Below, piece by piece: positions 1-35,722 of a stretch of 35,722 nucleotides of DNA (the stretch's first letter is position 1; every line of letters starts with the position of its first letter). Origin of the DNA: Clostridia bacterium (lineage in GTDB: Bacteria; Bacillota; Peptococcia; DRI-13; SV3-B141); contig JAHDSB010000058.1 of assembly GCA_018433015.1 (NCBI GenBank), positions 1 to 35,722 on the forward strand. The letters are read 5' to 3'. A program made the position numbers and the translations under genes. The notes beneath the pieces are model-generated. The model searched no databases. It saw nothing but the letters and a program-made list of their open reading frames with translations, and was not told the DNA's origin.

Positions 1-157
1 AGTTGAAATTCAGAACGAACAGTCTATATTTGCAATTTTGTATATGTTATAATTAAAGTGAGGAAGAGTATATTATCAGTGAAGTTAAGCTTTTATTGTT
101 TCGGGGGTGCCTAGCACAACCCGAAATTAGCTACGCCAAACATTCACCAATCGTACC

Positions 158-202
158 GTTTACGAAAAGGGCACTCTTAATAGGAGCGCCCTTTTCGTAA
201 AC
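158..202. terminator. Strong inverted repeat, likely terminator of the AraC-type gene
   Basis: A 15-bp perfect inverted repeat (arms 158-172 and 188-202, core GAAAAGGGC/GCCCTTTTC) lies 10 bases beyond the stop codon of the AraC-type gene. The inner CTC/GAG can extend the stem. On the minus strand the arm contains CCCTTTTC rather than a long T-run, so it may act bidirectionally. Bases 1-157 contain no convincing gene; an extended -10 (TGTTATAAT, 45-53) points rightward but nothing obvious follows it. Confidence 0.7.
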
Positions 203-212
203 ATTGATGTAA

Positions 213-1091
213 TTAATAGTCTTTTTTCTTTACTGGAATCCAAATTTCGCTTCTATACTTAGGATTCCCAGTGTCTGGACTCTCACTCCATAAAATTTCA
301 GGACCTTCAACCGCCTCGTATCCTGATGATGGAAACCACTCTGAATATATCCTACCCCACACATTTTGAAGTGTTTCCGGGAATGGTCCAATCGATTCAA
401 ATACAGCCCAAGTACTAGCATCAATTTTTAATACATCAAATTCTGCTGTTTCATCACTTGAAGTTGCTACACCGATGTAATGATCTAGTTCTCCTCTTTC
501 TTCCATTCTTCCTTCCGAGAAATTAGTGGAAGCACTAATAATACCTGTTGGTTCTACATTTGAAATTGCTTTTAATTGTTTAATAACATCCGTGGTTAAA
601 AGTTCAGTCATTTTTGCAATCTCTGGATTGACACCTTTAAAAATAATTGGAACTCTCTTCTTAAATCCTACTAACTTAAAAGGTCCTTTCTCAACAATAC
701 GATAGTTCATTTCGCATCCTCCTTTAATTGATAATTGAAAGGTCATTCGAGGATAAGCTTTTAATTGTGTATTCTCACTCCTTGCCTCAGAAGGGAGAAT
801 GCCATGCAGGGAATGAAAAGCACGGGAAAATGAATCAGCCGAATTATAGCCATATTTGACGGCTACATCAATTATTCTCAAATCCCTATCTTTCAGATCA
901 AGTGCAGCCAACGTCAGTCTTCTTCTCCGAATATATTCTGATAAACTTATGCCTGCTAAAAAAGAAAACATCCGCTTGAAATGATACTCTGAACAATAAG
1001 CGATTTTAGATACTTCACTATAATCAATTTCCTCTGTTAAGTGCTCTTCAATATATGCCAATGCATTATTCATACTTCTTAAAGAATCCAT
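213..1091 (-). CDS. AraC-family regulator with GyrI-like effector-binding domain
   Basis: This is a two-domain transcription regulator of about 292 aa. Residues 1-100 form an AraC/XylS double helix-turn-helix (start [18 protein letters not shown]; second [26 protein letters not shown]). Residues from about 125 to the end ([21 protein letters not shown]...) resemble the GyrI/AraC_E_bind small-molecule domain found in Rob- and BmrR-type regulators. The start at 1091 is preferred because AAAGGAGG sits 7-8 bases upstream; a longer frame to 1133 has no ribosome binding site. Such proteins usually sense drugs or amphipathic ligands. Its position beside resistance genes suggests, but does not prove, that it responds to a xenobiotic. 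It is a separate unit from vat, with a 104-base gap. Confidence 0.85.
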
Positions 1092-1195
1092 CAAACAACC
1101 TCCTTTCATCATCAATATTATCAGAGGATGCATTTACCCATCCGACAATCTGTGCACAATGTAGTCGACTCACCTTATTCGGGAAACCCTTTAGT

Positions 1196-1837
1196 TTACA
1201 TTTGTTTATTCATTAATTGCTCTAACCCTGCTTCGGATGTTAACATTTCAAGATTATTAAATATTTCCTCTTCGCTCCAATTCCACCATTGAAGCTTTAG
1301 CAAGAATTCAACCTTTTCATCACTAAATCGCTTTTTGATAAATTTAGCTGGATTCCCACCATATATTGTGTATGGTTCAACACTTTTTACTACTGTTGAG
1401 TTAGCGGCAATAATCGCACCATCACCAATTTTAATACCCGGCATAATGGTAACATTCTGTCCAATCCATACATCATTTCCAATCACTGTATCACCCTTGA
1501 ATGGTAACTGCTCTATTGTTGGAGTTACCTTTTCCCAACCACTGCCAAAGATATTAAAGGGATAGGTTGTAATTCCATCCATTCTATGATTTGCACCATT
1601 CATAATAAACTTAACACCCTCTGCAATTGCACAAAACTTGCCTATTATAAGTTTATCCCCTAGAAATTCGTAATGATGCTCTATATTATCATAAAATTTC
1701 TCTGGAGACTTTTTATTATCGCTATAATAGGTGTATTCTCCAATTTCTACATTGGGCCGTTTTGGCAAATTACTTATATAACAAACTGTTTTTATGTTTT
1801 CATTCGGATAAAGCTTTTTCTTATCTGGCCCCGTCAT
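1196..1837 (-). CDS. Vat-type streptogramin A O-acetyltransferase
   Basis: This 213-aa left-handed beta-helix acyltransferase would use acetyl-CoA to acetylate streptogramin A antibiotics in the cytoplasm. The Vat/CatB signature is clear: IGKFCAIAEGVKFIMNGANHRMDG carries the catalytic His in its NGANHRMDG segment, followed by the hexapeptide-repeat run GNDVWIGQNVTIMPGIKIGDGAIIAANS and the family C-terminal motif YGGNPAKFIKKRF. Length matches Vat enzymes (about 205-220 aa). The start overlaps the stop of the upstream nucleotidyltransferase by 4 bases (ATGA), with AAGGAG upstream, so the two are co-translated. I recognise the Vat family but cannot assign a named allele; a chloramphenicol-type xenobiotic acetyltransferase is less likely given the strong Vat-like N-terminus. 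Confidence 0.85.
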   Translation of the reverse strand: MTGPDKKKLYPNENIKTVCYISNLPKRPNVEIGEYTYYSDNKKSPEKFYDNIEHHYEFLGDKLIIGKFCAIAEGVKFIMNGANHRMDGITTYPFNIFGSGWEKVTPTIEQLPFKGDTVIGNDVWIGQNVTIMPGIKIGDGAIIAANSTVVKSVEPYTIYGGNPAKFIKKRFSDEKVEFLLKLQWWNWSEEEIFNNLEMLTSEAGLEQLMNKQM

Positions 1838-2673
1838 TGAATATCGGCTCCTTTAAGGTATTCAACCTCGTTTACTAGTCTTTGAAGAATCTCTATTCCT
1901 TTTCTTGTACACTCTACATCAGTTGATATTAAGGAAATAACCTTATCGACCCTTTCCTTGTAATCGCTTGGCTTGATCTTAAAATCTTCAATCATCTTAA
2001 CAGCCTTTTTTTCATTTATACAGTATTCTTTGTTTACTGCAAATAAGACTTGATTAAGGGAAGATATGCTTCGAAAGCAATGCCCACAAACATAGGATAC
2101 ATCGTCTTTATCTATATTGTTCTCAGCAAACATTAATGAGAAACCTGCCTCAAACATAAAAAATTCGGTTAATCCTTTCTGCAAAGCGGTTGGATAACGT
2201 TCTGCCTGCTTTTTTAATTCGCATAAGCTTTCATTCTTAGCATATAGTATTTTGCTAATCGCTAATTCTCCTCGATACATAGCACTTATATATCCATGGG
2301 GATGCCCCGTCTGATAATTAGCAGTAACAATTCCTTGCTCCGTATCTTTGATTATTTGTTCCACCCGTTTTATATCACGTAAAATCAAGTCAACATGATA
2401 CCCATTTATAACTAACCATCCGCCGCCATTAATCCAATCACCCCACGCTCCGGGAGGTACAACAAGGTTATTTCTATTCTCATCATCCAACTCTGTAGCA
2501 ATTTGATTAATCGCTGTAATGTCAAATGATTCTGATTTGTAATAGATTCCGATATCTATATCAGAATCCTCTGTATGGGTGCCTCTTGCACGGGAACCCC
2601 CTAATACGATGCCTTCTATATAAGGCAAAGAGGATAATTTTTCTGTCACTGATTGAATAATATTATCTATCAT
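1834..2673 (-). CDS. Nucleotidyltransferase-domain protein (aminoglycoside nucleotidyltransferase-like)
   Basis: A 279-aa protein whose N-terminus has the DNA-polymerase-beta-type nucleotidyltransferase motif: GGSRARG followed by DSDIDIG (residues about 25-42), which supplies the Gly-Ser loop and the two metal-binding Asp. The rest is a helical domain, as in antibiotic nucleotidyltransferases, which transfer AMP from ATP to a drug hydroxyl. It has an AAAGGAG site upstream and overlaps vat by 4 bases. The context (macrolide and streptogramin resistance genes on both sides) suggests drug modification. However, the sequence is not close to the ANT(4'), ANT(6) or ANT(9) enzymes I can recall, and this superfamily also includes toxins and proteins of unknown role, so the substrate is unassigned. 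Confidence 0.7.
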   Translation of the reverse strand: MIDNIIQSVTEKLSSLPYIEGIVLGGSRARGTHTEDSDIDIGIYYKSESFDITAINQIATELDDENRNNLVVPPGAWGDWINGGGWLVINGYHVDLILRDIKRVEQIIKDTEQGIVTANYQTGHPHGYISAMYRGELAISKILYAKNESLCELKKQAERYPTALQKGLTEFFMFEAGFSLMFAENNIDKDDVSYVCGHCFRSISSLNQVLFAVNKEYCINEKKAVKMIEDFKIKPSDYKERVDKVISLISTDVECTRKGIEILQRLVNEVEYLKGADIQ

Positions 2674-2774
2674 ACTGAATCACTCCTTTCAATATCAAAA
2701 GCTATATCCCATGCTGAGAAACGCCTTTTTTGCCATGTGTTCCTTATGCTTTACGTATATTTCTATGGAAAGGG

Positions 2775-2807
2775 GGCCTTCAAAATTCATCTTGAAGGCC
2801 TTATTTT
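2775..2807. terminator. Inverted repeat downstream of msr(D), possible terminator
   Basis: Arms GGCCTTCAA (2775-2783) and TTGAAGGCC (2792-2800) form a 9-bp perfect stem with an 8-base loop. A T-rich tract follows on the plus strand (2801-2807) and CCCCCTTT on the minus strand. It sits about 100 bases past the msr(D) stop and before the nucleotidyltransferase gene, where a transcript end or partial read-through point is expected. The 230-base gap around it (2674-2903) has no ORF of note. Confidence 0.5.
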
Positions 2808-2903
2808 CCCTGATTAGAGGTCTAACCTACTTAACGTTTAGATAAAATCAATAACCTCTTTCACTGGCCTACTTACGATTGTCAAATACGAAAAGTAAAA
2901 TAA

Positions 2904-4367
2904 TTATCGGACTAAGTTTAATTTCTTATCTTTGATTTCATAAATCACATCAGCCACATTATCAAGCAGCCGATTGTCATGGGTGATAAACACTATAGTT
3001 CCGGCATACTCCTTCATTAGTATTTCCAAAGCCTCTAAGCTTGGTATGTCAAGGAAGTTGCTCGGTTCATCCATTAGTAAGATGTTATATCTACCCATAA
3101 GCATTTTAGCTAGCAATAATTTAATAATTTCTCCGCCGCTTAAAACAGATAAGCTTTTTCCAATATCATTCTGTTTCACCCCCATGGATGCTAGCACTGA
3201 ACGAATTTCTGAAACATTGTAATCACAATCCTCCTGCATAAACTCTAGGACTTTCTGATTACCGTTGTACTTGTAACCATTTTGTGCAAAGTAACCTATT
3301 TTTGCCTTAGGTGAAATAGAAATTCCATCTTCATGGTTTAAGATCATTTGGATTAAAGTTGTTTTTCCGGTTCCATTACTACCAGTTAATGCCACTTTTG
3401 CTCCAAGCGGAATTTGAAAAGATACATTTTCAAACAATACCTTATCTCCAAATATTTTATTAATTTCCGTACCAGCAATAGGATATGGATTGTGGAGCTC
3501 CAATGCTTTACTTTGCCTGAAACGAATCCTACGAATGTCTTCTGGGGCTTCTACTTTTCCTAAGGCCGCAATCCTATGTTCTAGGGACTTAGCGGCATTA
3601 TGCATCTTTTTTTCCTTACTTCCCATTGATTTTTGATGAGCTAAACGCCCTCCGCCTTCAGTACTTTTTTTCTTTGAAGCACCTTTTGCCTTTTTTTCTA
3701 TTTTACGGGCCTGCTTTCGCTTTTCCTCCGCAGCCCTTTCCAATCGGGCACGTTCCGCAATAAATTGTTCGTATTCTGCAGACTGGCTCTTGCGTTCTTC
3801 CTCTTTTTGGCGAAGATAATCAGAATAGTTTCCCCAATACTCAGTGATTTTGCCATCTTTCAGTTCCCATATTTTATCTACTACCTCATCAAGAAAATAG
3901 CGGTCATGGCTAATAACTAACAGTGCACCTATAAAATATTTTAGCTGTCCGATTAGAAAATCAATTCCTTCACGGTCTAAATGACTGGTAGGTTCATCCG
4001 CTAAAATACCATGAACCTGTGCCGATAAAGCTTGTGCTATTTTAAGCCTTGTTTCTTCACCACCGCTCATGGTCTGAATATCTAATTGATTAACACCAAG
4101 CTTGCCTACAAGTCCAAAATCTTTTTCCTCTTGCAAGGTTACCTTGTCCAACTGAGGGATATAGGCAAGTTCACCTAGACGATTCATTTTACATCCTGGA
4201 GGAGTTAATTCTCCTAAAATCACCTTAAATAAAGTGCTTTTTCCTGCACCATTTGCTCCTACTAAACCAATACGGTCATAATCATATACTTCTAAATCGT
4301 CTATATCTAAAACATCGCGTCCTTTAAATTCCACACGAATGTCTTTTGCTTTTAATATCAATTCCAT
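2904..4367 (-). CDS. msr(D): Msr(D) ABC-F ribosomal protection protein
   Basis: This 487-aa ABC-F protein binds ribosomes and displaces macrolides/ketolides. It has two ATP-binding cassettes: Walker A GANGAGKS near residue 38 and GSNGTGKT near 326, signature motifs MSGGE and LSGGE, and Walker B regions [11 protein letters not shown] and [12 protein letters not shown]. The basic, charged antibiotic-resistance linker lies between the cassettes (about residues 190-275, rich in [11 protein letters not shown]-type sequence). There are no membrane segments, so it is not a transporter itself. The start at 4367 ([14 protein letters not shown]) is chosen because AGGAGG lies just upstream and it gives the known Msr(D) length; a 12-residue longer frame to 4403 is unlikely. 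It follows mef(A) in one operon, with its own leader peptide in between. Confidence 0.97.
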
Positions 4368-4405
4368 AACATTTTCCTCCTGTCTATAATCGCATGTTTT
4401 CATTT

Positions 4406-4438
4406 GCTTGTACGCAGGGAAAACCCTACGATTTAAGC
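4406..4438 (-). promoter_or_regulatory. Hairpin between msr(D) leader peptide and msr(D)
   Basis: The minus strand reads CGTAGGG-TTTT-CCCTGCG (4413-4430), a 7-bp stem with one G-T pair, enclosed by outer GCTT/AAGC (4406-4409 and 4435-4438). It lies just after the MYLIFM leader ORF and before the msr(D) ribosome binding site. This is the position expected of the attenuation structure reported to control msr(D). No clear U-run follows the stem, so it could act on translation or through an alternative fold. Confidence 0.5.
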
Positions 4439-4446
4439 AGGAAGAA

Positions 4447-4467
4447 TTACATGAAAATTAAATACAT
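4447..4467 (-). CDS. msrDL: msr(D) leader peptide MYLIFM
   Basis: A 6-codon ORF (ATG TAT TTA ATT TTC ATG TAA) encodes MYLIFM, identical to the leader peptide described for msr(D) regulation. A GGAGGG site sits just upstream, overlapping the mef(A) stop codon region. In the known mechanism the peptide stalls macrolide-bound ribosomes and relieves premature termination ahead of msr(D). It lies in the mef(A)-msr(D) intergenic gap. Its exact preservation argues that macrolide induction still works in this host. Confidence 0.9.
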
Positions 4468-4480
4468 AAATATGTCCCTC

Positions 4481-5707
4481 CTATGAATTTTGTTTTAAAT
4501 CTAATTTTCTAATCTCGGTCATCATCGGGCAAACGATAGCAACGCCAATAATTAAAATACCTGATAGTAAAAACCAATGATTTACACCGATTCTATCAGC
4601 AAAGAATCCAGAAAGAATTAACCCAATTGGCATAGCAAGAGACATGATACTTCCAGTTAAAGAAAATACACGTCCTAAATATTCAGGCTTAATTTTCTCC
4701 TGAAAAAGAGCTGTTTGCACACCGCTGTAAAACGGAACCGAAAGCCCCATTATTGCACAGCAGACTACAAATATGAAAAATCCACTTTGAGGAAGTAATC
4801 CTGAAATGGTTAAGCTTATCCCCATCATAAAAATTGATGCCGTTATTAATAAGATTCGCTTTTGGTAATTCCCAAATAACCCTAATAATAGACCCCCTAT
4901 CAACATACCAGAGGCATAAGCAATCTCCGTAATAGAAATATGCATCGGTGTACCATTAAAATATTCCATAGTGATTAAAGGATATAATGCATTTATGGGC
5001 ATATAAACAAACATATATAATGTTCCAACGAGTAATAAAGCAAATAATCCTTTATTTTGCCGTAGTACAGCCATTCCTTCTTTCATTTCTCTTATGAAAT
5101 TTGGTTTCAAACTTTGCACTTGATCACCCAGCTTAGGAATACGTACAATTGCTACCGTAATAGATGCAATCACAGCACCCAATACATCGATGGCAATAAT
5201 AGCATTTAGTTCCCAAACGGAGTATAAGAGTGCTGCAACCGCCGGACTAACAATATAGCTTATAGACTGCAAAGACTGACTATAGCCTGCACATTTCGTA
5301 AGCTGTTCTTCTGGTACTAAAAGTGGCGTAACCGCATTGAGAGCCGGGGTATGAAAAGCTGTTCCAATGCTACGGATAAACAATACTACCATAACCATCC
5401 AGATAGGTAACTCCATATACAATGCAACAATAGCTAGCATGGCCCCAGCTGCTGCGATAATTAAATCAGCACCAATCATTATCTTCTTCCTATCATGACG
5501 ATCCACTAATACACCAATGGCTGGTCCAAAGACCGCATAGGGTAAAAAACCTACTAGTGAAGCCATAGACAAGACCATCGCAGATCCTGTTTTCTCTGTA
5601 AGGTAAAAAATGATCGCCATTTGCAGGATGGCACTAGTGATTAATGATACTGCCTGCCCTGCCCATATTGTATAAAACTTAAGTTTCCAATTGTTGTATT
5701 TTTCCAT
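4481..5707 (-). CDS. mef(A): Mef(A)-type macrolide efflux MFS transporter
   Basis: A 408-aa major facilitator superfamily protein with about 12 hydrophobic segments, beginning MEKYNNWKLKFYTIWAGQA as in Mef(A)/Mef(E). The loop 2-3 signature GVLVDRHDRKKIMIGAD is intact. It exports 14- and 15-membered macrolides using proton motive force and works together with Msr(D) encoded downstream. The sequence is close to streptococcal Mef but with many substitutions in the middle and C-terminal thirds (for example the ITEIAYASGMLIGG and FGNYQKRILLITAS stretches). It is therefore a divergent member, possibly a separately named variant. It is preceded by a long leader (about 330 nt from the predicted promoter) with an attenuator. 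Confidence 0.95.
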   Translation of the reverse strand: MEKYNNWKLKFYTIWAGQAVSLITSAILQMAIIFYLTEKTGSAMVLSMASLVGFLPYAVFGPAIGVLVDRHDRKKIMIGADLIIAAAGAMLAIVALYMELPIWMVMVVLFIRSIGTAFHTPALNAVTPLLVPEEQLTKCAGYSQSLQSISYIVSPAVAALLYSVWELNAIIAIDVLGAVIASITVAIVRIPKLGDQVQSLKPNFIREMKEGMAVLRQNKGLFALLLVGTLYMFVYMPINALYPLITMEYFNGTPMHISITEIAYASGMLIGGLLLGLFGNYQKRILLITASIFMMGISLTISGLLPQSGFFIFVVCCAIMGLSVPFYSGVQTALFQEKIKPEYLGRVFSLTGSIMSLAMPIGLILSGFFADRIGVNHWFLLSGILIIGVAIVCPMMTEIRKLDLKQNS

Positions 5708-5767
5708 TTATATTATCTCCTGCATATTATTTTGCTTGAATTTCTATTTTGAATAGCATTCTAGGCA

Positions 5768-5813
5768 ATAAAAAATGCAGGCCTAAATCCACAATGTGGC
5801 TTTTGGTCTGCAT
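5768..5813 (-). terminator. Rho-independent attenuator hairpin in the mef leader
   Basis: On the minus strand ATGCAGACC (5805-5813) pairs with GGCCTGCAT (5775-5783), with one mismatch, enclosing a second small stem CCACA/TGTGG. TTTTTTATT follows. It stands between the leader peptide and mef(A). This matches the published model in which mef/msr(D) transcription stops early unless macrolide-stalled ribosomes on the leader peptide change the RNA fold. Confidence 0.75.
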
Positions 5814-5926
5814 ACATACAATTTGGAAACATTCATATTAAAGACATAGTTAAATAAAGGTATAGTTAAATAACTTATATCTCACCGTAACTAATGAATG
5901 CTCAATATCGTATAAATAAGCACAAC

Positions 5927-5959
5927 AAAAAAGCCTATCATCGGGGATAGATTCTGCTT
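5927..5959 (-). terminator. Second terminator-like hairpin just after the leader peptide
   Basis: The minus-strand hairpin AAGC/GCTT plus CTATC/GATAG (5931-5959) is followed by a six-T run. It begins about 15 bases after the leader peptide stop codon. Its plus-strand side also carries a T-run, so it may work both ways. It could be part of the same mef attenuation switch. The whole gene-free stretch 5708-6140 is otherwise leader RNA, promoter and the XRE 3' flank. Confidence 0.6.
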
Positions 5960-5973
5960 TTTTTATTGCCAGC

Positions 5974-6000
5974 TTATCTTAAACGCATTGAGGCTGTCAT
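5974..6000 (-). CDS. mef(A) leader peptide MTASMRLR
   Basis: A short ORF encodes MTASMRLR followed by TAA. GGAGG lies 10 bases before its ATG (minus strand GGAGGAACCGAAACT). The same octapeptide controls macrolide-induced transcription anti-attenuation of mef/msr(D) operons in streptococci, where ribosomes stall on it in the presence of macrolide. The location, 267 bases ahead of mef(A) with two terminator-like hairpins in between, fits that mechanism. Confidence 0.92.
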   Translation of the reverse strand: MTASMRLR

Positions 6001-6040
6001 AGTTTCGGTTCCTCCTAAACTCTTATTTGTATCAGCATAT

Positions 6041-6069
6041 ATTTTAACACAATAAGTTGTTTTAAACAA
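6041..6069 (-). promoter_or_regulatory. Predicted sigma-A promoter of the mef(A)-msr(D) operon
   Basis: The minus strand shows -35 TTGTTT (6064-6069), a 17-bp spacer and -10 TAAAAT (6041-6046), about 40 bases before the MTASMRLR start codon. Spacing is ideal and the boxes match consensus at 4/6 and 5/6. No other promoter-like pair was seen between the XRE gene and the leader. Confidence 0.7.
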
Positions 6070-6140
6070 CGTTTAAAATTGAAAAAAGCCACGGACAGTA
6101 CAACAAACATATACATCCCAGGAAGATAATATTGATTTAA

Positions 6141-6731
6141 TTATAGATTACCTGAATATACCGATAAGCCATGCTTAATACAATAAACAAATAGTTTGCC
6201 ACCGGTAGTTATAGGAAACCTACAAGTTGGACTTTGTTCTGGATACAAGCGATTTAGAAATACTCTGTCACTTTTAACATAGGCCACAAAAGAAAGATAA
6301 TGATCTTTGGTCATTGGATGGTCAAAAGTGACAAAGTAATCAGTATCTATTTCCTCTACCGTGATTTTTGGTGCAATAGTTGCAACAGTAGGCAAGACAC
6401 GTTCTAATTTTCTTCCGCAGCAGAAGATAGAGGCACTTCCTGTGCTCACCAAAATATTTCCACAGGAAGGACAGACGTAAAAACGTACTTTATCAATATT
6501 GCCGCTATCCGGCTTATTTGATGTGATTTCACCCTCCATCATCTGTTTCATATCAACACCCAAAATAGTAGATAGTTCTGGCCACAGCGATAGGTCAGGA
6601 CATCCTAAACCACATTCCCATTTTGAAACAGTTTTATTTTGAATACCCAGTGCATCTGCAATATTTCTCTGGGTAAGGTTTTTTTCCTTTCGCAGCTTGG
6701 CAATTAATTTTCCTATTTTCACACAATCCAT
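6141..6731 (-). CDS. XRE regulator fused to a desulfoferrodoxin-like domain
   Basis: A 196-aa protein. Residues 5-60 are an XRE helix-turn-helix (IGKLIAKLRKEKNLTQRNIADALG, then KTVSKWE). Residues about 87-110 hold CPSC and, 14 residues after the second Cys, CC, the spacing of the desulforedoxin iron site. The C-terminal part has HPMTKDH and CIKHGL, matching iron-ligand motifs of superoxide reductase. The first His ligand of that family (usual KHVP) is replaced by RVLP, so catalysis is doubtful and a redox- or iron-sensing role is plausible. GGAGG precedes the start. It lies 33 bases after the AAA/vWA gene and is probably in its operon, just upstream of the mef promoter. Confidence 0.75.
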   Translation of the reverse strand: MDCVKIGKLIAKLRKEKNLTQRNIADALGIQNKTVSKWECGLGCPDLSLWPELSTILGVDMKQMMEGEITSNKPDSGNIDKVRFYVCPSCGNILVSTGSASIFCCGRKLERVLPTVATIAPKITVEEIDTDYFVTFDHPMTKDHYLSFVAYVKSDRVFLNRLYPEQSPTCRFPITTGGKLFVYCIKHGLSVYSGNL

Positions 6732-6764
6732 GCCACCACCTCCATTTCTGCTTAATATATCATA

Positions 6765-8804
6765 CTACATGAACCTTGCGATTACTTGTACCAATCTTGC
6801 TGGAAGCTGCTTCAAATCGGTTATATCCAGTGTATTTTCAGCACCGTAAAGTTCTCGGATAGCCTCCTTATCCTGTCCAATAGCTGCAGCTAGGAACTGG
6901 ATGCCTTTTCGCCTAAATTCCTGCAAAGTATCTTTCATATCATACGCTGCCTTTTCACCTGAATAATCAGGCATAGCCTTAGGCTGCCCGTCACTGATGC
7001 TGATTATTAATTTGGATTTTTGGGGCGCATTAAGCAATCTATCGGAAATAATGCGCAATGCCATACCATCCCGATTGTTGCTGCGAGCCTGAATGTTCAT
7101 AAGAGCATATTTTTCATTTGCATCTTTGCTTTCAAAGTCTACATAGGAATAGACAGACATTTGCTCCAGCTTGGAGCGGTCTGCTGTATCCCCGTAAACC
7201 ATTATCGGAATGCCACACCCTTTGCAGAATTCGTATAAGGCGACAGCTGCCTGTTTTGCTGCATCCAAACGACCAAAGGCTGACATTGACGCTGATTCAT
7301 CAATCCTGAGAGCAACCGCAATAGAGGGTTCTTCCTCAGGCGGACGCTTGCGGGCAAATGTGCGAAAATCCATAGAGGCAACCTGATCCGCGCAAAATTT
7401 TGTGCCATACAACCTCGATTTCGCGAATTCAGCAGATAATTCATGCTCCAACAGCGGATTTGTTTTTCTGATTAATTCCCGAATAACTGGCATCAAAGTT
7501 GTCATCATACGGTTATACTCTTCCCTGTTCTGGTAGGTAACTTCCGGACGATGGACAATCAGCTTAATATCTTCATGGACACTTCCTTGAACACTTTGCC
7601 GTGCTTCCCTGTTCAACTGTTTACGAAATTCCTTTTTTTGTAATTCGGTTGTATCTGATTTATCGAGCTCATGATAGAATGGAGTGCCATTTTCCCCATT
7701 ATCATTGCTTGAAATATCAGTATTTTCATCACTGCTCGTATCAGAATGCCCCTCACTGTCTTCTGATTTTCTCAGACGCACTGCATTTTTATCAGCTTGA
7801 TCTGTCTTGGCAGAGAATTCTCCGTTTTCGGAAATATTAAGTTCCATTACTTCAGGATTTTCTCCGTCTTTTTGCGATTGACATATGTGATCCATTTCCT
7901 CAAGCTTTTCTGTCAAGCCATGACTAGCCAGTGCCTGCTCTAAAATAACAAGCTCCTGCGGATCGGTCGTGATTTTGTATAACACCTTATAATATAAACT
8001 TTTTTGGATTGAGGCACCACTTTGAACGGCATCCACCCAAAAGATATAGGAACGCATACCGGCCACACCTTTAATGGCATTGGCGCGGGCTGTCTCATCC
8101 AGCACCATAATCGTTTCAGCTAAAAGAGATAGTACAGGTTCAGATTCATAACCGGTCTTAGCTTTAACCCGCTCCATCATCACTTCTTTAGGCGGTAAAT
8201 CTAGTTTTTCTGCATGCTGCACTCGATCTCGCAAAGCTTCATTTAAGGGCCGGAAGCCATTGTAACCGCGGTTTGTTGTGATAACCGCAATAAAATCAGG
8301 GTGACGATGCGCGATACGAGTTGGCAAGTTTAGACTGCCATCTGGTTCTAATGCGGAATTTAGCGCCATTAAAACAGCAGCATCCCGAATCACTGTCGGT
8401 TCCTGAATCTCCAAGAGCCATCCATTTTCATACGCACGAACAATTTCTGACGGATAATAGCGATATTCAACCTTATCAGAATGACCATCTTCTTCTGACA
8501 GCACCGGAAGAATCGAACCCAGGACATCGGATTTATCCATATCTGCAAAACAGGTTACTTTCGTATAAGGCAGGTTAAAATCAGCAGATAAAGCTTTGGC
8601 AATCTGGGTTTTTCCCGAACCAGCATTCCCCTCCAGCAAAATGGTGCTAATTTTCATTTCACCGCGATTCCAATTTCTTACTACTTCTTGATATATACGT
8701 TTTTCTGCTTCACTCTCAATATGTGAAGGTGGTTTTTGCCAGACATGGGACTTCTCCTCTTCTGATAGCTGTCTGGTAGGTGATAAAATACTGGTTTGTT
8801 TCAT
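6765..8804 (-). CDS. MoxR-type AAA ATPase fused to a von Willebrand A domain
   Basis: A 679-aa fusion. Residues about 35-300 are a MoxR/CbbQ-like AAA+ domain with Walker A GNAGSGKT (59-66). A Ser/Asp/Glu-rich spacer (about 325-375) follows. The C-terminal third is a vWA domain with the metal-dependent adhesion motif DESAS (502-506) and a later SDGQP, resembling CobT/NorD-type partners. In known pairs the ATPase remodels or loads metal into a target while vWA binds it; having both in one chain is less usual. Its start lies one base from the stop of the DUF6530-like gene (TAATATG), so they are translationally coupled. The target is unknown. No signal peptide or membrane segment is seen, so it should be cytoplasmic. 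Confidence 0.85.
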   Translation of the reverse strand: MKQTSILSPTRQLSEEEKSHVWQKPPSHIESEAEKRIYQEVVRNWNRGEMKISTILLEGNAGSGKTQIAKALSADFNLPYTKVTCFADMDKSDVLGSILPVLSEEDGHSDKVEYRYYPSEIVRAYENGWLLEIQEPTVIRDAAVLMALNSALEPDGSLNLPTRIAHRHPDFIAVITTNRGYNGFRPLNEALRDRVQHAEKLDLPPKEVMMERVKAKTGYESEPVLSLLAETIMVLDETARANAIKGVAGMRSYIFWVDAVQSGASIQKSLYYKVLYKITTDPQELVILEQALASHGLTEKLEEMDHICQSQKDGENPEVMELNISENGEFSAKTDQADKNAVRLRKSEDSEGHSDTSSDENTDISSNDNGENGTPFYHELDKSDTTELQKKEFRKQLNREARQSVQGSVHEDIKLIVHRPEVTYQNREEYNRMMTTLMPVIRELIRKTNPLLEHELSAEFAKSRLYGTKFCADQVASMDFRTFARKRPPEEEPSIAVALRIDESASMSAFGRLDAAKQAAVALYEFCKGCGIPIMVYGDTADRSKLEQMSVYSYVDFESKDANEKYALMNIQARSNNRDGMALRIISDRLLNAPQKSKLIISISDGQPKAMPDYSGEKAAYDMKDTLQEFRRKGIQFLAAAIGQDKEAIRELYGAENTLDITDLKQLPARLVQVIARFM

Positions 8805-8805
8805 A

Positions 8806-9270
8806 TTAATATAACTCCAATTCTTCTAAAATTCGGTTAAGCACCCGCTTGCGTTCTCCAATCAATTCCCCTAAATCATTCAGACTCTGGGCAAATGCTT
8901 TGATGTCCTCATTGATGTTTTGATTGTCTACACACACCTCTACAGGTAGCACATCACCTTGTAGCCCAACACGTTCCACGAAGGGTTTTTCCGGGTCATA
9001 TAAAAGGGGGAGTCGGTAAGCCTCCTTGAAGTAAAGCAATGTCCTGGACAAAAAAATCATCAAATCAAATATTTGATGGATGGGCAGCTCCTGGGCCAAA
9101 ATCAATTCACCATCTTTATCATTTTTCCAAATCTGTGCGGCAATCTGCATTTTTTTATTTTCTTCCAGCATAGGTGCACCTAATGTTAAACGTTTGATGC
9201 CAGATTTATAGGCGTTTCTGCCATCTATACGCTCATAACCATTTGATACCATAACAACTTTTTCATTCAT
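8806..9270 (-). CDS. DUF6530-like protein of unknown function
   Basis: A 154-aa soluble protein starting MNEKVVMVSNGYERIDGRNAYKSG. The start at 9270 is preferred over 9276 because AAGGAGG is 8 bases away instead of 2. I associate the sequence with the uncharacterised DUF6530 family, but only from memory. It has a predicted alpha/beta N-terminal half and a helical C-terminal half (residues about 115-154, repeated Leu/Glu/Arg). It sits between the GIY-YIG-like gene (4-base overlap) and the AAA/vWA gene (1-base gap). That tight coupling suggests its product is a partner or target of the ATPase. Confidence 0.6.
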   Translation of the reverse strand: MNEKVVMVSNGYERIDGRNAYKSGIKRLTLGAPMLEENKKMQIAAQIWKNDKDGELILAQELPIHQIFDLMIFLSRTLLYFKEAYRLPLLYDPEKPFVERVGLQGDVLPVEVCVDNQNINEDIKAFAQSLNDLGELIGERKRVLNRILEELELY

Positions 9271-9584
9271 CGCCATATCCTCCTTGCATTTGGATCAGCA
9301 GCGAGACACTGTTCTCTCAAACTTTCTAATTTTGCTGTATAATCTTCGATAACTGATAGTTCAAAGCCTTCCGAGCCATATTTATTCCAGAGTTCTTGTA
9401 ATCGTTTATTAGGATGCCAGTTGGCTGCCAATTTCATATTATTGCTGTTAAAGCCTGATTTTGTATCTTTGGAGATACCCAAAAATACCTCGCCAGTTTC
9501 TTTACAACGGTAAGATATTACTCCCATTTCAGGATGTCTGTTTTTATAGGCTTCTAAAAGCTCTTTTTTTCTTTTTGTATCCAT
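9267..9584 (-). CDS. Small GIY-YIG-like nuclease-family protein
   Basis: About 105 aa, start MDTKRKKELLEAY, with GAGGTG upstream. The stretch MGVISYRCKETGEVFLGISKD aligns with the GIY...YIG core, though the triads are altered to GVI and FLG. ANWHPNKRLQELWNKYG and the terminal CLAADPNARRIW are typical of a small Bacillota GIY-YIG subfamily. The usual catalytic Arg helix is not clear, so nuclease activity is uncertain. It is the first gene of the four-gene cassette that continues with the DUF6530-like, AAA/vWA and XRE genes. Gap 9585-9750 upstream is AT-rich and probably holds the cassette promoter (TTGCAC near 9700 is a weak candidate). Confidence 0.65.
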   Translation of the reverse strand: MDTKRKKELLEAYKNRHPEMGVISYRCKETGEVFLGISKDTKSGFNSNNMKLAANWHPNKRLQELWNKYGSEGFELSVIEDYTAKLESLREQCLAADPNARRIWR

Positions 9585-9750
9585 CATTTTCACCTCGACT
9601 CTAGTATAAAACAATGTATCTCAAAATATAATCCACGCTCCGTAGACCATATGAATGCAGAATTATCCAATAGACAGTATTTTATAAAAATAGTAGCTTG
9701 TGCAACTTGCCGTTAAGTTTTTTCAATTTCCTGTATGACATAAGCATTAT

Positions 9751-9797
9751 AAAAACGAAAAGCCGCCAATCAAGAGCTGTTACCCTTAATCAGCGGC
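9751..9797 (-). terminator. Terminator of the recombinase operon
   Basis: The minus strand pairs GCCGCTGATTAAG (ending at 9797) with CTTGATTGGCGGC (starting at 9762), about 11 of 13 pairs, and then reads TTTTCGTTTTTAT. It starts 12 bases after the stop of the last recombinase gene, marking the end of that operon. Confidence 0.85.
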
Positions 9798-9808
9798 AAG
9801 TCTTATAT

Positions 9809-11380
9809 CTAATTTTCTATATCTATTTCAATACTTGACTTAAATTCCACCTCAATTCTGTCATCATGCACCGTAACCCTTTCAATAAGCCGCCTTACTA
9901 ATTGCTCATCATATTCCTCCAACTCGCAGGATTGCTCATTCAAGAAATCAGTCATTTCAGCGATTCGTTGCCTTTTTCTTTCTCGCTCTGCATTTTCAAC
10001 AAGTGCATTTTGCTTTAATTCTTGAAGTCGGTAAATTTCATCAGCAACATCTTCATAGTCATTCTTGGACTTTGCTTGTATAAGGAGCTGGTGTTGTAAC
10101 TCTTCCAATTTTCTATCAATGTCATCAGTGGCATTATCATTTTCTTCATTAAATACAGTAGCTATATTTTTCTGTAAAACCTGGAGGAAGGGTTCTTTGC
10201 GGACCAAAAGTTCGTTGATAGCCTTAACCACTGCTGTCTGCAATGTTTCCTCGTTTATGGTAGGGGCAGTGCATTCAGACCCTTTTTCCTCCAAACGACT
10301 GACACATCTCCAAACAATAGACTTGTAACCTCGGTTATTCCAGTGTACTCGTCGGTAAATATCACCGCATTGCCCGCAGTAAACAATACTTGATAAGGCA
10401 TACTTACTACTATAAACTCGCTTTTTACCGCCCTTGCCGCCGCGAAGATTTGCTCTTCGAACCATCTCTTCTTGAACCTGCATAAAAAGTTCACGTGGGA
10501 TGATAGGCTCATGGCTGTTTTCTACGTAATACTGTGGAACGATGCCGTTATTCTTGACCCGCTTTTTAGAAAGGAAATCAACTGTGTATGTCTTTTGTAG
10601 TAGGGCATCACCGATATACTTTTCATTCTGCAGTATCTTTTTCAGTGTTTCTGGTCTCCATTTTGCTTTGCCTGCTGCTGTAAGAATACCGTCTGCTTCA
10701 AGTCCTCTTGCTATCTGCAAAAGGCTGGCTCCCTCTAGGTACTCCCTATAAATCCGTTTAACAACTTTAGCACCCTCTGGATCAATCACTAATTGCTTGT
10801 TTTCATCCTTAGTGTAACCAAGGAAACGCTTGTGGTTGACTTGAACCTCACCTTGCTGATATCGATACTGAATACCTAGCTTAACGTTCTGGCTTAAGGA
10901 CTGGCTCTCCTGCTGGGCAAGTGATGCCATAATGGTAAGTAGGACTTCACCCTTAGAATCCATGGTGTTGATATTCTCTTTCTCGAAGAACACAGCAATG
11001 TTTTTATCCTTTAACTGCCGGATGTACTTAAGACAATCCAACGTGTTTCTGGCAAATCGGCTTATTGATTTTGTGATGACCATGTCAATATTGCCTGCCA
11101 TACACTCCTCAATCATGCGGTTAAATTCATCACGCTTTTTCGTATTGGTACCAGTGATACCGTCATCCGCAAAAATACCTGCCAATTCCCATTCCTTGTT
11201 CCTCTTAATATAGTTTGTATAATGCTCAATCTGAATTTCGTAACTTGAGGCCTGCTCATCACTATCTGTTGAAACTCGGCAATAAGCTGCCACTCGTATT
11301 TTGGGTTTACTCTCACTATTTTTATTATTTCCGATTCGTTTAATTGCTGGAATTACTGTTACATTCCTGCTAACTGCCAC
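9809..11380 (-). CDS. Large serine recombinase, third gene of the trio
   Basis: A 523-aa site-specific recombinase. The resolvase-type catalytic domain is at residues 29-170, with nucleophile Ser37 in CRVSTDS, and [12 protein letters not shown] following. A recombinase DNA-binding domain spans about 185-290. A zinc ribbon (CGQCG ... C ... C, about 335-375) and a C-terminal coiled coil (about 415-490) complete the large serine integrase layout. The start codon is GTG at 11380, 3 bases after the upstream stop, with GAGGTG upstream. It would cut and rejoin att sites for integration or excision. With two paralogues upstream, which one acts on the prophage is not evident. Confidence 0.9.
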
Positions 11381-11383
11381 TGG

Positions 11384-11797
11384 TTACACCTCACTTTCTA
11401 TCAAACTGTAGGCATATTCCGCCTGTTTGTATAGGTCGTCATATTTTTTCACTAGAGGTTTTGCTTTGAACTTCACAGGGTAATCCGTTTCCGGTTCATC
11501 CTTAGGCTCCCATATCCTTCCGAGCTTTTCTGCTCGTTTTCGTTTTTCCACCCTGGCTTTTTCAAAGGTCTCCTCATCAATAATTGGAGGGTAGAATTCA
11601 TCGCCAAGGTAGTGCTTGTTTTGCAACATCTTACTAGCTGTGGCATGGTAGCAGTCTATCCCAGCTTTTTTAGCAGCACCCTTCAAAGAAAGGCCTGACA
11701 AGTATCCTGAAAATAATTCTTTCACTTGTTCTGCTGCTATATCATCTACAACAGCTTTTCCATCTTCAATTCTATATCCATAGGGTGTGTGACCCAT
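11384..11797 (-). CDS. Recombinase-domain protein lacking the catalytic domain
   Basis: A 137-aa protein that matches only the DNA-binding 'recombinase' part of large serine recombinases (MGHTPYGYRIEDGKAVVD... IDEETFEKARVEKRKRAEKLGR). There is no resolvase domain and therefore no catalytic Ser. Its ATG follows immediately after the stop codon of the upstream recombinase (TAGATG), and its stop lies 3 bases before the next, so all three are one coupled unit. It might act as an accessory DNA-binding subunit or directionality factor, or be a decayed recombinase. The clean gene borders favour a maintained gene. Confidence 0.75.
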   Translation of the reverse strand: MGHTPYGYRIEDGKAVVDDIAAEQVKELFSGYLSGLSLKGAAKKAGIDCYHATASKMLQNKHYLGDEFYPPIIDEETFEKARVEKRKRAEKLGRIWEPKDEPETDYPVKFKAKPLVKKYDDLYKQAEYAYSLIESEV

Positions 11798-13360
11798 CTA
11801 ATTCACCAACCTTTCCTTCAATGTGATTCCACATTTTAATTCAAATCCGACTTCCTCTCGTGAAAAAACAATAATCTTCTCTACGTAACTTTCAAACAAC
11901 TCATCCTCATAGGCTGTAAGCATTTTGGACTTAGTGGCAAACTTGAGCAGTCGATCAACTTCTTCCACTTTTACAAAATTGCCATTGACGGAACGAGTAA
12001 GTAGATCCTTTTCAGCAAGAAGTCTTTCTCTTTCTGCTTCCAGTGAATTCTTCTCTTTATTAAACAGAGCAGGTTCCAGATACCCTTTGGCCATTAAACC
12101 CGTCAGCATCTGGCTCTGCTCCATGTTGTTTTCAATCTTAGTTTCCAATTCTTCAATTCTGCGAAAACTTGCCGCATTGTTCTGGTTACGTAACCCATTC
12201 AAAAGTGGTCTTAATATGAATTTCTGACCGAAAATGAGTTTATTCATCATCGTGACAAATGCAGTCTTTATATCGTCATCTCGTATGAACTGCATGGAAC
12301 ATTCCGTTATATTGCTTATATGCTTACTGCAGCACCAAGCAATGTATTTTCTTCCAGATGAATGAATCCGTCTTTTAAAGGTACTGCCACATTCCGAACA
12401 GATAATTTTACTGGAGAAAGAATATCGGTTTAAATATTTGCTGTTGCGTTTTTCGATGCCTTTTTCTTTTGCTCTCTGATTAAGAATGGCATCTACAGCT
12501 TCAAAATCCTCATGGCTAATAATTGCCTCATGATGGTTTTCTACTAGATACATATTTTTCTCACCATAATTGGTGTGCCTGTTAAAATGGCTGTCAGTAT
12601 AAGTCTTTTGCAAAATAACATCGCCAGTATATTTTTCATTGGTCAGAATCCCTCGAATCGTAGTAGCTGTCCAACGACCACCTCTTTTTGAAGGAATACC
12701 CTTTTGATTAAGATCATTTGCAACTTTCTGTGTGCCTTTGCCCGATAATACCTCTGCAAAAATATACTTCACAACTTTAGCCTGCTTGAGGTTTACTATC
12801 ATCTGACCGTCAATGTTTTGATATCCATATGGTGGGTAGGAAATTTTAAAGGTTCCGTTTTGAAATCGTCTTTGAATGGCCCACTTCGTATTTTCTGAAA
12901 TGGAAATTGACTCACTTTCTGCAAGCCCACTTAAAATGGAGAGCATCAATTCACTTTCCATTGAACCCGTATTGATGTTTTCCTTCTCAAAATAGATATG
13001 AACCCCAAGGTCTATCAGTTTGCGAACCATCTCCAAGCAGTCTGTAGTATTTCTCGCAAATCGACTGATGGACTTTGTAATGATTAAGTCAATTCTCCCA
13101 GTTTCACAGTCTGATAACATTCTAAGCAGGTCAGAGCGGTTTTCCTTTTTCGTACCGCTGATTCCTTCGTCATAATATAAGCCTGCATATTCCCATTCTG
13201 GATTCGCCTTTATGTAGGTCTCATAATGGGCCTTTTGTGCTTGCAAGCTGACTAGCTGTTCATTACTATCTGTTGAAACTCGGCAGTAGGCAACTACTCG
13301 TGTTTTTGGCTTAATAAAAGAGTTGGCTAGATTTCCTTCTATTTTCGTTATCTTTTTCAT
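11798..13360 (-). CDS. Large serine recombinase, first gene of the trio
   Basis: A 520-aa serine recombinase with catalytic Ser29 in [22 protein letters not shown] (about 98-111), a recombinase domain (about 175-280), a zinc ribbon CSEC...C...C (about 320-360) and a coiled-coil region (about 385-450). It is clearly related to but distinct from the 523-aa paralogue. The N-terminal tag (MKKITKIEGNLANSF) and the closing stop/start junction show it leads the trio. It is separated from the small gene at 13422 by 61 bases. Proteins of this type integrate phages and conjugative elements without a high-energy cofactor. Confidence 0.9.
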   Translation of the reverse strand: MKKITKIEGNLANSFIKPKTRVVAYCRVSTDSNEQLVSLQAQKAHYETYIKANPEWEYAGLYYDEGISGTKKENRSDLLRMLSDCETGRIDLIITKSISRFARNTTDCLEMVRKLIDLGVHIYFEKENINTGSMESELMLSILSGLAESESISISENTKWAIQRRFQNGTFKISYPPYGYQNIDGQMIVNLKQAKVVKYIFAEVLSGKGTQKVANDLNQKGIPSKRGGRWTATTIRGILTNEKYTGDVILQKTYTDSHFNRHTNYGEKNMYLVENHHEAIISHEDFEAVDAILNQRAKEKGIEKRNSKYLNRYSFSSKIICSECGSTFKRRIHSSGRKYIAWCCSKHISNITECSMQFIRDDDIKTAFVTMMNKLIFGQKFILRPLLNGLRNQNNAASFRRIEELETKIENNMEQSQMLTGLMAKGYLEPALFNKEKNSLEAERERLLAEKDLLTRSVNGNFVKVEEVDRLLKFATKSKMLTAYEDELFESYVEKIIVFSREEVGFELKCGITLKERLVN

Positions 13361-13421
13361 CCTCTCACCTCCTTCTTGGTAGGTCTCATATTACCTCTGA
13401 AACCCTTATATATCAACGATT

Positions 13422-13658
13422 TCAGGGCATTATCTCTGCTAAAAAAGGGGAGAAAGTTTGGCGATTTAGTGCGTCTATCTTGTGGAATTCTATTTCAGTT
13501 ATTAAGCCTTTTCCGAGCATCTTTCTCAGCATCTTTTCTGCCTGGATATAATCAAACTCACGCTGTAGCTGTTCCTGTGATACTTTCTTTAATTCAACGC
13601 TTTTGTCTATAATCTCATCTGAAATCTTTGTAATTTTTTTATCCTCGTGCTGATTCAC
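13422..13658 (-). CDS. Small SHOCT-like protein ahead of the recombinases
   Basis: A 78-aa charged protein with GTG start at 13658 and AGGAGGTG upstream. The C-terminal half (REFDYIQAEKMLRKMLGKGLITEIEFHKI) looks like the short helical SHOCT-type oligomerisation motif (a 'mxxkGLIteeEF' pattern). It is commonly seen as a small ORF preceding clostridial recombinase genes. Its role is unknown; a regulator or cofactor of the recombinases is plausible from position alone. Confidence 0.6.
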   Translation of the reverse strand: MNQHEDKKITKISDEIIDKSVELKKVSQEQLQREFDYIQAEKMLRKMLGKGLITEIEFHKIDALNRQTFSPFLAEIMP

Positions 13659-13737
13659 TAGGAATCACCTCCTACCTAATAGCCGTGGGAACAGGTCGAA
13701 GTTGAGGATTTGTAAGAATTAATTTGAATCAGAGCAT

Positions 13738-13774
13738 AAAAAAAGAGCCTGCAAGGGAAGAACCCCCACAGGCT
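13738..13774 (-). terminator. Terminator after the phage lysis module
   Basis: The minus strand AGCCTG (13769-13774) pairs with CAGGCT (13746-13751), with an inner GGG/CCC, and is followed by TCTTTTTTT. It lies about 80 bases past the amidase stop and ends the late transcription unit before the small gene and recombinases. Confidence 0.88.
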
Positions 13775-13853
13775 AGATAAATTAATTGTTTAATAATTTA
13801 TTTGAGAGACTTTGTGAAAATCAAGAAACACCGTTTTAAACTCGCCCTTTTGA

Positions 13854-14555
13854 TTAATCATACTTAATAAATGCATCCGTAAAGCCTGCCTTTTTAGCTT
13901 TGGCAAGCTCTGCCTCAGCATTTGCTTTGACAGTGTATGCACCTATTTGTACACGGTAATATTTCTTTTTCACTGGTTCTGCTGATTTTTCTTCTTCGCT
14001 TAGAAGTTTCTTAACATCCGCTCTAAAGGTATCCATGGTCTTGCCATGCTTAGGAAACCAGTGCATCACATCCGCATGGTTACTGGCTATACCTTGCTTA
14101 TAGCCTTCACTATGACAGATGATATCCTTCTCACTAAGTCCATAGAGTTTGCAAAGATGTACACAAAGCTCCACTGCTTCCTTATAAACAGCAGAAAAAT
14201 ACGAGGTATCGGTTAGACCGTCCTCGCAAATCTCAAATCCTATATGCGTGTTATTCGCATCTCCTCCAGCATGCCAACCCCGGTGATTCCAAGGCAAGGT
14301 TTGATAGGTAGCAATGGAACCATCTGCTAATTTACCAATGAAGGCATGGACACAAACTTGACGCCCTCCAGGTTTGTTTTGATTCCAATGGTTGTTATAC
14401 TGGTTCTTTCCTAGCAAGCCATCGTCTGGGCCAACGTAGCGCTTCAACCATGGGTTGTTTGCACCAGTCGAGTGAACCATAATACCTTTTGGCGTTATGG
14501 TTTTACCCGCTTTATAGCAGGCATTGTTCGTAAGTAATAGTTTGCGTAACTTCAT
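13854..14555 (-). CDS. Phage endolysin: N-acetylmuramoyl-L-alanine amidase with SPOR-type tail
   Basis: A 233-aa lysin that cleaves the amide bond between muramic acid and stem peptide. The Amidase_2/PGRP fold covers residues about 10-175: zinc/catalytic residues are suggested by IMVHSTGAN, the segment HIGFEICED and NHADVMHWFP. The C-terminal 45 residues (KKYYRVQIGAYTVKANAEAELAKAKKAGF) form an SPOR-like peptidoglycan-binding repeat. The start at 14555 is chosen for AGAGGTG 7-8 bases upstream. There is no signal peptide, so release depends on the holin encoded just upstream. It is the last gene of the late operon. Confidence 0.92.
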   Translation of the reverse strand: MKLRKLLLTNNACYKAGKTITPKGIMVHSTGANNPWLKRYVGPDDGLLGKNQYNNHWNQNKPGGRQVCVHAFIGKLADGSIATYQTLPWNHRGWHAGGDANNTHIGFEICEDGLTDTSYFSAVYKEAVELCVHLCKLYGLSEKDIICHSEGYKQGIASNHADVMHWFPKHGKTMDTFRADVKKLLSEEEKSAEPVKKKYYRVQIGAYTVKANAEAELAKAKKAGFTDAFIKYD

Positions 14556-14586
14556 TAAAATCACCTCTAATCAAATATTAAGTCAA

Positions 14587-15027
14587 TCATCTTCCACCAC
14601 CAGGCTTAGGCGGTTCCCCATCACGTCCATGTAGTTGCTGTAAAACCGATTTTAGGTTTTCTGGAATAGGCAGTCCAATATGTCCAGCGTTCTCTAAAAT
14701 GGATACTCCTTCATTACTTAGGTAGAAAAAGATTACTGCTGTTCGTAAAATGCCACTATTTTCTCCAATACTAACCAAAATTTGTGTATCGATAATATGA
14801 GCGATGCCTACCATTATAAAGATGAGTACCTTTTTGAAAATCCCCTTAGCACCGATTTCGCTACACAGTTTTTTGTTTGCAATTGCACAAAAGACACCTG
14901 TCAGGTAGTCAATGATCACAAAAGCTACCAGTGCATAGAGAAATCCGTCATAACCGCCGAGAAACCACCCAAGAAATCCACCGACTGCGGCAATAGCCAG
15001 CTGTATCCAATTCCAAATTTCTTTCAT
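14587..15027 (-). CDS. Phage holin (toxin secretion/lysis holin family)
   Basis: A 146-aa membrane protein with hydrophobic segments IAAVGGFLGWFLGG, FLYALVAFVIIDYLTGVFCA and VLIFIMVGIAHIIDTQIL, plus an amphipathic C-terminal region ending in PPKPGGGR. The YLTGV...(K)LCSEIGAKGIFKK pattern is the signature of the Phage_holin_4/BhlA-Cph1 type. It would form membrane lesions that let the amidase reach the wall. The start at 15027 has GGAGGTG upstream; the longer frame to 15084 lacks a ribosome binding site. It pairs with the downstream amidase. Confidence 0.9.
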   Translation of the reverse strand: MKEIWNWIQLAIAAVGGFLGWFLGGYDGFLYALVAFVIIDYLTGVFCAIANKKLCSEIGAKGIFKKVLIFIMVGIAHIIDTQILVSIGENSGILRTAVIFFYLSNEGVSILENAGHIGLPIPENLKSVLQQLHGRDGEPPKPGGGR

Positions 15028-15102
15028 TAAAGACACCTCCGTTTCGTGTATTTCCATATAGAAAAGAGCCCCTGCAAATGACAAGAGCGCTGAATTTTAT
15101 TT

Positions 15103-17457
15103 TTACATTATTTTTATTAGGTCATGAATTTGTTGCATCACATCTGCCCTAGGTCTTCCTGTACCAATAGGTAGCCATGTGACAGATGGTGTATCGAATG
15201 CATGGGAAGAATCGAAACTATTAATCATCATAATAATCGCATCAATAGCTTTACGCATTTCAACGATATGGAATGGCCAATTCTTAACAGTGGTCTTTCT
15301 TGCGATGATCTCCTCTTTCCAAGTTGCAGGGGACATATTGTAATAGCTACGTACCCTGTTTATAGCAGTTCGAAACGTCTTAATATGCGCTGCCTTTACA
15401 TGTGTCACATTAGCGGTGATGATTTCAAAAGGTAATGCTAAAATCGTGAAGGTACGAACAACTTCTGTGCTTGCTGACTCGATATCACTGTCAAGGCAAC
15501 GAAAAGTAACGGTATGATTTCCTACAGAAAGAGGTTCTGCTTGGTAAATCGTCTTGACACCATTACCAAGATAGCCGCTTACAGAAAACCGCTCAGGATT
15601 GTCCACGCTATTTTGCCATGGACCAGAGTCAATCCTTACCTCCACTATTTGTGTTTGTCCATCTGGTTCAATCCCTGTTGTAATCATAAAACGTGGTGTA
15701 GAGTTATAAGTAAAATTGCCAGACATTGGACAGTCCACTACTGGTGATGCAGGTGGGCTGTTTTTCTTTACCATGTTGCTAACTACAAAGGCAGAAACTG
15801 CATCAAGTGCATCTGTAACACTGATTCGATAACGGGTATACCGACCAGCTATTTGTGAAGCATTTACCTGAAGGCTACCTGAGGTATTGCTTGAAATAAT
15901 AGTCGTCAGTGCTACGTATGCCGACCAATTCACACCATCTGTCGATGTAGACTGTTGTATGACATACTGCTTAATCGCACTGGTTCCAGGTACCGTCCCA
16001 CTCCATGAAAGATTTATTGTATTAGCTTCATATATAGGAGGGTTTGCGGCAAAAATAGTCGGTGGTATGGGCAGTATGTTTTTACGAACAGTATTGCTGG
16101 AAATAGTCCAGTCTGAGTAATAATCCTCACCAGCCGTACCACGAGTTCTTATTCGAAACCGACGATAATGGCCACGTGTAGCAGGTGGACTGACATTTAA
16201 AATACTGCTTGTTGCAGAAGTATTGACTATAGCCAATGCCAGCCAGGCACCCCAATTGATGTTATCATGTGAATCACTGTACTGTATTTCATAGGAAGTG
16301 ATGGCATTGCCCGCACCGCCGGATGCTCCGCTCCACGAGAGAGTAACATTTCCTTCAGATAATGTTGCGCTTACCGTACAGGCGGTCGGTGCTGCACAAG
16401 CTGTGACGTTGCAGTAGATGCTATTGCTGACTTTTTCTATTGAATAAACATCCAATGTATCAATTGTCCAAATACCAAATTGAGTATATGTTCCTGGAGT
16501 CCTTGAAACTATTGGGTTATAGCTCCCTCCGCTTGCCGCCAGTGTCAACGTGGTCAACACATTCCACGCACTCCAAGTACTATTATCCGTAGATGTGCGA
16601 CTGGCAATTTGATATCCCTTAATTGGACTGGTACCGTTAGATGCTCCGCTCCAATTAAGCGTGATAGTCTCATCGCTATATGCTGCCGGGGAGGCAACAG
16701 CAGTCGTCGCTTGCTTTGGCACCGTATTTCTGCGGATGCTGTTTGTGGATACTTTCCAGCTAGAGTAATAACTAGCACCTGCTGTACCACGGGTTCGTAC
16801 CTGAAATCTACGATAATTACCTCGGGTAGGAGGCGGTGCAACGGATACACTACCACTTGTCGCTGTGGTGGTCACCGTTGTCAGAGCAGTCCATGCTCCC
16901 CATGTGACATTATCGGCGGAATCACTATATTGAATCTCATAACTGGAAATCGTATTATTGATGCCTCCAGAAGCACCGCTCCAAGAAAGAGTCACATTCC
17001 CTTCCGCAAGTGTTGGAGAAACAGTACAAGATGTTGGGGCTCCACAAGCTGTAGTAAGCAATGGAGCACTTAGTACCGTATAGCTTGAATTGGTAATTAC
17101 ACCAGAGGATAATGGCAATCGTCCATCAGATACCACTTTGAATGTGACTGGCTGGGTTGCATTACCTGTAGTAGAAGCGCAGGTTACCGAAACATATCTG
17201 AGCCTTGGTGTGGTCCCTTCCCAGTTATCTCCATCCGCCGCTTTAATACGTACCTGTGAAGAAGATCCATTTACAGTCATAGTGCAAAGCAATGCATAAC
17301 CACTACGGATAAAGGAACCTGATGAACCCAACGCAGCGGATATGGTGAAATTGTATCTCATCTGGGTATTATTAGGTCGGCTTTTAGTATAAGTAATCGT
17401 GTAATAAACGGCCGGGCTAGAACCCGCCTGCAGAGTTATTCCGTTAATATCCGCCAC
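15103..17457 (-). CDS. Fibronectin type III-repeat tail/baseplate protein
   Basis: A 784-aa protein with a GTG start at 17457 (AGGAGGTGAA upstream). The N-terminal 135 residues are beta-rich. Four fibronectin type III-like domains follow at about 138-245, 246-354, 355-462 and 463-570. Domains 1 and 3 (both with AEGNVTLSWSGASGG-type strands) are near copies, as are 2 and 4 more loosely, giving an A-B-A'-B' duplication. An Ig-like domain (about 571-665) and a helical C-terminal region (about 670-784) complete it. Position between the tail-tip gene and the holin, plus carbohydrate-binding-type modules, suggests a tail fibre or decoration protein contacting the cell surface. Confidence 0.8.
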   Translation of the reverse strand: MADINGITLQAGSSPAVYYTITYTKSRPNNTQMRYNFTISAALGSSGSFIRSGYALLCTMTVNGSSSQVRIKAADGDNWEGTTPRLRYVSVTCASTTGNATQPVTFKVVSDGRLPLSSGVITNSSYTVLSAPLLTTACGAPTSCTVSPTLAEGNVTLSWSGASGGINNTISSYEIQYSDSADNVTWGAWTALTTVTTTATSGSVSVAPPPTRGNYRRFQVRTRGTAGASYYSSWKVSTNSIRRNTVPKQATTAVASPAAYSDETITLNWSGASNGTSPIKGYQIASRTSTDNSTWSAWNVLTTLTLAASGGSYNPIVSRTPGTYTQFGIWTIDTLDVYSIEKVSNSIYCNVTACAAPTACTVSATLSEGNVTLSWSGASGGAGNAITSYEIQYSDSHDNINWGAWLALAIVNTSATSSILNVSPPATRGHYRRFRIRTRGTAGEDYYSDWTISSNTVRKNILPIPPTIFAANPPIYEANTINLSWSGTVPGTSAIKQYVIQQSTSTDGVNWSAYVALTTIISSNTSGSLQVNASQIAGRYTRYRISVTDALDAVSAFVVSNMVKKNSPPASPVVDCPMSGNFTYNSTPRFMITTGIEPDGQTQIVEVRIDSGPWQNSVDNPERFSVSGYLGNGVKTIYQAEPLSVGNHTVTFRCLDSDIESASTEVVRTFTILALPFEIITANVTHVKAAHIKTFRTAINRVRSYYNMSPATWKEEIIARKTTVKNWPFHIVEMRKAIDAIIMMINSFDSSHAFDTPSVTWLPIGTGRPRADVMQQIHDLIKIM
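15740..17050 (-). repeat. In-gene tandem FnIII repeats, A-B-A'-B' order
   Basis: Two copies of a two-domain unit lie within the tail protein. The A copies share the runs NVTLSWSGASGG, ITSYEIQYSDS or ISSYEIQYSDS, and RTRGTAG. The B copies share (L/I)xWSG ... STDNSTW or STDGVNW and end in a TxDxLDxxS strand. The divergence between copies is moderate, so the duplication is old or diversified. Confidence 0.7.
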
Positions 17458-17470
17458 TTACATTCACCTC

Positions 17471-17974
17471 CTATTCATAAACCGCCGAAACTAACGAGTT
17501 TACCAACCCACAAAGACTAGTATTCAAGCGGGTATCTATAATGTTATTTGCTGAAATCGATGTAGCAGCCGAAGGTACTAGAACATCAGCAATGCCGAGT
17601 TCATAAACATCGCTTGTTCTTGTCAACTCTGGAGCGATGGGTGTTGCTGTGGGAGTACCAGTAACAATGGCAAGCTGAATACTTCTCGTAATTTGACTTA
17701 AACGAACCACAACCCGGTCTATGCGAGGATTGCTCCCGTCTGCTGTAGGAAGGGGCATGTTTAAATTGTCCGTATTTTCATATCTATAGCCATTAATCCA
17801 TGCACTGCCCGCTGCAATGCTCACTGCCAATCCAATCCCAGGAGACACCAGGAGGTTTGTTGGTGTCGCATAAAATACACCATTTGAGACAAGGTTTCCA
17901 AAATATGCAGCGAAGTCCTTTGCATCATAGACTCTATCTCCATCGGATGAGTTAAAAAATCCGCTTTTCTCCAT
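17471..17974 (-). CDS. Baseplate/tail-tip structural protein
   Basis: A 167-aa protein, start MEKSGFFNSSDGDRVYDAKDFAAYFGN, with AAGGAGG upstream. The opening motif, the SPGIGLAVSIAAGSAWINGYRYENT stretch and the closing IIDTRLNTSLCG match a family of short siphophage structural proteins encoded after the tail-tip gene, which often form the N-terminal part of receptor-binding/upper-baseplate proteins. Here it is a stand-alone gene, ended 14 bases before the FnIII protein. It may anchor the FnIII fibre to the baseplate. Confidence 0.75.
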   Translation of the reverse strand: MEKSGFFNSSDGDRVYDAKDFAAYFGNLVSNGVFYATPTNLLVSPGIGLAVSIAAGSAWINGYRYENTDNLNMPLPTADGSNPRIDRVVVRLSQITRSIQLAIVTGTPTATPIAPELTRTSDVYELGIADVLVPSAATSISANNIIDTRLNTSLCGLVNSLVSAVYE

Positions 17975-17990
17975 AAATCATTTCCTCCTT

Positions 17991-19928
17991 TTAAACGGTT
18001 TTTGTATACTCTATAACTACATAGCCTGTATATGCTGTTCTATCATTGCCTGGTTCGACTACAATTTCGGTTGTATTCACGTAGAGACCGATTTGCGATT
18101 CGAAGTTGTTGTACCGTGCAAGTGGCAACGGCAAGAAAACTGTCCCATTTGTCACAAAGCCGGTTAAGCTAATAACAGTGCTGAGGTTTGCTATACCGTG
18201 AGGTACATGCTTTGGTGTTGTATCCGTAAGCGAACCGAGATTTATCTCTTTACGATAAATTGTCTTGCCGTCAATCCATAGTCTCCCAGTGTTTTGTTCT
18301 GTAGTTGAGTAGTCACTAAAGGAGGACACCATTTTGGCAGCTGTAATTGTACGGTCTGCCATTTTTAAACTAGTGACTGCCCCATCTGCAATCCTTGCAG
18401 TAGTTAAAGGTTCGTTATTGATATTAAGCCAGTTAGCTTGACCAGAAGGGTTGTTAAATACGAAAACGGAAATCACATAGAATGTCATGGTATTACGGGA
18501 AATAAAGAAACCCATTGCCCGCTGATACCCATTTCCCGTGTTGTCCCCGTTATGCTTTACCAAAAAGACATGTCCGTCATCACTTGGCTGGTCACTAAAC
18601 TTATTACCGCTCCATGGGGTGAAATAAAAAGCATCTCCAGGGTTCATATGGTGCAACGCATATTGACCAATCGATATAGTACCTTCGCCAACATTAATTT
18701 CGAGTGCAGGTAGTTTCCCATATAGATTGTTGATAGTAGATGCTAGATTGTCTCCTTGAATCTCTGAATCTACCTCCGTCAAGTCGCCTAAGGTTTCCTC
18801 AACTGTTACTAGCGTATCCTCCACTGCTCCTAAAGCCTGTGCAATTTCAGATATGCCAGTTGGAGCCGATATTGCTGTTTTCACCTCGCTCAAGTCGGAG
18901 TGTAATTTTTGGGCTATTGTCAATTCAGCTTTTCCGAATACTACACTGATACTCTGGCCATCTGCGTCATAAGTTTCTTCAACTTCGGTGATGCGTGTCG
19001 TCATGGATACACCCCATGCTTTGGAAATAACTTTGACGGTCTGCCCAAGATCGAAGTCTATCTTATATGACAAATTACCGTGTGGATTGACAGATGTATC
19101 AAATGAATAGCGTATGGCTTGCTCACTCAGCTTACTTTGACCTCGAAAGATTAGTGTATCAATGTAATCTAAACCAAAGTCTTCTGCCCGTAAGTCCTTA
19201 GCATCCACAAAAATTTCGTGCCTTGTCTCACCAGAGCCACTTGTAATTGCAACAAAAGTTCTGTCTGGACCTTCTCCTTCACCACCAACAAGGGCGGTGT
19301 TGGCATAATCTCCAGCACTTATTGTATAAATCTGTTCTGTAAGGTTTTCATATTCCTTAGAAAATACAGCTTGTGATTCCGTTCCCATATATAACGCTAC
19401 GGTAAAAACCCCTGTAGTAGGAGTGAACACAGTCTTAATGCCAACATCCGATGCAACACATAGTTCCGTCACAGCATCCATCAAATTTCGATACGATACC
19501 TGTGTGCTGATAGGAACATTAAAGTTTGGAGCAGAAAAGGATATGTTCGCAATCTTCCTTGCTACATCAGAAGGATTGATAAGATTATTATTTAAAAGTT
19601 GCTCTACACAAGTAGAAATATCACCAGACAATTTCTCCGTTTGCCAAACAATGCGGCGGGAGAGGAAGGAAGTTGCAAACCGACCACTTGCAGTAATAAT
19701 TTCATGCTCGGTTTGAGAAAGTTCCAGATGTTCGATGATCCCGACTTCCTCATCATCATTTTTCCAGATGATATTCCCTTCCTTTAATAGTTCTGTATTT
19801 TCCAAAGTTGCAATCGCTTTTAACTCAAATGAGCCACACTGGGAATAGCGTCTCGTCCAGCGTAAGTACTCGAAGGACTCCACAATGCCCACAAGATCTC
19901 GGTTTGAATTGTAGATATACAGTTCCAT
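17991..19928 (-). CDS. Gp37-like tail-tip protein (Tal-like)
   Basis: A 645-aa protein whose first 350 residues (MELYIYNSNRDLVGIVESFEYLRWTRRY ... VVFGKAELTIAQKL) resemble the siphovirus ReqiPepy6 Gp37-like/tail-associated family. The SQCGSFEL segment and the WQTEKLSGDISTCVEQLL region are typical. The C-terminal part (from about 390) is variable, with beta-rich, fibre-like sequence. The start at 19928 has a GGGGGTG site 5 bases away; a GTG at 19934 overlapping the previous stop (GTGA) is the alternative. It should form the tail tip below Dit. Confidence 0.8.
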   Translation of the reverse strand: MELYIYNSNRDLVGIVESFEYLRWTRRYSQCGSFELKAIATLENTELLKEGNIIWKNDDEEVGIIEHLELSQTEHEIITASGRFATSFLSRRIVWQTEKLSGDISTCVEQLLNNNLINPSDVARKIANISFSAPNFNVPISTQVSYRNLMDAVTELCVASDVGIKTVFTPTTGVFTVALYMGTESQAVFSKEYENLTEQIYTISAGDYANTALVGGEGEGPDRTFVAITSGSGETRHEIFVDAKDLRAEDFGLDYIDTLIFRGQSKLSEQAIRYSFDTSVNPHGNLSYKIDFDLGQTVKVISKAWGVSMTTRITEVEETYDADGQSISVVFGKAELTIAQKLHSDLSEVKTAISAPTGISEIAQALGAVEDTLVTVEETLGDLTEVDSEIQGDNLASTINNLYGKLPALEINVGEGTISIGQYALHHMNPGDAFYFTPWSGNKFSDQPSDDGHVFLVKHNGDNTGNGYQRAMGFFISRNTMTFYVISVFVFNNPSGQANWLNINNEPLTTARIADGAVTSLKMADRTITAAKMVSSFSDYSTTEQNTGRLWIDGKTIYRKEINLGSLTDTTPKHVPHGIANLSTVISLTGFVTNGTVFLPLPLARYNNFESQIGLYVNTTEIVVEPGNDRTAYTGYVVIEYTKTV

Positions 19929-19930
19929 TT

Positions 19931-20782
19931 TCACACCCCCAGAAACTGCGGACGAAAGTAAATACTAACCTCTAGCAGTTCCATATTGACTGAAGCATCG
20001 TATCGTAGTGTATTAAGACCTGCCGCGAGTTGAAAGAACACCGAATTGGTATCCAACAGTGAAAAAGCATTTGTAATCGTTGACCCATTAATCTGGACCA
20101 CACGCTTACCAGCGAAGTGGGTGTATACGCGAAGTTCATCCCCAGCGCTCATTGTAGTGAGAAGTCGGATATATTCTCCCGTGTCTATGTTTAATAGTTC
20201 AGGGTTCGACACAGTACCTAAGGCTCGGAATACAATCTCACATCCACAAGATACATCCCCGATATTTTCCACTGTAATGATTTGGCTAGGTTGACGCATT
20301 CCGAACTCCATCCCACTCATAGGAATTTCCAATTCAAACTCAAATAGCGGTATCCATGATGCCAGTTCCTCTCGCACCTCATTTAATGTCTCGAAGAAAG
20401 GGGATGGGCAGAGTAGACTGACAAAGAAGTTTGGTATTCGTTGCCGATTAGAAACACTAAAACCTGCCTCCTCCACCACGCAGGATATCTGTCGGTCACG
20501 GTATTGAAGGGTCCCTAGTAGCTTTGGGCTGAATATTTGAAGGAATCGTTGTCTCCTTTTAAAGGCTTCATCGGGAGTATCAGCAACAACCGTACCTTCA
20601 ATCGTTATGTTTCGCATATCTAGTGTGGAGGAAATATAAAAAGCGCCATCCTGATCCGGCGCCTTGAAAGTGTTGACGGTTTGACGAATATTTCCAGTAC
20701 CGTCTACCTTCGTAAGAAAGTACGGTCGGCTTTGCTTAAGCGTAATACTCTCTCCATCTCTATTGGTGTATGTTAGCTCCAT
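19931..20782 (-). CDS. Distal tail protein (Dit-like)
   Basis: A 283-aa phage tail family protein, start MELTYTNRDGESITLKQSRPYFL, with AAGGAGGTAC upstream. DQDGAFYISSTLDMRNITIEGTVVADTPDEAFKRRQRFLQIFSP is the N-terminal barrel typical of Dit proteins. The second half has a galectin-like beta pattern (VSCGCEIVFRALGTVSNPELLNIDTGEYI). It would form the hexameric hub between tail tube and tip. It overlaps the end of the tape-measure gene by a few bases and the next gene by 4 at most. Confidence 0.85.
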   Translation of the reverse strand: MELTYTNRDGESITLKQSRPYFLTKVDGTGNIRQTVNTFKAPDQDGAFYISSTLDMRNITIEGTVVADTPDEAFKRRQRFLQIFSPKLLGTLQYRDRQISCVVEEAGFSVSNRQRIPNFFVSLLCPSPFFETLNEVREELASWIPLFEFELEIPMSGMEFGMRQPSQIITVENIGDVSCGCEIVFRALGTVSNPELLNIDTGEYIRLLTTMSAGDELRVYTHFAGKRVVQINGSTITNAFSLLDTNSVFFQLAAGLNTLRYDASVNMELLEVSIYFRPQFLGV

Positions 20783-20795
20783 TTCCGTACCTCCT

Positions 20796-21728
20796 TTACA
20801 ATTCAAGTGCCAGTTTACGGGATAGGTTCTTAAACTCCCGTGCTAATTCTTTTTCTGATAGAGCTTTAGGTGTCACAACTGAAATATTTTGAGTGATACT
20901 TGAACCCGTGGCATTACCTTGTCCAGATACACCTCTGTAATTAAAATCAAAGCTGGTTGGTACTGCATTTTGCATATCCCTTGAAACTGCTGTCATTGCA
21001 TCCTCAAAACCTACACCGATACCTTCACCCATGTTGTGGCCAATTCCAGCAAATAGAGTTGAAGGGGAGCGGATACCGAAAAAGTCTTTTATCCTCGATA
21101 CAACATTTCCGAAAAATCCAGATATTTTACTCCATAGCCATGCCCCTGCGTCTGAAATACCTTGCCATAGACCTTTAATCAGATTGCCACCCACTTGAGC
21201 CATTTGACCGATATAGCCAGTAAAGGCTTTGATCAGTCCAGAGATAATCTGCGGTACTGCTTTAACAATCTCCACGATTATCCTTGGTAGGTTTGCAATC
21301 AATGCCACAAACAGTTGTACACCCGCTAAGATAATCTTATCGATGTTACCAATAACGGCATTGACCAGCGAGCTAACAATCTTTGGAATAGCACCTACAA
21401 CAGTAGTAATAATCTGCGGCAATGCCTGAATGAGTGAAACTAGAAGCCGGATACCTGCATCAATAATCAAAGGAATCGAGCCAATAACAGCATTGATGAT
21501 ACTGTCGATAATTTGCGGAATTGCTTCCACAACTGCTGTAATAATGGTAGGCAAAGCTGTAACCAGTGAGGACAATAATTGAATACCCGCTTCAATAATC
21601 TGCGGAATAGATTTAATGATAAAATCCACTATTGCTTTGATGATGACAGGCAATGCAGAAGTAAGCTGAGGTATTGCGTCTACCAATCCCTTTGCTAATC
21701 CTATAATCAACTGCAAAGCGGCATCCAA
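20796..21728 (-). CDS. Tape measure protein, C-terminal part (after frameshift)
   Basis: About 310 codons reading DAALQLIIGLAKGLVDAIPQL... and consisting of 35-residue amphipathic repeats (pattern PQII-A----L--ALP-II-AIVEAIPQII), then a helical region with a WSKISGFFGNVVSRIKDFFGIRSPSTLF segment typical of tape-measure C-termini. The frame opens with TTG, without a ribosome binding site, inside the end of the N-terminal ORF. The repeats continue without a break in the other frame. This is therefore the second half of one gene split by a +1/-2 frameshift, not an independent gene. Confidence 0.8.
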   Translation of the reverse strand: MDAALQLIIGLAKGLVDAIPQLTSALPVIIKAIVDFIIKSIPQIIEAGIQLLSSLVTALPTIITAVVEAIPQIIDSIINAVIGSIPLIIDAGIRLLVSLIQALPQIITTVVGAIPKIVSSLVNAVIGNIDKIILAGVQLFVALIANLPRIIVEIVKAVPQIISGLIKAFTGYIGQMAQVGGNLIKGLWQGISDAGAWLWSKISGFFGNVVSRIKDFFGIRSPSTLFAGIGHNMGEGIGVGFEDAMTAVSRDMQNAVPTSFDFNYRGVSGQGNATGSSITQNISVVTPKALSEKELAREFKNLSRKLALEL

Positions 21729-23218
21729 AATGAGTGTGGTAGGTTATCCATCAATCCTTGGACAATCTGCATAACTGCAGAAACTGCCGCAGGGATGAGT
21801 TGTGGTAACGCTATGCCGATTCCCTCCACAAGTGCTGTTACTAATTCAATTGCTGCATTTATTAGCAGTGGAAGGTTATCAATTAATGCACCGACAATCG
21901 TCATTAGAGCACTTACCGTCGCTGGAATAAGTTCGGGTAAAAGGCTCAAAATTGTTTCCAGTACTTGCGCGAATATATTTGTAACCAATTCAAGAAGCAT
22001 TGGTAGCAAGTCTGCAACCGCCGCTAATATTGCGCCTGTCGCTGTTGGCAAGGCGGCTACGATATTTTCTAAAACCGGTACAATATTAGTGACAACCGCC
22101 TCGAAAGCATCAACAAGATTCTCAGTCAGATTCGTCATATCAGCATTGGCATTACCGAGTCCAGCTGTAAATGAACCAAGTGCGGCCTGTAGTAACCCAA
22201 TAGAACCGGAGATTGTCTCGGTTGATTCTTTTGCAAAGTTACCTGCATACTGCTCTGTGTTCTCAAAGAACATTTGCATTGCTACTTCGGCTTTTTCCGC
22301 TTGTGTTGCAGTATTCCAAGTGAAATCCAGACCCTTTGCGAGAGCATAGGCTTCGATGTTTGTAGCGTTCATCGCAACACCTAAGTTATCCATCATATCA
22401 AAGTTACCCTTTGCCGCCCCAGTGACTGCCTCCAATGCCGAGGACATATCAATACCCATAACAGATGCCATGTCTGCCGCACGTTGCATGGCCTTTTCAG
22501 TTAGCTCAAGACTTCTCTGTTGCTGTATACCAGAACCTTGGAATAACGCGCCCATTTTGTTGGCAGTTGCAAGGTACTCACTTTGGGAAACACCTAGATT
22601 TTTATAGGCTTCCTCACCAGTTTTCTGAATCGATGCAGCATATGCTCCAAAAACCGCCTCCGATCCACCTAGGTTTTGTTCTAATTCTCCGAACTGAGTA
22701 ACTACCTCTTTACCTAACTTAATAGCCGCGGCTCCAGCGGCAACGGCAACCGCACCCATCGCCACACCAATTCCCTTGAGTACACCGCCAAGCTTTTCAA
22801 ACCTGCCACCAGCATCCTCTGCACTTTTACCTGAATCCTCTAACTCTTCACCGAGATTATCCGCTTCAATTGTAGACTCCTCAAGTTCACGTTCCATACC
22901 GTTCAGTTCTGCTTGTGCCCTGTTCAGCTGAATCTGCCAGTTCTGAGTACGGCGGTCATTTTCACCAAAAGAGGAGGAGGCATTATCAAGGGCAGCCTTA
23001 AGGGTAGAAATCTTTTCTTTCTGTGCGTCAATTTCTTTATTCAAAACGGCATTACGAGCGGTAACTGACTGAATGGATTTATCGTTTTTATCAAACTGAC
23101 TCGTTACAAGGGCCATTTCACTGCCCAATACTTTAAATGATTGATTGATTTCTCGCAGTGCGTTCTTGAATTCACGCTCGCCTTCAACACCTATTTTTAA
23201 ACCAAAATTGTCTGCCAT
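21707..23218 (-). CDS. Tape measure protein, N-terminal part (frameshifted)
   Basis: A 503-aa ORF starting MADNFGLKIGVEGEREFKNALREINQSFKVL, with AGGAGGAGGTG upstream. It has an N-terminal coiled coil (about 20-140), an Ala/Gly-rich hydrophobic segment (about 150-170), the SGSIGLLQAALGSF phage tail tape measure core, and then 35-residue hydrophobic repeats from about 380 on. The repeat reads through DNLP and then turns into HSFWMPLCS and a stop; the expected LLLDAALQL continues in the next frame. With one base restored, the full protein would be about 807 aa. Tape measure length sets tail length, so the break would abolish tails unless it is a sequencing error. Confidence 0.85.
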   Translation of the reverse strand: MADNFGLKIGVEGEREFKNALREINQSFKVLGSEMALVTSQFDKNDKSIQSVTARNAVLNKEIDAQKEKISTLKAALDNASSSFGENDRRTQNWQIQLNRAQAELNGMERELEESTIEADNLGEELEDSGKSAEDAGGRFEKLGGVLKGIGVAMGAVAVAAGAAAIKLGKEVVTQFGELEQNLGGSEAVFGAYAASIQKTGEEAYKNLGVSQSEYLATANKMGALFQGSGIQQQRSLELTEKAMQRAADMASVMGIDMSSALEAVTGAAKGNFDMMDNLGVAMNATNIEAYALAKGLDFTWNTATQAEKAEVAMQMFFENTEQYAGNFAKESTETISGSIGLLQAALGSFTAGLGNANADMTNLTENLVDAFEAVVTNIVPVLENIVAALPTATGAILAAVADLLPMLLELVTNIFAQVLETILSLLPELIPATVSALMTIVGALIDNLPLLINAAIELVTALVEGIGIALPQLIPAAVSAVMQIVQGLMDNLPHSFWMPLCS

Positions 23219-23232
23219 GCCTTCACCTCCTC

Positions 23233-23807
23233 CTAAATACCTGGTGGGATAATATCGTCAATGGTCCGTGTTTTCTTTGGCTTTTCAATACCATGCCATT
23301 GTTTATGACAAGTCCATAAATCAAAAAACAGCCCAATTGGCATAAGCCAGAATTCCTCTGTCTCCATGCCCATCTGAACTGTTCCATAATAAAGAAGCCG
23401 GGTAAAGACCTCATCGTCCGTTACCCGACTTCCACGTTTTTTGGAGTTTCCTCCTCACTTTCTACATTTCGCTTTGTACCTTTGAACATCGCCTCGGTAA
23501 TTGCAGTTTTATATGCCGATAAATCAAGCGGTGAGGTAAGAAGCTCTACTTCTTCCTCTGTCAACAATTCTTCTGGTGCATTCTTATTCTTTAGGTTTCT
23601 AATCAAAATGGACTGGTTTGCAAGCAGCGTGATGAGCCAAACAATCTCATCCAATGCCATCTCGAAGTTTTCTGATTTCATCAGTTTTTCTCCAAGGTTT
23701 TCAAGACCACCGTAACGACCGGCAATGGCCTTTGTAGCTCGTGTAGTTAAAACCAGTTCATACTCTTTGTCACCTATGTTGATTGTGGCACTTCTATCAT
23801 TATCCAT
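23233..23807 (-). CDS. Tail assembly chaperone GT, made by -1 frameshifting
   Basis: Reading from the start of the G gene, a -1 slip on the A AAA AAC heptamer (23436-23442) joins it to a 67-codon downstream frame ending at TAG 23233-23235. The joined product is about 191 aa. The T part reads VTDDEVFTRLLYYGTVQMG, then an FFDLWTCHKQ segment and DDIIPPGI, compact and hydrophobic/acidic as in known GT chaperones. G and GT hold the tape measure protein during tail assembly (lambda gpG/gpGT). The T frame has no start of its own and ends just before the tape measure gene, as expected. Confidence 0.88.
23421..23807 (-). CDS. Tail assembly chaperone G
   Basis: A 128-aa protein, start MDNDRSATINIGDKEYELVLTT, with a GGAGG-type site upstream. 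It has an N-terminal beta hairpin, helical middle (KAIAGRYGGLENLGEKLM) and acidic C-terminus (EELLTEEEVELL). It lies between the major tail protein and tape measure genes, the conserved position of tail chaperones, and ends 16 bases after a slippery heptamer. It is made alone in most translation rounds and extended to GT in a minority. Confidence 0.88.
   Translation of the reverse strand: MDNDRSATINIGDKEYELVLTTRATKAIAGRYGGLENLGEKLMKSENFEMALDEIVWLITLLANQSILIRNLKNKNAPEELLTEEEVELLTSPLDLSAYKTAITEAMFKGTKRNVESEEETPKNVEVG
23436..23442 (-). promoter_or_regulatory. Slippery heptamer A AAA AAC (-1 frameshift site)
   Basis: The minus strand reads CC A AAA AAC GTG in frame, where the heptamer A AAA AAC is the classic tRNA-Lys/Asn slip site. 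A stop in frame 0 follows 5 codons later (23421-23423), and the -1 frame is open for 67 codons. A downstream stem or pseudoknot was not identified by eye. Confidence 0.85.
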
Positions 23808-23818
23808 TATTTCTCCTC

Positions 23819-24409
23819 CTATGGTTCAGGTGTATAGACAGGTTCATAAACCTCAGTGAACCAGCCTGTTATGGTGGTCGATGAAACACCCGGATCACCT
23901 TCTGTAACTTCCGCTTTCCATGGGTGCTTGCCCAATCCATCCAGCTTATTCCTGCGCATAACGGTTCCTTCAATGGTGGGTGTAGAAAAGGTAATGGAAT
24001 CAGCCTTTGTCTGTAAGTTGGTAGCTGGTAGTCCAAACTTAACACGATACAGCCAAAAATAGCGGTATGTTCCATTAGCCCTTTGCGCACGAAACCCCAC
24101 TGCAACGGGTGTACCCACGTTTTCACTAGCAGAGATTAGTACTCCGTTGTCATCAGTAGAAGCGCCAGTTAAATCCGCTGCGACCGTCGGACCAATGTCG
24201 TCTACACCGAGGGTGAGAGTACCACTGTTAAAGTCTTTCACAACCTCCGCCGCACCGTCGTCAGCGTACAGAATGGCTTCCACTAGTTCTACCGAAAGTT
24301 CAGCAGTGATGGCTTTTGCAAGTACAGAAGGTTGGGCATAAGTTTCCTCACCGTTAGCGTCCTCGGTTATTTTTGAATAGTACAGTCTATCAAGACCGAT
24401 AGTTGCCAT
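23819..24409 (-). CDS. Major tail (tube) protein
   Basis: A 196-aa protein, start MATIGLDRLYYSKITEDANGEETY. The features that identify it are LSVELVEAILYADDGAAEVVKDFNSGTL, GVDDIGPTVAADLTGA and YRYFWLYRVKFGLPATNLQTKADSITFSTPTIEGTVMRR, all typical of the siphophage tube family (Phi13-type major tail protein). Its position before the G/GT chaperones agrees. It polymerises into the tail tube, so it should be one of the most abundant virion proteins. Confidence 0.9.
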   Translation of the reverse strand: MATIGLDRLYYSKITEDANGEETYAQPSVLAKAITAELSVELVEAILYADDGAAEVVKDFNSGTLTLGVDDIGPTVAADLTGASTDDNGVLISASENVGTPVAVGFRAQRANGTYRYFWLYRVKFGLPATNLQTKADSITFSTPTIEGTVMRRNKLDGLGKHPWKAEVTEGDPGVSSTTITGWFTEVYEPVYTPEP

Positions 24410-24412
24410 GTG

Positions 24413-24754
24413 TTATTCCTCCAATCTATAGTTTTTCGCCACATCGATGGCATAATGGTGATATCCAGTATCATCCTCGTGACCGATATATCTTCGTTCT
24501 GTCACAGTAAACTCTGCATTTATTAAAGAAGTTGTGAGCTGTCTTTTCCGCCTTAGATAGTTATTTTTAGAGAACAGTGATATCCTCGCTTCCTGCACAT
24601 CAAAGCCTGGACGGTTATCAGCATGAACTTCAAAAATATCCGAAAGAGGGAGAATCACGACATACTCATCTGGTGCCAAACCTGAAAAAACCCCGGTTTC
24701 CACGGGAAGCGGTATAGTGGAAACAAGGGTATTCAATTCCTCTAAAATATTCAT
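24413..24754 (-). CDS. Tail terminator/completion-like protein
   Basis: A 113-aa protein, start MNILEELNTLVSTIPLPVETGVFSG, in the slot between the gp10-like and major tail genes where the tail terminator is usually encoded. The ATG overlaps the previous stop (ATGA). The DEYVVILPLSDIFEVHADNRPGFDVQEARISLFSK strand pattern fits the tail-completion fold. The identification is by position and general resemblance. Confidence 0.7.
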   Translation of the reverse strand: MNILEELNTLVSTIPLPVETGVFSGLAPDEYVVILPLSDIFEVHADNRPGFDVQEARISLFSKNNYLRRKRQLTTSLINAEFTVTERRYIGHEDDTGYHHYAIDVAKNYRLEE

Positions 24755-25182
24755 ATTTTCTCGATCTCCTCCTCCAGCTTGGCGACCATTGCGTTGATGC
24801 AAGGTTTCCTGGATGTATTCCTCGCAGGCTTTAGGAAGGGTTTTGCAGGCTGACCATGTTTGCCATATTCGATGATGCTGGCAAGTTTAGCATTGCTCTC
24901 ACCGTCAGATCGCGGCTCAGCAAAGCCAACTTTTACATTGAAGTTACCGTTTCTATCCTGCTTTGCACTCGAGAGTCCTAATGAAGATAGCAGCTCGCCC
25001 GTACTTTCAGATGGATATTTCGTGCCCTTGCCAACCACCTTACTTAGATTTCCTTTAACTTTATCCAGCACCACTTCACCGCCAACTTCCAAAACCTTAG
25101 GAAGAATCACATCGGTCTGGTCAGCTAATCGAGATACCTTTAAAAGGAATTCTTCTGGCATCTTTATATTCGCTTTTGCCAT
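24751..25182 (-). CDS. HK97 gp10-like tail-neck protein
   Basis: A 143-aa basic protein, start MAKANIKMPEEFLLKVSRLAD. GEVVLDKVKGNLSKVVGKGTKYPSESTGELLSSLGLS and IEYGKHGQPAKPFLKPARN are the hallmarks of the HK97 gp10 family, which helps join tail to head. The start at 25182 has GAGGTG 6 bases upstream. The head-closure stop overlaps its alternative GTG start by a few bases, and it overlaps the next gene by 4. Confidence 0.9.
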   Translation of the reverse strand: MAKANIKMPEEFLLKVSRLADQTDVILPKVLEVGGEVVLDKVKGNLSKVVGKGTKYPSESTGELLSSLGLSSAKQDRNGNFNVKVGFAEPRSDGESNAKLASIIEYGKHGQPAKPFLKPARNTSRKPCINAMVAKLEEEIEKI

Positions 25183-25187
25183 ATCCA

Positions 25188-25523
25188 TCACCTCACAGTT
25201 GGTTCTAGCTTTTCAGCTAAAACCTCGACATACATTCCTCGATTTCTTACATCCTCAACACTTAAAATCTGATATCTTCCATCATCACAGACGATGACCA
25301 TTTCATTCGTCACCTTAAGTCCGAAGATTTTCCTGAACCTGAATAGGGAAGTTGCAGATGAAAATGATGCCATATTCATCCACCGCTCACTGCCATGCCG
25401 ATCTTCTTTGTAAGCAAGAACACTTGCGAGTATGTTGTCACCTTTTGTTGCGAAACCTGCCTCATCCTTTATTGGTACCGTGCTAATGATATCGATGAAG
25501 GTATTCATCTTTCCAAAGCTCAT
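25188..25523 (-). CDS. Phage head closure protein
   Basis: A 111-aa protein, start MSFGKMNTFIDIISTVPIKDEAGFA. The segment DGRYQILSVEDVRNRGMYVEVLAEKLE is the conserved C-terminus of SPP1 gp16/HK97-type head closure proteins. It stands directly after the connector gene (TAG C ATG junction). It seals the portal channel after DNA packaging and receives the tail. Confidence 0.88.
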   Translation of the reverse strand: MSFGKMNTFIDIISTVPIKDEAGFATKGDNILASVLAYKEDRHGSERWMNMASFSSATSLFRFRKIFGLKVTNEMVIVCDDGRYQILSVEDVRNRGMYVEVLAEKLEPTVR

Positions 25524-25524
25524 G

Positions 25525-25845
25525 CTAAACACCCCACTCCCGGTCAAGTCGTAAAAGCAAGTTCACCGTGTTCCATACTTGTTGCCCTGCCTGTACGCTG
25601 TCGGCAAAGAAGCCTGCCGTCGAGCCATCCCTGCTTTCATAGAAATGACTCGACAACATAATCACTGCTTGTTCTGTTGTTGGAGGCATGGCATGGGTTT
25701 CATAATAGTTTTCAGGAACGTGCTGATAGCTCTGTGCATATGAGACTGCAGCAGTGATAAATCCAATAAGGAGGGAATCATCCTGATCATGCGTTAAAAT
25801 TAAGTTCGCTTTAACTTTAGGCAAGAGATTATCTGCCACTGCCAT
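25525..25845 (-). CDS. Head-tail connector protein (gp6-like)
   Basis: A 106-aa protein, start MAVADNLLPKVKANLILTHDQDDSLLIGFITAAVSYAQSY. This N-terminal helix pair is the HK97 gp6/phage_connect_1 signature. The rest (AVIMLSSHFYESRDG ... NLLLRLDREWG) matches the family. It would form a ring beneath the portal. AAGGAGG precedes the start. Confidence 0.9.
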   Translation of the reverse strand: MAVADNLLPKVKANLILTHDQDDSLLIGFITAAVSYAQSYQHVPENYYETHAMPPTTEQAVIMLSSHFYESRDGSTAGFFADSVQAGQQVWNTVNLLLRLDREWGV

Positions 25846-25871
25846 ACTACCAACCTCCTTTACATTCCACC

Positions 25872-26084
25872 TTAGTCAGTCTCCATAAGCCCCGCTGCCT
25901 TTAGTTTGGCGAGCAGAGAATTGAAGTCCGTAACTAATCCAGCAACATCGGTAGCTATGCTGTCTGCCTGATTTTCAAGAACAGGAAGCCCCGTAACCGA
26001 GGCCCCCTCTTTAATTTCTAAAACGCCACCGATAACAGTTTTTTCTCCGCCTTGTTCGGTATAGTTCTTCGTGTTATAACTCAT
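25872..26084 (-). CDS. Small head fibre-like protein
   Basis: A 70-aa protein: MSYNTKNYTEQGGEKTVIGG, then a run with the pattern LEIKEGASVTGLP, then a helical end ALLAKLKAAGLM. It lies between capsid and connector genes. Similar small proteins in Bacillota prophages are named head fibre proteins after phage phi29 gp8.5. The glycine/threonine-rich opening suits a decoration protein. Assignment is by resemblance and location. Confidence 0.6.
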   Translation of the reverse strand: MSYNTKNYTEQGGEKTVIGGVLEIKEGASVTGLPVLENQADSIATDVAGLVTDFNSLLAKLKAAGLMETD

Positions 26085-26096
26085 AAAGCACCTCCG

Positions 26097-27290
26097 TTAG
26101 GCTTTCTGTTGGAGTACCTTAACGGCCTCCGGTAAGATAAGCTTTCCGTCAACTCGTTGAGTCGCAATAAATCCTACTTGACCTGTGACAGCATAGAGTT
26201 CATTTAAGCGTTTGAATACTCGTCCTTGACGGTCTGCCACCCAGTAATAACTAAAATCACCGAATACCACAGTCTTTGCACCTGCTTCAATAGTAGGTAC
26301 ATATGCTGAGGTGTACAGCGGACGGTTAAGGATCATATCAGGTGTTCCTGCCTGGATGGAAGGTTGCCATAGGTATTGCCCATTACCGTCTTTCAATTTA
26401 CGAATAGCCTTTATTGTGGCATCGTTCATTACGAATACTGCCTTATTACGATAAGGTGCTTTTAAGCTGTAGAATAAATCTAATACCTCATCCAAAGTGA
26501 TGGCAGTGGCACTTGCCGCAGTAACACCAACTTGGCCGCCTCCTGTCGCATTAAGAATGCCTGTTGGCTTTCCTGTACCGTCACCTACAAAGAAGGCTTC
26601 CTCCTCCTTGTTACCAATACGACGTGCGAATTCTCTCGTGATATAGCTTTCGAGATTAAACACGGAATCATTTAGCAGTTCCTCAGAGACTTTAATCATC
26701 GTTGCTAGTTTATAAGCACCAATCGATACTTGACCGAAGCTGTCATCACTTTCTGGAATGGCTCCTTCTTCATCGATCCAGCTTGCAGAGCCTTTGCTTG
26801 CAACAACAGGAATCTTGCGGTCGCCAGAAGATGTTGTGATGACATTGGCTAACCTACGGAAAATATTTTCTTCCTCTAGGGCTTCTACTAGCGTACGCTC
26901 AAACTCATCTGGCACAAGGAATCCACCTTCAGAATCAGTTCCAATCTTTAGAGCGTTCCTTACTTCATAGCTGACATTGTCACGCATCGCATTCCAGAAA
27001 GCTTTTTTGTATTCAGCACTTGCACGACCGGTCCTTTCCTCTCCAGTTCTAGTAGGTTCGTTCGTAATTGGGTTACTGGTTGCTTTCGACAGTTCCAAGT
27101 CGATAGATGCTTGACGTTCCAAACGTTCAATTTCCTTACCAAGAGCCACCACATCGGCTTCCATTTTTTCATAGGTTGTCGTGTCCTCGGCGGATAACAA
27201 TCCATCACCGCCACGTTTTGAATCAAGGAATGCCTTTGCTGCGTCCCATGCTTTAGCGCGTTTCTCACGCAATTCAAGAATTTTACTCAT
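26097..27290 (-). CDS. Major capsid protein, HK97 family
   Basis: A 397-aa protein. The first about 75 residues (MSKILELREKRAKAWDAAKA ... IERLERQASIDLELS) are the coiled-coil scaffolding delta domain, removed by the upstream protease. The mature HK97 fold begins near GRASAEYKKAFWNAMRDN and includes RKIPVVASKGSASWIDEEGAIPESD, EEAFFVGDGTGKPTGIL and FGDFSYYWVADRQGRVFKRL. It follows protease and portal, the standard order. It should be the most abundant virion protein. Confidence 0.97.
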   Translation of the reverse strand: MSKILELREKRAKAWDAAKAFLDSKRGGDGLLSAEDTTTYEKMEADVVALGKEIERLERQASIDLELSKATSNPITNEPTRTGEERTGRASAEYKKAFWNAMRDNVSYEVRNALKIGTDSEGGFLVPDEFERTLVEALEEENIFRRLANVITTSSGDRKIPVVASKGSASWIDEEGAIPESDDSFGQVSIGAYKLATMIKVSEELLNDSVFNLESYITREFARRIGNKEEEAFFVGDGTGKPTGILNATGGGQVGVTAASATAITLDEVLDLFYSLKAPYRNKAVFVMNDATIKAIRKLKDGNGQYLWQPSIQAGTPDMILNRPLYTSAYVPTIEAGAKTVVFGDFSYYWVADRQGRVFKRLNELYAVTGQVGFIATQRVDGKLILPEAVKVLQQKA

Positions 27291-27309
27291 CGTTATTTCC
27301 TCCTTTAAA

Positions 27310-27999
27310 TTAGTGCAAAATTAAAGAAAGCCGCTTATCCAGCGACTCAATGGGTGTACCTGTTTTCTGTTTTGGTTGTTTTGGTAGCTTGCTGATAAGC
27401 GAGTTAGTAACCGCCATCCTGCTAAAAATAAGACTATCCGTCAAATCCGGCGCTTCACTTTCCATGAACATTATCTTGTCTGCAAAACCAAGTTCAATGG
27501 CTTTATTTGCATTCATCCATGATTCTGCATCCATTAGATGGGAGAGTTTTGTTCGGGAAAGACCCGTTTTTAACTCATAAGCATTAATAATACTTTCCTT
27601 GACCTCATCTAATAGAGCCTTTGCTCGAAGCATTTCCTCACTGTCACCGATGGCAATCGTTGATGGGTTATGAATCATTAGCATGGATACAGGAGACATA
27701 TATACATCTCCACCTGCCATAGCAATAACGGATGCCGCACTTGCCGCAAGCCCATCAATCTTTACAGTGACTTTTCCGGTATACTCCATAAGCATGTTAT
27801 AAATCTGAGCTGCTGCGAACACATCACCACCAGGGGAATTAATCCACACCGTAATATCGCCGGTGCCTGCCAGCAATTCATCTTTAAAAATCTTAGGTGT
27901 GACCTCATCGCCCCACCACGTTTCTTCGGATATCACTCCATTTAAATAGAGGGTACGTTCTTCATCAGAATCTCGCACCCAGTTCCAAAACTTCCTCAT
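27310..27999 (-). CDS. ClpP-like head maturation protease
   Basis: A 229-aa serine protease of the ClpP/SppA-related phage prohead type. It has WINSPGGDVFAAAQIYNML for the oxyanion loop region, nucleophile Ser87 in GLAASAAS and His110 in MLMIHNPS. The third catalytic residue is probably an Asp/Glu around 130-170. It cleaves capsid delta domains during head maturation. The ATG lies immediately after the portal stop (TAAATG), coupling the two. Confidence 0.93.
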   Translation of the reverse strand: MRKFWNWVRDSDEERTLYLNGVISEETWWGDEVTPKIFKDELLAGTGDITVWINSPGGDVFAAAQIYNMLMEYTGKVTVKIDGLAASAASVIAMAGGDVYMSPVSMLMIHNPSTIAIGDSEEMLRAKALLDEVKESIINAYELKTGLSRTKLSHLMDAESWMNANKAIELGFADKIMFMESEAPDLTDSLIFSRMAVTNSLISKLPKQPKQKTGTPIESLDKRLSLILH

Positions 28000-29244
28000 T
28001 TACTGACCTCCTTCGGTTTTGGCAAACGCACCTGCGTCAGCCAGTTTTGTCATATTTCCGTTAACCAGATATAAGTCGCCACCTTCCTCAGCCGGTATGC
28101 GGTTCATATCCTCCAGTTCACGGATATCGTTGGCTGACATCCAGCCATTCTGTCGACCTGTAGCGTAACCATTCATACGACTTTGATAATCTCCACGAAG
28201 CAGACCATCTAAATTGAACTTGATAAACAATGAAGTTTTCTCAGAAGGCAAAATAAGCGATTGCTGAAGACTTTGTTCCCATCGCACCACCCACGGATCG
28301 AGGGTGTATTTTACAAACTCTAAAGACTGCTGCTCAATATTGGAGAAACTAGACTTCTCAAGATCACCCACCATATGAGGTGGCACTCGGAAAATCCTCG
28401 CAATCTCATTAATTTGGAATTTCCGTGTTTCAAGAAATTGTGCCTGTTCCGGTGGGATACCAATGGCTTGAAACTTCATGCCTTCCTCCAACACAGCAAT
28501 TTTGTGGGCATTGCCTGTGCCTTGGTAGGCACTATTCCAACTTTCCTTGACCCTCTGTATATCTTTGATTACACCTGGGTGCTCCAGCACACCTCCGGGA
28601 TTTGCGCCATTGGCAAAGAATGCCGCACCGTACTCTTCAGTAGCAAGTGACATACCGATTGCATTTTTAGCCATGGCAATAGGGCTATAACCAATGAGTC
28701 CATCAAAACCTAAGCCAGGAATGTGAAGAACTTCATCTTTACGGAGTGTGACATAGCCGCCTTTTGGGTTTAGGCCACTTTCATCCGTATCACGGTAATA
28801 GGTATAGACCAGCTCACCATTTGTTGCTCGACTAACCTCCATCTTGTTGGGGAGTAGGGGATAAAGCGCCACTGCCTGCCCACGACCGTTTCTGACCACC
28901 TGTGCATAGGCATTTCCCCAAAGCAAAAGATGACTCATCAGTGTTTCTCGAAACACAAATGAAGTCATCTCTGGATTTGGTTCATCATGAAGAAGGTAAT
29001 ACAGCGGGTGAAAAGGAATCTTTTCTTTACCTCCATCAGAACGATATCTATATACATGGAGTGGCAGTCCTGCAATCGCTTCAGCTAGTATCCTTACGCA
29101 GGCATACACTGCTGTTGCTTGCATTGCAGTACGCTCGTTCACTGTTTTGCCAGATGACGTACCACCAAACAGGAAGGAAAATGCACTACCCACACGGTTT
29201 TGCGGTTTGTCCCTTGACCGAAACAGTCCTTTTATTAGATTCAT
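28000..29244 (-). CDS. Phage portal protein, HK97 type
   Basis: A 414-aa portal, start MNLIKGLFRSRDK, with GGAGGTG upstream. Family features include TAVYACVRILAEAIAGLPLHVYRY, LLHDEPNPEMTSFVFRETL, LWGNAYAQVVRNGRG and the IFRVPPHMVGDLEKSSFSNIEQQSLEFVKYTL stem region. Twelve copies form the DNA entry ring at one capsid vertex and dock the terminase. The longer frame (to 29253) lacks a ribosome binding site at its GTG. Confidence 0.96.
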   Translation of the reverse strand: MNLIKGLFRSRDKPQNRVGSAFSFLFGGTSSGKTVNERTAMQATAVYACVRILAEAIAGLPLHVYRYRSDGGKEKIPFHPLYYLLHDEPNPEMTSFVFRETLMSHLLLWGNAYAQVVRNGRGQAVALYPLLPNKMEVSRATNGELVYTYYRDTDESGLNPKGGYVTLRKDEVLHIPGLGFDGLIGYSPIAMAKNAIGMSLATEEYGAAFFANGANPGGVLEHPGVIKDIQRVKESWNSAYQGTGNAHKIAVLEEGMKFQAIGIPPEQAQFLETRKFQINEIARIFRVPPHMVGDLEKSSFSNIEQQSLEFVKYTLDPWVVRWEQSLQQSLILPSEKTSLFIKFNLDGLLRGDYQSRMNGYATGRQNGWMSANDIRELEDMNRIPAEEGGDLYLVNGNMTKLADAGAFAKTEGGQ

Positions 29245-29288
29245 AGGCGTCACCTCCGAATATAAACATTGTTGTTAACCATTAAGGT

Positions 29289-30893
29289 TTAAAAGACAAT
29301 CAAACCTCTCTCGTCATACACTGAATCTCCGCTATTACCTGAGCCACAACGGATAGCACGATCAAGTGCCATGATGGTCGCTACCGCACCATCTATCTTT
29401 TCTGTACTTTTTTCCTTATCCGGTTTCACGTTACCTGCCGGATCAGTTTTTATAAAGATGTTGTCCATCATCCAACGAAGCACTGGATGCCCACCGTGGG
29501 CTATTCTTTCTTCTAATGTCAATTTCATTAGTTCTTTGGTTGGCGGTGACATATCTTTAAAGCCTTGACCGAATGGAACAACAGTAAAGCCTGCTCCTTC
29601 AAGGTTCTGAACCATTTGAACTGCTCCCCAACGGTCAAATGCAATTTCTCGAATGTTATACTTCTCGCCAAGTTCTTCAATAAACCGCTCAATGTAGCCG
29701 TAATGCACTACATTGCCTTCTGTGGTTAGAATATATCCCTGTTTCTCCCAAAGATCGTATTGTACATGGTCTCTTCGAACTCGGAGGTCAATGTTGTCCT
29801 CTGGCATCCAAAAATACGGAAGAACAATGTATTTATCTGTTTCATCCTCCGGTGGGAAAACTAGTACAAAGGCTGTAATATCTGTTGTAGAAGATAAGTC
29901 AAGACCTCCATAACACACCCGTCCTTCGAGACTTTCTGGTATAACTGGAAATGCACAGGCATCCCACTTTGCCATTGGCATCCATCGGACAGATTGTTTA
30001 ACCCACTGATTTAAGCGTAATTGCCGGAAGCTGTTCTCCTCAGCTGGGTTCTGCTTTGCACTTTCACAAGCAGCTCTTACCTTGTCAATTCCCACTGTAA
30101 TTCCCAAGCTTGGATTTGCCTTTTTCCACACTTTTGGGTCTGTCCAATCATCCTCTTCTTTAGCACCGTAGATTACAGGGTAAAACGTAGGATCGTATTT
30201 TCTGCCCTCAATAATATCAACCGCTTTCTGGTGTGTTTCGTAGCAGATACTCTGGGTATCCGTCCCCGCAGTGGTGATAAGAAAATATAGCGGTTGGGTC
30301 CTCGCATCCCCAGATCCTTTCGTCATAACGTCAAATAGTTTCCTATTTGGCTGAGTATGAAGTTCATCAAAAACAACACCATGTATATTGAAGCCGTGTT
30401 TGGAGTAGGCTTCAGCCGACAATACCTGATAGAAGCTGTTGGTCGGCAGGTACACCAATCGCTTAGTTGAAGCCAGCAACTTTACACGTTTATTTAGTGC
30501 CGGACACATCCGCACCATATCGGCTGCTACTTCAAATACAATTGATGCCTGCTGGCGGTCGGCAGCACAACCGTACACCTCCGCCCGTTCCTCCCCATCA
30601 CCGCAAGTGAGGAGAAGTGCAATTGCTGCGGCAAGCTCACTTTTTCCCATCTTTTTAGGTATTTCTACATAAGCAGTGTTAAACTGCCGATATCCATCTG
30701 GCTTTAAAATCCCGAATAGATCACGGATGATTTGCTCCTGCCAATCGATAAGTTCAAAAGGCTTACCTGCCCATAAACCTTTCGTATGGGAGAGTGCTTC
30801 GATAAAAGCCACAGCGTAATCAGCAGCATCCTTATCGTAATATGACCCATCAGCTATAAAGGCGGTCGGCTTATATTTCTTCAGTTTCCGCAT
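29289..30893 (-). CDS. Terminase large subunit (DNA packaging motor)
   Basis: A 534-aa packaging ATPase/nuclease, start MRKLKKYKPTAFIADGSYYDK. The ATPase domain has a Walker A-like PKKMGKSE (about residue 78) and Walker B GVVFDELH. The C-terminal RNaseH-like nuclease carries the acidic residues of YGGLDLSSTTDITAFVL, IAFDRWGAVQMVQN and EKIDGAVATIMALDRAI. It cuts concatemeric DNA and drives it into the prohead. No small terminase gene is present next to it; it may lie outside the window, beyond the IS insertion. A terminator-like hairpin stands just upstream. Confidence 0.96.
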   Translation of the reverse strand: MRKLKKYKPTAFIADGSYYDKDAADYAVAFIEALSHTKGLWAGKPFELIDWQEQIIRDLFGILKPDGYRQFNTAYVEIPKKMGKSELAAAIALLLTCGDGEERAEVYGCAADRQQASIVFEVAADMVRMCPALNKRVKLLASTKRLVYLPTNSFYQVLSAEAYSKHGFNIHGVVFDELHTQPNRKLFDVMTKGSGDARTQPLYFLITTAGTDTQSICYETHQKAVDIIEGRKYDPTFYPVIYGAKEEDDWTDPKVWKKANPSLGITVGIDKVRAACESAKQNPAEENSFRQLRLNQWVKQSVRWMPMAKWDACAFPVIPESLEGRVCYGGLDLSSTTDITAFVLVFPPEDETDKYIVLPYFWMPEDNIDLRVRRDHVQYDLWEKQGYILTTEGNVVHYGYIERFIEELGEKYNIREIAFDRWGAVQMVQNLEGAGFTVVPFGQGFKDMSPPTKELMKLTLEERIAHGGHPVLRWMMDNIFIKTDPAGNVKPDKEKSTEKIDGAVATIMALDRAIRCGSGNSGDSVYDERGLIVF

Positions 30894-30920
30894 AAACACC
30901 GCCCCTTTTATGAAAAAGGA

Positions 30921-30958
30921 CAAAAGAAAAGAGCTTCAATCCTATAGATAGAAGCCCT
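30921..30958 (-). terminator. Terminator hairpin immediately before the terminase gene
   Basis: The minus strand AGGGCTTC (30951-30958) pairs with GAAGCTCT (30930-30937) as an 8-bp stem with one G-T pair and a 13-base loop, followed by TTTTCTTTT. It stands 25 bases after the DUF5049 stop and only about 30 bases before the terminase ribosome binding site, so no promoter fits in between. Confidence 0.75.
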
Positions 30959-30982
30959 TCTCCTTATCCTGTTTAATTTTAT

Positions 30983-31171
30983 TTACTTATTTCCATCCAC
31001 TTCCCCTGTCATTATGAAATGAGCATATTCCGCTTTATGGTCTATTAAATAGACTACCAATTCATAAAACCCTCGTTCATTTGCTTCATACTGGACTCGG
31101 TTCACATCAAACATATTTGTGATTCCACTTTCACGGATGGAAAGGATTTGTTCCTTAATTATCTCATTCAT
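30983..31171 (-). CDS. DUF5049 small phage protein
   Basis: A 62-aa protein, start MNEIIKEQILSIRESGITNMFDVNRVQ, with GGAGGAGG upstream. The sequence (VQYEANERGFYELVVYLIDHKAEYAHFI) matches the DUF5049 family common beside terminase genes of Bacillota prophages. Its start lies inside the end of the upstream gene (8-base overlap). Function is unknown; the compact helical pattern could bind nucleic acid or the host transcription machinery, but nothing in the sequence settles it. Confidence 0.7.
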   Translation of the reverse strand: MNEIIKEQILSIRESGITNMFDVNRVQYEANERGFYELVVYLIDHKAEYAHFIMTGEVDGNK

Positions 31172-31622
31172 TGATTGCCTCCTCCGATTCAGCTGAATCG
31201 GTTGTCGCTTTGCGCAGGATATCCACATCGAAGCCCGCACTCTTATAGCCTTCTAAAATGGTACTGTAATAATGACAGCTCGGTTGTCCAAGCGGTCTTC
31301 CGTCATTCATAATGTAGACCATCGCATTAACGGTTTTTCCGTTCAATTTCACTTTTACGGTTTCCTTGCGATAAAGGAAAGGCCATCCTTCGTAGCGATC
31401 AAGTGCCGCCTCATCAGCCGGTGTGATTTCCCACACCAACACGGGTACACTGTCTCCCTTAAAAGGCTCAATGGTTGCCACAGCGCCCGCGTGTGCCCCT
31501 CTAAATAACAAGCGGTGATCATTGATTTGGCTAGTTCCTACCACCTTCGCTGTGGGGCATCTGTTGGCCATTTGCTCCAGGTTAAGGTTGGAGCCATAGG
31601 CAAGATATAATTTACTATTCAT
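31164..31622 (-). CDS. Gamma-glutamylcyclotransferase-like (AIG2/GGCT) protein
   Basis: A 152-aa protein of the GGCT fold, start MNSKLYLAYGSNLNLEQMANRCP, where YGSNL is the hallmark substrate-binding loop. ALDRYEGWPFLYRKETVKV contains the likely catalytic Glu of the DxxEG segment. Family members release 5-oxoproline from gamma-glutamyl compounds. It is encoded right after an amidoligase, an association proposed to make and remove peptide or amine tags in phages and bacteria. The start at 31622 is preferred to 31628 because of spacing from GGAGG. Confidence 0.85.
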   Translation of the reverse strand: MNSKLYLAYGSNLNLEQMANRCPTAKVVGTSQINDHRLLFRGAHAGAVATIEPFKGDSVPVLVWEITPADEAALDRYEGWPFLYRKETVKVKLNGKTVNAMVYIMNDGRPLGQPSCHYYSTILEGYKSAGFDVDILRKATTDSAESEEAINE

Positions 31623-31660
31623 TGTCATCCTCCTTCTTAGCTTTGGGGTTTAAGGGCAGC

Positions 31661-32560
31661 TCAGGCTGCCCGAAACCGCCATGCAGCTGAACCCGAAAGT
31701 GCTGCGGTTAAATGTTCTCTGCAGTTTGCAAATTCGTCTCCAATGAAACCAATTCGGTTTAGGTAGGTTCTCATGGCGAATTTCTCGTTCTCCACCTGAG
31801 GTTTCTTTGCCGATGCACACTTTTGCGTTAAGGCTTGGTGGTTAATGGCGAGTGCTAGAACAATGTAGCTTCTTATCTTTCCAGCATGAAGCTCGCTGTT
31901 AAACCCTCGAAGTTCAACTGTATGGTTTCCAGTAAAAAAGCTGTGAAGGTTGAGGAAATGGTAGCGGCTATTGTGATAGTGGGCGCTTCTACTCTCACTG
32001 TAGCCTTCGTACCAAATGTCCTCAATTTCTCTCAAAGTTTTAGGCTTCTTGCGGTTCATTTTCTCAACCAAAATGCTGTCCATCTTTTTGCAGTAGTTCA
32101 TTCTCTGCGGTGCAATTTGAAGTGCTTTGTAAAATAAGTCGTTTTTGCTTGAGATGATATTTACAAAGTTTCGAATACTTCTTGGTGTATGCTTAGCACC
32201 GTCTAGATGAATGTGAATGCCGCAAGATGTATTTGTAAAGGCTCCGGCTTTGCGGAGCTTTCTCACCAGCTCCTGTAATGTTTCAATGTCCTCTTGGTAG
32301 GTAAGGATGGGGCTGACTAACTCGACGCTGTATTCTCTGCCAGCGGCGACCTTCCTTCCACCTTCTTTTCTTTGGCAGTGGATGCTCCCGTCACTCATAA
32401 ACTTCCAAACCCGACCGTCTGGTGCTGTTACCTTTTTCGTATCGTAATAGGTCCCGCCTTCAGCATAAGTGCCTTGTAGAAATTCAGTAACAACCTTTGC
32501 TGCTTTTTCCCTTGTGATTCCTGTGAACTCGATTTCGATTCCAAATTTTGCGTTTAACAT
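31661..32560 (-). CDS. Amidoligase-family protein
   Basis: A 299-aa glutamine-synthetase-fold amidoligase. Marker segments are FGIEIEFTGI (metal-binding Glu pair, residues 6-15), CGIHIHLDG (about 115) and TVELRGFNSELHAGKIRSYI (about 215-235, with Glu/Arg of the family active site). Enzymes of this family couple carboxylates to amines using ATP; here the target is unknown, possibly a phage or host protein. The last about 45 residues form a module shared with the unrecognised gene at 32919-33611. AAGGAGCG precedes the start. Confidence 0.85.
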   Translation of the reverse strand: MLNAKFGIEIEFTGITREKAAKVVTEFLQGTYAEGGTYYDTKKVTAPDGRVWKFMSDGSIHCQRKEGGRKVAAGREYSVELVSPILTYQEDIETLQELVRKLRKAGAFTNTSCGIHIHLDGAKHTPRSIRNFVNIISSKNDLFYKALQIAPQRMNYCKKMDSILVEKMNRKKPKTLREIEDIWYEGYSESRSAHYHNSRYHFLNLHSFFTGNHTVELRGFNSELHAGKIRSYIVLALAINHQALTQKCASAKKPQVENEKFAMRTYLNRIGFIGDEFANCREHLTAALSGSAAWRFRAA

Positions 32561-32591
32561 TTTTCTCGCTCCTTCTAAAGTGTGTGTGTCC

Positions 32592-32635
32592 TTTCGGCAT
32601 GTACATATATCACTCTAAAAGGCTTTTATAGCAAG
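32592..32635 (-). repeat. 44-bp promoter-like repeat, copy 1 (before the amidoligase)
   Basis: Shares 37 of 44 positions with the copy at 33631-33674, with an identical 21-base core (32601-32621). On the minus strand it contains a -35-like TTGCTA and extended -10 TGATATATG with about 19 bp between. It lies 32-75 bases before the amidoligase ATG. It may be a phage promoter with a shared operator. Confidence 0.65.
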
Positions 32636-32694
32636 GCAATTCCGCAATATAAATCTACATATTTGCTGCCATATTTGGCTCAAAATGTGTATGG

Positions 32695-32922
32695 TTACTC
32701 TTCGATTTTCTTGCATAAATCCTCACCAAAGGCCACTCCAAGGGAACCACCGGAATCCCAACTGACGTGAATCGTTCCGATGTCATCAACACTAGTAACC
32801 GTACCTTTAGCTCCGGGTTGAAGTTTTGTATATGGGTCGTTCATTCTAAGTAGCATGACACGGGTTCCTGGAGTGTAATAGCTTCTAAGTTGCTTTAACA
32901 TTTCTGGGTGAATGATATTCAT
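32695..32922 (-). CDS. DUF4314 protein
   Basis: A 75-aa protein, start MNIIHPEMLKQLRSYYTPGTRV. The body, with KGTVTSVDDIGTIHVSWDSGGSLGV, is a small SH3-like beta-barrel typical of DUF4314, a family frequent next to amidoligase genes in Bacillota phages. GGAGGTGAGT precedes it, and it overlaps the upstream gene by 4 bases (ATGA). Its function is not known. Confidence 0.8.
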   Translation of the reverse strand: MNIIHPEMLKQLRSYYTPGTRVMLLRMNDPYTKLQPGAKGTVTSVDDIGTIHVSWDSGGSLGVAFGEDLCKKIEE

Positions 32923-33611
32923 TGTTCACTCACCTCCTGCTTGGCTGCCCCGCTTTTGAAAGCAGAACTACCTGATAGCTTGGAGAGGAGAATCTTTCGT
33001 TCCGTTTTATATTCTGGGCCGATGAAGCCAAGCCTGAGAAGGAAGCAACGGAAATTGTACTTTTCATTCTCTACTGATTTCTCGGTGGAGTTGACGCGGG
33101 TCTGTTTTTTCGCCATTTCGCAAAGTGCTGTTATAAAATGGGTGTATGCCTTAACTTCTTCTGCTGAGCACTCACCTTGAAACCAAGGGAAGGCGACAAT
33201 TTCTTCAGTTACATTGATTGGAATGGAATCCGTATCAAGTGCTGTCTTTATAAGAGCTGCTTTACTCTCTACCAATCCTTTTAAGTTCTCAAGGGCTGTG
33301 TCGGTAAAATCTGCCCGTGGCATTTGAATTATCAGATTGATAGATTCTTCAGTTTCATTCGCTTCTGTTTTCTGAGATGGTGTACCAAATTCTTCTGAAA
33401 TTGGCTTTAAGTCGTGAAGTCCCAATAGATTACCAACCAGTTCAGAGTTATCTGGCCCACTGAGTACTCCGTTTTTGTCAATATTGTAGTCCGCCACCTC
33501 ATATGCAAATGTAGGCGCCCCGAGGTATTTAACAGGAACATTCAGTTCTTGGCTGATCGCGTTAACCAGTGCTTTTCTTTTTGGTCCTGTAACATTATAG
33601 TTAATCTTCAT
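32919..33611 (-). CDS. Unrecognised phage protein sharing a C-terminal module with the amidoligase
   Basis: A 230-aa protein that I cannot assign. Residues about 1-70 (KINYNVTGPKRKALVNAISQELNVPVKYLGAPTF) look like an alpha/beta domain for handling a ligand or peptide. A helical middle follows (ALENLKGLVESKAALIKTAL). The C-terminal about 50 residues read VENEKYNFRCFLLRLGFIG and then a LSGSSAF segment, clearly homologous to the end of the amidoligase two genes on. The start at 33611 has AAGGCGG upstream. Co-location with amidoligase and DUF4314 suggests they act together. Confidence 0.75.
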   Translation of the reverse strand: MKINYNVTGPKRKALVNAISQELNVPVKYLGAPTFAYEVADYNIDKNGVLSGPDNSELVGNLLGLHDLKPISEEFGTPSQKTEANETEESINLIIQMPRADFTDTALENLKGLVESKAALIKTALDTDSIPINVTEEIVAFPWFQGECSAEEVKAYTHFITALCEMAKKQTRVNSTEKSVENEKYNFRCFLLRLGFIGPEYKTERKILLSKLSGSSAFKSGAAKQEVSEQ

Positions 33612-33630
33612 TTTCATACCGCCTTTCTAT

Positions 33631-33674
33631 TTTCGGTACGTACATATATCACTCTAAAAGCTGTTAATATCAAG
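33631..33674 (-). repeat. 44-bp promoter-like repeat, copy 2 (before the 230-aa gene)
   Basis: Second copy of the element described before the amidoligase, on the same strand. It has -35-like TTGATA (33668-33673) and extended -10 TGATATATG. It lies about 20-63 bases before the start of the 230-aa gene. The gap 33612-33707 contains nothing else visible. Confidence 0.65.
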
Positions 33675-33707
33675 TCATTTAGAGTATCTTTCTGTAGAAA
33701 ATACTGT

Positions 33708-35588
33708 TTATTCATCGGCGGTATTTTGTGTAGATAACACAATGCCAGTCAACACAAAACAGACGCATGGGAGTGCTACACCATTGCCCCACATTTTGTA
33801 TTCGGCTGAATCTGAATGAGGATTGTTAAGCCATTTTATAATCTGCTTTCTTGTTTTTGGTCTACTGCTTTTACCTATGATTTTGCGGTGGGTTTCCCAA
33901 ACCTCCGTCCAGAATAAAATTTCATCTTCTGTAGGATTTTCCGTACCAAGATCATCACACCAATCATCGGGGAAGCCTTGCAATCTAGCACACTCGGTTG
34001 GTGTAAGCCTTCTGACGATATAGTCCGGTCCAACCAATCCGTTTTGATAACCTGGATTAGTTCCATTGATAAGTGCATTTGATGTACCATCCTGCCTATA
34101 GCATTGACTTTCAGCTTTCATCTGAGGGTAAAATGATGCTGGTTGTGCCACTGCTCCAGGTCCTTTTGCCGTGAGTGTGGGTTGCTGTTCTTTATCTATT
34201 GAAGGTTTATATAGCGCGTTCTTTCCTTGATTAAAGGCTGCCCGATCAATACCGTAAGAAGGCTGAGTTACTACAGGGGCATCCTTGTAATCTCTCGACA
34301 ATAAAGTTGGTGCTTTATCTTCTTCAACCTGTGCATAGGCTCCAGTAGTCATGGCATAGGCAATAGCATGACGATCAGTGGTATTCAGCGTAAAAGAAAC
34401 CTCTTCATCTATACCGCTACCTTGGGGACCGTTTTTATCCTCTCTTCCAATCATCGAGCCTTGCAAAGCAACAACTGCAATACCACCTTGATTACATCCT
34501 GGATTTCCTCCATTGGCATCAATGGTTCGAGAAGTATCCGCTTCATATATACCGCTATGTGGATTGCTTGACTGCATAGAATTACTTTTATCAGAACAGA
34601 TGCCATATGCGGTAGGCACAAAAACGGTCTGGTCATTATTGCATCCAAGAGTGGCGGACTTATCATCCTGTATCAATGCACCCTTACCGCCGCCTTCACA
34701 GCCAGAGCGGATTTTTAATGTTTTAGGTGTATTCATAATAAGGGGTACATTCCCACCGCCAGTCCCCATGCGAGAGGTCAGCGTCTGTACTTTATTATCC
34801 TCTGAGAATTTTACACGACTATCAGTTGGATGATTTTCAATGACAACAGCCGTTTGGTTATCTCCCATGTTTGCGCGAAGTGATCCACTTAAGTTTTCAT
34901 CTGTATGGCCACCAATGCGTGAAACAGCACCTGGTTCAAAGGACATTACTGTACCTGGAACAACACCTGCTCTGAGGGTAGGGGAGCGTTCTTCCTCATA
35001 ACCTACACTTCGGCTCTTGGCGCTGTGTTCGGTACAAAATCCACTTGACTGCATTACGCAAGGCTGATGTCCATGTTCCTCCGCCCGAAGTGTGGCGGTA
35101 ATATCCTCCGAAATAGACATCACTTTCTCGCCTTGGTCATTTAGGCAAGTTATGCTATCGCCTGTTTTTCCAGTGCTGTTTTTAGCATTTCCGGCAGTTC
35201 TTTTCCACGGGCTACCGCTCGGCGTAAAATCCCTTGACAAGCCTTTGGACTCAAATAGTATTTCTCCGGCACATTTGTCTGCAAAATCTGCGACAAGGTA
35301 GATTCTACGACGACGTTGGGGGACTCCGAAATATTGCGCATCGATAGTTCGGTAAGCCACGCTCCATCCGTCTCCCATATAGATGTCAGCGTATGGCCAT
35401 CGTCCTTTTTCAGGTAAAGGCACCGAAGTATTCGGTTCTTTGACACTGATGACCGTTTCGAGGACTGCTTTGAAGTCTTCTCCTTTATTCGACGAGAATG
35501 CACCGGGGACATTTTCCCAGACTGCGTACCTTGGATATTGTCCATTGGTCTTACACCTCATTTCCTTAATAATTCGGATTGCTGTATT
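33708..35588 (-). pseudogene. C5-cytosine DNA methyltransferase, N-terminus removed by IS insertion
   Basis: The open frame (which can run into the IS to 35660) holds the later conserved blocks of a phage C5-cytosine methyltransferase: ENVPGAF (motif VI), GVPQRRRRIYLVADF (motif VIII), RRLTPTECARLQGFPDDW (motif IX) and WGNGVALP (motif X). The S-adenosylmethionine motif I and the catalytic PCQ loop (motif IV) are missing, because the phage sequence begins abruptly at AIRIIKEMR, where the IS ends. It therefore cannot methylate DNA by itself. Between motifs VIII and IX is a very long variable region (about 400 residues) with many degenerate TLxA-type repeats, presumably target-recognition modules. 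Confidence 0.85.
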
Positions 35589-35722
35589 TGTCAACTGAAA
35601 GTTCCCCTGTATTATAGATGAAATTTCCCCTAGAGGAGTAAAAAAATTATTGTTCTTCAAGCCATCGTTTTGTTTCTTTTAGCCTGTAAGAATTTCCATT
35701 CATATTCACTATATATGATTTA
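35589..35722 (-). mobile_element. End of an IS21-family insertion sequence
   Basis: The phage homology stops at 35588 and foreign sequence begins with TGTCAACTGAAAGTTCCCC. That block and a second, GATGAAATTTCCCC, 17 bases further on are the nested terminal repeats typical of IS21-family ends (5'-TG). The istB 3' end follows. The element continues past the window edge, so its other end, any target duplication and istA are not visible. Confidence 0.75.
35647..35722 (-). CDS. istB: IstB-like transposition helper ATPase, C-terminal fragment
   Basis: The last 24 codons of a gene running in from the window edge: they end ...NMNGNSYRLKETKRWLEEQ and TAA (35647-35649). A terminal NGxSYRLK segment is characteristic of IstB, the AAA+ protein of IS21 elements. 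Only the C-terminus can be seen, so completeness is unknown. Confidence 0.7.
   Translation of the reverse strand, partial: KSYIVNMNGNSYRLKETKRWLEEQ

Follow-up and report, generated by a model that had tools for sequence, protein, structure and literature searches.

A common Bacillota prophage protein is very probably an old sister of a phage amidoligase that has lost its active site

Amidoligase_2 proteins (PF12224) belong to the glutamine synthetase / gamma-glutamyl-cysteine ligase superfamily and are COOH-NH2 ligases; their fold neighbours are YbdK, glutamine synthetase, Dop and PafA. The AdoMetDC prozyme of trypanosomatids is a catalytically dead paralogue that forms an obligate heterodimer. 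The protein described here, V, resembles the prozyme as an apparently dead paralogue beside a live enzyme family, represented by the amidoligase A, but differs in that V and A frequently occur separately. The closest described gene arrangement is that of Tn6164, in which Orf21 to Orf24 are V, an amidoligase, AIG2/GGCT and a terminase, in that order (PMC3485107). Orf21 is thus V, and the order is that of the locus studied here; the passage of that paper dealing with Orf21-24 makes no mention of homology between Orf21 and Orf22. In C. clostridioforme prophages, ORF pairs are assigned to the phrog_2443 amidoligase next to GGCT (PMC11318856), and by their order these pairs should be V and A. The phrog_2443 family, named 'amidoligase enzyme', already groups the two, but it extends the name of an enzyme to V, where the active site is absent, and leaves the relation between an enzyme and a sister pseudoenzyme unstated. 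GenBank names V, which is widespread in the phages of gut bacteria, 'virulence-related protein'.

We analyzed a window of 35,722 nucleotides, the whole of contig JAHDSB010000058.1 of a Clostridia bacterium (GCA_018433015.1). The features that concern us all lie on the minus strand:

29289..30923, minus strand: large terminase TerL, given as context; gene order conserved
31164..31628, minus strand: gamma-glutamyl(amine) cyclotransferase of the GGCT/AIG2-like kind (PF06094, 7.8e-14), an obligate companion gene of A
31661..32560, minus strand: A, an Amidoligase_2 protein of 299 aa (COOH-NH2 ligase, glutamine-synthetase superfamily) that carries a clade-specific C-terminal block (C-block)
31661..31795, minus strand: C-block of A, residues ~256-299, two helices plus LSGSAAWR, placed by alignment with V
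32592..32637, minus strand: copy, upstream of A, of the promoter-like box of V
32695..32922, minus strand: DUF4314 protein of 75 aa (Pfam PF14192, 7.4e-31)
32919..33617, minus strand: V, 'virulence-related protein' of 232 aa, a probable pseudo-amidoligase that lacks the presumed catalytic residues and two segments
32949..33075, minus strand: C-block of V, residues ~181-222, placed by alignment with A
33631..33676, minus strand: promoter-like box upstream of V, CTTG.TAT-N8-TTTAGAGTGATATATGTA

Both A and V terminate in VENEK(F/Y)...R.(Y/F)L.R.GFIG.E...R..L...LSGS.A, at the coordinates recorded in the initial annotation, which had rightly seen the block in the second protein but had taken that protein to be 230 residues long. 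This motif spans residues ~256-295 of A and ~182-221 of V. By BLASTP the two share 29/80 identities (36% over 80 residues, E 9e-13), in an alignment that starts about 35 residues upstream of the block as earlier noted, at F.[SG]E..A..[IV].[SA]Y. The block is not of low complexity, has hundreds of homologues, and is better conserved than any other feature of the two families. Its carriers are the sister families A and V only, and the ordinary amidoligases checked, which come from other genomes (L421-L424), do not have it. A single exception in the fetched loci, L357:3380-4111, reads from an unrelated N-terminus into an amidoligase gene of which only a truncated 3' end is left. We considered it as a further architecture and took it instead as a deletion scar, a broken remnant of A. 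Separately, tblastn with A in L106, L110 and L113 gave spans reaching about 375 bases beyond the gene; since the amidoligase ORF at L106:5377-6276 is of normal length (299 aa) and V ends just upstream, the extra span is probably the C-block of V.

The initial annotation had described this block as a module attached to unrelated N-terminal domains. A first hint of kinship beyond the C-terminus came from PHROGs, where both proteins match phrog_2443 over the same profile range. We gathered relatives of A and of V from viral contigs and built a separate profile for each. Aligned with hhalign, V 5-225 matches A 8-299 at 99.6%. When the last ~80 residues were cut from both, V 5-131 still aligned colinearly with A 8-151 (95.4%, E 1.8e-8, score 55.9), against scores of 18.6 for a reversed profile, at most 17.4 for 60 column shuffles and at most 23.3 for 60 unrelated families of the same phages. 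BLASTP of the N-terminal parts alone, 57 A against 104 V representatives, gave 1545 matches below 1e-3 that reached 80/104 V and 57/57 A, with none in the reversed-sequence control. The best of these (4.6e-26) was to the basal V of locus L296, whose central helix resembles that of A (V_L296 HNGVTLRNLVNIIASKEKLIFKALGI, A_L296 HNARTLRNLVNIMASKEDLIYRALEV). A scan of genome contigs with a basal V returned a single relative. On the window, Pfam finds Amidoligase_2 in A (PF12224, E 3.1e-78) and nothing significant in V, and the V proteins of L131 (24.1 bits) and L312 (23.5 bits) pass the Amidoligase_2 cut-off of 22 bits. Homology confined to a C-terminal block fused onto two different domains is therefore hardly credible: the similarity is indeed strongest in the block, and the window's own V and A show no pairwise BLASTP match upstream of V residue 146, but the N-terminal parts match by profile, by Pfam, and by BLAST through basal V (L296, L131, L312). 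Unless the null models are at fault, the comparisons with the block removed refute a C-terminal module on unrelated domains. V and A are homologous end to end and share ancestry over the Amidoligase_2 domain, so that the block is not a reused module.

Predicted structures are in agreement with this kinship but are insufficient by themselves. The AlphaFold2 model of A has pLDDT 92.1 and pTM 0.90, that of V pLDDT 88.3 and pTM 0.59. The order of elements in the V model, E H E E E E H E H H E H H H, is that of A minus the strands at A 63-82 and the helical stretch at ~151-209, in agreement with the sequence alignment. The C-block is modelled as a helix pair in both (H259-269 and H275-285 in A; H185-196 and H201-211 in V, where block pLDDT is 89-97). 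Foldseek places the A model closest to YbdK, glutamine synthetase and Dop in the PDB, with PafA also matched. Against a viral library, the top two matches of the V model are phage amidoligases (prob 0.99; E 4e-3 and 6e-3). Against the PDB, Foldseek with the V model returned nothing significant; pre-ribosomal proteins came first at TM ~0.25, and superfamily members (GS, GCL, PafA, Dop) appeared only at E 0.2-1. A sequence search for solved structures gave none for V or A.

V shares the fold order and ancestry of Amidoligase_2, but not its conserved polar residues. When 59 A and 108 V representatives were aligned jointly, seventeen residues proved conserved in A: E9, E11, D57, S59, E80, R100, H116, H118, C157, W183, H194, Y195, R199, H206, E216, R218 and H225. 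Sixteen are polar, Trp183 being the exception, and E9, E11, D57, E80, H116, H118, R199, E216 and R218 are invariant. Their conservation and the superfamily to which A belongs suggest that they are catalytic. Each A protein keeps 16-17 of them and each V protein 0-3. A second set of fifteen is common to both families, namely R17, N131, L142 (A numbering) and twelve positions in the C-block; 14-15 of these are kept in 56/59 A and 102/108 V. The window's V has 0/17 of the first set and 15/15 of the second. With a significant Pfam match and the full residue set, A looks like a working peptide-bond-forming enzyme. V lacks the active-site residues of Amidoligase_2 and, with no more than three of the seventeen in any of 108 sequences, is not filed as an amidoligase.

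Outgroup amidoligases (L421-L424) carry residues of the first kind and have no C-block. This pattern makes the C-block, a helix pair missing from the ordinary members checked, a shared derived feature of the A and V clade, and makes the missing active site of V a loss. With the tree rooted on these outgroups, all V fall into a single clade (SH-aLRT 100), and an AU test does not reject a monophyletic A (p 0.77). Estimates of dN/dS are mostly 0.12-0.19 for V, with 0.34 in one close pair, and 0.025-0.076 for A, indicating that V is maintained, more loosely than A. V is thus a homologue of an enzyme family that has lost the presumed catalytic residues and evolves as one clade under purifying selection, and we read it as a pseudoenzyme on these sequence grounds. 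Very probably V is an old, selected sister of A whose active site was lost, a dead enzyme probably put to another use. It is quite unlikely that V is instead a different enzyme, with the scaffold re-used for a new active site. Lys15, Tyr31 and Pro35 are conserved in V and absent from A, and most V have FPWF around residue 143, as such an enzyme might; apart from Lys15 and Tyr31, however, the residues conserved in V alone have aromatic or small side chains, with no acidic or His cluster among them.

The V and A genes are each preceded by a copy of the same box. The exact 18-mer of this box occurs at only two sites in the 3.75-Mb host genome, upstream of the window's V and A. Across loci, the box is found upstream of 164/225 V genes and 93/143 A genes, and before 0-1 of ~150 DUF4314, GGCT or TerL genes. 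A rigid 34-bp element, CTTGCTAT-N8-TTTAGAGTGATATATGTA, is present in Bacillota phages and other mobile elements (viral loci L438-L514). When viral contigs were scanned with a pattern that allowed spacers of 8-12, all 85 matches had a spacer of 8. Downstream were 28 V genes, 15 A genes and 31 others, the last mostly from a few small cargo families (DUF-like proteins) and serine recombinase. Because TTGCTA and GATATA in the box lie 17 bp apart, it is most simply read as a putative promoter whose spacer is conserved.

Gene order around V is conserved as MTase - V - DUF4314 - [A - GGCT] - p85 - TerL - portal. Counted over loci selected by similarity, and so descriptive only, V lies at most 5 kb upstream of TerL in 136/140 loci with room, DUF4314 adjoins V in 149/225 V loci, and GGCT lies within 1.5 kb of A in 160/162 cases; V occurs without A in 77/188 flanked loci and A without V in 24/140, with the C-block still conserved in each. 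The start of the DUF4314 gene overlaps the stop codon of V (ATGA). Among 348 genomes drawn from the phylum, too, V was present with no A in some and A with no V in others. The amidoligase-GGCT pair without V was seen in L284, L289, L290, L292 and L293. Three of these (L284, L289, L290) are Pfam-checked conjugative elements in which the pair is flanked by a TraG/VirB4-like ATPase on one side and an M23 or NlpC/P60-like peptidase on the other. The A-GGCT cassette is tight and optional, and also occurs in conjugative elements that lack V. At the MTase end of the order, the window encodes a C5-cytosine methyltransferase with a large repetitive insert (33708-35660, minus strand); motif matches cover about 200 residues at either end of the protein. 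The start of the gene is either not intact or past the contig end; relatives are, for example, 721 aa long (L006).

An arrangement of this kind might suggest that V activates or inhibits A in a heteromer, as the trypanosome prozyme would lead one to expect. The two are homologous and adjacent and share the box, and in loci with packaging genes 87/99 A genes have V in the locus as well. We find this rather unlikely. An obligate activator of the prozyme type would always accompany a live enzyme, and the loci with V alone or A alone, conjugative elements included, do not fit. Nor does co-divergence: the distance-matrix correlation is 0.835 for A and GGCT, and for V and A it is 0.49 (Spearman), not above the 0.50 of V and GGCT, so no specific coupling of V to A is seen. 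An obligate V-A partnership is therefore supported neither by occurrence nor by co-divergence.

The initial annotation had also proposed that the block could be a tag, or a substrate site for the ligase itself. That it is present in both proteins, and that V frequently ends in Glu or Gln, recalling Pup, would be in keeping with such a peptide. However, the block is a predicted folded helix pair inside the fold, A itself carries it, and it is retained in the V of phages that have no A. The terminal bias is weak: Glu ends 43% of V, against 35% of p85, 27% of DUF4314 and 23% of GGCT proteins, and the 55% of V ends that are Glu or Gln are confounded by the overlapping ATGA start codon, which partly sets the residue, on a V body that is folded in the model. 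A Pup-like C-terminal Glu/Gln tag on V accordingly seems unlikely to us, and we consider modification of the block by the ligase very improbable. As A-GGCT is optional and occurs without V, and V often occurs without A, neither an obligate V-A complex nor a substrate tag is likely. The block might, as was further suggested, direct both proteins to one partner, given how well both families keep it and that the ordinary amidoligases checked lack it; its conservation could also be purely structural.

Returning to V as a pseudoenzyme, we propose that the common ancestor of A and V was a single Amidoligase_2 enzyme that already had the C-terminal helix pair. On the V branch, the active-site strands (A ~60-86) and the helical substrate segment (~151-204) would have been lost in one event or a series of them. 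All catalytic-looking residues would have gone, and what was left of the sheet, together with the paired helices and the C-block, would have been retained, leaving what we infer to be a binding protein. The elements common to A and V would then represent a docking surface rather than catalysis, and our best guess from the sequences is that V binds one common partner through this retained surface. Such a partner might be a target protein, a peptide or a nucleic acid, on which A would act and which V would bind without acting; because V and A are often apart, it is more likely a third molecule than either of the two. From their families, A is expected to ligate an amine to a carboxylate and the gamma-glutamyl(amine) cyclotransferase to release it, so that A-GGCT would be an optional cassette for gamma-glutamyl modification, which is probably reversible. 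V and A may be switched on together, each from its own copy of the promoter-like box, and V, paired with DUF4314, would belong regularly to the packaging region of the phage. The peptidoglycan peptidases beside A-GGCT in conjugative elements point to the cell wall, as a hint and no more. Put in full, the proposal is that Arg17, Asn131 and the C-block form the docking surface, that A and GGCT modify the partner reversibly, and that V is a dead competitor or reader, under one promoter class shared with mobile-element cargo; we offer this version tentatively, as possible but somewhat doubtful. If it holds, the partner might be encoded by phage or host, a view we put forward with equal reserve, and most of these phages keep V even without the ligase.

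Taken together, our results suggest that a very common prophage gene of Bacillota encodes neither a 'virulence-related protein' nor an 'amidoligase enzyme', but a fold that has outlived its active site. Reading V in this way would correct annotation pipelines that draw on phrog_2443 and drop a spurious virulence label. It also raises the question of what the fifteen residues common to a live and a dead family hold on to. Since the C-block marks only the clade of A and V, the binding target of V could reveal the target of the whole amidoligase-GGCT system.
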